From assembly GCF_001426435.1 (NCBI RefSeq), contig NZ_LMER01000013.1:1-54309 (forward strand): 54,309 nucleotides of DNA, given 5' to 3'. This stretch comes from Angustibacter sp. Root456. GTDB taxonomy: Bacteria; Actinomycetota; Actinomycetes; Actinomycetales; Angustibacteraceae. Made by a program: the position numbers and the translations under genes. Position 1 is the first letter of the stretch. Every line of letters starts with the position of its first letter. The notes under the pieces were generated by a model. It was not told the origin of the DNA, did no database searches, and saw only the letters and a program-made list of their open reading frames with translations. This document shows positions 1 through 54,309 of this stretch, piece by piece.

Positions 1-117
1 CTGCACACCGGCCCCGGCCAAGGACCCCGCCACACCACCTGGACCCTCCGCAACGGCCTGCAGATCACCACCCGACCCGAACCCCTGCCCGGCTGCGAAG
101 ACCCAACCGGGCGGTGA
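1..117 (+). CDS. C-terminal end of a DUF222/HNH endonuclease-type protein (partial)
   Basis: Frame 1 is open from the window edge to TGA at 115-117 and encodes 38 residues beginning LHTGPGQGPRHTTWTLRNG and ending DPTGR. This proline- and threonine-rich tail resembles the C-terminus of actinobacterial DUF222 proteins with an HNH nuclease domain, a family often present in many copies per genome and suspected of mobility. The HNH motif itself would lie outside the window, so the assignment rests on tail resemblance only. The right edge of the window appears to hold the start of another member. The frame is clear; the family is moderately sure. Confidence 0.5.
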   Translation: MHTGPGQGPRHTTWTLRNGLQITTRPEPLPGCEDPTGR

Positions 118-147
118 GCACCCCCAAGCCAGGACGAGGGCCCGGGG

Positions 148-834
148 TCAGTCCGCCGTGTCGCCGCGCGCCCTGCGGGCACTGCGGTACGCCGGCTCGC
201 GCAGCCGGGTCACCCAGGCGTACGGCGGCAGTCCCGGTAGGGGGTGCAGCACCGGGTCGAACGACACGTCGGCGTCCGCGGCGGTGCCGGGGGCGTCGTC
301 CAGGCGCAGGGTGGCGAACGGATGCCAGGCGCCCGTGCCGCGAGCCCAGGCCAGCTCGACGGTGCGCTCACCCTGCGGGAGCGCGCGCAGGAGCACCGGC
401 CCGCTCGCCGTCCGGTAGGGCAGCAGCGTGGTCATGGGCCGCTGGGGCGTGAACGCCGGCACGAGAGCGAAGCGCGTGAGCGGCCCGGTGCCGGTGGTGG
501 AGAACAGCAGGTCGCCGTGCCGTCCGCCGTCGAGCTCGACGCGCACGGCGAGGCCGAAGACGTCTGGCGACGGTGCCGGCAGGCCGACGGCGCGCGACCA
601 GCGCACCACCACGTCGTCGGTGCCCGCGGCGTCGAGCCAGGCGACGCCGGACGCCACCGCACCGCCGAACCGCTCGAGCACCCCCCGCGTCACCGCGCCG
701 CGCGGGTGCAGGGGCTTGGCGGCGGGGCGCACCGCGTCGACCGCCCTGGTGGCGACGCGCAGCACCTGGCCGCCGGCGGTGCTGGCGGCTCGGGCGGCTC
801 GGGCGGCTGGTGCGACGACGTCCATGGAACCCAC
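148..834 (-). CDS. Conserved hypothetical protein, possibly catalase-like fold
   Basis: A 228-residue protein without a signal peptide or membrane segment. The middle (about residues 75-160) reads WSRAVGLPAPSPDVFGLAVR, then a GDLLFSTTGTGPLTRF stretch and TTLLPYRTASGPV. I associate this pattern with uncharacterised actinobacterial proteins, some labelled phosphodiesterase, that are distantly like the heme catalase fold. That link is from memory, and no catalytic residue can be named. It lies 26 bp downstream of the aldose epimerase on the same strand and may be co-transcribed. An internal ATG at codon 4 is an equally possible start. Confidence 0.6.
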   Translation of the reverse strand: MGSMDVVAPAARAARAASTAGGQVLRVATRAVDAVRPAAKPLHPRGAVTRGVLERFGGAVASGVAWLDAAGTDDVVVRWSRAVGLPAPSPDVFGLAVRVELDGGRHGDLLFSTTGTGPLTRFALVPAFTPQRPMTTLLPYRTASGPVLLRALPQGERTVELAWARGTGAWHPFATLRLDDAPGTAADADVSFDPVLHPLPGLPPYAWVTRLREPAYRSARRARGDTAD

Positions 835-860
835 CTACCCTCTCGACGCGGCGGCACGCG

Positions 861-1808
861 TCACCGCGGCGAGATGCCCCACGTCGCCTGGTGCTCGTCA
901 CCCGGCTCGAGGACGACGACCCCGGCCGCCCCGCGGTCGGTGGCGTTGAACGCGTCCGGCGGGCAGGTCATCGGCTCGACCGCCACGCCCCGGCGCCGCA
1001 GGGACGGCGGCAGCGTGTCGCCCGTGAACACCTGGGCGTACCCGTAGGCGGCGTCGGCCCACAGCTCGACGCCGCCGTCCGGGCCGTGCAACCGGGCCCG
1101 CCAGCGGCCGTCGCCGTCGCGGGCCAGGTCGGCGTAGGCGGTGTCGAGGACGCGGTCGCCGATGGGGTGCGGCTCGCGCAGGTCAGCGGGCGTGCCGTCG
1201 ACCGCGCGCCGGCCCGTGGGGATGCCGCGCGCGTCGGTGTCGAAGCAGGTGGCGGCCGGCAGGGTGAGCGTGGCGTCGTCGACCAGCGCGGTACCGGCCG
1301 TCAGGTAGGGGTGCGCGCCGGTGCCGTAGAGGCAGCGGCGGTTGCCGACGTTGCGGGCGCGGGTGCTCACGGTGAGGCCGTCGTCGTCGAGCCGGTAGGT
1401 CACGTGGCAGTCCAGCGAGGTCGGCCACCCCGGCTGCGGCGGCACGACGTACCGCCAGGTCACCGCGTCGCCGCGGACGTCCACCGGCTGCCAGGTGACC
1501 CAGCGGGCGAGGCCGTGGATGGCGGTGTCGTGCTCGGGCTCGGTGAGGGCCAGCTGCTGGGCGCCGTCGAGCTCGTAGCGGCCCCCGGCGATGCGGTTCG
1601 GCCACGGGATGAGGCTCTGGCCCCGGCCCCCCGAGGGCCGCTCGTCCTCCGCGAACCCGTCGACGAGGTCGCGACCGTCGTAGCGGTAGGCGCGCAGGCC
1701 CGCGGCGACGGCCACCGTGTGGGCTTCGTGCCGGCCGTGCCGGATCGTCACCTGCTCGCCGCTGGGCGGCAGGGGCTGCGGGGTGCGCACCGGGCGGTCG
1801 AGGCTCAT
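861..1808 (-). CDS. Aldose 1-epimerase family protein
   Basis: A 315-residue cytosolic beta-sandwich enzyme of the galactose mutarotase superfamily, which interconverts alpha and beta anomers of aldoses. Family motifs are present in order: IPWPNRIAGGRYELDG near residues 67-82, AIHGLARW near 97-104 (first catalytic His), GTGAHPYL near 162-169 (second His) and AVEPMTCPPDAFN near 275-287 (the conserved Glu acting as base). Length is normal. It follows the DUF5666-like gene by 23 bp and precedes the hypothetical gene by 26 bp, so the three may form one transcript. Natural substrate cannot be told. Confidence 0.9.
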   Translation of the reverse strand: MSLDRPVRTPQPLPPSGEQVTIRHGRHEAHTVAVAAGLRAYRYDGRDLVDGFAEDERPSGGRGQSLIPWPNRIAGGRYELDGAQQLALTEPEHDTAIHGLARWVTWQPVDVRGDAVTWRYVVPPQPGWPTSLDCHVTYRLDDDGLTVSTRARNVGNRRCLYGTGAHPYLTAGTALVDDATLTLPAATCFDTDARGIPTGRRAVDGTPADLREPHPIGDRVLDTAYADLARDGDGRWRARLHGPDGGVELWADAAYGYAQVFTGDTLPPSLRRRGVAVEPMTCPPDAFNATDRGAAGVVVLEPGDEHQATWGISPR

Positions 1809-1831
1809 GCGCGCATTCTGGCGCAGTGAGG

Positions 1832-2587
1832 TCAGGCGCTGCCGGAGGTCGTGGACGACGAGCCGGTGGCCGACGGGCTGGGCGCCGGCGCGGTCCCGCG
1901 CTGGTGCTGGTCATCCGGCCTGGGTCCGTCCGGTCGCGCGCCCACCATCACGGCCGTCAGCGTCGTCCCGCTCTTGGTCGCGAGCACGCTGACGGTGTCG
2001 CCCTTCTTCAGTGACGTGATGCCACCCGACCGGGCCGCGACGCGCGTGGTCGAGGTGATGGCGTACGTCGCCGTGTAGCCGTCAGAGCTCTTGAGCGACA
2101 GGCTCTTCGCCGACACGGCGGTCACCGCGCCGGTCTGCACCACGACGGTCTCGGTGCCCGTGCCGTCGCGCTGCGGGACGACCAGCTCGCCGTGCAGCGC
2201 GCCGCGCGGGGCCATCATGGCGAACCCTCCAGGGCCACCGCGCCCGTGGTGCCCGCCGGGGCCCCAGCCCCCGCGCGCGTCACCGTCGCCGTCCGGGTCG
2301 CCGGGCTGTCCGGAGGGCTGACCGGAGGGCTGACCGGAGGGTGCCGTGGGCGAGCCGGTCGCGCTGGCCAGCCGGACCTCGTCGCCGCCCTGCTGGTGGT
2401 CGGCGACGAAGGCGGTGGCGCCCACCGCGCCGATGGCCAGCGCGGTGGCGAAGCCGGCCACGGTCAGCGCGCGGCGCGGGCGTCGGCCCGGCCCGCCGGG
2501 CTGCTCGGACGGCGCAGCGGACGGCGCAGCAGACGACGCAGCAGAGGGTGCAGCGGAGGAGAAGTCCGGGACCTCAGGGGTGCTCAT
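1832..2587 (-). CDS. Membrane-anchored or secreted protein with DUF5666-like domain
   Basis: A 251-residue protein. Residues 1-40 are a low-complexity Ala/Ser/Pro cytoplasmic segment, then one hydrophobic helix (about 41-62, ALTVAGFATALAIGAVGATAF). A Gly/Pro/His-rich linker follows, with a 12-bp DNA repeat encoding SGQP near 2310-2341. Residues about 128-218 form a small beta-rich domain (GELVVPQRDG, VVVQTGAVTAVSAKSLSLKSSDGYT, ITSLKKGDTVSVLATKSG) like DUF5666, a domain of unknown function in exported proteins. The C-terminus is a Ser/Thr/Pro tail. Its upstream region carries the 11-bp-periodic box also found before the response regulator and HtrA genes, suggesting envelope-stress control. Confidence 0.75.
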   Translation of the reverse strand: MSTPEVPDFSSAAPSAASSAAPSAAPSEQPGGPGRRPRRALTVAGFATALAIGAVGATAFVADHQQGGDEVRLASATGSPTAPSGQPSGQPSGQPGDPDGDGDARGGWGPGGHHGRGGPGGFAMMAPRGALHGELVVPQRDGTGTETVVVQTGAVTAVSAKSLSLKSSDGYTATYAITSTTRVAARSGGITSLKKGDTVSVLATKSGTTLTAVMVGARPDGPRPDDQHQRGTAPAPSPSATGSSSTTSGSA

Positions 2588-2609
2588 ACCCCCCAGGGTT
2601 CGTCACCTT

Positions 2610-2650
2610 CCTGAGAACCACACCGCCCCAACCTGCCAGTTCCCTGTGAA
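2610..2650 (-). promoter_or_regulatory. Putative OmpR-type response-regulator box upstream of the DUF5666 gene
   Basis: On the minus strand, 2650-2632 reads TTCACAGGGAACTGGCAGG, two CAGG half-sites 11 bp apart. A third half-site, TTCTCAGG, is at 2617-2610, 23 bp before the ATG. The arrangement matches 12326-12344 (response regulator) and 14543-14561 (HtrA). Tandem 11-bp repeats are typical of OmpR/PhoB-type binding; the identity of the binder is inference. Confidence 0.45.
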
Positions 2651-2681
2651 CCAGCGCTCGAACCGGCGGCGCTACCGGGGC

Positions 2682-4346
2682 TCAGGCGTTGCGGACGGCG
2701 GCCGCGGCCTGCAGCCCGAGGATCTCGACGGCCTGCTCGCGCATCTCGACCTTGCGGATCTTGCCCGTCACGGTCATCGGGAAGGCGTCGGTGACGTGCA
2801 CGTAGCGGGGCACCTTGTAGTGCGCGATCTGGCCGGTGCAGAACTCGCGCACCGCCTCGACGCTCAGCGGCTCGGCACCCGGCTTCATGATCACCCAGGC
2901 CATGAGCTCCTCGCCGTACCGCTCGTCGGGCACGCCCACCACCGAGACGTCGGCGACGTCGGGGTGGGTGTAGAGGAACTCCTCGACCTCGCGCGGATAG
3001 ACGTTCTCGCCACCGCGGATCACGAGGTCCTTGATGCGACCGACGATGTTGACGTACCCCTCGGCGTCCATCGTGGCCAGGTCGCCGGTGTGCATCCAGC
3101 GGGCGGCGTCGATGGCCTCGGCGGTCTTGTCGGGCTCGTTCCAGTAGCCGAGCATCACGGTGTGCCCGCGGGTGCACAGCTCGCCGGCGGTGCCGCGCGG
3201 CACGGTGAGCCCGGTGACGGGGTCGACGACCTTGCTCTCCAGGTGCGGCATGGTGCGCCCGACCGTCTCGGTGCGGCGCGCGAGGTCGTCGTCCGTGCGG
3301 GTCATGGTCGACACCGGCGAGGTCTCGGTCATGCCGTACGAGATGGCCACCTCGCTCATGTGCATCTCGTTGACCACGCGCTTCATCACCTCGACCGGGC
3401 ACGGCGAGCCGGCCATGATCCCGGTGCGCAGGGTCGACAGGTCGTAGTCGGCGAAGTCGGCCAGACCCAGCTCGGCGATGAACATCGTCGGGACGCCGTA
3501 CAGCGAGGTGCAGCGCTCGTCCTGCACCGTCTGCAGCGTGGCGGCCGGGTCGAACGACGGCGCCGGGATCACCATGCACGCGCCGTGCGAGGTGGCCGCG
3601 AGGTTGCCCATCACCATGCCGAAGCAGTGGTAGAAGGGCACCGGGATGCAGATCCGGTCGAGCTCGCTGTAGTGCACGAGCTCGCCGACGAAGAAGCCGT
3701 TGTTGAGGATGTTGTGGTGCGACAGCGTCGCGCCCTTGGGAAAGCCCGTCGTCCCGGACGTGTACTGGATGTTGATCGGGTCGTCGAAGGCCAGCTGCGC
3801 CTCGCGCTCGGCCAGCCGGTGGTGGTCGACGTCGCCGCCGCGCTCGGCCAGGTCGCGCCAGGACTGCTCGCCGATGAAGACGACGTCCTCCAGGCCGGGG
3901 CAGTCGTCGCGCACCTGCTCGACCATGCCCCGGTAGTCCGACGTCTTGTGCGCCACCGCGCTCACCAGCAGCCGCATGCCCGACTGGTTCACCACGTAGG
4001 CGAGCTCGTGCGAGCGGTAGGCCGGGTTGACGTTCACCAGGATCGCGCCGACCTTCGCGGTCGCGTACTGCAGCAGCACCCACTCCGCGCAGTTCGGCGC
4101 CCAGATGCCGACCCGGTCGCCCTTCTCGATGCCGCGATCGAGCAGCCCCAGCGCGAGCTCGTCGACCTCGACATCCAGCTCGCTGTAGGTCCACCGCCGG
4201 TGCGTCGGCACGTCGACCAGCGCCTCGCGGTCGCCCCATCGCGCCACCGTGCGCTCGAGGTTCGCGCCGATCGTCTCGCCGAGCAGCGGGGTGTCGGACG
4301 TGGCGGAGGTGTACGAGAGCGCAGCGGAAGCGGTCGAGGCGGTCAT
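2682..4346 (-). CDS. AMP-binding fatty-acid--CoA ligase family protein
   Basis: A 554-residue adenylate-forming enzyme that would activate a carboxylic acid (probably fatty acid) to acyl-AMP and then acyl-CoA. Visible motifs: P-loop [11 protein letters not shown] near residues 192-202, YGMTETSP near 339-346, the ATP-contacting TGDL and the hinge [16 protein letters not shown], and the C-terminal catalytic lysine in [11 protein letters not shown]. The start is ATG at 4346, four bases after the stop of the upstream MFS gene, so the two are translationally linked; a longer upstream frame is only overlap with that gene. It is the last gene of the ArsR-MFS-ligase operon. Substrate is not deducible. 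Confidence 0.92.
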
Positions 4347-4350
4347 GGCG

Positions 4351-5565
4351 TCATCCTGTCGCGTCGGCCACCGCCACGGAAGGCTCTGGAGAGCGCAACC
4401 GAGCCACGCTGTACGCCGCCGCGCCGAGCAGGCCGATCGCCATGACGACGAGCAGGATCCGGTAGTCGACGAATCCCACGAGCGCCGCGCCCGCGAGGAT
4501 CGACAACAGCTGCGGCCCACCGGTGAGGAACTCGAACGCCGTGAACACCCGACCCTGCAGCGGTGCGGGCGCGTGCTTCTGCAGCAGCGTCGTGAGAGCC
4601 ACGATGACGGCGGGCAGCCCGGCCCCGACCACCAGCGCGCCGAGGCCCACGACGACCACCGAGCGGCTCGACACCAGCAGGCACCCGGCCCCCATCAGCG
4701 CCAGGCCGAGGGGAACCAGCCGCGTCTCCCCCACCCGGTTGATGAGCAGGGTGACGGCGAGACCGGACGCCACCGCGCCGACGCCCTGCACCGTCATGAG
4801 CACCCCGAGGAACGCCACCGGACGGCCGAGGCCCTGGTCGACGACGGCGAGGAACACGCTCTCCCCCATACCGATCGCGAGCAGCGAGATCACCGTCGCG
4901 AGCACCGTGGCCCGCAGCACGGGCACCGCCCACAGGTGACGCGCGCCGAGGGTGGCGTCGTGCAGCACGTGGTGCTCGCGGGGGCCGCGCTCGGGCTCGG
5001 GCTCGGTGACGCGCATGAGCGCGAGGGCTCCAGCCGACAGCAGGAACGTCGCGGCGTCGAGCACCGCCACCGCCGGTCCGCCGAACGCCGCGAACAGCCC
5101 CGCCCCGGTCAGCGGCCCGACCAGGCGCAGCGCCTCGCGCACGGTGCTCAGGCTGCCGTTGGCCGGGCCGAGCAGCTGCTCGGGGACGATCGAGGGCAGC
5201 AGCGCCGAGCGCGCCGACTGGAAGAAGACGAGCGAGGCACCGTAGAGGAACGCCACGACGAACAGCAGCCACACGTCGCCGCGATCGCGCACGAGCAGGA
5301 GCAGCAGGACGACCGCGCAGGTGACGACGTCGGTCACGATCATCACGGTGCGACGACGGAACCGGTCGATCACCAGACCGCCGAACGGCGCCAGCAGCGA
5401 GGGCAGGACGAGCGCGGCGAAGACGCTGCCGGCGATCGAGTTCGACCCGGTGAGCTGCTTGGCCCACATGGCCAGCACGAGCAGCATCGCGGTGTCGCCG
5501 AACATCGACAGGGTCTGGCCGCTCAGCAGCAGGCGCAGGTCGCGGTGGCGCAGGAGGTCACGCAC
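4351..5565 (-). CDS. Major facilitator superfamily transporter
   Basis: About 404 residues with some 11-12 hydrophobic segments, resembling MFS drug exporters. The motif-A-like loop [15 protein letters not shown] lies between the second and third helices. I prefer GTG at 5565, which has AGAAGGGGA six bases upstream and overlaps the ArsR stop by 8 bases (GTGCGTGA); an in-frame ATG at 5583 is possible. The location directly behind an ArsR-type regulator suggests an inducible efflux pump, but the substrate cannot be read. Its stop is four bases from the acyl-CoA ligase start. Confidence 0.9.
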
Positions 5566-6163
5566 GGGAACTCCCCTTCTCATCGGCGCGGGGGAAGCCC
5601 ACGGCGTCCAGGTGGACGAGTCGCGCGTCGTCCGGACGGCGACTCGGGTCGACGACGCGCTCGGCGTACGGACGCCAGAGCTCGTGCAGCTGCTCGTGCA
5701 GGTGAGCCAGCTCGTCGGCGGTGAGGTAGCCGTTGAACGTCACCTCCATCGCCGCCTTCTGCCACTCCTCGGGCAGCTCGTCGCGGCTGCGCTGGTAGTC
5801 GGCGTACAGCTCGGCGTCGTGCCGGCGGAACTGCTGGGTGAGGGCCTGCGCCGCCGCGCGCTCACCTGCGGGGGCGTCGGGGCCGGTGTCCCACCGGTGC
5901 CCGGTGGCCACCGACCGCCACGGCCGGTTGCGCCCCTTGCCCCCCTCGGCCTCTTCGACGAAGCCGTACTTGGCGAGCTGGCGCAGGTGGAACGAGCAGG
6001 ACGCCGGCGACTCGCCCACGAGGTCGGCACACTGGGTGGCGGTCAGCGGCCCGCGCAGCGCGAGGTGCTCGAGCAGGCGCAGCCGCAGGGGGTGGGCCAG
6101 GGCGCGCATCGAGCGGGCGTCCGAGATGTCGCGGACGGGCAGGTCGGGCTGGTCATCGCTCAC
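5558..6163 (-). CDS. ArsR-type winged-helix transcriptional regulator
   Basis: A 201-residue regulator. Residues about 15-75 form the helix-turn-helix (MRALAHPLRLRLLEHLALRG, then TATQCADLVGESPASCSFHLRQLAKYGFVEEA), a close ArsR-family pattern. The recognition-helix region contains one Cys but no obvious CxC metal site, so metal sensing is unlikely. The long C-terminal half (80-201) is helical and probably a dimer or ligand domain. It is the first gene of a three-gene operon. A perfect 12-bp palindrome sits 14 bp before its ATG, which points to autorepression. The inducer is unknown. Confidence 0.88.
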   Translation of the reverse strand: MSDDQPDLPVRDISDARSMRALAHPLRLRLLEHLALRGPLTATQCADLVGESPASCSFHLRQLAKYGFVEEAEGGKGRNRPWRSVATGHRWDTGPDAPAGERAAAQALTQQFRRHDAELYADYQRSRDELPEEWQKAAMEVTFNGYLTADELAHLHEQLHELWRPYAERVVDPSRRPDDARLVHLDAVGFPRADEKGSSRA

Positions 6164-6177
6164 GGCGATGAAAGTAG

Positions 6178-6189
6178 TCTTTCGAAAGA
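6178..6189. promoter_or_regulatory. Palindromic operator candidate for the ArsR-MFS-ligase operon
   Basis: TCTTTCGAAAGA is a perfect 12-bp palindrome in an unusually AT-rich patch between the LLM stop and the ArsR start (6163). The location matches a winged-helix regulator that represses its own operon. No other protein is an obvious candidate; binding is inferred from position only. Confidence 0.55.
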
Positions 6190-6204
6190 GTTCTTGTCAA
6201 TAGG

Positions 6205-7095
6205 TCAGAGCAGCTGCCCCGCCACCTGCTCCAGCACCGCCTCGTCCCCGGCGTAGACGCCCTCGGCCCGCGGCCAGTGCGTGACGACGTCGGTGAAGCC
6301 GAGCTCCTCGGCCCGGCCCAGCGCGTCGGCGAAGACCTCCGCCGAGCTGAGCGAGAACACGGCACCGGAGTCGAGGTTGAGGTAGCGGCGCACCGCGCCG
6401 CCTTCGCGCCCGGCCGCCTCCAACGCCTCGTCGAAGCGCCGGCTGAGCTCGCCCACGCCCCGCCACCAGGCGTCCTGCCCCGCTTCGGCCGCCGTGGCCC
6501 CCGTCGTCGCCCAGCCGTCGCCGAGCGTGGCCGCCACGGCCATGGCTCGCGGCCCGTTGGCCGCCACGACGAACGGCGGCCGACGTGGTCCGATCGGGCC
6601 GGACACCATGCGCGCCTCGACCGCCTCGAACCACTGCCCGCGCCAGGTCGTCGACGACTGCGTCAGCAGCAGGTCCAGCAGCCTGACGAACTCCTGCAAC
6701 CGCTCGACCCGCTCGCGCGGCGTGAGCTCGTCCTGGCCCAGCACCCTGGCGTCCCAGCCGGTCCCGCCCGCGCCGACCCCCAGCACGAAGCGCGCGCCGC
6801 TGACGTCGTCGAGGCTCATGACCTCCTTGGCGAAGGGCACCGGATGGCGGTAGTTCGGCGAGGCGACCCACGTGCCGAGCTCGATGCGCTCGGTCACGGT
6901 GGCGGCCGCGGTGAGCGTCGGCACCGTGGCGAACCACGGCTCGTCCGCCAGGCTCTGCCACGCGAGGTGGTCGTAGGTCCACGCGTGGTCGAAGCCCATG
7001 GCCTCCACCGCGCGCCAGCGCGCCGCTGCCTGCGACCACCGCTGCTGCGGCAGGACGACGACCCCGACCCGGACCTTGCGCTCGCTGGCTGGCAC
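6205..7095 (-). CDS. LLM-class (luciferase-like) flavin or F420-dependent oxidoreductase
   Basis: About 296 residues with the TIM-barrel pattern of bacterial-luciferase-like monooxygenases: VRVGVVVLPQQRW at the start, MGFDHAWTYDHLAW, ERIELGTWVASPNYRHPVPFAKEVMSLDD, FVLGVGAGG, then VVAANGPRAMAVAATLGDGWATT. Substitution of FMN by F420 is common in actinobacteria, but the cofactor cannot be decided here. I prefer GTG at 7095; an ATG at 7161 would overlap the divergent gene starting at 7137. It ends 41 bp before the ArsR start on the same strand and may be read through weakly into that operon. Confidence 0.85.
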   Translation of the reverse strand: MPASERKVRVGVVVLPQQRWSQAAARWRAVEAMGFDHAWTYDHLAWQSLADEPWFATVPTLTAAATVTERIELGTWVASPNYRHPVPFAKEVMSLDDVSGARFVLGVGAGGTGWDARVLGQDELTPRERVERLQEFVRLLDLLLTQSSTTWRGQWFEAVEARMVSGPIGPRRPPFVVAANGPRAMAVAATLGDGWATTGATAAEAGQDAWWRGVGELSRRFDEALEAAGREGGAVRRYLNLDSGAVFSLSSAEVFADALGRAEELGFTDVVTHWPRAEGVYAGDEAVLEQVAGQLL

Positions 7096-7136
7096 GGGCG
7101 CCAGCCTAGGTGCGCCGACCGCGTAGCGTGGTCCGG

Positions 7137-9410
7137 ATGGCATCGCGTCGACCGGCTGCACCGCGCAGCCTCGCGGACGAGCTGCGGTCGTGGGACGACG
7201 CGCGGCTCGTCGCGCTGCTGCGCGCCCGCCCCGACCTGGTGACGCCGGTGCCGCCCGACCTCGCCTCGCTCGCCGCGCGCGCCACCACCCGCGCGAGCGT
7301 CCACCGCGCGCTCGACGGCCTCGACGCCTTCACCCTCCAGGTGCTCGACGCCCTCGCGGCGCTCGACGAGCCGGCCGCCCGCAAGGACGTCGCTCGCCTG
7401 CTCGGCCTGCGCGTGGGGGACGTCGGCGCGTCCGTCGACCTGCTGCGCGACCTCGCGCTCGTGTGGGGCCGCGACGACGCGCTGCGCCTGGTGCTCACCG
7501 TGCGCGACGCCGTGGGGCCGTTCCCCGCAGGCCTCGGGCCGCCGTCCGCTACGCCCCTGCCGTCGGGCGCCGAGCTCGCCGCGCTGCTCGCCTCAGCCCC
7601 CGCCGGGGTCGATGACGTCCTGGCCCGGCTCACCTGGGGCCCGCCGGTGGGGGCCTTCCCGCGCGCCGACCGGCTGGTCGACCCCGACAGCCAGTCGCCC
7701 GTGGAGTGGCTGCTGGCTCGTCGCCTGCTCGCCGCGGCCGACCCGGCCCACGTGGTGCTGCCCCGCGAGGTCGGCCTGCACCTGCGGGGTGGTCGCGTGC
7801 ACGCCGAGGTACGCCGTGAGCCGCCCGCGTGGGACGCCACCGGCCGCGACGTCACCGCCGTCGACTCCGCCGCAGGGGCGGCAGCCGGTGAGCTGCTGCG
7901 CTGGGTGGGCGAGCTCGGTGAGCTCTGGGGCGCCGCCCCGCCCAGCGTGCTGCGCGCGGGAGGCCTCGGGGTGCGCGACCTGCGGCGCACCGCGCTCGCG
8001 CTCGACGTCCCCGAGCCGGCGGCGGCGCTCGTCATCGAGGTGGCGTTCTCCGCGGGCCTCGTGGCCGACGACGGCGAGGTGGGGGCCTCGTGGCTGCCCA
8101 CGCCGGCGTTCGACGCGTGGGCTGCCGCGGCGCCTCCGGCGCGGTGGGCGCAGCTGGCGCGGGCCTGGCTCACGTCATCGCGCGTGCCCGGTCTCGTGGG
8201 CACGCGCGACGAGAAGGACTCTCCCCGCGCCGCGCTGTCGGACGCGGTCGATCGTCCGGTGGCCGCCATCGTGCGCGCCGACACCCTGCGCGAGCTCGCC
8301 GACGCCTCGCCCGGATACGCCCCCACGTCGGCCGCCCTGCTCGACCGGCTGCGCTGGCGCCGCCCCCGCCGCACCGGCCGGCTGCACGACCAGCTGGTCG
8401 CCTGGACGCTCAGCGAGGCCGAGCTGCTGGGCGTGACGGGCCGCGGCGCGCTGTCGTCGGCCGGCCGGTCCCTGCTCGCCGGCGAGGGCGTCGACGACAC
8501 CATCGCAACCATCGGGCGCCTGCTGGCGAAGCCGATCGACCACGTGCTGCTGCAGGCCGACCTCACGGCCGTCGCGCCCGGGCCCCTCGACACAACCGTC
8601 GGACGGCTCATGCAGCTGAGCGCCGACGTCGAGTCGCGGGGCGGGGCCACGGTCTACCGGTTCGGGCCCTCGAGCGTGCGCCGGGCCCTGGACGCCGGGG
8701 CCTCGGCCGACCAGCTGCTCGCCGACCTCGCCGCCGCGAGCCGCACCCCGGTGCCGCAGCCGCTGGAGTACCTCGTGCGCGACGTCGCCCGACGGCACGG
8801 TCGCGTGCGGGTGGGCTCGGCGTCGGCCTACGTGCGCAGCGACGACGAGGGCGTGCTGCGCGAGCTGCTGGCCGACCGGCGCGCCGCCGCCCTGCAGCTG
8901 CGGGCGCTGGCGCCCACGGTGCTGGCGAGCCCGGCCGATCCGGCGACGGTGCTCGGCGCCCTGCGTGAACTGGGCCTGGCCCCGGCGGCCGAGTCGGCGC
9001 AGGGCGAGGTCGTGGTGCGTCGTCCCGACGCCCGGCGCACCCCGCCGCGCCGCCCACCTGAGCCACACCGCGGGCGCGCCGTCGCACCCGCCGACCCGCT
9101 GCTCGAGGCGGTGGCCCGGGCCCTGCGATCGACGGCCCGGCACGCCCCGGCCGGCAGCGACGAGCAGCCGCGGCTCACCCCCGGCGAGCCCGCCGACACG
9201 CTGGCCCGGCTGCGCGAGGCCGTCGCGACGTCCGCGCGCATCTGGATCGGCTACGCCGACGGCAACGGGCGCGTGGAGCGCCGCGTCGTGCAGCCGCTGT
9301 CGGTGGACGGCGGGCGGGTCACGGCGTTCGACCACGCGAGCGAGCAGGTACGGACGTTCTCGGTGCACCGAGTCACCGGGGTGGCCCCGGCCGACGCCGC
9401 GAGTCCCTAG
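7137..9410 (+). CDS. Helicase-associated protein with C-terminal WYL-like domain
   Basis: About 757 residues and largely helical. It matches the actinobacterial family annotated as helicase-associated or XPB/Ssl2-like N-terminal domain protein, usually encoded beside XPB. The N-terminal 100 residues hold winged-helix-like repeats (LADELRSWDDARLVALLRARPDL). Around residue 460-480, IDHVLLQADLTAVAPGPLD is the family signature. The C-terminal about 70 residues (LREAVATSARIWIGYADGNGRVERRVVQPLSVDGGRVTAFDH) look like a WYL ligand-sensing domain. No Walker A motif is present, so it is not a helicase by itself. ATG at 7137 is preferred; XPB lies 3.5 kb downstream on the same strand. Confidence 0.85.
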   Translation: MASRRPAAPRSLADELRSWDDARLVALLRARPDLVTPVPPDLASLAARATTRASVHRALDGLDAFTLQVLDALAALDEPAARKDVARLLGLRVGDVGASVDLLRDLALVWGRDDALRLVLTVRDAVGPFPAGLGPPSATPLPSGAELAALLASAPAGVDDVLARLTWGPPVGAFPRADRLVDPDSQSPVEWLLARRLLAAADPAHVVLPREVGLHLRGGRVHAEVRREPPAWDATGRDVTAVDSAAGAAAGELLRWVGELGELWGAAPPSVLRAGGLGVRDLRRTALALDVPEPAAALVIEVAFSAGLVADDGEVGASWLPTPAFDAWAAAAPPARWAQLARAWLTSSRVPGLVGTRDEKDSPRAALSDAVDRPVAAIVRADTLRELADASPGYAPTSAALLDRLRWRRPRRTGRLHDQLVAWTLSEAELLGVTGRGALSSAGRSLLAGEGVDDTIATIGRLLAKPIDHVLLQADLTAVAPGPLDTTVGRLMQLSADVESRGGATVYRFGPSSVRRALDAGASADQLLADLAAASRTPVPQPLEYLVRDVARRHGRVRVGSASAYVRSDDEGVLRELLADRRAAALQLRALAPTVLASPADPATVLGALRELGLAPAAESAQGEVVVRRPDARRTPPRRPPEPHRGRAVAPADPLLEAVARALRSTARHAPAGSDEQPRLTPGEPADTLARLREAVATSARIWIGYADGNGRVERRVVQPLSVDGGRVTAFDHASEQVRTFSVHRVTGVAPADAASP

Positions 9411-9466
9411 GCTGGACGTCGAGAGCGCCGGCCCATCACCTGCCGGCACGGACGAAGGGGACGGGC

Positions 9467-10102
9467 GTGGCAGACGAGAACGCACGGGACGAGGCCAGCA
9501 GCTCCGACGAGACGCAGGCGGTCGGCGGCGAGCCCACGCGGGCCGTACCCGAGCAGCCGGCCAACCCCTGGTCGAGCCCGGCGAGCGAGACGCCGTCCGC
9601 TGCGGTGCAGCAGCCCGATCAGCCGCCGCAGCAGCCCTACGGGCAGCCGCAGCAGCCGCAGTACGGGCAGCCCCAGTTCGGGCAGCCCCAGCAGCCGCAG
9701 TACGGGCAGCCGCAGTACGGGCAGCCGCAGTACGGGCAGCCGCAGCCTCAGCAGCCGCAGTACGGGCAGCAGCAGTACGGGCAGCCCGGCTACGCCGTCG
9801 GCCCCACCGGACCGGCGACGGCGGGCCGGGCCACTGCGGTGCTGATCACCGGCATCGCCTCACTGGTGCTGCTCTTCTCCTGCATCGGCTTCATCCCGGC
9901 GATCGTGGCGCTGGTGCTCGCGCCGGGCGCCGAGCGGGAGATCAACGCCTCGCAGGGCCGGCTCACGGGACTCGGCCAGGTGCGCGCGGGCAAGATCTGC
10001 TCGTGGATCACGATCGGGGTCACGGTGCTCTTCCTGATCGTGCTCGTCGGCCTCTTCGCCTTCCGGGGCTCCTGGGACAACACCAACGGTTACAGCTACT
10101 GA
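9467..10102 (+). CDS. DUF4190-type membrane protein with QPQYG repeats
   Basis: A 211-residue protein starting at GTG 9467 behind GAAGGGGAC. Residues 1-110 are a hydrophilic, repeat-rich cytoplasmic segment with about ten QYGQP/QPQ units. Residues about 120-150 ([36 protein letters not shown]) and 175-200 ([22 protein letters not shown]) are two membrane helices in the DUF4190 arrangement, with a short [15 protein letters not shown] link. Function is unknown; such proteins occur throughout Actinomycetota. It is convergent with the VOC gene (25 bp between stops). Confidence 0.85.
9620..9790 (+). repeat. 15-bp coding tandem repeat (QPQYG)
   Basis: Units close to CAGCCGCAGTACGGG recur in frame with some degenerate and partial copies. 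Because the period is a multiple of three and the codons translate to Q/P/Y/G, this is a coding low-complexity repeat inside the DUF4190 gene that could expand or contract by slippage. It is not a regulatory array. Confidence 0.8.
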
Positions 10103-10127
10103 CCCACGAGCCCCCGGACGGCGCCGC

Positions 10128-10559
10128 TCAGGTCAGGCAGAACTCGTTGCCCTCGACGTCCTGCATCACCATGAAGTGCCTGCCCTCCTCGAACCGCCAC
10201 TCCAGCCGGCGGGCGCCGAGACCCTCGAGCCGCTCGACGGCGGCCATCACGGCGTCGTCACGCTCCTGAGCCGTGGCCTGCGGGTCGCTGATCCGCAGGT
10301 CGAGGTGGAGGCGGTTCTTCACGGTCTTGCCCTCGGGGACCTTCTGGAAGAACAGCCGCGGTCCGGCGCCGTCGGGGTCGACGACGGCCCACTTGGAGTC
10401 CCACTGGTCCTGCGGGACGCCCCACGCCTGCAGCGCGTCCTCCCAGGTCGCGAAGCCGGGCGGCGGCGGGTCGGTGACGTACCCGAGGGCGGCGGCCCAG
10501 AAGTCACCGACCGCTCGGGGCGAGGCGCAGTCGAACACGATCTGAACGGTGGTTGCCAT
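10128..10559 (-). CDS. VOC (glyoxalase-like) family protein
   Basis: A 143-residue protein with a vicinal-oxygen-chelate or glyoxalase_6-like pattern: VQIVFDCASPRAVGDFWAAALGY at the N-terminus, WAVVDPDGAGPRLFFQKVPEGK, NRLHLDLRI near 82-90 and the terminal MQDVEGNEFCL. The His in HLDLR and Glu in EGNEF are at positions where metal ligands occur in this fold. The start is ATG at 10559; the longer open frame above it is antisense to XPB. It is a lone gene between DUF4190 (convergent) and XPB (divergent, 54 bp). Substrate unknown. Confidence 0.9.
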   Translation of the reverse strand: MATTVQIVFDCASPRAVGDFWAAALGYVTDPPPPGFATWEDALQAWGVPQDQWDSKWAVVDPDGAGPRLFFQKVPEGKTVKNRLHLDLRISDPQATAQERDDAVMAAVERLEGLGARRLEWRFEEGRHFMVMQDVEGNEFCLT

Positions 10560-10613
10560 GGCGGCACCGTGCCACCCGCCACCGACAGTCGCGATGCCTG
10601 AGACAATCGAGCG

Positions 10614-12272
10614 GTGACTGACGGCCCCCTCATCGTGCAGAGCGACAAGACGCTGCTGCTCGAGGTCGACCACGACGCCGCCGACGCCTGCCGCCGCGCG
10701 ATCGCGCCGTTCGCCGAGCTCGAGCGCGCGCCGGAGCACGTGCACACCTACCGCCTGACCCCCCTCGGCCTGTGGAACGCCCGGGCCGCGGGCCACGACG
10801 CCGAGCAGGTCGTCGACACGCTGCTGACGTACTCGCGCTACCCCGTGCCGCACGCCCTGCTGGTCGACGTCGCCGAGACGATGGACCGCTTCGGCCGCCT
10901 GCGCCTGGAGAAGCACCCGACGCACGGCCTGGTGCTGCACGCCACCGACGTCCCGGTGCTCGAGGAGGTGCTGCGCAGCAAGAAGGTGCAGCCGCTCATG
11001 GGCACGCGGGTCGACCGCGAGACCGTGGTCGTGCACCCCAGCGAGCGCGGCCACCTCAAGCAGGTGCTGCTCAAGCTGGGCTGGCCGGCCGAGGACCTCG
11101 CCGGCTACGTCAACGGCGAGGCCCACCCCATCGCGCTCGACGAGAGCACCTGGCACCTGCGGCCCTACCAGTCCGAGGCCGTCGACGGGTTCTGGCACGG
11201 GGGCTCGGGCGTCGTGGTGCTGCCCTGCGGTGCGGGCAAGACCCTCGTCGGCGCCGGGGCGATGGCCCGCGCCAGCGCGACGACGCTGATCCTCGTGACC
11301 AACACGGTCTCGGCGCGGCAGTGGCGCGAGGAGCTGCTGCGCCGCACCACGCTCACCGAGGACGAGATCGGCGAGTACTCCGGCGCCCGCAAGGAGATCC
11401 GCCCGGTCACCATCGCGACGTACCAGGTGCTCACGGTGAAGCGGAAGGGCGTCTACCCGCACCTCGACCTGCTCGACGCCCGGGACTGGGGCCTGATCCT
11501 CTACGACGAGGTGCACCTGCTGCCCGCTCCGATCTTCCGGATGACGGCAGACCTCCAGGCGCGCCGCCGGCTCGGCCTCACCGCCACCCTCGTGCGCGAG
11601 GACGGCCGCGAGGGCGACGTGTTCAGCCTCATCGGCCCCAAGCGCTACGACGCGCCGTGGAAGGACATCGAGGCGCAGGGCTACATCGCGCCCGCCGACT
11701 GCGTCGAGGTGCGGGTGACCCTGCCGGACGCCGAGCGCCTGGCCTACGCGACGGCCGAGCCCGACGTCCGCTACCGGCTGGCCGCCTCCAGCGACGTCAA
11801 GACCCGAGTGGTCGAGCAGCTGGTGGCCCAGCACCGCGGCGAGCCCACGCTGGTCATCGGCCAGTACATCGACCAGCTCGACGAGCTGGGCGAGCACCTC
11901 GGCGCCCCGGTCATCAAGGGCGAGACGACCGTGGCCGAGCGCCAGCGGCTGTTCGAGGCCTTCCGCACCGGCGAGATCGACCTGCTCGTGGTGAGCAAGG
12001 TGGCGAACTTCTCGATCGACCTGCCGGAGGCGAGCGTCGCCATCCAGGTGTCGGGCAGCTTCGGTTCGCGCCAGGAGGAGGCCCAGCGCCTCGGGCGGGT
12101 GCTGCGACCCAAGGGCGACGGCCGCGCCGCGCGGTTCTACACCATCGTCGCGCGCGACACCGTCGACGCTGACTTCGCCGCGCACCGGCAGCGGTTCCTG
12201 GCCGAGCAGGGCTACGCCTACCGCATCGTCGACGCCGGCGACCTGCAGCAGGCCGACGAGCCCGACGCCTGA
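10614..12272 (+). CDS. XPB/Rad25-type DNA repair helicase
   Basis: A 552-residue superfamily-2 helicase starting at GTG 10614. Features in order: damage-recognition-like N-terminal region (residues 1-160), Walker A PCGAGKT with Lys about 209, the DEVH box YDEVH with Asp about 298, the family RED motif in LTATLVREDGREG, a thumb-like segment, and motif VI QRLGRVLRPK near residues 495-504. XPB homologues translocate 3'-5' on DNA and act in repair in archaea and eukaryotes; many actinobacteria have one of unclear role. The nearby helicase-associated WYL protein is its usual genomic partner. Length is normal. Confidence 0.95.
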   Translation: MTDGPLIVQSDKTLLLEVDHDAADACRRAIAPFAELERAPEHVHTYRLTPLGLWNARAAGHDAEQVVDTLLTYSRYPVPHALLVDVAETMDRFGRLRLEKHPTHGLVLHATDVPVLEEVLRSKKVQPLMGTRVDRETVVVHPSERGHLKQVLLKLGWPAEDLAGYVNGEAHPIALDESTWHLRPYQSEAVDGFWHGGSGVVVLPCGAGKTLVGAGAMARASATTLILVTNTVSARQWREELLRRTTLTEDEIGEYSGARKEIRPVTIATYQVLTVKRKGVYPHLDLLDARDWGLILYDEVHLLPAPIFRMTADLQARRRLGLTATLVREDGREGDVFSLIGPKRYDAPWKDIEAQGYIAPADCVEVRVTLPDAERLAYATAEPDVRYRLAASSDVKTRVVEQLVAQHRGEPTLVIGQYIDQLDELGEHLGAPVIKGETTVAERQRLFEAFRTGEIDLLVVSKVANFSIDLPEASVAIQVSGSFGSRQEEAQRLGRVLRPKGDGRAARFYTIVARDTVDADFAAHRQRFLAEQGYAYRIVDAGDLQQADEPDA

Positions 12273-12325
12273 CCCCGCCAGCCGACCCGGTGGACGACGG
12301 CAGCGTACGGCCAGGACGCAGCCGA

Positions 12326-12364
12326 CGTTCAGCGAACTCCCAGGCTGAGCGCGCAGACTGGGAG
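12326..12364 (+). promoter_or_regulatory. Response-regulator box and SD-masking hairpin before the OmpR-type regulator
   Basis: At 12326-12344 CGTTCAGCGAACTCCCAGG contains two CAG half-sites 11 bp apart, matching boxes before HtrA and the DUF5666 gene. Overlapping it, CTCCCAG (12337-12343) pairs with CTGGGAG (12358-12364), and the right arm is part of the Shine-Dalgarno region immediately before ATG 12367. Autoregulation by the encoded regulator, with possible translational masking, is the simplest reading. Confidence 0.45.
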
Positions 12365-12366
12365 GC

Positions 12367-13083
12367 ATGTCAGCCACCAGCGCGCCCGAGGCCCGCCTGC
12401 TCGTGGTCGAGGACGAGCCCAACATCCGCGAGCTGCTCTCGACGTCCCTGCGCTTCGCAGGGTTCGAGGTGCACACCGCAGGGGACGGCCAGACGGCGCT
12501 GCGGCTCGCCGAGTCGACCCGCCCCGACCTGCTGGTGCTCGACGTCATGCTCCCCGACATGGACGGTTTCTCGGTGACGCGCCGGCTGCGCGACCAGGGC
12601 CGTCAGGTGCCGGTCGTCTTCCTCACCGCCCGCGACGACACCCACGACAAGGTGACCGGCCTGACCGTCGGCGGCGACGACTACGTGACCAAGCCGTTCA
12701 GCCTCGAGGAGGTCGTCGCGCGCATCCGCGCCGTGCTGCGCCGCACCGGGGGCCCGGGCGGCGACGACGGCGCGCGCCTGGTCTTCGCCGACCTGGAGAT
12801 GGACGAGGACTCCCACGAGGTGCACCGCGGCGACCGGGCGATCGACCTGTCGCCCACCGAGTTCAAGCTGCTGCGCTACCTGATGCTCAACCCCAACCGC
12901 GTGCTGTCGAAGGCGCAGATCCTCGACCACGTCTGGGACTACGACTTCCGCGGCGAGTCGGGCATCGTCGAGTCCTACATCTCCTACCTGCGACGCAAGA
13001 TCGACGCCGACTCCGACACCCCGCTGATCCACACCAAGCGCGGCGTCGGCTACGTCCTGCGACTCCCCCCCGGCCATGCCTGA
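12367..13083 (+). CDS. OmpR/PhoB-family response regulator (MprA-like)
   Basis: A 238-residue DNA-binding response regulator. The receiver domain (10-122) has the acidic pair in VVEDEPN, phospho-acceptor Asp59 in LLVLDVMLPDMDG and Lys109 in TKPF. The C-terminal winged helix (about 138-235) carries IDLSPTEFKLLRYLMLNPNRVLSKAQILDHVW and VESYISYLRRKID. It overlaps the sensor kinase by 8 bases (stop inside ATGCCTGA), and both precede an HtrA-like protease, the same order as mycobacterial mprA-mprB-pepD. That synteny suggests an envelope-stress role; the exact orthology is inference. Confidence 0.95.
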   Translation: MSATSAPEARLLVVEDEPNIRELLSTSLRFAGFEVHTAGDGQTALRLAESTRPDLLVLDVMLPDMDGFSVTRRLRDQGRQVPVVFLTARDDTHDKVTGLTVGGDDYVTKPFSLEEVVARIRAVLRRTGGPGGDDGARLVFADLEMDEDSHEVHRGDRAIDLSPTEFKLLRYLMLNPNRVLSKAQILDHVWDYDFRGESGIVESYISYLRRKIDADSDTPLIHTKRGVGYVLRLPPGHA

Positions 13084-14587
13084 GCTCCGCCGCCCACGCT
13101 TTCCTCGGCTCGCGCAGCTCTCGCTGCGCGACCGGCTCGTCGCCGTCCTCGTGGTGCTCGCCCTCGCGGCCCTCGCCGTCACCGGGGCGACCGCGGTGGC
13201 CCTGCTGCGCGGCGAGCTGATCAGCAAGGTCGACGACCAGATCGTCGCCAGCGAGCGCGCCTTCGTCGGCGGCCCGCAGGACGCCCCTGACACCTCGCCG
13301 GCACCCCGTGGCCTGCCGACGTCCACCTTCGGCATCGTCATCTTCGACGCCGGCTTCACCCGGCTGCTCGGCCGCCAGGTCGGGACGTCGGCCCCCGACC
13401 TCGACGAGGTCACCCCGCGGGCCATCGAGCAGCACGACGGCCGGCCGTTCACCGTCGACGCCGACGGTGGCTCCGGCCGCTGGCGCGTGGTGGCCGTCCG
13501 CGTCACCGACAACCACGGTCTGGGCGACGGGACGCTCGTCATCGGGCAGAGCCTCGCGGGCGTGCAGGACACCGTGACCCGCATGGCCGTGCTGCTCGTC
13601 GTGGTCGGCCTGTCGGTGCTCGTGCTCGTGGGGCTGCTCGGCTGGCTCGTCGTGCGGCAGGCCCTGCGCCCGCTGCGCCGGGTCGAGGACGTCGCCGGCG
13701 CCATCGCCGCCGGTGACCTCACCCAGCGCGTCCCCGAGCACCCGACGTCCACCGAGGTCGGGCGGCTGTCGGCCGCGCTCAACGAGATGCTCGCCCAGAT
13801 CGAACGGGCGTTCGCCGCCCGAGAGGCGTCCGAGGAGCGCATGCGCCGGTTCGTCGCCGACGCCAGCCACGAGCTGCGCACCCCGCTGGCCGCCGTGCGG
13901 GGGTACGCCGAGCTGTACCGGCAGGGCGCCGTCAGCAGCCCCGACGACGTCGCGTCGGCCATGCGCCGGATCGAGGACGAGGCCACGCGCATGGGCGGTC
14001 TCGTCGACGACCTGCTCATGCTCGCCCGGCTCGACGAGCAGCGCCCCGGGCGCCGCAGCCCCGTCGACCTCACCGTCGTGGCCGCCGACGTCGTCCAGGA
14101 CGCGCGCGCGCTCGACACCTCGCGCACCGTCTCCCTCGTCGGTCGCGGCGCCCCGGTGCAGCCGACGGTGGTGCTGGGAGACGAGGCGCACCTGCGCCAG
14201 GTCGTCACCAACCTCGTCGCGAACGCGTTGCGGCACACCCCACCCGGCACACCGATCGAGCTGGCAGTCGGCCCGGACGCCGGCTACGGCGTGCTGGAGG
14301 TGCGCGACCACGGGCAGGGCATCGAGCCCGAGCAGGTGCACCAGGTGTTCGAGCGATTCTTCCGCGCCGACGCCTCCCGCCAGCGGGCCTCCGGCGGCTC
14401 GGGACTCGGGCTCGCCATCGTCGCCGCCATCGTGGCCGCGCACCACGGGCAGGTCGGCGTGAGCCAGACGCCGGGCGGCGGCGCCACCTTCGCCGTGCGG
14501 GTGCCGGTGGTGCCCGACCCCGAGACCGCCACCCCGCCGAGGTTCACAGGTGGCTCCCAGGCAGTGTCAAGGGTCCGGCCAAGCTGA
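13076..14587 (+). CDS. Membrane sensor histidine kinase (MprB-like)
   Basis: A 503-residue kinase. TM1 is about residues 20-45, an extracytoplasmic sensor of about 120 residues follows, and TM2 is about 170-192. HAMP follows (LRPLRRVEDVAGAIAAGDLTQRV). The HisKA domain has phospho-acceptor His265 in DASHELRTPL. The HATPase region shows N-box NLVANALRHTPPG, G1 VRDHGQGIEP, F-box FERFFRAD and G2 GSGLGLAI. All catalytic motifs are intact. Its partner is the upstream OmpR-type regulator; the promoter box for the downstream protease lies within its last 50 bases. Confidence 0.95.
   Translation: MPELRRPRFPRLAQLSLRDRLVAVLVVLALAALAVTGATAVALLRGELISKVDDQIVASERAFVGGPQDAPDTSPAPRGLPTSTFGIVIFDAGFTRLLGRQVGTSAPDLDEVTPRAIEQHDGRPFTVDADGGSGRWRVVAVRVTDNHGLGDGTLVIGQSLAGVQDTVTRMAVLLVVVGLSVLVLVGLLGWLVVRQALRPLRRVEDVAGAIAAGDLTQRVPEHPTSTEVGRLSAALNEMLAQIERAFAAREASEERMRRFVADASHELRTPLAAVRGYAELYRQGAVSSPDDVASAMRRIEDEATRMGGLVDDLLMLARLDEQRPGRRSPVDLTVVAADVVQDARALDTSRTVSLVGRGAPVQPTVVLGDEAHLRQVVTNLVANALRHTPPGTPIELAVGPDAGYGVLEVRDHGQGIEPEQVHQVFERFFRADASRQRASGGSGLGLAIVAAIVAAHHGQVGVSQTPGGGATFAVRVPVVPDPETATPPRFTGGSQAVSRVRPS
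14543..14561 (+). promoter_or_regulatory. Response-regulator box upstream of the HtrA-like protease
   Basis: TTCACAGGTGGCTCCCAGG has CAGG half-sites 11 bp apart. It lies inside the 3' end of the kinase gene, 70 bp before the protease ATG. It matches the box before the DUF5666 gene at 13 of 19 positions, including all CAGG bases. It implies an internal promoter giving the protease separate induction. Confidence 0.5.
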
Positions 14588-14631
14588 TGCGGTCTGCTGG
14601 AGTCAAGCCAGCAACCGAGAGGTGACATCAG

Positions 14632-15930
14632 ATGACCCACCCGACGCACGACACGCAGACCAACGACCCGCAGGTGCACTGGTACGGAGCCGAGCAGCCC
14701 ACCCAGCCGCAGCCGTACCCGCAGCCGCAGCCTCCGCTCGGGCCGCCCCCGGCCGCTTCCGAGCCGCCCACCGGTGGCGGTCGCGGCCGGCGCCGCTGGG
14801 TCGACGTCGGCGTCGCCGCGCTCGTGGCCGCCGTGGTGGCTGGCGGCACGACCGCCGGCGTGGTGGCCGCCACCGACGACAACCAGCCCGTGGCCGCGAC
14901 CTCGTCGTCGAGCACCGACGCCGGGTCGTCGAGCGTCAAGGCGCCGGTCACCCAGCCCGCCGGCCAACCCGTCGACTGGACCAAGGTCGCCAAGGCCGTG
15001 GAGCCCAGCGTCGTCGCGATCTCCAACCGCTCGCAGTTCTCGCTCAGCGAGGGCTCGGGCGTCATCCTCGACGACAAGGGCCACGTGCTCACGAACAACC
15101 ACGTCGTCGCCGGTGCCAGCCAGGGTGGCCACCTCACCGTCACCCTCAACGACGGCCGGTCGTACCAGGCCTCGATCGTCGGCACCGACCCGTCCACCGA
15201 CCTCGCCGTCATCGTCATGAAGGGCGCCACGAACCTCACCCCGGCCACCCTGGGTGACTCCGACGCCGTGCAGGTCGGCGCGCCGGTGATGGCCGTCGGC
15301 AACCCGCTCGGCCTGGCGGGCACCGTGACGACCGGCATCGTCAGCGCCCTCGACCGGCCGGTGACGACGTCCACCGAGTCCGAGGGCGGCCCGGCCGCCC
15401 TGCAAGGTGGCGGCACGCCGGTGGTCACCAACGCCATCCAGACCGACGCCGCCGTCAACCCGGGCAACTCCGGTGGGGCGCTCGTCGACGCCACCGGGCG
15501 CGTGATCGGCATCCCGTCGTCCATCGCCACGCTGGGTCAGTCGTCCGGTGGGCAGTCCGGCAGCATCGGCCTCGGCTTCTCGATCCCGATCAACGAGGCC
15601 AAGTCCATCGCCGACCAGCTGCTCGCCGACGGCAGCGCGGAGCACCCGTTCCTCGGCATCTCGCTGAAGGACGGCCAGATCACCCAGGGCGCCGCGCAGC
15701 GCGCCGCCGTGACCGTCGTGCAGGTGCAGCCGGGCAGCCCGGCCGACGCCGCGGGCCTGAAGGCCGGCGACGCGATCATCGCCGTCGACGGTGAGTCGGT
15801 GAACTCCGCGGAGTCCCTCGTGGCGCAGATCCGCGAGCGCGCGGTCGGTGACACGGTGAAGCTGACGCTGGTGCGCGACGGCAAGCAGCTCGACGTCACC
15901 GCCAAGCTCACGGCTCGCGCGTCGCAGTAG
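14632..15930 (+). CDS. HtrA-like serine protease with PDZ domain (PepD-like)
   Basis: A 432-residue protein starting at ATG 14632 behind GAGAGG. Residues 1-55 are a Pro/Gln-rich cytoplasmic tail, about 57-80 one membrane helix, then a Ser/Thr linker. The trypsin-like domain (about 113-320) has the triad His157 (TNNHVVAG), Asp190 (STDLAV) and Ser280 (NPGNSGGAL). The PDZ domain (about 338-430) has the carboxylate loop FLGISL and GSPADAAGLKAGDAIIAVDGE. It would degrade or chaperone misfolded proteins outside the membrane. It follows its two-component system. Its stop overlaps the convergent MFS gene by 23 bases. Confidence 0.95.
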   Translation: MTHPTHDTQTNDPQVHWYGAEQPTQPQPYPQPQPPLGPPPAASEPPTGGGRGRRRWVDVGVAALVAAVVAGGTTAGVVAATDDNQPVAATSSSSTDAGSSSVKAPVTQPAGQPVDWTKVAKAVEPSVVAISNRSQFSLSEGSGVILDDKGHVLTNNHVVAGASQGGHLTVTLNDGRSYQASIVGTDPSTDLAVIVMKGATNLTPATLGDSDAVQVGAPVMAVGNPLGLAGTVTTGIVSALDRPVTTSTESEGGPAALQGGGTPVVTNAIQTDAAVNPGNSGGALVDATGRVIGIPSSIATLGQSSGGQSGSIGLGFSIPINEAKSIADQLLADGSAEHPFLGISLKDGQITQGAAQRAAVTVVQVQPGSPADAAGLKAGDAIIAVDGESVNSAESLVAQIRERAVGDTVKLTLVRDGKQLDVTAKLTARASQ

Positions 15931-17161
15931 CGCCGAGCCGCAGCAGGCGGCCCCGCGCCGCCAGCGCGAGCACGAGAGCAGCACAGCCCGCGGCCACCGG
16001 GACGGCGAACGCCGCCCGGTGGCCGCCGGCGTCTGCGAGCAGTCCCCCGCCGCTGCTGCCAGCGGCGTAGCCGACGATCACCGCACTCGACAGCAGGGTC
16101 ATCACGGTGGCCGCCCGCTCGAAGGGAGCGGACCGCTCCACCAGCGCGTAGAGCACGATCAGGTACGGCGCCACGGCACAGCCGAGCAGCAGGACGGCGC
16201 CCGCGGCCCAGCGCACCGACCCGACGAGCAGCAGGGGCGCGGCGAGCAGCGCGAGCGCCCCGGCGAAGGCCACCAGGCGGTCGGCCAGACGGAAGGCCGG
16301 CGGCAGGCCCGCGCTCGCCAACCCGGCCACCGCGCTGCCGACGCCGAGCAGCGCGTAGACCAGGCCGGCGGCACCAGGGCGACCGACCTCGGCGCTCAGG
16401 CTGGTGACCCCCACCTGCGTGCCGCCGAACACCAGGCCGAGCATGGCCCCGGCAGCGAGCAGCGTCGCGATGGCACCGCGACGCAGCGGCCGTGGGCCCG
16501 GCTCCCCCGCGACCTCGGCCGCGGCCTGCGGGTGCGCGTCGTGGCGCGGCCGCACGAGCGCCGCCGTGGGGTGCAGCGCGAACGCCAGGGCGGCGGTGAG
16601 CGACAGCCCGGCCGTCACCACGGGCCCCAGCCAGGGCCCGGCGGCGGACGCCAGCACCCCGACGAGCGCGGGCCCGGCGACGAAGCTGACCTCGTCGGTG
16701 GCGCTCTCGACCGCGAACGCCTCGGTGAGCCGGCGCGACCTGTCGTGGCGAGCTGCCCGCCGCACGATGGCGACCCACCGCACGCGCGCGAGCGGCCCGA
16801 TCTGCGGGGCGAACAGTCCCGCCGCGGCGGCCACCAGCAGCAGCACCGCGGTCGGTGCCGCGCTGCGCGTCACCGCCACCACCGCGAGCATGCCGGCCGC
16901 GTACGCCACCGCTCCCACGGTGAGCACCCCGCGCTGACCCCACCGGTCGGCGAGCGCACCCGAGACCGGAGCCCCTACGGCCGAGCCGATGCCGATGGCC
17001 GCCGCCGCGAGACCGCCGGTGCCGTAGCTGCCGGTGCGGTCGGCCACCAGCAGCAGCACGCCGAGCTGCCCCATCGCCAGCGGCAGCTTGGCGGCCAGCC
17101 CGAGGGGGACGAAGGAGCGCCCGGCCAACCGCACGAGGGCAGAAGCGGCGGACGGCGTCAC
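15908..17161 (-). CDS. Major facilitator superfamily transporter
   Basis: About 417 residues with roughly 12 hydrophobic helices. A motif-A-like loop ADRWGQRGVLTVGAVAYAAG lies after helix 2. I place the start at GTG 17161 (VTPSAASALVRLAGRSF); the longer frame upstream is antisense to the neighbouring helicase gene. Only 25 bp separate it from the divergent HelD-like start, so the two share a promoter region. The 3' end overlaps the HtrA gene by 23 bases tail to tail. Substrate not deducible; an exporter is the likelier guess. Confidence 0.88.
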   Translation of the reverse strand: MTPSAASALVRLAGRSFVPLGLAAKLPLAMGQLGVLLLVADRTGSYGTGGLAAAAIGIGSAVGAPVSGALADRWGQRGVLTVGAVAYAAGMLAVVAVTRSAAPTAVLLLVAAAAGLFAPQIGPLARVRWVAIVRRAARHDRSRRLTEAFAVESATDEVSFVAGPALVGVLASAAGPWLGPVVTAGLSLTAALAFALHPTAALVRPRHDAHPQAAAEVAGEPGPRPLRRGAIATLLAAGAMLGLVFGGTQVGVTSLSAEVGRPGAAGLVYALLGVGSAVAGLASAGLPPAFRLADRLVAFAGALALLAAPLLLVGSVRWAAGAVLLLGCAVAPYLIVLYALVERSAPFERAATVMTLLSSAVIVGYAAGSSGGGLLADAGGHRAAFAVPVAAGCAALVLALAARGRLLRLGATATREP

Positions 17162-17186
17162 GCCCTCGAGAGTAGAGTCGCCGCTC

Positions 17187-19253
17187 GTGCCTGCCGCCGA
17201 TCCCCTCGCCGCCGAGCAGGCGCACCTCAGCCACGCGCGCCGGCAGCTGGCCCGCATGCGCGAGCGCACGCTGTCGCTCGAGGCGCACGGCGGTGACGCC
17301 GTCTCCAGCGAGTACCTCGCCGCCACGCTCTACCGCCGCGCCGCCGCGTTGACCGACGACCCGACGTCCACGTTGTTCTTCGGGCGCATCGACACCGACG
17401 GCACGAACCCGACCGACGCCAACGGGCAACCCGAGCGCTGGTACGTCGGACGCCGGCACGTCGCCGACGAGGCCGGTGACCCGGTGGTGGTCGACTGGCG
17501 CGCGGACGTGTCCCGCGCCTTCTACCGCGCCAGCCGGGCCGAGCCCCTGGGCGTGCGGCTGCGCCGGCGCTTCGGCGTCGACCGCGGCCAGATCACCGCC
17601 TACGAGGACGAGCACCTCACCGACACCTCCGAGGCCGACCGCACCAGCCAGATCCTGGCCGGCGAGATCGAGCGACCGCGCGTCGGCCCGATGCGCGACA
17701 TCGTCGCCACCATCCAGCCCGAGCAGGACGAGATCGTGCGCGCGGACGTCACCACGACGGTCTGCGTGCAAGGTGCGCCTGGCACGGGCAAGACGGCCGT
17801 GGGCCTGCACCGCGCCGCGTGGCTGCTCTACGCCTACCGCGAGCGGCTCGCCCGCAGCGGCGTGCTGGTCGTGGGTCCGAACCGCGCGTTCCTCGAGCAC
17901 GTCGGCGCGGTGCTGCCGGCGCTGGGCGAGGTCGAGGTGTCGCACACCACCGTCGAGCAGCTGACGGCGACGATCCGCCTGCGCGCCAACGACTCTGCCG
18001 ACGTCGCGGCGCTCAAGGGCGACGCCCGGCTGGCCGAGGTGCTGCACCGGGCGGTGTGGGCGTCGGTGCGCGAGCCGGACGACGCGCTCGTCGTGCCACG
18101 GGGGTCGCGGCGTTGGCGCGTGCCGACGCATGAGGTGCGCGAGATCGTCGCCGAGCTGCGCGCGCGGGGTGTGCGCTACTCCGCGGCGCGGGCCATGCTG
18201 CCCCACCGCCTGGCGCACGCGGTGCTCGTCCAGATGGAGTCGGCCGGTGACTCCCCCGATGACCGCGTGCAGGGCGCCGTCGCACGCTCACGTCCGGTGA
18301 AGGCGTACGCCGACGCGGTGTGGCCGGCGGTCGACGGCCCGCGTCTGCTGCTGCGCCTGTGGTCGGACGCCACGTTCCTCGCCGCCTGCGCCGACGGCGT
18401 GCTCACCCCCGAGGAGCAGGCGCTGCTGCTGTGGGACCGGCCGGCGAAGGGCACGCGCAGCGCGCCGTGGACGGCGGCCGACGCGGTGCTGCTCGACGAG
18501 GTCGCCGACGTCCTGGAGCGCACGCCGTCGCTCGGTCACGTAGTGCTCGACGAGGCGCAGGACCTCTCGCCGATGCAGCTGCGCGCGGTCGGGCGCCGCT
18601 GCTCGACCGGGTCGATGACCGTGCTCGGCGACATCGCGCAGGGCACCACGCCGTGGGCGACGCGCTCGTGGGCCGAGTCGCTGCAGCACCTCGGCCAGGA
18701 CGGCGCGCACGTCGAGGAGCTCGTCCGCGGCTTCCGCGTGCCCACGGCCGTCATCGACTTCGCGGCCCGCCTGCTGCCGCACATGGCGCCCGGCCTCGCC
18801 GCACCGGTCTCTGTGCGCGACGACCCAGGGCAGCTGTCCGTCGTCCGGGTGAGCGACGGCGCGCTCGCCGCCGCGACCACCGCTGCTGTGCGCGACGCGC
18901 TCGCCCACGAGGGGTCGGTGGGGCTGATCGTCGCGGACGCGCAAGTGGCCGACACCTCACACGCGCTGGCCGACGCCGGCCTGGAGCACCTGCGGCTCGG
19001 ACGCGACGACGAGCTGGATGCCGGCGCCGCCGACCACGAGGACGGCACCCACCGCCTGCACCTGGTGCCGGCGACGGTCGCCAAGGGCCTGGAGTTCGAC
19101 CGCGTCGTCGTCGTCGAGCCGCGAGCCATCGCCGCCGCCGAGCCGGACGAGCGCACCGGCCTGCGCCGGCTCTACGTCGTGCTCACCCGTGCGGTCACGG
19201 GCCTGACCGTCGTCCACGCCCGCGACCTGCCCGCACCCCTCAGCGGCGCCTGA
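17187..19253 (+). CDS. HelD-like superfamily-1 ATPase (RNA polymerase-associated helicase family)
   Basis: About 688 residues from GTG 17187. The N-terminal about 75 residues form a charged helical segment (EQAHLSHARRQLARMRERT) as in HelD, where a coiled coil enters RNA polymerase. Walker A is GAPGTGKTAVGLH near 195-207, motif II LDEAQDLSPMQLRAVGRR, motif V VATVAKGLEFDRVVVVEP and motif VI GLRRLYVVLTRAVTGL. HelD proteins release stalled RNA polymerase, and some actinobacterial members protect against rifamycins. I see no rifamycin-associated element in the 25-bp upstream gap, so general RNAP recycling is the safer reading. Confidence 0.85.
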   Translation: MPAADPLAAEQAHLSHARRQLARMRERTLSLEAHGGDAVSSEYLAATLYRRAAALTDDPTSTLFFGRIDTDGTNPTDANGQPERWYVGRRHVADEAGDPVVVDWRADVSRAFYRASRAEPLGVRLRRRFGVDRGQITAYEDEHLTDTSEADRTSQILAGEIERPRVGPMRDIVATIQPEQDEIVRADVTTTVCVQGAPGTGKTAVGLHRAAWLLYAYRERLARSGVLVVGPNRAFLEHVGAVLPALGEVEVSHTTVEQLTATIRLRANDSADVAALKGDARLAEVLHRAVWASVREPDDALVVPRGSRRWRVPTHEVREIVAELRARGVRYSAARAMLPHRLAHAVLVQMESAGDSPDDRVQGAVARSRPVKAYADAVWPAVDGPRLLLRLWSDATFLAACADGVLTPEEQALLLWDRPAKGTRSAPWTAADAVLLDEVADVLERTPSLGHVVLDEAQDLSPMQLRAVGRRCSTGSMTVLGDIAQGTTPWATRSWAESLQHLGQDGAHVEELVRGFRVPTAVIDFAARLLPHMAPGLAAPVSVRDDPGQLSVVRVSDGALAAATTAAVRDALAHEGSVGLIVADAQVADTSHALADAGLEHLRLGRDDELDAGAADHEDGTHRLHLVPATVAKGLEFDRVVVVEPRAIAAAEPDERTGLRRLYVVLTRAVTGLTVVHARDLPAPLSGA

Positions 19254-19256
19254 CCC

Positions 19257-19320
19257 GGCAAATTCCCAAGAACTTGCACGCCTGGGCCGCGCCAGGCGCA
19301 CAAGTTCTTGGGAATTTGCC
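19257..19320. terminator. Long palindrome between convergent genes (repeat family, bidirectional terminator candidate)
   Basis: GGCAAATTCCCAAGAACTTG (19257-19276) is perfectly complementary to 19301-19320. A CA/CA internal loop and a further 7-bp stem CGCCTGG/CCAGGCG close on a 6-base loop. It starts 4 bp after the HelD-like stop and lies 22 bp before the end of the CoxG-like gene. The arm shares GAACTTGnACGCCTGG with the palindrome at 26620-26685, so both are members of a dispersed REP-like family placed between converging genes. Confidence 0.75.
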
Positions 19321-19341
19321 GGTAGGTGGCGTGGGGCGGGG

Positions 19342-20085
19342 TCAGCGGCGGGCGATGAGCCAGATCACGATGCCCACGACGACCAGTGCGGCGACCCAGG
19401 GGCCGTAGCGCTTGAGCAGCACCGGCCCGACGACGCCACCGAGGTTGATCTCGGCGGTCGGCGGCGGGATCGGCGCGGCCGGCACGGGCACCGGCGCAGC
19501 ACCCACGGGCGGCTCGCTGGCTGCTGCCGCGGCCGTGAGCTCGGCGGTGGTGGGCTCGGCCTCGGTGGTCGGCCCGGCGACCGCGGCCGCCTCCGGTGCG
19601 CTGACCGCCTCGGCCTCGACCGGAGCAGCCTCGTCCGGAGCAGCCTCGCCCAGCCGGGTCACCAGGCAGGCGGCGAACTGGTCGAGCAGCTTGGTGCCGA
19701 CGTCCTGGATCACGCCGCGCCCGAACTGCGCGGGCCGTCCGGTGATCTTGAGCTCGGTGTCGACGACGACGCGCGTGCCCTCACCCTCGGGCTCGAGGTG
19801 CGCGCGGATCGTCGCACCGGCCGTGCCGTTGCCCCGCTTGTCCTTGCCCTGCGCCTCGATCACCGCCTGGTAGGTGGTGTCGTCGCGCGAGACCCAGAGC
19901 CCCTTGCCGGCGTACTGCAGGGCGATGGGCCCGAGCTTCACCTTGGCCGTGCCGTGGAACTCGTCCCCCTCGACCGAGGTGATCGTGGCGCCCGGCAGGC
20001 ACGGGGCGATGCGCTCGATGTCGGTGAACGCCGACCACGCCTCGTCGATGCCGATGGGGACGGTGAAGGTGTGCTGGAGGTCCAT
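19342..20085 (-). CDS. CoxG-like SRPBCC protein of the molybdenum-hydroxylase locus
   Basis: A 247-residue protein. Residues 1-150 form a START/SRPBCC domain (FTVPIGIDEAWSAFTDIERIAPCLPGA, FHGTAKVKLGPIALQYAG, VVVDTELKITGRPAQFGRG), the CoxG family. An Ala/Glu/Pro linker leads to a C-terminal membrane anchor (about 224-244, GPWVAALVVVGIVIWLIA). In Oligotropha, CoxG is reported to recruit CO dehydrogenase to the membrane. Here it is the last gene of the S-L-M-G block, 9 bp after the FAD subunit, and probably tethers the hydroxylase to the cytoplasmic face of the membrane. Confidence 0.9.
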   Translation of the reverse strand: MDLQHTFTVPIGIDEAWSAFTDIERIAPCLPGATITSVEGDEFHGTAKVKLGPIALQYAGKGLWVSRDDTTYQAVIEAQGKDKRGNGTAGATIRAHLEPEGEGTRVVVDTELKITGRPAQFGRGVIQDVGTKLLDQFAACLVTRLGEAAPDEAAPVEAEAVSAPEAAAVAGPTTEAEPTTAELTAAAAASEPPVGAAPVPVPAAPIPPPTAEINLGGVVGPVLLKRYGPWVAALVVVGIVIWLIARR

Positions 20086-20094
20086 CGCCCGGCC

Positions 20095-20961
20095 TCAGAC
20101 GCCGGCGGCGGCGACGACGGCGCGGCCGGTAAGCACACCGGCGAGGTGCCGGCGGTAGTCGGCGTCCGCGTTGCTGTCGGACGGTGGCGTTGTGCCCGCA
20201 GCCGCTGCGGCGCAGGCACTGCGCACCGACTCGGCGGTCGGCGACAGCCCGACGAGCGCCTGCTCGACCTCTCGAGCCCGCACGGGCACCGACCCCATGT
20301 TGGTGAGCCCGACGCGCGCCTCGGCGATCGAGCCGCCGTCGACGCGCAGCGCCACGGCCGCACCCACGATCGCCCAGGCCTGCGAGATGCGGTTGAACTT
20401 CTCGTAGTGGGCACCCCAGCCGGTGTACTTCGGCACGCGCACCTGCACGAGCAGCTCGTCCTCGCCGACGGCCGTGGTGAACAGGTCCTCGAAGAACTCG
20501 GCCGCCGCGACGGTGCGCCGCGCGCCGCCCGGCCCCGCGATCACCATCTCGGCGTCGAGGGCGAGGGCGGGAGCCGGCAGGTCACCGGCCGGGTCGGCGT
20601 GCACCAGGGCACCGCCGAACGTGCCGCGGTGGCGCACCTGCGGGTCGGCCACGGTCTCGGTGGTGAGCGCGAGGAGCAGCGCGTGCTGCCGCACGACGTC
20701 GCTGCGCATCACCGCGTCGTGCGTCGCCATGGCGCCGATGACGACCGCGTCGCCGTCGTCTCGGATGTCGGCCAGGTCGGTGATGCGGCCGAGGTCGACG
20801 ACCACCTCGGGGGCCGCGAGCCGCATGCGCAGCACCGGCAGCAGGCTCTGCCCACCGGCCAGCACCTTGACGTCACGGCCGTCGGAGACCGCCTGCCCGA
20901 GCAGCTGCACGGCCTCGTCGACCGACGTCGGCGCGTGGTAGTCGAACGGCGCCGGGATCAT
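20095..20961 (-). CDS. FAD-binding medium subunit of xanthine dehydrogenase/CO dehydrogenase family
   Basis: A 288-residue flavoprotein subunit. [21 protein letters not shown] at the start, the FAD pyrophosphate loop VLAGGQSLLPVLRMRLA near 34-50, and VRHRGTFGGALVHADPAGDLP near 107-127 are the diagnostic motifs (second FAD loop and TIGG-type region). The C-terminal about 100 residues are the CO_deh_flav_C-like domain. It takes electrons from the 2Fe-2S subunit and passes them to an acceptor. ATGA overlap with the large subunit indicates coupled translation. Confidence 0.93.
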   Translation of the reverse strand: MIPAPFDYHAPTSVDEAVQLLGQAVSDGRDVKVLAGGQSLLPVLRMRLAAPEVVVDLGRITDLADIRDDGDAVVIGAMATHDAVMRSDVVRQHALLLALTTETVADPQVRHRGTFGGALVHADPAGDLPAPALALDAEMVIAGPGGARRTVAAAEFFEDLFTTAVGEDELLVQVRVPKYTGWGAHYEKFNRISQAWAIVGAAVALRVDGGSIAEARVGLTNMGSVPVRAREVEQALVGLSPTAESVRSACAAAAAGTTPPSDSNADADYRRHLAGVLTGRAVVAAAGV

Positions 20962-23366
20962 GACGCGCTCCCTTCCTGGATGGCGCGCCAGACCCGTTGC
21001 GGTGACATCGGCATCTCGACGTCCTTCACCCCCAGGTGGCGCAGCGCGTCGACCACCGAGTTGACCACGGCAGGAGTCGAGGCGATCGTGCCCGCTTCGC
21101 CGACTCCCTTGACGCCCAACGGGTTCGTGGTCGACGGCGTGGTGGTGCGGTCGGTGACGAAGTGCGGCAGGTCGGCCGCGCTCGGCACGAGGTAGTCGAC
21201 GAAGGTCGCCGTCGTCAGCGTGCCCTGGTCGTCGTAGACGGCCTCCTCGTACAGCGCCTGGGCGATGCCCTGCGCGAGGCCGCCGTGCACCTGCCCCTCG
21301 ACGATGAGCGGGTTCACCACCTCACCGATGTCGTCGACGCACACGTACGAGCGGATCTTCACCTGGCCGGTCTCGGTGTCGACCTCCGTGGCGCACAGAT
21401 GGGTGCCGTGCGGGAACGAGAAGTCCTCGGGGTCGAAGGTCGCGTCGGAGTCGAGCGTCGGCTCGATGCCGTCCGGCAGGTTATGGCCCTGGAACGCCGC
21501 GAACGCGATCTCACCCATCGACACCGCCTGGTCGGTGCCGCGCACGGTGAACTTGCCGTCGCCGAACTCCAGGTCGTCGGCACTGGCCTCGAGCAGGTGC
21601 GCAGCCATCACCTTGGCCTTCTCCACGACCTTCTCGGCCGCCTTCACCACGGCGATCCCGCCGACCACGAGCGAGCGCGACCCGTAGGTGTCGAGGCCCT
21701 TGTGGGCGATCTGGGTGTCGCCGTGCAGCACCTCGACCTCCTCGAACGGCACGCCGAGCCGGTCGGCCACGATCTGGCTGAACGCCGTCTCGTGGCCCTG
21801 GCCGTGCGCGCTCGCGCCCGTGACGACCTCGACCTTGCCGGTGGGCAGCATCCGGATCGACGCGGACTCCCAGCCGCCGCCGACGTAGCTGAGCGCGCCC
21901 AGCACCCGCGACGGCGCCAGACCGCACATCTCGGTGAACGTCGAGACGCCGATGCCCAGCTGCACCGTGTCGCCGCGCTCGCGCCGCTCGGCCTGCTCGC
22001 GGCGCAGCCCCGCGTAGTCGAAGAGCTCGGTCGCCTTGGCCGTCGCCGCCTCGTAGTTGCCCGAGTCGTACGTCATGCCCGCCACCGTGGTGAACGGGAA
22101 CTGGTCGTGCCGGATCCAGTTCTGCTCGCGCACCTCGATGGGGTCGCGGCCGAGCTCGGCGGCCAGCTCGTCCATCATCCGCTCGATGGCGAACGTCGCC
22201 TCGGGGCGCCCGGCCCCGCGGTAGGCGTCGGTCCAGGCCTTGTTGGTGAACACGTTGGTGCAGGTGAACCGGTAGGCGTCGAAGCGGTAGATGCCGTTGA
22301 ACATGAACGCGCCGAGGATCGGCACGCCCGACGTCACGAGCCCCAAATAGGCACCCATGTCGGCCAGCAGGTCGACCTTCATCCCGGTCACCGTGCCGTC
22401 CTTGCGGGCCGCGAGGGTGAGCCGCTGGATCTGGTCGCGCCCGTGGTGGGCCGTCATGATCGACTCGGTGCGCGTCTCGGTGCTCTTGCAGGGCTTGGCG
22501 AGCCGCCGCGCGACGATGAACGTCACGAGCTCCTCGGGCGTGAACTGCAGCTTGCCGCCGAAGCCGCCGCCGACGTCCGGGGCGATCACGCGGATCTTGC
22601 TCTCGGGCACGCCCGTCACGAGCGCCAGGAAGATCCGCACGAAGTGCGGCACCTGCGTGGCGGTCCACATCGTGATCTGCTCGCTCGTCGGGTCGACGAC
22701 GACCGAGCGCGGCTCCATGAACGCCGGCACGAGCCGCTGCTGGCGGAACGTGCGCTCGATGACGACGCCGTCCTGGCGGGCCGCCTCGATCGCGGCGTCG
22801 ACGTCGGTGCCGCTGCCGGCCTCCGCCGAGTCGTAGACCCACGTGGCGCTGATGTTGCTGCCGAGGTCGGGGTGCGCCAGGTCGGCGCCGTCCTCGATGG
22901 CGGTCGGCATGTCGAGCACCGGGGGCAGCTCGTCGTAGTCGACGTCGACCAGCTCCGCGGCGTCGCGCGCCTCACGCAGGCTGCGGGCCGCGACGACGGC
23001 CACGGCCTCACCGGCGAACGCCACGTGGTCGACGGCGAGCGCCGGGTGCCGCGGCGCCTTCATGTCCGCGGTGATCGGCCAGGCGTTGGGCAGGCTGCCC
23101 TGCTCGGCGTCGAGGTCCGCCCCCGTGAAGACCGCGATGACGCCGGGGGCCTCCTTCGCCGCGCTCGTGTCGATGGACGTGATGCGGGCGTGGGCGAACG
23201 GGCTGCGCACGTACGCCAGGTGCAGCATGCCCGGCAGCGTGAGGTTGTCGGTCCAGCGGGTGCGCCCGGTGACCAGGCGCGCGTCCTCCTTGCGCCGTCG
23301 CGCGCGGCCGAGCTCGCGCCCGCCTTCGTCGGCGACGTCGGCGGGCCGGTCGTCGACGGCGGTCAC
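20958..23366 (-). CDS. Molybdopterin-binding large subunit of xanthine dehydrogenase/CO dehydrogenase family (form II-like loop)
   Basis: 802 residues from GTG 23366 (4-base GTGA overlap with the small subunit). It contains the aldehyde-oxidase a/b hammerhead (about 15-130) and Mo-cofactor regions: [16 protein letters not shown] at 381-387, [13 protein letters not shown], and GVKGVGEAG with the catalytic Glu757. Form I CO dehydrogenases carry AYxCSFR with the copper-binding Cys; this loop instead has the form II AYRGAGR, lacking that Cys. CO oxidation is therefore not established, and another aromatic or aldehyde substrate is plausible. All Mo-binding motifs look intact. Confidence 0.93.
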
Positions 23367-23827
23367 TGAGCACCTCCCGCCGCGGCCTGCACGGCCTTGA
23401 CGATGTTCTGGTAGCCCGTGCACCGGCACAGGTTGCCCTCGAGGTTGTGTCGCACGTCCGCCTCGGACGGGTTCGGGTTGTCCTTCAGCAGGGCCACCGA
23501 CTGCATGATCATCCCCGGCGTGCAGAAGCCGCACTGCAACGCGTGGTTCTCGTGGAAGGCCTGCTGCACCGGGTGCAGCTGCCCGTCGGTGGCGAGCCCC
23601 TCGATCGTCGTCACCTCGCGGCCGTCGGCCTGCACCGCGAGCACGGAACACGACTTCACGCTCTGGCCGTCCAGGTGCACGGTGCAGGCGCCGCAGCTGC
23701 TCGTGTCGCACCCGATGACGGTGCCGACCTTGCCGAGCGTCTCGCGCAGGTACTGCACCAGCAGCATCCGCGGTTCGACGTCGTCGGTGTACTGGGTTCC
23801 GTCGACGGTGACGGTCACACGGGTCAT
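23363..23827 (-). CDS. 2Fe-2S small subunit of xanthine dehydrogenase/CO dehydrogenase family
   Basis: A 154-residue protein with two 2Fe-2S clusters. The plant-ferredoxin-type cluster uses Cys40, Cys45, Cys48 and Cys60 ([16 protein letters not shown]). The helical second cluster uses Cys99, Cys102, Cys134 and Cys136 (QCGFCTPGM and [12 protein letters not shown]). All eight are present and length is normal. ATG 23827 has a strong AGGAGG upstream. It is the first gene of the S-L-M-G block and carries electrons from the Mo site to FAD. Confidence 0.95.
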
Positions 23828-23943
23828 GCGGCCTCCTGGGGCGAACGCGCGAACCTGCGGTGTACACGCATCTCACCCCGGGGGGTATCAGCGGCGCAAG
23901 GGGTCATCGGCGGTCGGCGCGATTTCTCCCCACACCGGCTCGC

Positions 23944-24612
23944 TCAGGGGGCGTCGGCCGCGCCGGGCTGCACCAGCCCCGTCTCGTACGCCAGCACCAC
24001 CGCCTGCACGCGGTCGCGCAGGTCGAGCTTGCCGAGCACGCGCCCGACGTGGGTCTTGACGGTCGCCTCGCCCAGCACGAGCTGCGCGGCGATCTCGGCG
24101 TTCGACAGGCCGCGGGCCACCAGACGCAGCACCTCGAGCTCGCGCGCGCTGAGGGCCGCGAGCGGCGGGGGCACACCCTGCGCCGGGTCGGGCAGCCGGC
24201 AGAACCGCTCGACGACCCGGCGCGTGATGGCCGGTGCGAGCAGCGACTCGCCGCGCGCGACGACGCGCACGCCGGCGACGAGCTGATCGCGCGGGACGTC
24301 CTTGAGCAGGAAGCCGCTCGCCCCGGCTCGCATGGCGCGGTAGACGTACTCGTCGAGGTCGAACGTGGTGAGCACCAGCACCCGGGGCGGGTTCGGTACG
24401 TGCGCGAGCCGACGCGTGGCCTCGATGCCGTCGAGCCGGGGCATCCGGATGTCCATGAGCACCACGTCCGGCGCCAGCTCGCGCGCCCGGCGCAGGCACT
24501 CCTCGCCGTCCGCGGCCTCGCCGACCACCTCGAAGTCCGGCTCGAGGTCGAGGATCATCCGGAAGCCGGCGCGCACGAGCTCCTGGTCGTCGACCAGCAG
24601 GATGCGGGTCAC
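23944..24612 (-). CDS. NarL/LuxR-family response regulator
   Basis: 222 residues from GTG 24612 (GTGA overlap with the kinase stop). The receiver has the Asp pair in LLVDDQELVRAGF, phospho-acceptor Asp54 in VVLMDIRMPRLDG and Lys in FLLKDV. The C-terminal LuxR helix-turn-helix reads LSARELEVLRLVARGLSNAEIAAQLVLGE, then TVKTHVGRVLGKL. It forms a two-gene system with the kinase. It sits between the two halves of the molybdenum-hydroxylase locus, 116 bp from the small-subunit start, which makes a regulatory link possible but unproven. Confidence 0.93.
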   Translation of the reverse strand: MTRILLVDDQELVRAGFRMILDLEPDFEVVGEAADGEECLRRARELAPDVVLMDIRMPRLDGIEATRRLAHVPNPPRVLVLTTFDLDEYVYRAMRAGASGFLLKDVPRDQLVAGVRVVARGESLLAPAITRRVVERFCRLPDPAQGVPPPLAALSARELEVLRLVARGLSNAEIAAQLVLGEATVKTHVGRVLGKLDLRDRVQAVVLAYETGLVQPGAADAP

Positions 24613-25751
24613 GCGTCCCACCGCCTGTCTGCGTCCCACCGATGGGGCTGGCGCGGCAGGCTCGCCCGGACGACGAACCCGCCGTCCGGCGTCGGCCCGA
24701 GGTCCAGCCGGCCTCCGACGAGACTGACCCGCTCGCGGACGCCGACCAGGCCGTGGCCGCCGGGTGCCACGGCTGGGTGCTGGGGACGACCGGCGGCGTT
24801 GCGCACCTCGACGGTCACCGCGTCGTCCGCGTGCTGCACCAGCACGGCCGTGGAGGCGCGGCCCGCGTGCTTGAGCACGTTGGTGAGGGCCTCCTGCACG
24901 ATCCGGTACGCCGACAGGTCGGCGCCCACCGGCAGCGCCACCGCCGGCCCGGTCACCTCGAGCCGCACCGGCAGGCCCGCCGCGCGCACCGACGCCACGA
25001 GCTCCTCGACGTCGGCGAGCCCGGGCTGGGGGTGCACCGTCTCGTCACCGTCGGGCCGCAGCAGAGCGAGCAGCTGACGCATCTCGTCGAGCACCTCGCG
25101 GGCGCTGGTGCGGATGACGTCGAGCGGCTCGCGCGCGCGCTCGGGGTCGACGTCCAGCACCGCCTGCGCGGCGTCGGCCTGCACCGCGATGACGCTGACG
25201 CCGTGCGCCACGACGTCGTGCAGCTCGCGCGCGATGCGGGCGCGCTCCTCGGCCACGGCCAGGCGCGCCCGCTCGCCGGAGTTGAGCTCGGCCACCATCG
25301 CCCGGGCTCGCCACTGCGTGACCAGCCGGCCGAGCAGCCACGCGCCGCCGAACACCACGACGACGAACAGGTAGTCGTGCCCGTGCTCCAGCCACTCCTG
25401 CAGCCACAGCACGCCGACCACGGCCGCACCACCCGCCGCCGCCCGGGCCTCGTTCCAGGCGACGGCCACCGAGTAGGCCGTGACGAGGTAGGTGGCGAAG
25501 GCCCACAGCGACCCCGGCTCCTGCGCCAGCACGGTCTGCACGAGCCCCGGCACCAGCACGAGGGCGAGGGTGAGGGCGGGCACCCGCGAACGCCACGCGA
25601 GCCCGGCGCTCATCAGCAGGGCCACGGGCACGGTGAGCGCCACCGGGCCGTCGTCGGGCAGGCCGAGCGCGGCACTGGGCACCGCGAGCAGGGCCAGCAC
25701 GACGGCGAGCAGGACGTCGTTCCGCGGCAGCCAACCCCTCACCTGGGCCAC
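24609..25751 (-). CDS. NarL-type sensor histidine kinase (HisKA_3)
   Basis: About 380 residues from GTG 25751; a GTG three codons later is an alternative. Roughly four to five hydrophobic segments fill residues 10-145 with little extracytoplasmic loop, so the signal is probably sensed in or at the membrane. The dimerisation domain has phospho-acceptor His178 in ARIARELHDVVAHGVSVIA. The ATPase domain has N-box VQEALTNVLKHA and G-box GGHGLVGVRERVSLVGG. It overlaps its regulator by GTGA. It is divergent from the membrane gene at 25933 with 181 bp between. Confidence 0.9.
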   Translation of the reverse strand: MAQVRGWLPRNDVLLAVVLALLAVPSAALGLPDDGPVALTVPVALLMSAGLAWRSRVPALTLALVLVPGLVQTVLAQEPGSLWAFATYLVTAYSVAVAWNEARAAAGGAAVVGVLWLQEWLEHGHDYLFVVVVFGGAWLLGRLVTQWRARAMVAELNSGERARLAVAEERARIARELHDVVAHGVSVIAVQADAAQAVLDVDPERAREPLDVIRTSAREVLDEMRQLLALLRPDGDETVHPQPGLADVEELVASVRAAGLPVRLEVTGPAVALPVGADLSAYRIVQEALTNVLKHAGRASTAVLVQHADDAVTVEVRNAAGRPQHPAVAPGGHGLVGVRERVSLVGGRLDLGPTPDGGFVVRASLPRQPHRWDADRRWDA

Positions 25752-25932
25752 AGTAGGGCGGCACGGGGGTGCGCGGCGTCCACCTCGAGGGTGAGAGGTG
25801 TCGCCCGGACGGCGGATCGGCGGCCCACGAAGGTCACCCGAGCGGTGCGTGGGTCGAGATCGCGGGCGGACGTGCCGGACGGGTCGCGGGCGCGACGGTG
25901 GTGGCACCAACCGCACCACCGAAGGAGCCACC

Positions 25933-26613
25933 ATGCACCACCCCCTCGTCCCCAGCCGCTTTGCCGGCGCCGGCTTGCTCGCCGGCGTGCTCGCGTTCAG
26001 CGCCGGCGACCTGCTGCGCCGCGTCGTCGAGCCGACGGACGCGTCGTCGGCCGCGGCCATCACGGCGTCGGTCGACGCCCAGACCGGGCTGTGGCTGGCC
26101 GCCGGGCTGCTCGAGCTCGCGTCGGCGGCGCTGCTGCTGGTGGGCGCGCTGTCGGCCAGGCGGCTGGCCTCGGCCCGTGGCGCCCGGCTCACCGCGATCG
26201 GCGGCGGCCTGCTCGTCGCGGGCGCGGTCGCCTCGGTCGGCCACACGATCGGGTACTTCGGCACCTACGCGGGGTACGCCGACAGCGGGCTCGACGCGTC
26301 GACGCTGAACGGGCTGAGCCAGGCGAACGACGTCCTCGGCGGCGTGGCCATCGCCGTGTTCATGCTCGGGATGCTGCTGGGGCCGGTGCTGCTCACGATC
26401 GGCTTGCGGCGCGCCGGCGTCGTGCCGATCTGGGTACCCGTCGCGGCCGTGGTGTTCGTCGTCGCCGGAGCGGTGAGCGGGGTCGCCGCGGGTGTCGTCG
26501 GCCTGCTGGCCGGCCTCGCGTCGCTCGGCGTCGTGGGCGCCACCATGCTGCGCGCGGCGGCGTCCCGTCCGAGCGCAGCGACGGGCGCCGACCCGGCCGC
26601 CGCCCTCGCCTGA
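25933..26613 (+). CDS. Uncharacterised multi-pass membrane protein
   Basis: 226 residues from ATG 25933, preceded by GAAGGAG at 7-bp spacing. Six hydrophobic helices can be counted: about 11-27, 50-70, 88-110, 138-160, 168-186 and 190-208. The N-terminus reads MHHPLVPSRFAGAGLLAGVLAFSAGDLLRR; no catalytic or transport motif is visible. It is divergent from the NarL-type kinase and ends in front of a long palindrome. I do not recognise the family beyond a generic actinobacterial integral membrane protein. Its position suggests it could be a target of the adjacent two-component system. Confidence 0.75.
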   Translation: MHHPLVPSRFAGAGLLAGVLAFSAGDLLRRVVEPTDASSAAAITASVDAQTGLWLAAGLLELASAALLLVGALSARRLASARGARLTAIGGGLLVAGAVASVGHTIGYFGTYAGYADSGLDASTLNGLSQANDVLGGVAIAVFMLGMLLGPVLLTIGLRRAGVVPIWVPVAAVVFVVAGAVSGVAAGVVGLLAGLASLGVVGATMLRAAASRPSAATGADPAAALA

Positions 26614-26619
26614 CCACCA

Positions 26620-26685
26620 CGCCAAAATCCCCGGAACTTGTACGCCTGGGCTGGGGCAGGCGTACAAGTTCCGGGGATTTCGGCG
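26620..26685. terminator. Long palindrome between convergent genes, second copy
   Basis: The arms 26620-26648 and 26657-26685 are complementary over 29 positions with a single mismatch and an 8-base loop. It exactly fills the gap between the membrane gene stop (26613) and the XdhC-like stop (26686). The arm core GAACTTGTACGCCTGG is near-identical to that of 19257-19320, while the outer stems differ, showing paired base changes. No U-tract follows, as is common in this GC-rich group. Confidence 0.75.
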
Positions 26686-27840
26686 TCACGGGGCGGGCGC
26701 GGCGTTCGCCGGCTCGTCCGCGGTGTGGTGGATCGGGCCCTGCAGCTCGGTCAGCCGCTGCCCGCGCCCGCCCCACCGCAGCTGCACGATCTCGGCCGCC
26801 ACCGAGACGGCCGTCTCCTCGGGCGTGCGCGCACCGAGGTCGAGGCCGATCGGCGAGCTGAGCCGGGCCACCTCGACGTCGTCCAGACCCGCCTCCCGCA
26901 GCCGCACCAACCGGTCGTCGTGGGTGCGCCGCGAGCCCATGGCCCCGACGTACGCCACCGGCAGGCGCAACGCCACCTCGAGCACGGGCACGTCGAACTT
27001 CGGGTCGTGCGTCAGCACCGCCAGCACCGTGCGCTCGTCGACCCGGCCGGCGTCCGCCTCGGCCTGCAGGTACTGGTGCGGCCACCGGACGACGACCTCG
27101 TCGGCGTCCGGGAACCGCGAGCGCGTCGCGAACACGGGCCGGGCGTCGCACACCGTCACGTGGTAGCCGAGGAACGAGCCCATCCGCGCGACGGCGGCCG
27201 CGAAGTCGATGGCGCCGAAGACGATCATCCGTGGCTTCGGCGCGTACGACGCCACGAAGACGCGCATGCCCTCGCCCCGCCGTTCGCCGTCCGGGCCGTA
27301 GGTGAGCGTCTCGGTGCGCCCAGCCGCGAGCAGGCCGCGCGCGTCGTCGACGACCGCGTCGTCGGCGCGCTGCGAGCCGAGGTCGCCGACCACCGGCTCA
27401 CCCTCGGGCCGGACGACGAGCCGGCGTCCGCGCACCGCGGCGTCCGGGTGCTCGATCACCGTGCACACCGCCACCGGCCGGCCGGCCGCGATGTCGTCGG
27501 CGACGGCGGCCAGCTCGGGGAACGAGTCAGGGTCGACCCGCTCGACGTAGACGTCCAGGATGCCGCCGCAGGTGAGCCCGACGGCGAACGCGTCGTCGTC
27601 GCTCACGCCATAGCGTTGCAGCGCAGGGCTCCCGGACTCGATCACCTCCTGTCCCAGCTCGTAGACGGCGCCCTCGACGCAGCCGCCGCTCACGCTGCCG
27701 ACGGCCTCGCCGTCGGGCCCCACGAGCATCGCCGCACCGGCCTGCCGCGGCGCCGAGCGCCAGGTGGCCACCACGGTGGCCATCGCGGCGGGACGCCCCG
27801 CGCGCCACCAGTCGAGCAGGGACGGGAGCACGTCACGCAC
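26686..27840 (-). CDS. XdhC/CoxF-like molybdenum-hydroxylase maturation protein
   Basis: About 384 residues from GTG 27840 (8-base GTGCGTGA overlap with the VWA gene). The N-terminal CoxI/XdhC domain has AMATVVATWRSAPRQAGAAM and SVSGGCVEGAVYELG. The C-terminal Rossmann domain has MIVFGAIDFAAAVARMGSFLGY, VLTHDPKFDVPVLEVAL and YVGAMGSRRTHDDR. XdhC binds and helps sulfurate the molybdenum cofactor; CoxF in Oligotropha is needed for active-site maturation. It is the last gene of the MoxR-VWA-XdhC operon and most likely serves the hydroxylase encoded at 19342-23827. Confidence 0.92.
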   Translation of the reverse strand: MRDVLPSLLDWWRAGRPAAMATVVATWRSAPRQAGAAMLVGPDGEAVGSVSGGCVEGAVYELGQEVIESGSPALQRYGVSDDDAFAVGLTCGGILDVYVERVDPDSFPELAAVADDIAAGRPVAVCTVIEHPDAAVRGRRLVVRPEGEPVVGDLGSQRADDAVVDDARGLLAAGRTETLTYGPDGERRGEGMRVFVASYAPKPRMIVFGAIDFAAAVARMGSFLGYHVTVCDARPVFATRSRFPDADEVVVRWPHQYLQAEADAGRVDERTVLAVLTHDPKFDVPVLEVALRLPVAYVGAMGSRRTHDDRLVRLREAGLDDVEVARLSSPIGLDLGARTPEETAVSVAAEIVQLRWGGRGQRLTELQGPIHHTADEPANAAPAP

Positions 27841-28966
27841 GGCCCACCACCTCCATGAGCTGGGTGTACGCCGCCACCGAGTGACCGGCGACGAAGTCGT
27901 CAACGTACGGCAGCACCGCTGCGATCCCGCCCTGCACCGGTTCGTAACCGGCCTTGCCCCGGTGCGGGTTGACCCACACGATCCGGTGCGCCAGCCGCGA
28001 CAGCCGCTGCACCTGCTCGCCCAGCAGCGCGGGGTCGCCACGCTCCCAGCCGTCCGAGCAGATCACCACCACGGCACCACGCGCCACGCCCCGCTGCCCC
28101 CAGCGGTCGACGAACGCCTGCAGGGTCTCCCCCAGGCGCGTCCCGCCCGACCAGTCGGGCACCTGCTGGCCGGCCGCGCGCAACCCGGTCTCGACGTCGC
28201 GGTGCTGCAGCGCCGTCGTCACGCGCGTGAGGCGCGTGCCGAGCGTGAAGACCTCGACGCGCGCCGGCCCGTGGCCGACCCCCGAGCGCAGGTGCGCGTG
28301 CGCGAGGCGCAGCAGCACCTCGGCGTACGGCGCCATCGAGCCCGACACGTCGACCAGCCACACCACCCGACGCGGACGCCGCCCGGCCCGGCGGTAGCGC
28401 AGCGGCCCGGGCTCCCCCGCCCGCCGCAGCTCCTCGCGCAGCGTGCGGCGCACGTCCAGGCGCCCTCGGCCGGCTGGGCGCTGGCGCGAGGAACGCCGGC
28501 TCGGCACCTGCACCGGCAGCGCGGCGAGCAGCCGGTTGACCTCGTCGCGGGCCACCGGGTCGAGATCGGCGACGTCACGGTGGCGCAGCACCTCGGTGGC
28601 GCTGGCGGCGGCGCGCAGCGGGTCGTCGTCGGGTGGGCCAGCTTCGCCGGGCTGCCCCGTGTCGAGCCGGGCCATGGCCCCCACCTGCACGGGGGGTGGC
28701 GCGGACAGCGTCAACCGCCCCGGCTCGCCGCCGAACCAGTCGGCGAAGGCGAGGTCGTAGAGCCGCTGGTGGTCGGGGTCGCTGCACAGCGTGGCGCGGC
28801 CGGCCCAGTAGACGTGCGCCCGCTGGTCGGCGCCCAGCTCGGCGGCGCAGGTGAGGAAGGCGGTCGTGCGGTCGAGCGTGACGGGCACCCCCGCCGCCCG
28901 GACGGCACGGGCGAACCCCGCGAGCGCGCGCGTGACGTCGGGCACCGGGTCCGTGCGAGCGCTCAC
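27833..28966 (-). CDS. VWA-domain protein (CoxE-like)
   Basis: 377 residues. The N-terminal half is helical (VTRALAGFARAVRAAGVPVTLDRT). The C-terminal VWA domain begins about residue 205 with a complete MIDAS motif, VWLVDVSGSMAPYAE (DxSxS), and includes WSGGTRLGETL (the Thr) and VVVICSDGWERG (the Asp). CoxE-type VWA proteins act with a MoxR AAA+ ATPase in metal-centre insertion. It starts 13 bp after the MoxR gene and overlaps XdhC by 8 bases, so the three are one operon. Confidence 0.92.
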   Translation of the reverse strand: MSARTDPVPDVTRALAGFARAVRAAGVPVTLDRTTAFLTCAAELGADQRAHVYWAGRATLCSDPDHQRLYDLAFADWFGGEPGRLTLSAPPPVQVGAMARLDTGQPGEAGPPDDDPLRAAASATEVLRHRDVADLDPVARDEVNRLLAALPVQVPSRRSSRQRPAGRGRLDVRRTLREELRRAGEPGPLRYRRAGRRPRRVVWLVDVSGSMAPYAEVLLRLAHAHLRSGVGHGPARVEVFTLGTRLTRVTTALQHRDVETGLRAAGQQVPDWSGGTRLGETLQAFVDRWGQRGVARGAVVVICSDGWERGDPALLGEQVQRLSRLAHRIVWVNPHRGKAGYEPVQGGIAAVLPYVDDFVAGHSVAAYTQLMEVVGRA

Positions 28967-28979
28967 GGCCGGGCGCCCC

Positions 28980-29870
28980 TCAGCCCGCGAGCAGCCGGTC
29001 GAGCCCGTCGCGCACGCGCTGGGCGTCCTCGCGGTACTTCAGCACCGCACCGAGCGTGCTGGCGGCGGTCTCGGCGTCGAGCTCGGTCGCGCCGAGCTCG
29101 AGCAGGCAGCGCGCCCAGTCGAGCGACTCGGCCACGCCGGGCGGCTTCAGCAGCCCGAACGTGCGCAGCCGCTGGCTGGCTGCGGCCACCTGCTCGGCCA
29201 GCCGCTGCGGCACCTCGGGGATGCGCGCCCGCACGATCTCGACCTCGCGGGCCAGCGACGGGTGCTCGACCCAGTGGTAGAGGCAGCGTCGCTTCAGCGC
29301 GTCGTGCACCTCGCGCGTGCGGTTGCTCGTGAGCACGACCACCGGCGGCGTCGCGGCGCTCACCGTGCCGAGCTCGGGCACCGTGACGGCGTACGTCGAC
29401 AGCACCTCGAGCAGGAAGGCCTCGAACTCGTCGTCCGCGCGGTCGACCTCGTCGACGAGCAGCACGCTCGGGCTCGTGCGCAACGCCTGCAGCACGGGCC
29501 GGGCCAGCAGGAACCGCTCGTCGAACAGCGAGCGCTCGGCGCTCTCGACGTCCACGGGCTGCTCGCCGCGCGTGGCCTCCAGCGCCCGCAGGTGCAGCAC
29601 CTGGCGGGTGACGTCCCAGTCGTAGAGGGCCTGGCTGGCGTCGATGCCCTCGTAGCACTGCAGCCGGATCAGCGGCGCGCCCGCCACCTGGGCGAGGGCC
29701 TCCGCGAGCGCCGTCTTGCCCGTGCCCGGCTCGCCCTCCAGCAGCAGCGGGCGGTGCAGGCGCAGCGCGAGCCACGCGATCGTGGCCAGCCCCGGGTCGG
29801 GCAGGTAGCCCGTGGCGCGCAGGGCGTCGGCCAGGGACTCGGCGCTGTCCGGCACCGGCTGCGCGGTCAT
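28980..29870 (-). CDS. MoxR-family AAA+ ATPase (CoxD-like)
   Basis: 296 residues from ATG 29870. Walker A GEPGTGKTALAEALAQ near 45-60, the MoxR-specific LIRLQCYEGIDASQALYDWD, Walker B VLLVDEVDRADDEFEAFLLE, sensor 1 VVVLTSNRTREVHDALKRRC and the arginine-finger region are all present. MoxR ATPases remodel proteins together with VWA partners; CoxD unfolds CO dehydrogenase for Cu-S insertion in Oligotropha. It is the first gene of the maturation operon, divergent from the HD gene with 39 bp between. Confidence 0.93.
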   Translation of the reverse strand: MTAQPVPDSAESLADALRATGYLPDPGLATIAWLALRLHRPLLLEGEPGTGKTALAEALAQVAGAPLIRLQCYEGIDASQALYDWDVTRQVLHLRALEATRGEQPVDVESAERSLFDERFLLARPVLQALRTSPSVLLVDEVDRADDEFEAFLLEVLSTYAVTVPELGTVSAATPPVVVLTSNRTREVHDALKRRCLYHWVEHPSLAREVEIVRARIPEVPQRLAEQVAAASQRLRTFGLLKPPGVAESLDWARCLLELGATELDAETAASTLGAVLKYREDAQRVRDGLDRLLAG

Positions 29871-29909
29871 GGGCTCAGCATGACACCACCGCCCGCGCAG
29901 TCGGGCAGG

Positions 29910-30557
29910 ATGGAGCGTATGGAGCTCCTCGGCGGCTGGGTCCGGCACACGCGACGGCTGGCGCCCGGCGTCGACCGCACCGACCTCGAGGCGGCCGGCC
30001 TCGACCTGCTCGCTCGGTACGAGGAGCCGCACCGGTACTACCACGACCAGAGGCACCTCAGCGAGGTCGTGGCGGCCGTCGCGCTGCTCGCCGAGCACGC
30101 CCGCGACCTGTCGGCGGTGATGCTGGCCGCCTGGTGGCACGACGCGATCTACATCGTGGGGGCCGACGAGAACGAGGAGGCCAGCGCCCGCCTGGCCACT
30201 GCCACCCTCGCCTCCTGGGACGCCGACCCCGACCGCGTCCTGCACGTCGGCGACCTCGTGCGGCTCACCGCCACCCACGACCCCGAGCCGCAGGACGCCG
30301 ACGGCCAGGTGCTCTGCGACGCCGACCTCGCGATCCTCGCGAGCCCACCGCACCGCTACGCCACCTACACCGCCGACGTCCGCCGCGAGTTCGCGATCGT
30401 GCCGGACGACGCCTTCCGGGCCGGACGCTCCCAGCTGCTTCGGGGGCTGCTGGAGCGCCCGCAGATCTACCGCACGCCCTCGGCGCACGAGCGCTGGGAG
30501 GCGGCGGCCCGGGCCAACGTCGGGGCCGAGCTGCGTGAACTCGCCCGCGAGGCCTGA
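29910..30557 (+). CDS. HD-domain metal-dependent phosphohydrolase-like protein
   Basis: About 215 residues; ATG at 29910 or 29919 is possible. Motifs: RYYHDQRHLSEV (first His of the metal site), AAWWHDAIYI (the HD pair) and VRLTATHD with VLCDADLAILA (terminal Asp), the usual spacing of small HD hydrolases. Similar actinobacterial proteins have no assigned substrate. There is no partner domain or membrane segment. It is divergent from the MoxR operon and 22 bp upstream of the AIM24 gene, likely one transcript. Confidence 0.88.
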   Translation: MERMELLGGWVRHTRRLAPGVDRTDLEAAGLDLLARYEEPHRYYHDQRHLSEVVAAVALLAEHARDLSAVMLAAWWHDAIYIVGADENEEASARLATATLASWDADPDRVLHVGDLVRLTATHDPEPQDADGQVLCDADLAILASPPHRYATYTADVRREFAIVPDDAFRAGRSQLLRGLLERPQIYRTPSAHERWEAAARANVGAELRELAREA

Positions 30558-30579
30558 CTCCACCTCTAGACTCCCGCGA

Positions 30580-31296
30580 ATGCGCAGCCACCTGTTTGAC
30601 GAGGCCCTGCAGGAGAAGCAGTCCACCGAGGCGTGGACCATGCAGAGCTCCAAGATGCTCAAGGTCACGCTCGGCACAGACGTGCTGTCCGCCAAGGGGG
30701 CGATGGTCGCCTACCAGGGCAACGTGCAGTTCCACCACGAAGGCGCCGGCAGCGTCAACAAGATGCTGAAGAAGATGCTGACGTCGGAGGACACGCCGCT
30801 CATGCGCGTCTCGGGCCAGGGCGAGGTCTTCTTCGCCCGCCTGGCGCAGGACATCTTCACCGTGCAGCTCGAGGGCGACGCGATCAGCATCGACGGCGCC
30901 AACCTGCTCGCGTTCGACGCCTCGCTCAGCTGGGACATCCACCGGGTGCAGGGCGCCGGCGTCTTCAGCGGCGGCCTGTTCAACGTCGTCCTCAGCGGGC
31001 ACGGCCAGGTGGCGCTCACCAGCGACGGGCCGCCGATGCTGCTCGACTGCTCGCAGCAGCCGACGTTCGTCGACATCCAGGCGGCCGTGGCGTGGTCGGC
31101 GAACCTCGTACCGCAGGTGCGCAGCAGCATGAACGTGAAGTCCCTGCTGCGCGGCGGCAGCGGCGAGGCCTTCCAGTACGCCTTCCACGGCCCGGGCTTC
31201 GTCGTCGTGCAGCCGAGCGAGAGCGAGGTCGGCGGCACCCAGCCGCAGCAGGGCGGCCAAGGTCCCGGCGGCATCGTCGGCAACCTCTTCGGCTGA
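30580..31296 (+). CDS. AIM24 family protein
   Basis: 238 residues from ATG 30580. The AIM24 beta-sandwich pattern is clear: LKVTLGTDVLSAKGAMVAYQGNV, MRVSGQGEVFFARLAQDIFTVQL, NLLAFDASLSWDI, GLFNVVLSGHGQVALTS, and the terminal Gly/Gln-rich tail. Bacterial AIM24 proteins have no settled function (the yeast namesake is mitochondrial). Its stop is only 3 bp from the stop of the convergent DUF4031 gene, leaving no room for a separate terminator. Confidence 0.93.
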   Translation: MRSHLFDEALQEKQSTEAWTMQSSKMLKVTLGTDVLSAKGAMVAYQGNVQFHHEGAGSVNKMLKKMLTSEDTPLMRVSGQGEVFFARLAQDIFTVQLEGDAISIDGANLLAFDASLSWDIHRVQGAGVFSGGLFNVVLSGHGQVALTSDGPPMLLDCSQQPTFVDIQAAVAWSANLVPQVRSSMNVKSLLRGGSGEAFQYAFHGPGFVVVQPSESEVGGTQPQQGGQGPGGIVGNLFG

Positions 31297-31299
31297 GGG

Positions 31300-31971
31300 T
31301 CAGCGCCGGGCTGCGAGCCAGTCGACGAGCGGCCACCACCGCGGCGGGTCGGCACCGACGTCGGCAGCGCTCAGCCAGCGCGCGCCGTCCGGCACCGGCG
31401 CGGCCGCCGCGACGTCGGCCCGCAGCACCGTGCGCCAGGTGGCGCGGCTGAGGTCGGGGCCGGCGTCGCGCAGCGGTGACGTGCGCTCGTGCGCACACAG
31501 GTGCGCGCCGGCCACGTCGGCTCCCGCGGCGCGCGCGGCGTCCAGAGACAGCAGGTCCCAGCCGTCGTCCCCGGACCCGGCGAGCACCTCGGGCCCGCGC
31601 GAGCGCTGCACGAGCACGACGACGGGCGACGGCACCGGGGCGGCCAGCCGCGAGGCGATGAGGTCCCACCACAGGTGCTCGCCCACGGGTCCGGAGGCGA
31701 TCACGCGCTCGCCCTTGCGCTTCGGCCGCCGCAGCCCGCTGCCCTGCAGCGCGCGCAGCAGGTCGCGCGAGGCCACGGGCAGCGCCCCCGCACTCACCAG
31801 GGCGTCGTAGCGGTCGGCCGGCACGTCGTAGTGATCGCCCTCGAAGGCCCGGCGCGGCACCGCCAGCCGGTCGGCGAAGGCGTGCAGCTCCTCGTACGAC
31901 GTGTCGCTGGCCAGGTGCGACCACAGCCGCCCGTGCGCCGGCCACGACGGCGGGTCGATGAGCACTGCCAC
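31300..31971 (-). CDS. DUF4031-domain protein
   Basis: About 223 residues from GTG 31971. The first 80 residues, VAVLIDPPSWPAHGRLWSHL through SDTSYEELHAFADRLAVPRRAFEGDHYDVPADRY, are the DUF4031 signature, small proteins of unknown function with conserved Asp, Trp and His. Residues 80-223 form a second region with conserved Trp/Asp patches (WDLIASRL, DDGWDLLSLDAA) and RHHLVPPRWW-like composition at the end; I cannot name it. Convergent with AIM24, divergent from WXG100 by 114 bp. Confidence 0.82.
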   Translation of the reverse strand: MAVLIDPPSWPAHGRLWSHLASDTSYEELHAFADRLAVPRRAFEGDHYDVPADRYDALVSAGALPVASRDLLRALQGSGLRRPKRKGERVIASGPVGEHLWWDLIASRLAAPVPSPVVVLVQRSRGPEVLAGSGDDGWDLLSLDAARAAGADVAGAHLCAHERTSPLRDAGPDLSRATWRTVLRADVAAAAPVPDGARWLSAADVGADPPRWWPLVDWLAARR

Positions 31972-32085
31972 CCCTCGAGGGTAGGTGGCCGGAGCCTGTG
32001 GATGACGGCCGAGCCGCACCCGCCGGTTCCTCTAGCGTCGAAGGCTCACGGCGGACGAGCCGGACGGCGACAGAGAGGGCACAGC

Positions 32086-32376
32086 ATGAGCACGCAGTTC
32101 CAGGTCGACACCGACCGCATCCAGGCGGCGGCCGGTGACGTGCACCGGATCAGCGCCGACATCGAGCGAGAGGTCGGCGCGATGATGACCCGGCTCGTGG
32201 GCCTGCAGGACGCCTGGCGGGGCCAGGCGGCCGGGCGCTTCCAGGAGGTCGCGACCGAGTGGCGCGGGGCCCAGGCCCACGTGCGCGAGGCGCTCGATCA
32301 GATCAGCCGCCTGCTCGGTCAGGCCGGCCAGCAGTACGCCGCCGCTGAGCAGGCGACGGCGGCGCTGTTCCGCTGA
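32086..32376 (+). CDS. WXG100-family (ESAT-6-like) protein
   Basis: 96 residues, the standard length. It is two long helices joined by the WRG turn (Trp44-Gly46 in DAWRGQAAGRFQEV), starting at ATG 32086 behind AGAGAGGGC. Such proteins are secreted as dimers by type VII (ESX) systems or act as cargo adaptors. No ESX ATPase, EccB-E or partner protein lies in the window, so this is an orphan copy. The C-terminus QATAALFR lacks a clear YxxxD/E export motif. A 14-bp hairpin lies about 95 bp downstream. Confidence 0.93.
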   Translation: MSTQFQVDTDRIQAAAGDVHRISADIEREVGAMMTRLVGLQDAWRGQAAGRFQEVATEWRGAQAHVREALDQISRLLGQAGQQYAAAEQATAALFR

Positions 32377-32471
32377 CGTGCGCTCCCGTCGCGGGTGATC
32401 TGCGCCACGATCCCCGGCGTGGCGGCGCGCGCACCCTGCCGAGGTTCGATACAACAGGAGGGCAGACACGA

Positions 32472-32506
32472 CGAGGCCCCTCCAAGTATGAGTTGGAGGG
32501 GCCTCG
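32472..32506 (+). terminator. Perfect 14-bp hairpin after WXG100, terminator or SD-masking element
   Basis: CGAGGCCCCTCCAA pairs with TTGGAGGGGCCTCG around a 7-base loop. There is no U-tract. The right arm is a strong Shine-Dalgarno-like sequence followed 6 bases later by GTG 32508 and a 10-codon frame (VCAGCGSTRS). AGGAGGG upstream (32456-32462) could pair with the left arm as an alternative. Termination of the WXG100 transcript is the simplest role. Confidence 0.6.
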
Positions 32507-32825
32507 CGTGTGTGCGGGCTGCGGCTCGACTCGGTCGTAACCTGCCGGCCACCGGGTTGACGCCCTGCGCTCCGCCCGACCAGGCCCGCGCGTCCCGAGC
32601 ACCTCGTCAACGGTGCTCCCCGAGCGGCAAGCCGCCCAGGTACGGAACGCCGGTCTCCTGACCGTCCACCTCAGCCTTGTCGGCGCCGTCCGGCCCGGGT
32701 CTCCCCGGCCCTTCCGGCCCCGCCGTCCGCTGCGGTGTGAGCAAGTTCTATCCCCTGCGATCGCTGCGGCGCAAGGGGTTTGGCGAACTTCTTCGCCTGC
32801 GGTGGGCGCCGGCTCGGTGCCCACC

Positions 32826-32935
32826 TGTGGACGTCCCTGTGGACCAGCTGTGGACTCGAGTGGTGCCGTCTGTGGACGGTGACGCGACCCAGGCGTGGAC
32901 AGGTGTGGACGACGTCTCGGACGCCCCCTGTGGAC
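32826..32935 (+). repeat. Cluster of seven TGTGGAC motifs with about 11-bp phasing
   Basis: TGTGGAC begins at 32826, 32838, 32849, 32871, 32904 and 32929, with cGTGGAC at 32894. Spacings are 12, 11, 22, 23, 10 and 25, all near multiples of 11, and not multiples of 3 overall, so this is not a coding repeat. The heptamer equals the core of the actinobacterial DnaA box (TTGTCCACA, complement TGTGGACAA), but the last two bases do not match in any copy. It ends 68 bp before the ThrE-type start. Confidence 0.7.
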
Positions 32936-33003
32936 GGCGCCGAAAGAAATCTTGGCCCCTGCCGGGGTCGGTGAGAGCGCCGCGCGCCTGGGAGAGTGAG
33001 TCC

Positions 33004-34437
33004 GTGCCGTCCACGCCCCGCTCCGCCCGCGAGACCCTGCGCCGCCGAGCCTCGCGCGCCGTGCGGTCGTCGTCCCCACCGATGCGTCCCCTCGCGCCGG
33101 CCGCCGGAGCCGACGGCGTCGACGACACGACCGCCCGCGCCGTGATCGACCTGGCACTGCGCACCGGTGAGGCGCTGCTGTCGACCGGCGCGCCGGCGCT
33201 GGACGTCACGGCGTCGGTGCTGCGCCTCGTCGAGGGCTTCGGCCTGTCGTCGTGCCACGTCGACGTCACGTACACCTCGATCACCGTGTCGTACCACCGC
33301 GGCGAGGTCGACGAGCCGATGACCGTGCTGCGCGTGGTGAAGGTCCGTGCGGCCGACTACAACCGCCTGCAGCACCTGCAGGCGATCGTGCGCGACGCCG
33401 CCGCCGGCGACCTCGACGTCCAGCAGGCCCGGGTGCGGCTGGAGGAGACCGTGCGCGCGCCGCACCCCTACCAGCGGTGGCTCGTGACCGTCGCGCTCGC
33501 CGGGATGGGCGCCGCGGTCGCCGCGCTGCTGGGCGGCGGGCCGCTGCTCATGAGCATCGCGGCCGCTACGACCGCCGCGATCGACCGCGTGCAGCGGGCA
33601 CTCGAGCGGGTGGGCTTGCCCGCGTTCTTCACCCAGGCGGTCGGCGGGGCGATGCCGACCCTCGTGGCCGTCGGGCTGCTGTCTTTGGTTCCGCGCGGCG
33701 CCCTGCGCGACAGCCAGGTCTCGCCGTCGCTGGTCGTCGCCACCGGCATCGTCGTGCTGCTGGCCGGCCTGTCGGTGGTCGGCGCCGCCCAGGACGCCCT
33801 CGACGGCTTCTACGTCACCGCCGGCGCGCGCGGCCTGGAGGTGCTCGTGCTGACCCTGGGCATCGTCGCCGGCATCGTCACGGTGCTGTCGATGGCCCAG
33901 CACGTGGGGGTGCCTCTGCGCGTGGTCGCCAGCCAGTCGCTCGCGAGCGACCCCGTGGTGCAGGTGCTGGCCGCCGTCGGGGTCTCGGCCCTGTTCGCCG
34001 TGTCCGGCTACACCCGCGGCCGCGGTGTGGTCGTGGCGGCCGGAGCCGGCGGCCTGGGGTGGGCGGCCTTCGTCACCGCGACGACGGCGGGGGTCGGCCC
34101 GGCGGGGTCGTCGGCGTTCGCGGCGGCCGTCATCGGCCTGGTGGCTCAGGTGGTGGCCGAGCGCTGGCAGGTGCCCAGCCTGGTCATCACGACGGCCGGG
34201 ATCGTGCCGCTGCTGCCCGGTCTCGCGGTCTACCGGGGGCTGTTCCAGCTCGTCGAGCAGGGCCCGACGCAGGCGCTCGGACCCGGCCTGAGCTCGCTCT
34301 TCGGGGCCGCTGCGACGGGCATCGGCCTGGCCGCCGGCGTCAGCCTCGGCGCGTTCGTCGGGCGCCGCCTGCGGCGCGAGCTCGACCAGTGGCACCGGCG
34401 GCTGCTGCGCCGTAGCGCCGGGTCGCTGCGCGACTGA
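33004..34437 (+). CDS. Threonine/serine exporter (ThrE) family protein
   Basis: About 477 residues from GTG 33004, behind GGGAGAG. The cytoplasmic N-terminal part (about 40-160) contains the ThrE domain start AVIDLALRTGEALLSTGAPALDVTASVLRLVEGFGL and HVDVTYTSITVSYHRGEVDEPMTVLRVVKVRAADYNRL. About ten membrane helices follow from residue 160, with the second ThrE_2-like half beginning near 310. In Corynebacterium ThrE exports threonine and serine. It is monocistronic, with a bidirectional hairpin 24 bp downstream. Substrate is by family only. Confidence 0.9.
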   Translation: MPSTPRSARETLRRRASRAVRSSSPPMRPLAPAAGADGVDDTTARAVIDLALRTGEALLSTGAPALDVTASVLRLVEGFGLSSCHVDVTYTSITVSYHRGEVDEPMTVLRVVKVRAADYNRLQHLQAIVRDAAAGDLDVQQARVRLEETVRAPHPYQRWLVTVALAGMGAAVAALLGGGPLLMSIAAATTAAIDRVQRALERVGLPAFFTQAVGGAMPTLVAVGLLSLVPRGALRDSQVSPSLVVATGIVVLLAGLSVVGAAQDALDGFYVTAGARGLEVLVLTLGIVAGIVTVLSMAQHVGVPLRVVASQSLASDPVVQVLAAVGVSALFAVSGYTRGRGVVVAAGAGGLGWAAFVTATTAGVGPAGSSAFAAAVIGLVAQVVAERWQVPSLVITTAGIVPLLPGLAVYRGLFQLVEQGPTQALGPGLSSLFGAAATGIGLAAGVSLGAFVGRRLRRELDQWHRRLLRRSAGSLRD

Positions 34438-34461
34438 GGCGCTCGCACCCCGGCACGCGAA

Positions 34462-34493
34462 CGGGGCGGCCCTCCCGTAGGAGGACCGCCCCG
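34462..34493. terminator. Bidirectional hairpin terminator between the ThrE-type gene and groEL
   Basis: CGGGGCGGCCCTCC (34462-34475) pairs with GGAGGACCGCCCCG (34480-34493) around CGTA with one C-A mismatch. It lies between the two convergent stops (34437 and 34519), so one stem can end both transcripts. Confidence 0.8.
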
Positions 34494-34518
34494 CGCGGTG
34501 CTGCGTCGGCTTCTGGGA

Positions 34519-36243
<1,725 letters not shown>

Positions 36244-36264
36244 TCACCAGGCGGTCGACGTCTG

Positions 36265-36289
36265 TAGCACTCGGGGTTGCAGAGTGCTA
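36265..36289. promoter_or_regulatory. CIRCE operator 1 (HrcA site)
   Basis: TAGCACTC, a 9-base spacer, then GAGTGCTA: the inner 8 bases of both consensus arms are intact; only the outermost T and A of TTAGCACTC-N9-GAGTGCTAA differ. It lies 120 bp upstream of the groEL start, downstream of the predicted promoter. Confidence 0.9.
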
Positions 36290-36295
36290 GGTCAA

Positions 36296-36324
36296 TGATT
36301 AGCACTCGGCCCCCTTGAGTGCAA
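36296..36324 (-). promoter_or_regulatory. Predicted groEL promoter
   Basis: On the minus strand TTGCAC (36324-36319) and TAATCA (36301-36296) are separated by 17 bp, a good fit to a housekeeping sigma promoter. It lies inside CIRCE operator 2, so HrcA binding would block RNA polymerase. The start site is not determined. Confidence 0.55.
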
Positions 36325-36325
36325 A
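36299..36325. promoter_or_regulatory. CIRCE operator 2 (HrcA site)
   Basis: TTAGCACTC, 9 bases, GAGTGCAAA. The left arm is a perfect consensus and the right arm differs in one base (A for T). It is spaced 34 bp from CIRCE 1, about three helical turns, so the two repressor dimers would bind on nearly the same face. Tandem CIRCE is known for actinobacterial groEL2. Confidence 0.9.
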
Positions 36326-36364
36326 TGGTTGGGCACAGGGTGCGCTGACGTGCATGATCACGGC

Positions 36365-36802
36365 ATGGGTGCGGGGCTTCGCGGACGCGACCGGGTGCGC
36401 CAGGTGGTCAACGTGCTCACCCTGGCGACCCCCTTGGGGCTGCTCCTCGCGCGGCTGGGCCACGCGCGGCTGCACCCCGGACCACACGGCACGATCGTGG
36501 CCGCGGGGTATCGCTCGCGCTTCCCGGCGCCGCGCGCCCCGGCCCTGACGATCGGCGACGTGATCCTGCTGCGCCTGGACGACGCCGCGCTGGCGACCCG
36601 GCCCCAGCTGCTCGCTCACGAGGCGCGGCACAGCGTGCAGTGGGCCTGGCTGCTGGGCGTCGCCGGCTTCCCGCTGGCCTACGGGCTGGCCACGCTCTGG
36701 TCGCTGGCCACGGTGCGTGACACCGCCCTGGGGAACGTGTTCGAGCGGCGGGCCGGTCTCGTGGCCGGCGGCTACCTCGCACCCGAGCCCGACGGGCGCT
36801 AG
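36365..36802 (+). CDS. Small membrane-associated protein with HEARH motif (DUF4157-like)
   Basis: 145 residues from ATG 36365. A hydrophobic stretch (about 15-30) precedes a short beta region (HGTIVAAGYRSRFPAPRAPALTIGDVILLRLDD). LLAHEARHSVQWAW has His85-Glu86-x-x-His89 and Gln92, the zinc-protease pattern with trailing Q seen in DUF4157, followed by a second hydrophobic helix (about 94-115). A third metal ligand is not obvious. It is divergent from groEL, with its start 40 bp from CIRCE 2, and convergent with the LytR_C gene, sharing a CTAG for both stops. Function unknown. Confidence 0.75.
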   Translation: MGAGLRGRDRVRQVVNVLTLATPLGLLLARLGHARLHPGPHGTIVAAGYRSRFPAPRAPALTIGDVILLRLDDAALATRPQLLAHEARHSVQWAWLLGVAGFPLAYGLATLWSLATVRDTALGNVFERRAGLVAGGYLAPEPDGR

Positions 36803-37329
36803 GGCCGGAAGTCGCCGTCCAGCACCACCGTCACCCGGTTCGACCCGAAGTCGGCCGACTCGGTGACCGTGCCGAGTCCCAGATCGGCCGCCACGGCCTG
36901 GGCCGTGGCGCGCAGGGACGCGCTGCCGTAGAAGACCGTGGTGCCGCTCACGCCCCCGCGGTAGTTGCCGGTGCTGCGGATGGCCCAGCCGGCCGTCTTC
37001 AGCCGGGCTGCCCCCTTGCTCGCCAGGCCGCTGGTCGACGTGGAGTTCAGGACGGTGACGGGCAGGGTGCGGTCGGCAGTGGGCGCCGGGGTGGTCGGGG
37101 CGGGCGCCGCCGTCTTCGTGGTCGACCCCTTGGCGGTCTTGGCGGTCGACGGCGAGGAGCCGGCCTTGACGGTGCTGGACGCCGGCGCGTCCGAGCCGGT
37201 GAACCAGCCGCTCGCGAACCCCACGATGAGCAGGATCGCCACGGCGGCGACGAGCCACGGGATGGCCGACGTCGGGCCCTGGCTCGCCGGGCGGTGCGCG
37301 CCGCGGCGCTCGGGGAAGCCGGTGCTCAT
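36799..37329 (-). CDS. LytR C-terminal (LytR_C) domain membrane protein
   Basis: 176 residues from ATG 37329. A cytoplasmic N-terminus of about 23 residues precedes one membrane helix (SAIPWLVAAVAILLIVGFASGWF), a Ser/Thr/Pro/Lys linker, then a LytR_C domain from about residue 88 (LPVTVLNSTSTSGLASKGAARLKTAGW, VFYGSASLRATAQAVAADLG, TVVLDGDF). LytR_C domains occur at the end of LCP cell-wall ligases; here the catalytic domain is absent, a common stand-alone actinobacterial form. It lies 37 bp downstream of the DUF3263 gene. Confidence 0.9.
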   Translation of the reverse strand: MSTGFPERRGAHRPASQGPTSAIPWLVAAVAILLIVGFASGWFTGSDAPASSTVKAGSSPSTAKTAKGSTTKTAAPAPTTPAPTADRTLPVTVLNSTSTSGLASKGAARLKTAGWAIRSTGNYRGGVSGTTVFYGSASLRATAQAVAADLGLGTVTESADFGSNRVTVVLDGDFRP

Positions 37330-37366
37330 GCCGCGCACCCCCGGCAGCCGGCGCAGCCGGGCAGGG

Positions 37367-37660
37367 TCAGACCTGCAGGCCGAGTCGGCGCGCCGAACGC
37401 GCCCGCTGGCGCGAGGCGCGCATGCGACGCAGGCGCTTGACCAGCATCGGGTCGAACTCCAGGGCGTCCTGCCGGTCGATGAGGGCGTTGAGCACCTGGT
37501 AGTAGCGGGTGGCGGACATGTCGAACAGCTCGCGGATCGCCTGCTCCTTCGCGCCCGCGTACTTCCACCACTGCCGCTCGAAGGACAGGACCTCGCGGTC
37601 GCGCTCGGACAGCCCGCTGGCCACCGTGTCGGCGGTGCGGTCGGTCGTTGCGGCGTCCAT
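37367..37660 (-). CDS. DUF3263 protein
   Basis: 97 residues from ATG 37660, preceded by AGGAGGGTC. The central part SERDREVLSFERQWWKYAGAKEQAIRELFDMSATRYYQVLNALIDRQDALEFDP is the DUF3263 signature, a short helical, probably DNA- or RNA-binding protein (helix-turn-helix-like RELFDMSATRYYQVLN) found only in Actinomycetota. It is followed by a basic tail (LVKRLRRMRASRQRARSARR). It is paired with LytR_C, a frequent actinobacterial neighbourhood. Function unknown. Confidence 0.93.
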   Translation of the reverse strand: MDAATTDRTADTVASGLSERDREVLSFERQWWKYAGAKEQAIRELFDMSATRYYQVLNALIDRQDALEFDPMLVKRLRRMRASRQRARSARRLGLQV

Positions 37661-37744
37661 GCTGACCCTCCTGCTCGGCGTGCGTTCCACGGTAGAGCGT
37701 AAACCACAGCGTTGTCATTCGCCGCACCCTCAGTCGATCGCGTG

Positions 37745-39097
37745 TCATGCCATCGTGTCGAGGATGGTCGAGATGTCACCCTCGGTGGTGTTGGGGTTGA
37801 CGATGGCGAAGCGCGTGACGGTCTCCCCTTCGTGCGAGGTGGGGACGACGAACGCGAGGTTGGCGATGAGCAGGCGGTCGGACCACAGCTGGTACTGCTG
37901 CGGCGTCCAGCCCACGCGCCGGAACACCACGACGGAGGTGTCGGGCTCGCGCAGCAGCTCCAGGTAGTCGCGCCGCTCGATCTCGGCGGCGGCGAACCGC
38001 GTGACCTCGAGGGTGCGCTCGATGGCCTCGGTGTAGGCGTCGGTGCCGTGCGTGGCGAGGCTGAACCAGAACGGCAGCCCGCGGGCCCGGCGGGTGAGCC
38101 CCACCGAGTAGTCCGAGGGGTTGAACTCGGCCGCGTCGGTGAGCACGTCGAGGTAGCCGGCCTTCTGGGTGTGCGCGGCGCGGCCCTGCTGAGGGTCGCG
38201 GTAGATGAGCGCGCAGCAGTCGAAGGGCGCGAACAGCCACTTGTGCGGGTCGACGATGAACGAGTCACAGCGCTCGATGCCGGCGTAGCGGTGGCGGATG
38301 CTCGGTGCGGCCAGCCCGGCGCCGCCGTACGCACCGTCGACGTGGAACCACGCGCCCAGCTCGGCGCAGACGTCCGCGACGGAGTCGAGGGCGTCGACGA
38401 TGCCGAAGTTCGTGGTGCCGGCCGTGGCCACGACGGCGAACAGCCCGTCGGCGCCGACGGTCTCCAGCGTGCGGCGCAGGTTCTCACCGGTGAGCCGCCC
38501 GTGCTCGTCGACCGGCACGCCGACGAAGTCGACGTCCATGACGTCGCACGCGCTCTTGATCGACGAGTGCGCCTGCGTGGTGCCGGCCACCTTCCAGCGG
38601 GCGGGCGGGTCGCCCGCACGGCTCACCTTGGCCGCGTGCCGCGCCGCGACGAGCGCCGAGAGGTTGCCGATGGTGCCGCCCGGCACGAAGACTCCCCCCG
38701 CCCCCTCGGGCAGCCCCACGAGGTCGCTGATCCACCGCAGGGCGGCGTTCTCGGCGTGCACGGCACCGGCACCCTCGAGCCACGAGCCGCCGTAGATGGA
38801 CGACGCGCCCACCACGAGGTCGAACAGCGTGCTGGCCTCGGTGGGCGCGCACGGGATGAACGACAGGTAGCGCGGGTGGTCGGTGGAGATGCAGGCGGGG
38901 GCGAGCACCTCGGTGAACAGCTCGAGGGCCGTCTGGCCCCCGAGGCCACCGGCGGTGATGGTGCGGCCCGCGGCCTCGTCGAGCTCGGCGGCCGAGCGGG
39001 GCCCGTCGAGCGGCACCGGGTGCATCCGCGAGCGCTTGAGCGTGTAGTCGAGGACGGCCTGGCTCAGGGCCTCGACGTCGGAGTCGAATCGGTGCAC
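37745..39097 (-). CDS. PLP-dependent group II decarboxylase family protein
   Basis: 450 residues of fold type I. SWLEGAGAVHAENAALRWISDLVG, VPGGTIGNLSALVAAR, the ring-stacking His177 in QAHSSIKSA, Asp254 in FHVDGAYGG, and the Schiff-base Lys286 in VDPHKWLFAPFD match aromatic-L-amino-acid or glutamate/diaminobutyrate decarboxylases. Substrate cannot be settled: the sequence could decarboxylate an aromatic or diamino acid, and related actinobacterial proteins are labelled variously. Upstream lies the 10-bp tandem repeat, so its promoter must be in or before that array. It ends 84 bp before the DUF3263 start. Confidence 0.88.
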   Translation of the reverse strand: MHRFDSDVEALSQAVLDYTLKRSRMHPVPLDGPRSAAELDEAAGRTITAGGLGGQTALELFTEVLAPACISTDHPRYLSFIPCAPTEASTLFDLVVGASSIYGGSWLEGAGAVHAENAALRWISDLVGLPEGAGGVFVPGGTIGNLSALVAARHAAKVSRAGDPPARWKVAGTTQAHSSIKSACDVMDVDFVGVPVDEHGRLTGENLRRTLETVGADGLFAVVATAGTTNFGIVDALDSVADVCAELGAWFHVDGAYGGAGLAAPSIRHRYAGIERCDSFIVDPHKWLFAPFDCCALIYRDPQQGRAAHTQKAGYLDVLTDAAEFNPSDYSVGLTRRARGLPFWFSLATHGTDAYTEAIERTLEVTRFAAAEIERRDYLELLREPDTSVVVFRRVGWTPQQYQLWSDRLLIANLAFVVPTSHEGETVTRFAIVNPNTTEGDISTILDTMA

Positions 39098-39154
39098 GTG
39101 CGTGAGTGTAAGCAGCGCGCGGGCGGCTGCGAGATTCCGCTGCCGCCCGCGCGA

Positions 39155-39226
39155 AGGTCAGCCCAGGTCAGCCCAGGTCAGCCCAGGTCAGCCCAGGTCA
39201 GCCCAGGTCAGCCCAGGTCAGCCCGA
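39155..39226. repeat. 10-bp tandem repeat GCCCAGGTCA between Rpf and PLP-decarboxylase genes
   Basis: Six perfect units occupy 39161-39220, with a partial unit before (AGGTCA, 39155-39160) and a diverged one (GCCCGAATCA) after, which contains the Rpf stop codon. On the minus strand each unit is TGACCTGGGC. Because the period is 10, TGA falls in all three frames every 30 bp. The array lies 64 bp upstream of the decarboxylase start and just after the Rpf gene. Slippage-prone; a phased binding site or read-through block is possible. Confidence 0.9.
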
Positions 39227-39227
39227 A

Positions 39228-39929
39228 TCAGCGGGGCAGCGCCAGGTGCTGGCCCACGAAGATGCGGTCGGGGTTGGAGCCCACGAGGCGCTTGTTCTTC
39301 AGGTACAGCGCGCGCCAGCCGCCGCGCACGTGCTGCTGAGCGGCGATCTTGCTCAGCGTGTCGCCCGAGCGCACGAGGTACTGGCCGCGCACCGCTCGGG
39401 TCGTCGCGACCTTCTTGGCGGCGCGGTGGGTGCGCGTGCGGTGCGTGACCTTGGCGGCGGCCTTCTTCTTCACCGTCTTCTTCACCGTGTGCTTGATCGC
39501 GGTGCGGCTGGTCGAGCGGCTCACGCGCGGCGCGCCGGCGGCGTCGGCGCGGCTCAGGCCGAGCTTGCGCGAGCACGACGGCCACGCACCCCAGCCCTGG
39601 GCGTCGAGCACGCGCTCGGCGATGACGATCTGCTCCGCGCGCGACGCGTGGTTGGCGGTGGAGGCGTAGGCGCCGCCACCGAACGCGCGCCAGGTGCTGG
39701 AGGAGAACTGCAGGCCGCCGTAGTAGCCGTTGCCGGTGTTGATGGCCCAGTTCCCGCTGCTCTCGCACTGGGCGAGGCGGTCCCACGTGGAGCCGCTGGC
39801 CGCGTGGGCCGGGCTGGCGAGGGCGAGGGGTGCGGCGACGACGGCGCCGGCCGTGGTGACGCCGGCGACGAGACGCGCGGAGCGGTTCGCAGCCGCGGGG
39901 GCGCGGTGACGAGGGGAGTACGAAGACAT
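39228..39929 (-). CDS. Resuscitation-promoting factor (transglycosylase) with LysM domain
   Basis: 233 residues. The signal peptide ends near residue 43 (SPAHA-ASG). The Rpf domain (about 46-122) has the catalytic Glu56 in QCESSGNWAINTGNGYYGGLQFS and WGAWPSC with its disulfide partner Cys118. A Lys/Arg/Thr-rich basic linker follows, then a LysM domain (about 183-232, YLVRSGDTLSKIAAQQ to FVGQHLALP) for peptidoglycan binding. Secreted muralytic enzymes of this type promote growth resumption from dormancy. Expression is very likely controlled by the c-di-AMP riboswitch in its 5' leader, as for many actinobacterial rpf genes. Confidence 0.95.
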   Translation of the reverse strand: MSSYSPRHRAPAAANRSARLVAGVTTAGAVVAAPLALASPAHAASGSTWDRLAQCESSGNWAINTGNGYYGGLQFSSSTWRAFGGGAYASTANHASRAEQIVIAERVLDAQGWGAWPSCSRKLGLSRADAAGAPRVSRSTSRTAIKHTVKKTVKKKAAAKVTHRTRTHRAAKKVATTRAVRGQYLVRSGDTLSKIAAQQHVRGGWRALYLKNKRLVGSNPDRIFVGQHLALPR

Positions 39930-40251
39930 GGGTGACCTCTCACGGTGAGCGCCTTCGAGGTGAGCTGTCGGGTTCGGGTTCGTGAGTACCCGGCCAGTCG
40001 CGCTGGCTTCACCCCAAGACCACCGAAGCGGTCACGTACGTTGGGTCCCCCGCCTCCACCCACGGCGTGTATCTAGGAGCCGCGACCCGCTGGGTGGAGC
40101 TCGGCGCTGCGGGCGCGGTACGTCAGGACGACTCCACGACGGTACGTGAGGCCTCCGAAGATCACAACATGGTTACGTCACTTGGAGCATTGGCATGATC
40201 GCTAAGAGTGATCATCTTCTGCCGGTGGATCCCCCTCGATACAGTGCGCCG
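39930..40251. other. Divergent control region between rpf and ung
   Basis: The 322-bp gap holds the riboswitch (minus strand) plus the promoters of both genes. The rpf promoter should lie near 40110-40200, where the DNA becomes more AT-rich (CATGGTTACGTCACTTGG). For ung, GATACAGT at 40237-40244 resembles a -10 element 8 bp before GTG 40252, which would give a leaderless or very short leader transcript. Confidence 0.5.
39945..40110 (-). promoter_or_regulatory. c-di-AMP (ydaO/yuaA-type) riboswitch in the rpf leader
   Basis: On the minus strand the leader has, in order, CGCCGAGCTCC, a GC-rich stem, GGGGGACCCAACGTACG, CTTGGGGTGAAGCC, GGGTACTCACGAACCCGA, then CCGACAGCTCACCTCG and AAGGCGC. These are the conserved core elements of ydaO riboswitches before actinobacterial cell-wall hydrolase genes. 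The 3' end is about 15 bases before the ATG, so it may control translation. Family by recognition of core motifs; exact ends are approximate. c-di-AMP binding normally turns expression off. Confidence 0.8.
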
Positions 40252-40929
40252 GTGCCGAGCCGACCCCTCAGCGACCTGGTGGAGCCCGGCTGGGCCCGCG
40301 CGCTCGAGGCGGTGGAGCCGCAGATCCGCGCGATGGGCGACTTCCTGCGGGCGGAGGCGGCCGCGGGGCACGGCTACCTGCCCGCCGGCGAGCACGTGCT
40401 GCGCGCCTTCCGCCAGCCCTTCGACGCCGTACGCGTGCTCGTCGTCGGCCAGGACCCCTATCCCACGCCCGGCCACCCGGTGGGCCTGTCGTTCTCGGTG
40501 GCACCCGGAGTGCGCCCGCTCCCGCGCAGCCTGCAGAACGTCTTCCGCGAGCTCGTCGAGGACGTCGGCTGCCCGCCGCCCGCCGACGGCGACCTGTCGC
40601 CGTGGTGCGATCAGGGCGTGCTGCTGCTCAACCGGGTGCTCACCGTCCGCCCCGGCGCGTCCGCGAGCCACCGGGGCAAGGGCTGGGAGGCGGTGACCGA
40701 GCAGGCGATCCGGGCGCTCGTGGCGCGTGGCGGCCCGCTCGTCGCCGTGCTGTGGGGACGCGACGCCCAGACCCTGCGGCCCCTGCTCGGCGACGTGCCG
40801 CGGGTCGAGAGCGCGCACCCGAGCCCGCTGTCGGCGTCGAGCGGCTTCTTCGGCTCGCGGCCGTTCAGCCGGGCCAACGCGCTGCTGGTGCAGCAGGGCG
40901 GTGCCCCCGTCGACTGGTCGCTGGGCTGA
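40252..40929 (+). CDS. ung: Uracil-DNA glycosylase, family 1
   Basis: 225 residues from GTG 40252. Active-site motifs are complete: [10 protein letters not shown] with catalytic Asp68, [33 protein letters not shown], and [21 protein letters not shown] with His189. It removes uracil from DNA by base excision repair in the cytosol. Length is the family norm. Four bases lie between its stop and the phosphotransferase start. Confidence 0.97.
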
Positions 40930-40932
40930 GCC

Positions 40933-42201
40933 GTGGCCGCCCGCGAGGTGCACCTGCTGCTGGTCGATGCCAGCGCCCGGCCGCTCGGGCTGCTCGGGCC
41001 GGTGGAGGCGCCCACGCCCTGGTGGCCCGACGTCGAGCCGGTGGTGCGGGCGGTGCGTGAGCGCTGGGACCTCGACGTCCAGGTGCTGCGGGTGCTGAGC
41101 GGCAGCTCACGTCCGCAAGCCGACGGCGACGCGGCAGAGGGCGGGGTGGTCACGTACCTGGCGCAGTGCCCGGGCGGCGCCGAGGGAGCCCCGCTGCGGG
41201 CCGCCGAACCGGGCCTCGTCGAGGCGGCGCTGGCCGGCGAACCGCTGAGAGCACCGTGGGCCCAGGTGGGCGGACCCGGCCGCATCGCCCGCTGGGCCGA
41301 TGGGGTGCTCGCCGCCCGCGGTACGCCGCGCACCGGGCCGGTGGAGCAGGTCAAGACGTGGAACCTGTCGTCGATCCTGCGACTGCCCACGGACACCGGG
41401 CCGGTGTGGTGCAAGAGCGTGCCGCCGTTCTTCGCCCACGAAGCGGCGGTGATCGACCGCGTGGGACGCCGGCACGCCCGTCTCGTCCCGCAGGTGCTGG
41501 GCCGCGACGCGGCCACCGGCTCCATGCTGCTGGCCGACCTGCCAGGCACCGACCAGTGGCAGGCCCCGCTCGGGCGGCTGCTGCAGATGGTCGAGACCGT
41601 GGTCGACCTGCAGCACGACGCGGTGCAGTGGGTCGAGGAGCTGCGGCGCCTCGGGCTCCCCGACTGGCGAGGCCCCGCGCTCGCCTCGGCGCTGGCGGTG
41701 CTGTGCGGGCGCGCCGACGTCCGCGCGCAGCTCACCGCTCCCGAGCGGGCGGCGCTGGACGCGCTCGTCGCCGACCTGCCGCGCCGCGCGCACGAGCTCG
41801 CCGCCTGCGGCCTGCCGGACACCCTCGTCCACGGCGACCTGCACCCGGGCAACTGGAGGCACGGGCCATGTGGGCTCGTACTGCTCGACTGGGGTGACAG
41901 CGGCGTGGGCCACCCGATGCTCGATGGCCCGGCGTTCCTCGAGCGCGTGCCGCCAGCGAGCCGGGCCGACGTCCTGGCGGCGTGGACCGCGCGCTGGCGT
42001 CACCACGCGCCGCAAGCCGATGTGGCCCGCGCGATGGCCCTGGTGGAGCCGCTGGCCGCGTTGCGCCAGGCCCTGATCTACCAGGGTTTCCTCGACCGCA
42101 TCGAGCCCGACGAGCGGGTCTACCACCGCGCAGACGTGCCGCGCTGGCTCCGCGCCGCGATCGCCATCGATCCAATATTTGGATGCGAGCAAACGTTGTA
42201 G
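40933..42201 (+). CDS. Aminoglycoside-phosphotransferase-like (APH) kinase family protein
   Basis: 422 residues from GTG 40933. The N-terminal 100 residues (VHLLLVDASARPLGLLGPVEAP) are an unplaced small domain; the kinase-like part starts about residue 110. LVHGDLHPGNWRHGPCGLVLLDWGDSGVGHPMLD has the catalytic Asp and the metal-binding Asn/Asp of the APH/choline-kinase fold. A Lys in KSVPPFFAHEAAVI could be the ATP-binding residue with the following Glu. The substrate is not aminoglycoside by any evidence here; many actinobacterial homologues are uncharacterised. Its 3' end carries a palindrome near the MarR start. Confidence 0.8.
   Translation: MAAREVHLLLVDASARPLGLLGPVEAPTPWWPDVEPVVRAVRERWDLDVQVLRVLSGSSRPQADGDAAEGGVVTYLAQCPGGAEGAPLRAAEPGLVEAALAGEPLRAPWAQVGGPGRIARWADGVLAARGTPRTGPVEQVKTWNLSSILRLPTDTGPVWCKSVPPFFAHEAAVIDRVGRRHARLVPQVLGRDAATGSMLLADLPGTDQWQAPLGRLLQMVETVVDLQHDAVQWVEELRRLGLPDWRGPALASALAVLCGRADVRAQLTAPERAALDALVADLPRRAHELAACGLPDTLVHGDLHPGNWRHGPCGLVLLDWGDSGVGHPMLDGPAFLERVPPASRADVLAAWTARWRHHAPQADVARAMALVEPLAALRQALIYQGFLDRIEPDERVYHRADVPRWLRAAIAIDPIFGCEQTL
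42170..42184. promoter_or_regulatory. Palindrome near the marR start, operator candidate
   Basis: ATCCAATATTTGGAT has perfect 6-bp arms around TAT and is AT-rich in a GC-rich setting. It sits inside the last codons of the phosphotransferase gene, about 40-60 bp before the MarR start codons, a typical site for MarR autoregulation. A weaker GCGAGC/GCTCGC pair follows (42185-42190, 42207-42212). Confidence 0.5.
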
Positions 42202-42222
42202 TCACGGCTCGCGGCAGGTACA

Positions 42223-42741
42223 GTGATGATCATGAGCGCCCACCTCGCTGAGAACACCGCGAGCCCCTCCACCACCGACGCCGACCTCGACGCCCGGGCC
42301 GTGCAGGCCACCCTGGCCGCCTCCCGCGCCCTCATGGGCGTGATGGCGCGGTCGATGGCGAGCGTGCTCGACCAGATCACCCTGCCGCAGTTCCGCGTGC
42401 TGGTGCTGCTGTCGACGTCGGGCGCCCTGCGCACCGGCGCCCTGGCTGAGCGCAGCGGCGTCCACGCCTCGACCCTCACCCGCACAGCCGACCGCCTGGT
42501 GCGCGGGGGCTGGGTGCGCCGCCTGGAGAACCCGCTCAGCCGCCGCGAGGTGCTCATCGAGCTCACCGACGCCGGCGCCGCCCTGGTGCGCGAGGTGACC
42601 GAGCGGCGGGCGGCCGAGGCGGCCGAGATCCTCTCGCGCCTGTCGCCCGAGGGCCGAGAGCAGGTGCTCGCGGGCTTCGAGGCGTTCGCCACCGCGGCCG
42701 CTGAGCCGACGCCGCAGGACCTGCTGGTGCTCGGCGCCTGA
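42223..42741 (+). CDS. MarR-family transcriptional regulator
   Basis: 172 residues in the longest form; starts at GTG 42223, ATG 42226 and ATG 42232 are all possible, and TACAGT at 42218-42223 looks like a -10 element, which favours ATG 42232 as a leaderless start. The winged helix reads LPQFRVLVLLSTSGALRTGALAERSGVHASTLTRTADRLVRGGWVRRLENPLSRREVLIELTDAG, the MarR pattern with conserved SRRE wing. The ends are helical and dimerising. Its operator is probably the palindrome 40 bp upstream. It converges with the APC permease (11 bp apart). Confidence 0.93.
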   Translation: MMIMSAHLAENTASPSTTDADLDARAVQATLAASRALMGVMARSMASVLDQITLPQFRVLVLLSTSGALRTGALAERSGVHASTLTRTADRLVRGGWVRRLENPLSRREVLIELTDAGAALVREVTERRAAEAAEILSRLSPEGREQVLAGFEAFATAAAEPTPQDLLVLGA

Positions 42742-42752
42742 CCTGGCGCCGC

Positions 42753-44417
42753 TCAGACCTTCGCGCCCAGCTCCTCAGCTTCCGCCGACGCCTCGGCGCG
42801 GGACTGCTCGACGTGCTCCGCGACGGCGTCGGGGTGCAGCCGCACCGCCAACGCGATGGCGTAGATGACCGCCGTGAGGACGCCGATCACGAGGAACGAC
42901 CAGCCGAAACCGATGACGTCCCGGCCGCCACCGTAGGGGCCGAGGTAGCTGATGACGGCGAGGCCGGCCATCCACGGCACCATCCAGCTCGCGCCCGAGC
43001 GCCACTCCATCTTCGCCTTGAGGTGGCCGGTGACGTGGAAGACACCCATGAGCACCAGGCCGATGAGCACGGCGACGAACAGCTTCCAGTTCACCCGCCA
43101 GCCGGCCCAGAACACGATCAGGTTCGAGGAGTAGAAGGCCAGCAGCGGGATGACGTCGCCGCCGATGAGGCGGAAGGTGCGCGGGTGGTCGGGCGCCTGG
43201 CGGCGCAGGGCCGCGAGCACCAGCGGGCCCGAGGCGAACGAGAGCACCGTGGCTGAGGTGATGAAACCGACCAGCTGCTGCCAGCTCGGGAACGGCAGGA
43301 AGATGATGAGCCCGACGACGAACGCCACGACGAGGCTGATCCACGGCACGCCACTGCGGTTGGTGCGAGCCAGCGACTCCGGGGCGTTCTGGTTGCGCGC
43401 CATGGCGTACGAGATGCGCGACGTCGTCGTCGTGTAGATCAGGCCGGTGTCGGCCGGCGACACGACCGCGTCGGCGTAGAGCAGCACCGCGAGCCAGGCC
43501 AGGCCGATCGCGCTCGCGATCGCGGCCAGCGGGCCGAAGTCGTTGGCGAACTGCAGCTTCGCCCAGCCACCGGACGACGACAGCGTGCCGGGGTCGACCG
43601 CCGCGATGAAGGCGAACTGCAGGGCCACGTAGATGATCGCCGTGATCACGACCGAGCCGATGACGGCGAGGGGCACGTTGCGCTTGGGGTTCTTGGTCTC
43701 ACCCGCGAGCTCGACGCCCTGCCGGAAACCGAGGTAGGAGAACACGATCCCGGACGTCGCGATCGCCGTGAACACGCCTTGCCAGCCCTCGGGCCGGAAG
43801 CCGTGCGAGGTGAAGTTCTCGCCGTGGAACGACGTCACGAGGAACGCGACGATGACCAGCGTGATGATCGCGAGCTTCCACCAGACGAGGATGTTGTTGA
43901 CCTTGGCGAACCACCGGACGCCCACGTAGTTGATGACGACGAACGCGGCCATCGCGATGACGGCGACGACGTAGCCGAGCGACGTCAGCGTGTGCACGAT
44001 CTCGCCGTGCACGGTGTGCTTCTCGGTGAACGGTGCGTACTTCGTCGCGTACTGCAGGGCACCCTCGACCTCGATCGGTGCGACGGTGGCGCAGGCCAGC
44101 CAGGTGATCCACCCGGCCTGGTAGCTGGCGAACGAGCCGAACGACAGGTGCGGGAAGCGCACCACCCCGCCGGAGAGCGGGAACATCGTGCCGAGCTCGG
44201 CGTAGACCAGGCCGATGAGCAGGATCATGAGACCGCCGAGAGCCCACGAGATCATCGCCGCCGGGCCGGCCTCCTGCGAGGCGTTGAGGGCGCCGAACAG
44301 CCATCCGGAGCCGATGATCGACCCCACGCTGGCGAACAGCAGGCCGACCAGGCCCACGTCCCGCCGCAGTCCCTGCCGCCCGTCCGCTTCTTGAACGTCG
44401 CTGCTGCTGGTGCTCAT
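42753..44417 (-). CDS. APC-family amino acid permease
   Basis: 554 residues from ATG 44417, which has AAGGAG upstream. About 12-13 hydrophobic helices. The substrate-binding loop of helix 1 (SVGSIIGSGWLFGALNASQEAGP) has the GSG signature, and TM6-like SGIVFSYLGFRQGVELAGETKNPKRNVPLAVIGS is the APC consensus. The acidic C-terminal tail is longer than usual. The imported substrate (amino acid or polyamine) is unclear. It is divergent from the GDSL hydrolase gene with 151 bp between. Confidence 0.9.
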   Translation of the reverse strand: MSTSSSDVQEADGRQGLRRDVGLVGLLFASVGSIIGSGWLFGALNASQEAGPAAMISWALGGLMILLIGLVYAELGTMFPLSGGVVRFPHLSFGSFASYQAGWITWLACATVAPIEVEGALQYATKYAPFTEKHTVHGEIVHTLTSLGYVVAVIAMAAFVVINYVGVRWFAKVNNILVWWKLAIITLVIVAFLVTSFHGENFTSHGFRPEGWQGVFTAIATSGIVFSYLGFRQGVELAGETKNPKRNVPLAVIGSVVITAIIYVALQFAFIAAVDPGTLSSSGGWAKLQFANDFGPLAAIASAIGLAWLAVLLYADAVVSPADTGLIYTTTTSRISYAMARNQNAPESLARTNRSGVPWISLVVAFVVGLIIFLPFPSWQQLVGFITSATVLSFASGPLVLAALRRQAPDHPRTFRLIGGDVIPLLAFYSSNLIVFWAGWRVNWKLFVAVLIGLVLMGVFHVTGHLKAKMEWRSGASWMVPWMAGLAVISYLGPYGGGRDVIGFGWSFLVIGVLTAVIYAIALAVRLHPDAVAEHVEQSRAEASAEAEELGAKV

Positions 44418-44568
44418 CTGCGCCTCAACTCCTTGGTGGTGCGCGCCAGTTGTCGTGGGGCATCGATCCAACGCCAGCAACGTAGACCCGGTGGGCCGTT
44501 CGCGCCTTTCGAGATCATCTGCGGGGGTGGGGGTGATCGGCGTGCGGCCGGGACGCGACCATGGGGAC

Positions 44569-45375
44569 ATGTCGCAGACCGCCGATGCCTGGACCTCGCC
44601 CTGGCGCCGCTACGTCGCCCTCGGTGACAGCTTCACCGAGGGCCTCGAGGACCTGACGGACGACGGCACCTACCGCGGCTGGGCCGACCGGCTCGCCGCG
44701 CTCCTGGCCGCTGCGGCACCGGGCGACGCGTCCTTCGGCTACGCCAACCTCGCCGTGCGCGGGCGGCTGCTCGGCCAGATCCTCGGCGAGCAGGTGCCGG
44801 CGGCCCTCGAGCACGGCGCCGACCTCGTGAGCCTCGTGGGCGGGGGCAACGACATCCTGCGCCCCGGCAGCGACCCCGACGCGCTGGCCGCCGACCTCGA
44901 GCGCGCGGTGGAGCGACTGCGGGCGTCGGGCGCCGACGTCCTGCTGGCGACTCCGGTCGACCCGGTGCAGTCGCCCATCATCAACCTGACGCGCGGCAAG
45001 GCGGCGGTGTTCGGCACGAGCATCTGGTCGATCGCCCAGCGACACGGTGCGTACGTCATCGACCTGTGGGGCATGAGGTCGTTGCAGGACAGGCGGATGT
45101 GGGCCGCCGACCGCATCCACCTCACCACTGGGGGGCACGAGCGCGTGGCGCGCTACGCCGCGGACGTGCTCGGGCTGCGCGGCGACGGCAGCTGGCACGA
45201 GCTGCTGCCACCGGCGCCCGCGCGGGTGCGCCGCGAGGCGTGGCGTGAGGACGCCCAGTGGCTGCGGCAGTACGTCGGGCCGTGGGTGGGTCGCCGCCTG
45301 CGCCGGCAGTCGTCCGGTGACACCGTGCAACCCAAGCGCCCGCGACCCGAGCCGCTGCAGCCTCCAGGGGACTGA
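44569..45375 (+). CDS. SGNH/GDSL-family hydrolase
   Basis: 268 residues from ATG 44569. Block I YVALGDSFTEGLEDL has the catalytic Ser of GDS; block II VRGRLLGQILGEQV with Gly; block III GGGNDILRPG with Asn; block V DRIHLTTGGHERVA with the Asp and His pair. No signal peptide, so it acts in the cytosol or is released in another way. The C-terminal about 60 residues (HELLPPAPARVRREAWR to LQPPGD) are a basic extension. Esterase or lipase activity is the likely class. The downstream acetyltransferase starts 3 bp after its stop. Confidence 0.92.
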   Translation: MSQTADAWTSPWRRYVALGDSFTEGLEDLTDDGTYRGWADRLAALLAAAAPGDASFGYANLAVRGRLLGQILGEQVPAALEHGADLVSLVGGGNDILRPGSDPDALAADLERAVERLRASGADVLLATPVDPVQSPIINLTRGKAAVFGTSIWSIAQRHGAYVIDLWGMRSLQDRRMWAADRIHLTTGGHERVARYAADVLGLRGDGSWHELLPPAPARVRREAWREDAQWLRQYVGPWVGRRLRRQSSGDTVQPKRPRPEPLQPPGD

Positions 45376-45378
45376 CCG

Positions 45379-45927
45379 GTGCGCGACGAGCAGCGCCTGC
45401 CGACGCGGACGCCGGAGTCCCGCGCCTTCGCCGAGCGCGTGCAGACCGTCATGGCGCTCACGGCGCGGCTCAACGCGCTGCCGTTCGACGACCTCGCGGG
45501 CCGACGCGGGCTGCTGGCGGAGATCTTCGGCCAGCCGCTGCCGGAGTCGCTGACGGTGCTGCCGCCGTTCTACTGCGACTACGGGCTGGGCTCGTCGTTC
45601 GGCGAGCGCGTCTTCGTCAACCAGGGCTGCTTCTTCCTCGACTTCGGCGGCATCACGATCGGCGACCGGGTGCTCATCGGGCCGCGCGTCACGCTGAGCA
45701 CCGCCGGGCACCCCGTGGAGCCCGAGGAGCGGTTCGACTTCATCACCCACGCGCCGATCGTCATCGAGGACGACGTGTGGATCGGGGCTGCGGTCACCGT
45801 GACGCCCGGGGTGACGATCGGCCGCGGGTCGGTGGTCGGCGCCGGGGCCGTCGTCGCGAAGGACGTGCCACCGATGAGCGTCGTGACGGCCACGAGCGCG
45901 GTCGAGCGGCGGAGGCTGGGGAACTAG
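45379..45927 (+). CDS. Sugar O-acetyltransferase (hexapeptide-repeat, maltose acetyltransferase-like)
   Basis: 182 residues from GTG 45379. Left-handed beta-helix hexapeptide repeats fill residues about 65-175 (ITIGDRVLIGPRVTLSTAGHPV, IVIEDDVWIGAAVTVTPGVTIGRGSVVGAGAVVAKDVP); the His in TAGHPV is the catalytic base of the LacA/Maa family. The N-terminal region (AERVQTVMALTARLNALPFDD) resembles the maltose-acetyltransferase helical part. It transfers acetyl from CoA to a sugar. It is coupled to the GDSL hydrolase gene. Its stop shares CTAG with the convergent lyase stop. Confidence 0.92.
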   Translation: MRDEQRLPTRTPESRAFAERVQTVMALTARLNALPFDDLAGRRGLLAEIFGQPLPESLTVLPPFYCDYGLGSSFGERVFVNQGCFFLDFGGITIGDRVLIGPRVTLSTAGHPVEPEERFDFITHAPIVIEDDVWIGAAVTVTPGVTIGRGSVVGAGAVVAKDVPPMSVVTATSAVERRRLGN

Positions 45928-46862
45928 CCCAAGGCGCGGACGGCGTTCGAGGGGCTCGGGCGCCCCATGACGCCGGCGAGCCAGACGCTGGTGGCGACCA
46001 GCGCCTCGAGGTCGACGCCCGTCTGGATGCCGAGACCGTGCAGCTGCCAGACGAGGTCCTCCGTGGCGAGGTTGCCCGTGGCCGACTGGGCGAACGGGCA
46101 GCCGCCGAGGCCGCCCGCCGAGGCGTCGACCGTCGTGATGCCCTGCTGCAGCGAGACCAGGGTGTTCGACAGCGCCTGACCGTAGGTGTCGTGGAAGTGC
46201 ACGGCCAGCTGTGCCCGCGGCACACCGGCGTCCGCGAGCGCGTCGAGCAGCCGGACGACCTGGCCCGGCGTCGCGACGCCGATCGTGTCGCCGAGCGAGA
46301 TCTCGTGACAGCCTTGCTCGCGCAGCGCGACGACGACGTCGACCACCGCGGCCGGGTCGACGTCGCCTTCCCACGGGTCACCGAAGCACATCGAGACGTA
46401 GCCGCGCACCGAGCGGCCGGCCGCCAGGGCGCCCGACACGACGTCGGCCGACATCGCGAGCGCCTCGTCGCGGGAGGCGTTGAGGTTCTTGCGCGCGAAG
46501 GACTCTGTGGCGCTCACGAACACCGCGAGCTCGGGGACGTCCCGGGCCAGCGCCCGCTCCAGCCCGCGCTGGTTGGGCACCAGCACCGGTGCGCGCACGC
46601 CGGCGAGCGGGCCGGTCGACAGCGGCCCGAGCAGGTCGAGGAGCTGCTCGGCGTCGGCGAGCTGGGGCACCCACTTCGGGTGCACGAAGCTGGTGAGCTC
46701 GACGGCGGACAGCCCCGTGGCGACCAGGCGGCGCACCAGCTCGGCCTTGACCTCGACCGGCACGACGGCCGCTTCGTTCTGCAGGCCGTCGCGGGCCCCG
46801 ACCTCGTAGACGGTGACGCGGTCGGGCAGACCGGACATCGGAGACAGTTGGGGCGATCGCAC
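45924..46862 (-). CDS. Hydroxymethylglutaryl-CoA lyase family protein
   Basis: 312 residues from GTG 46862, which has AAGGAG at 7-bp spacing; an ATG at 46838 is possible. TIM-barrel motifs are VYEVGARDGLQNEAAVVP with metal Asp24, TSFVHPKWVPQLADA, LAVHFHDTYGQALSN with the His pair, and the catalytic Cys255 in GGLGGCPFAQSATGN, the HMG-CoA lyase signature. It cleaves HMG-CoA to acetyl-CoA and acetoacetate in leucine or isoprenoid-acid catabolism. No leucine-degradation neighbours are present. The stop overlaps that of the acetyltransferase gene. Confidence 0.93.
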   Translation of the reverse strand: MRSPQLSPMSGLPDRVTVYEVGARDGLQNEAAVVPVEVKAELVRRLVATGLSAVELTSFVHPKWVPQLADAEQLLDLLGPLSTGPLAGVRAPVLVPNQRGLERALARDVPELAVFVSATESFARKNLNASRDEALAMSADVVSGALAAGRSVRGYVSMCFGDPWEGDVDPAAVVDVVVALREQGCHEISLGDTIGVATPGQVVRLLDALADAGVPRAQLAVHFHDTYGQALSNTLVSLQQGITTVDASAGGLGGCPFAQSATGNLATEDLVWQLHGLGIQTGVDLEALVATSVWLAGVMGRPSPSNAVRALG

Positions 46863-46919
46863 GGCCTACTCCTTGGTCAGTGGGTGCGGGCCGACCTTAC
46901 GCCGGGGCAGAATGCGCAC

Positions 46920-47645
46920 GTGATTCAGTCCACTCCTGACGGCAACCGGCCGACGCTGGCCGAGACCTTCGCCGAGCTCGCCCGCCTGGTGCACTCGCAG
47001 CCGGGACTGGACGAGGTGTGCCAGGCCGTCGTCGACGCCGCCACCCGGCTGGTGCCCGGCTGCGACCACGCCAGCATCATGCTGCGCGAGCGCGGCCGGT
47101 TCCGCACCGCCGCGTCGAGCGACGCCATCGGGAGCCGCGTCGACGAGCTCGAGCGCGAGGTGGGCACCGGGCCGTGCGTCGACGCCATCGAGACCGAGTC
47201 CTACCAGCTCGACGCCGACATCGCGGAGCACTCGCGCTGGCCCGCGCTCGCCGAGCGGGTGCTCGCGGAGACTCCGGTGCGGGGTATGGCGGGCTACGGC
47301 TTGCTCGTCGACGGCCGCAAGACCGGTGCGCTGAACCTGTTCTCCGACACACCCGGCGCGCTGACGGCGGAGTCGGCCGACGCCGGCGTTGTGCTGGCGT
47401 CGTTCGCCTCGGTGGCCCTCGGCGGCTCGTCGAGCCACGAGGAGGCGCGCACGCTGTCGGAGGGCATGGCCAGCAACCGCGAGATCGGCATGGCGATCGG
47501 CCTGCTCATGGCGGCGCACGGGCTGAGCGCCGAGGAGGCGTTCGCGACCCTGCGCAAGGCCTCGTCGCACCTGAACCGCAAGATCTCTGCCATCGCTCGC
47601 GAGCTCGTCGAGAACGAGGGCGTGCACCCGCCGTCCCGCGAGTAG
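46920..47645 (+). CDS. GAF and ANTAR domain protein
   Basis: 241 residues from GTG 46920. A GAF domain (about 25-165: VDAATRLVPGCDHASIMLRERGRFRTAASSD, GPCVDAIETES, ALNLFSDTPGALT) is followed by a C-terminal ANTAR domain (about 178-235: NREIGMAIGLLMAAHGLSAEEAFATLRKASSHLNRKISAIARELVE) that binds RNA hairpins as a transcription antiterminator. The GAF part probably senses a small ligand. No dual ANTAR target hairpin is evident next to the gene, so targets are elsewhere. Divergent from HMG-CoA lyase, convergent with AGE epimerase (4 bp). Confidence 0.93.
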   Translation: MIQSTPDGNRPTLAETFAELARLVHSQPGLDEVCQAVVDAATRLVPGCDHASIMLRERGRFRTAASSDAIGSRVDELEREVGTGPCVDAIETESYQLDADIAEHSRWPALAERVLAETPVRGMAGYGLLVDGRKTGALNLFSDTPGALTAESADAGVVLASFASVALGGSSSHEEARTLSEGMASNREIGMAIGLLMAAHGLSAEEAFATLRKASSHLNRKISAIARELVENEGVHPPSRE

Positions 47646-47649
47646 GGGC

Positions 47650-48906
47650 TCACCGGCGGCGAGCGGCGAGCGCGGCGGCGAGGCTGGGCGCGAGCGGGAG
47701 GCGCGGCAGCAGCGTGGCCTGCAGCGCGTGGTAGACGTCGGGCTTGCCCGACCACACGGTGTGCGCCGGCCGCTGGTCGGGGTCGAGCTCGTGCCACCAG
47801 CTGCCCCGCGCGTCGTCGAGCAGGTGCTCGCGGGCGTACTGCCACCACTCCTCGTAGTGCTCGCGGTACCTGGCCTCGCCCGTGACCTGGTAGAGCACCG
47901 CAGCCGCCGAGATGGCCTCGGCCACCACCCAGTGCATGCGCTGGCGCACCACGGGCACGCCGTCCCAGTCGACGGTGTAGACGAACCCCGGGTTGCCGTC
48001 GGCGGCCCACCCCTCGCCGACCGCGGTGTCGAACAACGCGCACGCGGCGGGAACGAGCCACGGCTCGGCGGCGACCTCGGTGGTCACTGCGCCGGTGGCG
48101 CCGGTGGCATCGGTGGCGCCGGTGGCGTGCAGCGCCAACGCGGCATCGAGGTGCACGAGCAGCCGCGACCACTCCAGGCCGTGCCCGATCGTGGCGCCGT
48201 AGGGGCGGAACGGGTCAGCCGGGCTGTCGCGCGCGTAGTCGGGCTGGGGGGTCCAGTCGGCGGCGTAGTGCTCGGGCACGCGCCAGCCGGCCGCGCGGGC
48301 CTCTCGGCCCACGAGCCGATCGGCGATCCGGGTGGCGCGCGCGAGCCAGACGGTGTCGCCCGTGGCGTCGGCCGCGGCGAGGAACGCCTCGACCCCGTGC
48401 ATGTTCGCGTTGGCGCCCCGGTAGGGCTCGGGGGCCGACCACGCGGCGTCCCAGGTGTCGACGAGAGCCCCTGCGTCGTCGTCCCAGAAGTGCTGCTCGA
48501 TGACGTCGATGGCTTGGCGCAGAAGGGTTTTCGCGCCAGGTCGTGCCGCCTGCACGGCCGTGCTGGCCGCCAGCAGGACGAACGCGTGGTCGTAGGCGCT
48601 CTTGCGCGTCTGCGTGGGCTTGCCGTCGGCGTCGACCGCTGACCACCAGCCGCCGTGCTCGTCGTCGTGCAGCAGGCCGGTGAGCGCCTCCAGCCCGCGG
48701 TCGCAGAGGGCTCCGGCGCCCGGGACGTCGAGCAGCTCGCCCAGGCCGAACACGTGCGTCATGCGCGCGTTGACCCACAGGTGCAGCGGCTGGGACGCGT
48801 CCAGCCGACCGTCGTCGTCCAGCCACCCGAAGCCGCCGCGCGGGTCGACCGCCTGCTCGGCGAACCGCAGGAGGCGCCGCCCCTCGGCGTCGAGGAACGC
48901 CGTCAC
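47650..48906 (-). CDS. AGE-family (N-acylglucosamine 2-epimerase-like) sugar epimerase/isomerase
   Basis: 418 residues from GTG 48906 (GTGA overlap with panD). An alpha6/alpha6-barrel enzyme: [57 protein letters not shown] with the conserved His, [26 protein letters not shown] and [24 protein letters not shown]. Catalytic His residues of the family (in NMHG and GHGLEW) are present, making a mannose/glucose-type aldose-ketose isomerase the probable activity. An insertion of [14 protein letters not shown] repeats (9-bp DNA units near 48090-48125) sits after the barrel helix and is unusual. Confidence 0.9.
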
Positions 48907-49316
48907 ACGAGCACGCCGGAGGTGCGCAGGCCGTAACCGTCGGGCACGTCCGCCGGGTCGGTGCCGCGCTCGACGATGCGGTTGGCCTCGTCGACGAAGA
49001 CGACCTGCGGCCCCCGGTCACGCGCCTCGGCGTCATCGAGCAGGCCGTAGGCGATGACGATGACGACGTCACCCGGGTGCACGAGGTGCGCCGCCGCGCC
49101 GTTGACGCACACCACGCCGCTGCCCCTTTCGCCCTCGATCACGTACGTCGTCAGCCGAGCGCCGTTCGTGACGTCGACGACGTCGACCTGCTGGCCCGCG
49201 AGCAGCCCGGCGGCGTCGAGCAGGTCGGCGTCGAGCGTGAGCGACCCCACGTAGTGCAGGTCGGCCTCGGTGACCGTGGCGCGGTGGATCTTGCCGAGCA
49301 GCATGGGGCGCAGCAT
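48903..49316 (-). CDS. panD: Aspartate 1-decarboxylase PanD
   Basis: 137 residues. [24 protein letters not shown] contains the Gly24-Ser25 self-cleavage site that yields the pyruvoyl cofactor, plus Lys9 and Tyr22; [12 protein letters not shown] contains Arg54 and Tyr58, and [23 protein letters not shown] the rest of the core. It decarboxylates L-aspartate to beta-alanine for pantothenate and CoA. panC and panB are not adjacent; instead the AGE epimerase overlaps its stop. It reads upstream in the direction of the iron ABC operon, 64 bp after it. Confidence 0.96.
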
Positions 49317-49380
49317 CAGGGGTCCGATTCGTCAGGGCGCGGGCAGTTCGCCCCCAGGGTAGTGCGGGTCGCGAGGCCGC

Positions 49381-50409
49381 TCAGAGCAGGCGAGCCGGGC
49401 CGTTGACCGTGACGCCCACGAGCTCGCCGACCGACGGCGCGGTGCTGCCGGGCAGTCGCGCCAGCACCTCGACGTCCGCGGGCTCCAGCCGCAGCCGCAC
49501 CGACGCGTCGTGCCCGTGGTAGCTGACCTCGACCACGCGGGCGCGCAGCGGTGCCGACTCGGCCGACGCGAGCGCGATCTGTTCGGGGCGCACGAGCACC
49601 AGCCCGCTACCGGACCACGGCTCACCGACCAGGGGCAGGTCGCCGAGCGCTGAGCTGGCGGTGGTGCCGGAGACCTCGGCAGGCAGTACCACGGCGGCCC
49701 CGACGAACTCGGCCACGCCGCGGTCGACCGGCGCCTCGTAGACCTCGCGCGGCGTGCCGACCTGCGCCACGCGGCCTGAGCGCATCACCGCGACCTGGTC
49801 GGCGAGCGACAGCGCTTCGTCCTGGTCGTGGGTGACGAGGATCGCGGTGGCTCCCGTCGCCTGCAGCGCCTGGATGACCGCGCGTCCGGTCTCCTCGCGC
49901 AGGCCGGCGTCGAGGGAGGAGAACGGCTCGTCGAGCAGCACCACGCGCGGCTCGGGAGCCAGCGCGCGCGCCACGGCCACCCGCTGCTGCTGGCCGCCCG
50001 ACAGCTCGTGCGGGAAGCGGCGGGCCACCCCGGCGGGCAGGCCGACGAGGTCGAGCAGCTCCTCGACCCGCCGTCCGGAGCGGCGCGCGCGGCGGTCGAG
50101 GCCGAAGGTGATGTTGCGCGTGACGTCGAGGTGCGGGAACAGCGCGCCCTCCTGGGCGACGTAGCCCACCCGGCGCCGCTCGGTGGGCACGGCCGTCGTG
50201 GGATCGGCCACCAGCTCACCGCCGAGGCGGATCAGGCCGGCGTCCGGGCGCAGGAAGCCGGCGACCAGCCGCAGCAGGGTCGTCTTGCCGCAGCCGGACG
50301 GCCCGAGCACCGCCGTGGTGCTGGCCTGCGCGACCTCCAGGTCGACGCCGACGAGCACCGGCAGGTCGTCGAAGCTCTTCTGCAGGCCGTGCACGGTGAC
50401 CGACATCAT
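49381..50409 (-). CDS. Iron(III) ABC transporter ATP-binding protein (FbpC-like)
   Basis: 342 residues from ATG 50409, with ATGA overlap to the permease. Walker A GPSGCGKTTLLRLVAG near 35-50, Q-loop YVAQEGALFPHL, ABC signature ELSGGQQQRVAVARALA, Walker B VVLLDEPFSSLD and switch His VTHDQDEAL are intact. The C-terminal about 100 residues form a TOBE-like beta domain (LVLVRPEQIALAS). It powers import of the ion delivered by the FbpA-like lipoprotein. Stop at 49381. Confidence 0.93.
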   Translation of the reverse strand: MMSVTVHGLQKSFDDLPVLVGVDLEVAQASTTAVLGPSGCGKTTLLRLVAGFLRPDAGLIRLGGELVADPTTAVPTERRRVGYVAQEGALFPHLDVTRNITFGLDRRARRSGRRVEELLDLVGLPAGVARRFPHELSGGQQQRVAVARALAPEPRVVLLDEPFSSLDAGLREETGRAVIQALQATGATAILVTHDQDEALSLADQVAVMRSGRVAQVGTPREVYEAPVDRGVAEFVGAAVVLPAEVSGTTASSALGDLPLVGEPWSGSGLVLVRPEQIALASAESAPLRARVVEVSYHGHDASVRLRLEPADVEVLARLPGSTAPSVGELVGVTVNGPARLL

Positions 50410-51965
50410 GCGGTGGACGACCTCCGGGCCTCGCGGGTGAGCAGGAACGTCGCCGGCAGCGAGATGAGGATCATCATCGCGGCGTAGGGCGCCGCCGCAC
50501 CGTACGCGATGCTGCTGCTGTTGCTCCAGAACTGGGTGGCGAGCGTCTGCGTGCCGATCGGCGAGAGCAGCAGCGTGGCCGTCAGCTCGGTGGCCACGGC
50601 GATGAACACCAGCGCCGCGCCGGCACCCAGCCCCGGAGCGATGAGCGGCAGCGAGACCCGGCGGAACGTGCCCCACCGGCTGACGCCCAACGAGTGCGCG
50701 ACGTCGTCGAGGATCGGCGGGGCCTGCACGATCGCCGCTCGCGCGCTGACCACCCCGCGCGGCAGGAACATCGTCACGTAGGCCAGCACGAGCAGCAGCG
50801 TGGTCTGGTACACCGGCTGGGCGAACCGGATCGCCACCGTGACCAGCGCGAGCGCCACGACGATGCCGGGCAGCGCGTTGGCGGTGTAGGTGCCGCGCTC
50901 GATGAGCGTGGTGGTCCAGCGCGGGTAGCGGACGGCGAGCCACGCCACGGGCAGCGCGGCCACCACCGTGAGGGCCGCGGCCCCTGCGCCGAGCGCGAGC
51001 GACGTCACCGTGGTCGACACGAGCGAGCCCACCGGGAAGGCGGTGGACGAGCCCGACACCAGCCAGTGCACGAGGCTCGCCACCGGGACGCCCAGCGCCA
51101 GCACGGCCAGCAGCGCCAGGGCGAGCAGGGCGAGCGGCAGCCACGGGCCGAGTCGCACCCGCTCGATCTGCCGCCGGGCGCCGCTGCCGACCCGGGCCAG
51201 CCGGGCGTGCCCGCGCGCCCGCTGCTCACCGAGCAGCAGCACCAGGCAGCAGAGCACCAGCACCCCGGCGAGCATGTTGGCCGCCGGGCCGTTGAACGAC
51301 GAGCGGTACTGGTCGTAGATCGCCGTGGTGAACGTCGGGAACCGCAACAGCTGCAGGGCACCGAACTCGGCCAGCAGGTGCAGGCCGACGAGCAGCGAGC
51401 CGCCGAGCAGGCCGGGGCGCAGCTGCGGCAGCACCACGCGCCAGAAGGTGCGCCACCGGCCGTGGCCGAGGGCGGCCGCTGTCTCCTCCAGCGCGGGGTC
51501 GAGACCACGCAGGGTGGACGCGACCGGCAGGTAGACCAGCGGGAAGTACGACATCGTCACGATCAGCACCGCGCCGGCGAAGCCCTCGACCTTCGACGTC
51601 AGCGAGACCCAGCCGTAGCTGTTGACGAACGCCGGCACCGCCAGCGGCGCGACGAGCAGCGCGTTCCAGACCTGGCGCCCCGGCAGGTGGGTGCGCTCGA
51701 CGAGCCAGGCGGCCGCCGTCCCGATCACGGCGGAGGCGACGACACCGCCCACCACCAGCCGCACGGTGTTGACGAGCAGCTCGCCCACGCGGGGCCGCAC
51801 CAGCAGGCGCCACGCCTCGTCCCACCCGGTGCTCACGGCGTAGACGACGACGAACACGAGGGGCACGAGGGCCAGCGCGAGCACCGGCAGCGACAGCCCG
51901 AGCACGACAGCCGGGGGACGCCGTCCGCGCGCGTCGGCACGGCGACGCGCCGCACGCCCCCTCAC
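50406..51965 (-). CDS. Iron(III) ABC transporter permease (FbpB-like, fused two-domain)
   Basis: 519 residues from GTG 51965. About 12 membrane helices in two homologous halves, each with a permease EAA-type loop (AAALGHGRWRTFWRVVLPQLRPG near 160-182 and AHSLGVSRWGTFRRVSLPLIAPG near 428-450), the layout of iron(III) permeases. It starts 38 bp after the binding-protein stop and overlaps the ATPase by 4 bases. The operon is binding protein, permease, ATPase. Confidence 0.93.
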   Translation of the reverse strand: MRGRAARRRADARGRRPPAVVLGLSLPVLALALVPLVFVVVYAVSTGWDEAWRLLVRPRVGELLVNTVRLVVGGVVASAVIGTAAAWLVERTHLPGRQVWNALLVAPLAVPAFVNSYGWVSLTSKVEGFAGAVLIVTMSYFPLVYLPVASTLRGLDPALEETAAALGHGRWRTFWRVVLPQLRPGLLGGSLLVGLHLLAEFGALQLLRFPTFTTAIYDQYRSSFNGPAANMLAGVLVLCCLVLLLGEQRARGHARLARVGSGARRQIERVRLGPWLPLALLALALLAVLALGVPVASLVHWLVSGSSTAFPVGSLVSTTVTSLALGAGAAALTVVAALPVAWLAVRYPRWTTTLIERGTYTANALPGIVVALALVTVAIRFAQPVYQTTLLLVLAYVTMFLPRGVVSARAAIVQAPPILDDVAHSLGVSRWGTFRRVSLPLIAPGLGAGAALVFIAVATELTATLLLSPIGTQTLATQFWSNSSSIAYGAAAPYAAMMILISLPATFLLTREARRSSTA

Positions 51966-52003
51966 CGGGGCGGACGGCGCGTCGATCGCGGGGAGGGAGG
52001 CGC

Positions 52004-53077
52004 TCAGAGCAGACCCGCCTGGCGCATCAGCTCCACGACCTGCGGACCGTTGAGGGACGCCACGTCGAGCGTGGGCGCGTCCAGGCTCTTCAGCGGCGGC
52101 AGCGCGGGGTTGGCGGGCACACCACTGCCCACGGGGTACTCGAGGGCGTCGCTGTCGGCGAGGATCTTCTGCCCCTTCTCGGAGGTGAGGAAGGCGACGA
52201 GCTGCTGCGCCTCGTCCTGGTGCTTGCTGGACTTCAGCACCCCGGCGCCCGAGACGCTGACGAACGCACCCGGGTCCTGGTGGCCGAAGAAGTGCAGCTT
52301 GACGTTCTTGCTGTTGTCACCGGCCTCGGCCTGGTCCTTGTACCAGTAGTAGTGGTAGATGACGCCAGCCGCGATCTCACCGGAGTTCACCGCGCGCATG
52401 ACCGCACCGTTGCCCTGGTAGATCTTCGCGTTGGTCTTCAGGCCCTTGAGCCACTGCTCGGTCGCCGCCTCGCCCTTCAGCGCCAGCACGGCGCTCACGA
52501 TGGCCTGGAAGTCCGCGCCGCCGGCCGCGATGCCGACCTTGCCCTTCCACCTCGGGTCGGCCAGGTCGAGCAGCGAACCCGGCAGCTCGGCGTCCTTCAC
52601 CTGCGTGGGGTTGTAGGCGAGCACCGTGGCGCGGGCGGCGAAGCCGACCCAGCTCTTGTCGGACGGCGTGTAGCGCTCGGGCACGTTCGACAGCGCCTCG
52701 GAGCCGACCGTGGCGAACAGGCCCTTGCCGTCGACGAGCGTCATGGCGGGCGAGTTCTCGGTGAGGAACACGTCGGCCGGCGAGGCCGAGCCCTCCTGCA
52801 CCAGCTGGTTGGCCAGCTCGAAGTCCTCGCCGTTGCGCATCTGGACCTTGATGCCGGTGTCCTTGGTGAACCCGTCGACCATCAGCTTGATGAGGTCCTC
52901 GTGCTGGGCGTTGTAGAGCGTCAGCGTGGGCTTGTCACCGCCGGACGCGGCGCCGGAGCCGCCACCGCAGGCGGCGAGCACCAGGCCGGCCGCGGCGACG
53001 GACGCCACGGCGGCGGCCACGCGCAGGCCAGGACGGCGGGAGGCTCGCTGACGGACGGGGGTAGGACGCAGGCGCAC
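52004..53077 (-). CDS. Iron(III)-binding lipoprotein (FbpA-like substrate-binding protein)
   Basis: About 357 residues from GTG 53077, with a GAGAGAG tract just upstream; a GTG at 53092 is the alternative. The signal peptide ends in lipobox LAAC with Cys37. The mature part has TLTLYNAQHEDLIKLMVDGFTKDTGIKVQMRNGEDFELANQLVQEG and the Tyr-rich IYHYYWYKDQAEAG, which matches the paired tyrosines that bind Fe(III) in FbpA. It captures iron outside the membrane and hands it to the permease. Regulation by iron is suggested by the IdeR-like box about 50 bp upstream. Confidence 0.93.
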   Translation of the reverse strand: MRLRPTPVRQRASRRPGLRVAAAVASVAAAGLVLAACGGGSGAASGGDKPTLTLYNAQHEDLIKLMVDGFTKDTGIKVQMRNGEDFELANQLVQEGSASPADVFLTENSPAMTLVDGKGLFATVGSEALSNVPERYTPSDKSWVGFAARATVLAYNPTQVKDAELPGSLLDLADPRWKGKVGIAAGGADFQAIVSAVLALKGEAATEQWLKGLKTNAKIYQGNGAVMRAVNSGEIAAGVIYHYYWYKDQAEAGDNSKNVKLHFFGHQDPGAFVSVSGAGVLKSSKHQDEAQQLVAFLTSEKGQKILADSDALEYPVGSGVPANPALPPLKSLDAPTLDVASLNGPQVVELMRQAGLL

Positions 53078-53127
53078 GGCACTCTCTCTCACGACGGGAG
53101 GGTCAGGGGGTCGTCCGGTGAGGCAAC

Positions 53128-53146
53128 ATAGGTGAGGCTCACCTAA
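53128..53146. promoter_or_regulatory. IdeR/DtxR-like iron box upstream of the iron ABC operon
   Basis: ATAGGTGAGGCTCACCTAA matches 16 of 19 bases of the IdeR/DtxR consensus TTAGGTTAGGCTAACCTAA and is a near-perfect palindrome (ends A/A differ). It lies 50 bp before the binding-protein start. With the iron-binding lipoprotein it makes iron-repressed transcription very likely. Confidence 0.85.
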
Positions 53147-53252
53147 GTCGAGGGTAGAGGCTGACCCGGTCACCGACCAAACCGGCGCCGGGACCATTGG
53201 CCCTGCGATCCGGCGCCCGCGACCGGCAGGGTCGAGCCGAGGGAGGACCACC

Positions 53253-54140
53253 ATGACCACCAGCCCCACCGCCCGCGAGATCGTCGTCGGCATCGACGGC
53301 TCCACCGTCAGCGACCTGGCCGTCACGTGGGCTGCCGGCGAGGCGACGCGCCGCCGGCTACCGCTGCACGTGCTGCACGCGTACCCGTGGGAGACCGTCT
53401 ACCCGCGGGCCGGCGGGCTGCCGCTGCCGGGCCAGGAGCTCATGGCCATCGAGGCGGCGCGCCGCGACGCCGCCGAGGCGCTCGTCGAGCACACCCAGCA
53501 GCAGCTGCGCCGCACCCACCCGGACCTCGAGGTGCGCACCACGACGGCGGCTGGCTCGCCGTCCGGCATGCTCGTCGACGCCTCGCACGGCGCCGACACC
53601 GTCGTGGTGGGCGCGCACGGCGCGGGCTGGCTGCACGACCTGGCGCTCGGCTCGGTGTCGCTGGCCGTGGCGGCGCACGCGGCGAGCCCGGTGGCCGTCG
53701 TCCACACTCCCGCGGACGCCGACCGACTGCGCTCCGGCATCGTCGTCGGCGTCGACGACGCGCCGCAGGGGCAGCGCGCGCTCGAGTACGCGTTCGCCCG
53801 TGCCGCCGAGCGCGACGCGGAGATCACCGCCGTGCACACGTGGTGGATGGACACGCTCGTCGCGCCGCCGCTGATGGCTGCCTGGGAGGACGTCGACCAG
53901 GCCGAGGGCAAGCTGCTGCGCGACACCCTCGCGCCGTGGCAGGAGCGCTACCCGGACGTCAAGGTGCGCTGGGTGCTCGTCCAGGGCCACCCGGCGACGT
54001 CCCTGGTGCGCGCGAGCGAGTCGGCCGAGCTGCTCGTGGTGGGAAGCCGGGGCCGCGGAGGCTTCGCGAGCCTGCTGCTCGGCTCGGTGAGCCGCGGGGT
54101 GCTGCACCGCGCGAGCTGCCCGGTGGTCGTCGCGCGCTGA
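53253..54140 (+). CDS. Universal stress protein (two UspA domains)
   Basis: 295 residues from ATG 53253, preceded by GGGAGGACC. Two tandem UspA domains (about 5-150 and 160-295). Each has an ATP-binding G-2x-G-9x-G(S/T) motif: VVGAHGAGWLHDLALGSVSLAVAAHA and VVGSRGRGGFASLLLGSVSRGVLHRA. Such tandem Usp proteins bind ATP in actinobacteria and are linked to dormancy or hypoxia; no specific role can be read here. Divergent from the iron operon, about 107 bp from the iron box. Confidence 0.95.
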   Translation: MTTSPTAREIVVGIDGSTVSDLAVTWAAGEATRRRLPLHVLHAYPWETVYPRAGGLPLPGQELMAIEAARRDAAEALVEHTQQQLRRTHPDLEVRTTTAAGSPSGMLVDASHGADTVVVGAHGAGWLHDLALGSVSLAVAAHAASPVAVVHTPADADRLRSGIVVGVDDAPQGQRALEYAFARAAERDAEITAVHTWWMDTLVAPPLMAAWEDVDQAEGKLLRDTLAPWQERYPDVKVRWVLVQGHPATSLVRASESAELLVVGSRGRGGFASLLLGSVSRGVLHRASCPVVVAR

Positions 54141-54164
54141 GGGCGGCGCTGGCATGCTGCGAGC

Positions 54165-54257
54165 GTGCGTGATCTGACGCCGTCCGACGCCGAGCGCGCC
54201 CTGGCGCAGCCCCCTACCGGCGAGCGTAGCGAGAGAAGTTGCTGCGGCAACAACTGA
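54165..54257 (+). pseudogene. Possible truncated gene start (30 codons)
   Basis: GTG 54165 begins VRDLTPSDAERALAQ, a plausible protein N-terminus with normal GC-rich codon use. After about codon 15 the frame turns to PPTGERSERSCCGNN and stops at TGA 54255. The composition change coincides with CGGCGAGCGTAGCGAG and a hairpin GTTGC-TGCG-GCAAC (54239-54252) shortly before the start of the next gene. This could be a gene interrupted by an inserted DUF222/HNH cassette, or simply a spurious frame. Testable from the region beyond the window. Confidence 0.35.
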
Positions 54258-54292
54258 CATGGCTGTCGGTGGTCTCTTCTAGGTTGGTGGGC

Positions 54293-54309
54293 ATGGAGAA
54301 CACCGCCCT
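54293..54309 (+). CDS. Start of a gene running off the window (probable DUF222/HNH type)
   Basis: ATG 54293 begins MENTA and the frame is open to the window end. Upstream 54261-54292 reads TGTCGGTGGTCTCTTCTAGG and then TTGGTGGGC, a layout I associate with the promoter region of actinobacterial DUF222/HNH genes. The few codons give no family information, so the assignment rests on the upstream sequence and on the similar partial gene at the left edge. Confidence 0.35.

Follow-up and report, generated by a model that had tools for sequence, protein, structure and literature searches.

DnaA-box clusters that lie outside the origin have been described in several bacteria. The datA, DARS1 and DARS2 loci of E. 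coli are non-coding clusters distant from oriC; datA requires an IHF site and the DARS loci a defined arrangement of boxes (PMC5835720, PMC12371093). DnaA boxes are also grouped outside oriC in S. coelicolor and B. subtilis, where the clusters are said to repress untimely initiation (Smulczyk-Krawczyszyn 2006 and Okumura 2012, as cited in PMC4585315 and PMC5742627). In mycobacteria the DnaA-bound regions are oriC, rpmH-dnaA, the region upstream of dnaB, Rv0010c-Rv0011c and Rv3843c-RVnc0040, identified by affinity sequencing and ChIP (PMC7738170). Binding at the first three is experimental in M. tuberculosis, and the same three regions are bound in M. smegmatis; some of the mycobacterial clusters adjoin no replication gene, and among the regions described in that paper none is at groEL (PMC7738170). 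The high-affinity DnaA box of M. tuberculosis and S. coelicolor is TTGTCCACA (PMC4285127). Heptameric direct repeats in units of 10-11 bp are found as well in the operators of SARP regulators such as PimR, where two or three repeats of CGGCAAG lie in the promoter of an antibiotic regulator (PMC5930380).

The stretch of DNA analysed here (the window, 54,309 nucleotides of Angustibacter sp. Root456) contains between 32826 and 32935 an array of six exact TGTGGAC heptamers and one CGTGGAC, every box on the + strand. It is likely, judging from the comparisons below, that this array is a chromosomal DnaA-box cluster outside oriC which would act on DnaA and not as the operator of a neighbouring gene. 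Such a cluster resembles the E. coli loci in being non-coding and outside oriC, and differs from them in that its boxes all point one way. Its likeness to the S. coelicolor and B. subtilis clusters lies in the grouping of DnaA boxes outside oriC; function has been shown for those clusters, whereas for the array we infer it.

Table 1. Boxes of the array, the adjoining genes and the intergenic inverted repeat (coordinates of the window)
Feature	Coordinates	Strand	Remarks
Box 1, TGTGGAC	32826..32832	+	congener counterpart TGTGGAT at -262
Box 2, TGTGGAC	32838..32844	+	congener counterpart TGTGGAC at -250
Box 3, TGTGGAC	32849..32855	+	congener counterpart TGTGGAT at -239
Box 4, TGTGGAC	32871..32877	+	congener partner varies with alignment
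Box 5, CGTGGAC, one mismatch	32894..32900	+	
Box 6, TGTGGAC	32904..32910	+	congener counterpart TGTGGAC at -152
Box 7, TGTGGAC	32929..32935	+	congener counterpart TGTGGAC at -128
WXG100 gene	32086..32376	+	PF06013; left neighbour in both species
thrE-type gene	33004..34437	+	PF06738, PF12821; right neighbour in the window, missing here in the congener
groEL	34519..36147	-	PF00118; converging neighbour in the congener
Inverted repeat	32471..32512	.	same intergenic region as the array; 42/42 bases identical in the congener

Composition and spacing of the array

The sequence-only reading had counted seven TGTGGAC motifs; six are exact, and the seventh is the CGTGGAC at 32894. Once this box is counted the spacings given there (12, 11, 22, 23, 10 and 25 bp) are borne out. 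Elsewhere the window has two exact copies, 22663(-) and 53700(-), and not the single one reported. The eight copies in the window compare with a mean of 7.41 in shuffles, and the unusual feature is the clustering of TGTGGAC, not its window-wide count. Nor is the heptamer over-represented genome-wide: it occurs 298 times and the reversed control word 407 times. Under a uniform Poisson model at the genome's TGTGGAC density, about 3e-12 clusters like the array are expected per genome; chance is excluded as its source. Same-strand TGTGGAC pairs with gaps of 3-26 number 17 against one for the control, and TGTGGAY pairs with gaps of 0-29 number 29 against two. Random spacing throughout the genome had been named as an outcome that would speak against the array. 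The genome-wide check found it to be the sole chain of at least four same-strand TGTGGAY boxes with gaps up to 29 bp, and a three-box chain occurs at one further place (C20:10707-10743).

A different arrangement accounts for 14 of the 29 same-strand TGTGGAY pairs, which have a fixed step of 27-29 bp, are dispersed over 14 places and often read TGTGGACAAC...CCTGTGGAY. Two examples, G000:C16:125642-125676 (L010) and G000:C17:112112-112146 (L011), adjoin genes that we take to resemble those of DUF222/HNH proteins.

The seven sites fit best to a period of 11.30 bp (R 0.93, p 0.006), and the six exact sites alone give p 0.025; both p values allow for maximising over periods of 9.5-12.5 bp. With 10.5 bp per turn, R falls to 0.34 (p 0.62). 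The proposal that all motifs share roughly one helix face thus stands for neighbouring boxes, at multiples of about 11 bp, and fails for the whole 103 bp if a turn is 10.5 bp. In relaxed B-DNA the two ends of the array fall on different faces, with neighbouring boxes roughly in phase.

Protein coding is no explanation for the array. The spacings are indeed not frame-preserving, as had been noted (modulo 3 they are 0, 2, 1, 2, 1 and 1), and GC3 is 0.76 in the in-frame upstream extension of thrE vs 0.96 in thrE itself; a coding repeat or an N-terminal thrE extension is rejected on both grounds. Neither does an RNA role explain it, because folding of the array is no better than that of shuffles (z 0.05); Rfam has no match in 32300-33100 up to E 1, and an RNA element was rejected. 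Tandem Repeats Finder reports solely a 2.1-copy, 10-bp array at 32890-32910. The spacers of the array are unrelated and an origin by tandem duplication was likewise rejected.

The heptamer at the origin, dnaA and dnaB

TGTGGAC had been called the core of the actinobacterial DnaA box, rightly so, as the heptamer sits inside TTGTCCACA (PMC4285127). The same heptamer is found at the replication genes of the genome itself. Its dnaA-dnaN interval contains seven TGTGGAT boxes, three TGTGGAY lie upstream of dnaA at steps of 12 and 10, and three TGTGGAC lie upstream of dnaB; dnaB of the congener likewise has three boxes upstream (L307, L308). The absence of a flanking AA from the array, raised earlier as a reservation, is correct as an observation. 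It is no objection to DnaA, because AA follows the heptamer in none of the 13 boxes that this genome has at oriC and upstream of dnaA and dnaB. Dispersed pairs in the genome do include AA-flanked TGTGGACAA, so the array is without a consensus flank known at other sites. The own oriC boxes are all TGTGGAT, whereas the array uses TGTGGAC, and this counts against its being a DnaA cluster. In both species the dnaB match falls into several pieces, set apart from one another inside one long open frame (L307, L308; L309, L310), which looks as if interrupted by an intein.

The own dnaA and dnaN are on contig C20 and the array is on C13, so it lies outside the dnaA-dnaN region. It has two features of a datA-like cluster, several DnaA boxes close together and a location outside that region. 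A second replication origin was considered and rejected: the minimum GC of 40-bp windows is 0.575 in 32377-33003 vs 0.425 in the own oriC, with no AT-rich stretch beside the boxes.

Similar rows are present in other families. In a member of another family of the order (L233) four TGTGGAC, all on one strand, follow each other at steps of 11, 22 and 11 in the dnaA-dnaN region. In two genomes of another family a TGTGGAY row with steps of 12, 22 and 12 bp stands apart from the dnaA-dnaN interval, some 11 kb away from dnaA (L234:14114-14178 and L235:13739-13804).

A blind scan of public genome contigs for three TGTGGAC at 10-12-bp steps returned at least 119 stretches, which are not independent because some genera and some genomes contribute more than one. 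Gene content was assigned by tblastn and records presence anywhere in a stretch (at most 8 kb), not exact position. Among the matches listed, 23 of the 119 stretches contain dnaA and/or dnaN and 15 further ones dnaB, so that 38 of these similar triples share a stretch with one or the other. The 87 stretches with non-identical spacers include 22 with dnaA/dnaN and 15 with dnaB; the 32 with identical spacers include one and none, respectively (again among the matches listed). With 37 of 87 accompanied in this way among the matches listed, the remaining phased triples are in part candidate DnaA loci. This provides a usable rule: where the spacers of a phased TGTGGAC triple are not identical, dnaA/dnaN or dnaB is often present in the same stretch. 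Wide-gap triples alone are not specific, since 54 of the order's 297 genomes contain such a three-box pattern vs 16 for the reversed control (hand count).

The dnaB stretches come from several actinobacterial genera (L078, L084, L085, L091, L103, L106, L110, L115, L119, L124, L166, L169, L178, L185 and L187). In those inspected the triple is immediately upstream of dnaB. The called dnaB ORF starts 83-106 bp from the first box in L084, L091 and L106; in L110 and L169 it overlaps the array, the ORF start there being uncertain.

Neighbouring genes and the congener

Conservation was judged on one congener (G001), in the syntenic WXG100-groEL interval. The interval is homologous (217/290, 75% identical, reaching into boxes 1-3), and since groEL and DnaA are 96% and 86% identical in protein the two are clearly different species. 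The congener interval contains seven TGTGGAY, all + and in the same orientation as the window array, 88 to 262 bp beyond the end of the groEL match, with steps of 12, 11, 11, 76, 24 and 40. The first two steps are common to both species. Lack of conservation in close relatives had been named as an outcome against the array; in this one congener it is kept, at the same place and on the same strand. Boxes 1-3, 6 and 7 align under every alignment setting tried, and boxes 1-3 differ solely by C-to-T changes at base 7. From box 3 to box 4 the alignments disagree: one opens an 11-bp gap, and in others the fourth box of either species stands opposite a decayed site. A hand-entered conservation test on six box pairs (p-value 0.0006) was set aside because the boxes had been chosen for matching and solely 1-3, 6 and 7 align throughout. 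Phase is weaker in the congener array, whose best period of 10.9 bp has p 0.08 after maximising.

The congener also bears on the genes around the array. There WXG100 and groEL converge on the array and thrE is missing at that place, so in this pair the position of the array is kept independently of local genes. The sequence-only reading had offered control of the ThrE-type gene as one possible role. A DnaA-bound array could now serve as a local thrE operator, coupling the exporter to DnaA level or the cell cycle; in the window it ends 69 bp ahead of the thrE start, and DnaA is known as a transcription factor (PMC7738170). We consider this unlikely. The congener keeps its array between converging genes without thrE, so control of thrE is not supported as the original role of the array and was rejected as such. 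The congener's nearest thrE homologue is 36% identical and about 11 kb off, on the opposite side of groEL, and there is no box at its locus. The thrE loci of 29 relatives are without a box cluster (0/29), and no thrE match was found on the array side of groEL in 60 groEL regions. A simple scan of 32350-33100 found no sigma-70-like promoter, other promoter types being outside its reach.

Another regulator of heptameric direct repeats, a SARP or other OmpR-type winged-helix protein, could be proposed to use the array as its operator. SARPs bind heptamers with 3-4-bp spacers cooperatively (PMC5930380), and the six steps of the array include one each of 10, 11 and 12 bp. The three wider steps (22, 23 and 25 bp) are, however, unlike SARP, the heptamer is that of DnaA, and between species it varies solely at the base that is variable in DnaA boxes. 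The congener array, moreover, lies between converging gene ends, though the array is upstream of thrE in the window. Such an operator appears quite unlikely.

The intergenic region also contains an inverted repeat with the stem GGCCCCTCCAA / TTGGAGGGGCC, present at one place per genome in both species. It is unchanged between the two although the surrounding interval is 75% identical. It has no Rfam match and no T run after it, and may be merely part of the WXG100 gene. In the congener the last box is inside a second, near-perfect inverted repeat just past groEL (L241, about 70-105 bp past the match end), which is perhaps the groEL terminator.

For a wider comparison we searched 60 groEL regions (1,019,764 bases), of which 20, the congener among them, come from the order and 40 from the class; they were picked by hand from the listed matches, and some end at contig edges on the side that matters (L270, L272 and L273, for example). 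At least three TGTGGAY within 150 bp were absent from 59 of the 60, the congener being the sole positive. The array is thus lineage-specific. Two other family members match solely the other groEL type (70-73% identical) and do not bear on this, so the evidence of conservation covers one genus and two species. Among the top-ranked matches in the open-licence literature, none reports a cluster of DnaA boxes at groEL.

One further row by groEL, outside the 60 regions, was noted in a Nocardioidaceae MAG (L164:6111-6240). Six + strand TGTGGAC lie 368-491 bp past groEL, between a peptidase-like gene and groEL and on the same side of groEL as in the window; the far side has a MoxR-like and a VWA-like gene, as in the window. 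Its first two spacers are identical and its period has p 0.27. We treat this row as a separate case, possibly of convergence. The wide conservation beside groEL that it suggested was rejected, 59 of 60 groEL regions being without a cluster.

The array could also be a functionless remnant of local sequence duplication. Tandem duplication predicts identical spacers, and 32 of the 119 scanned triples elsewhere have them among the matches listed, L164 beside groEL being one. The array itself has unrelated spacers, however, and its aligned boxes keep their first six bases in both species in an interval of 75% identity, which makes this explanation very unlikely.

A candidate site of DnaA control

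A DnaA-box cluster acting on DnaA is the reading we prefer. We infer that the head-to-tail boxes, spaced by one or two turns, would be occupied by several DnaA molecules, probably cooperatively. The bound array would then titrate DnaA or alter its nucleotide state, and such titration or modification would damp untimely initiation, as datA of E. coli and the S. coelicolor and B. subtilis clusters reportedly do. In E. coli, the distance between oriC boxes can be altered by one helical turn but not by a fraction of a turn (as cited in PMC4285127). A more elaborate proposal, which we regard as doubtful, is that the lineage-specific, roughly 11-bp-phased unidirectional row, with its fixed place between WXG100 and groEL, might nucleate one DnaA filament and set the timing of initiation, and that in the present species thrE, lying at its edge, might be exposed to DnaA control.

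Maps of DnaA control beyond oriC exist for few actinobacteria. A compact cluster whose position is unchanged by the gain or loss of an adjacent gene makes a clean candidate for a site that may titrate or modify DnaA.
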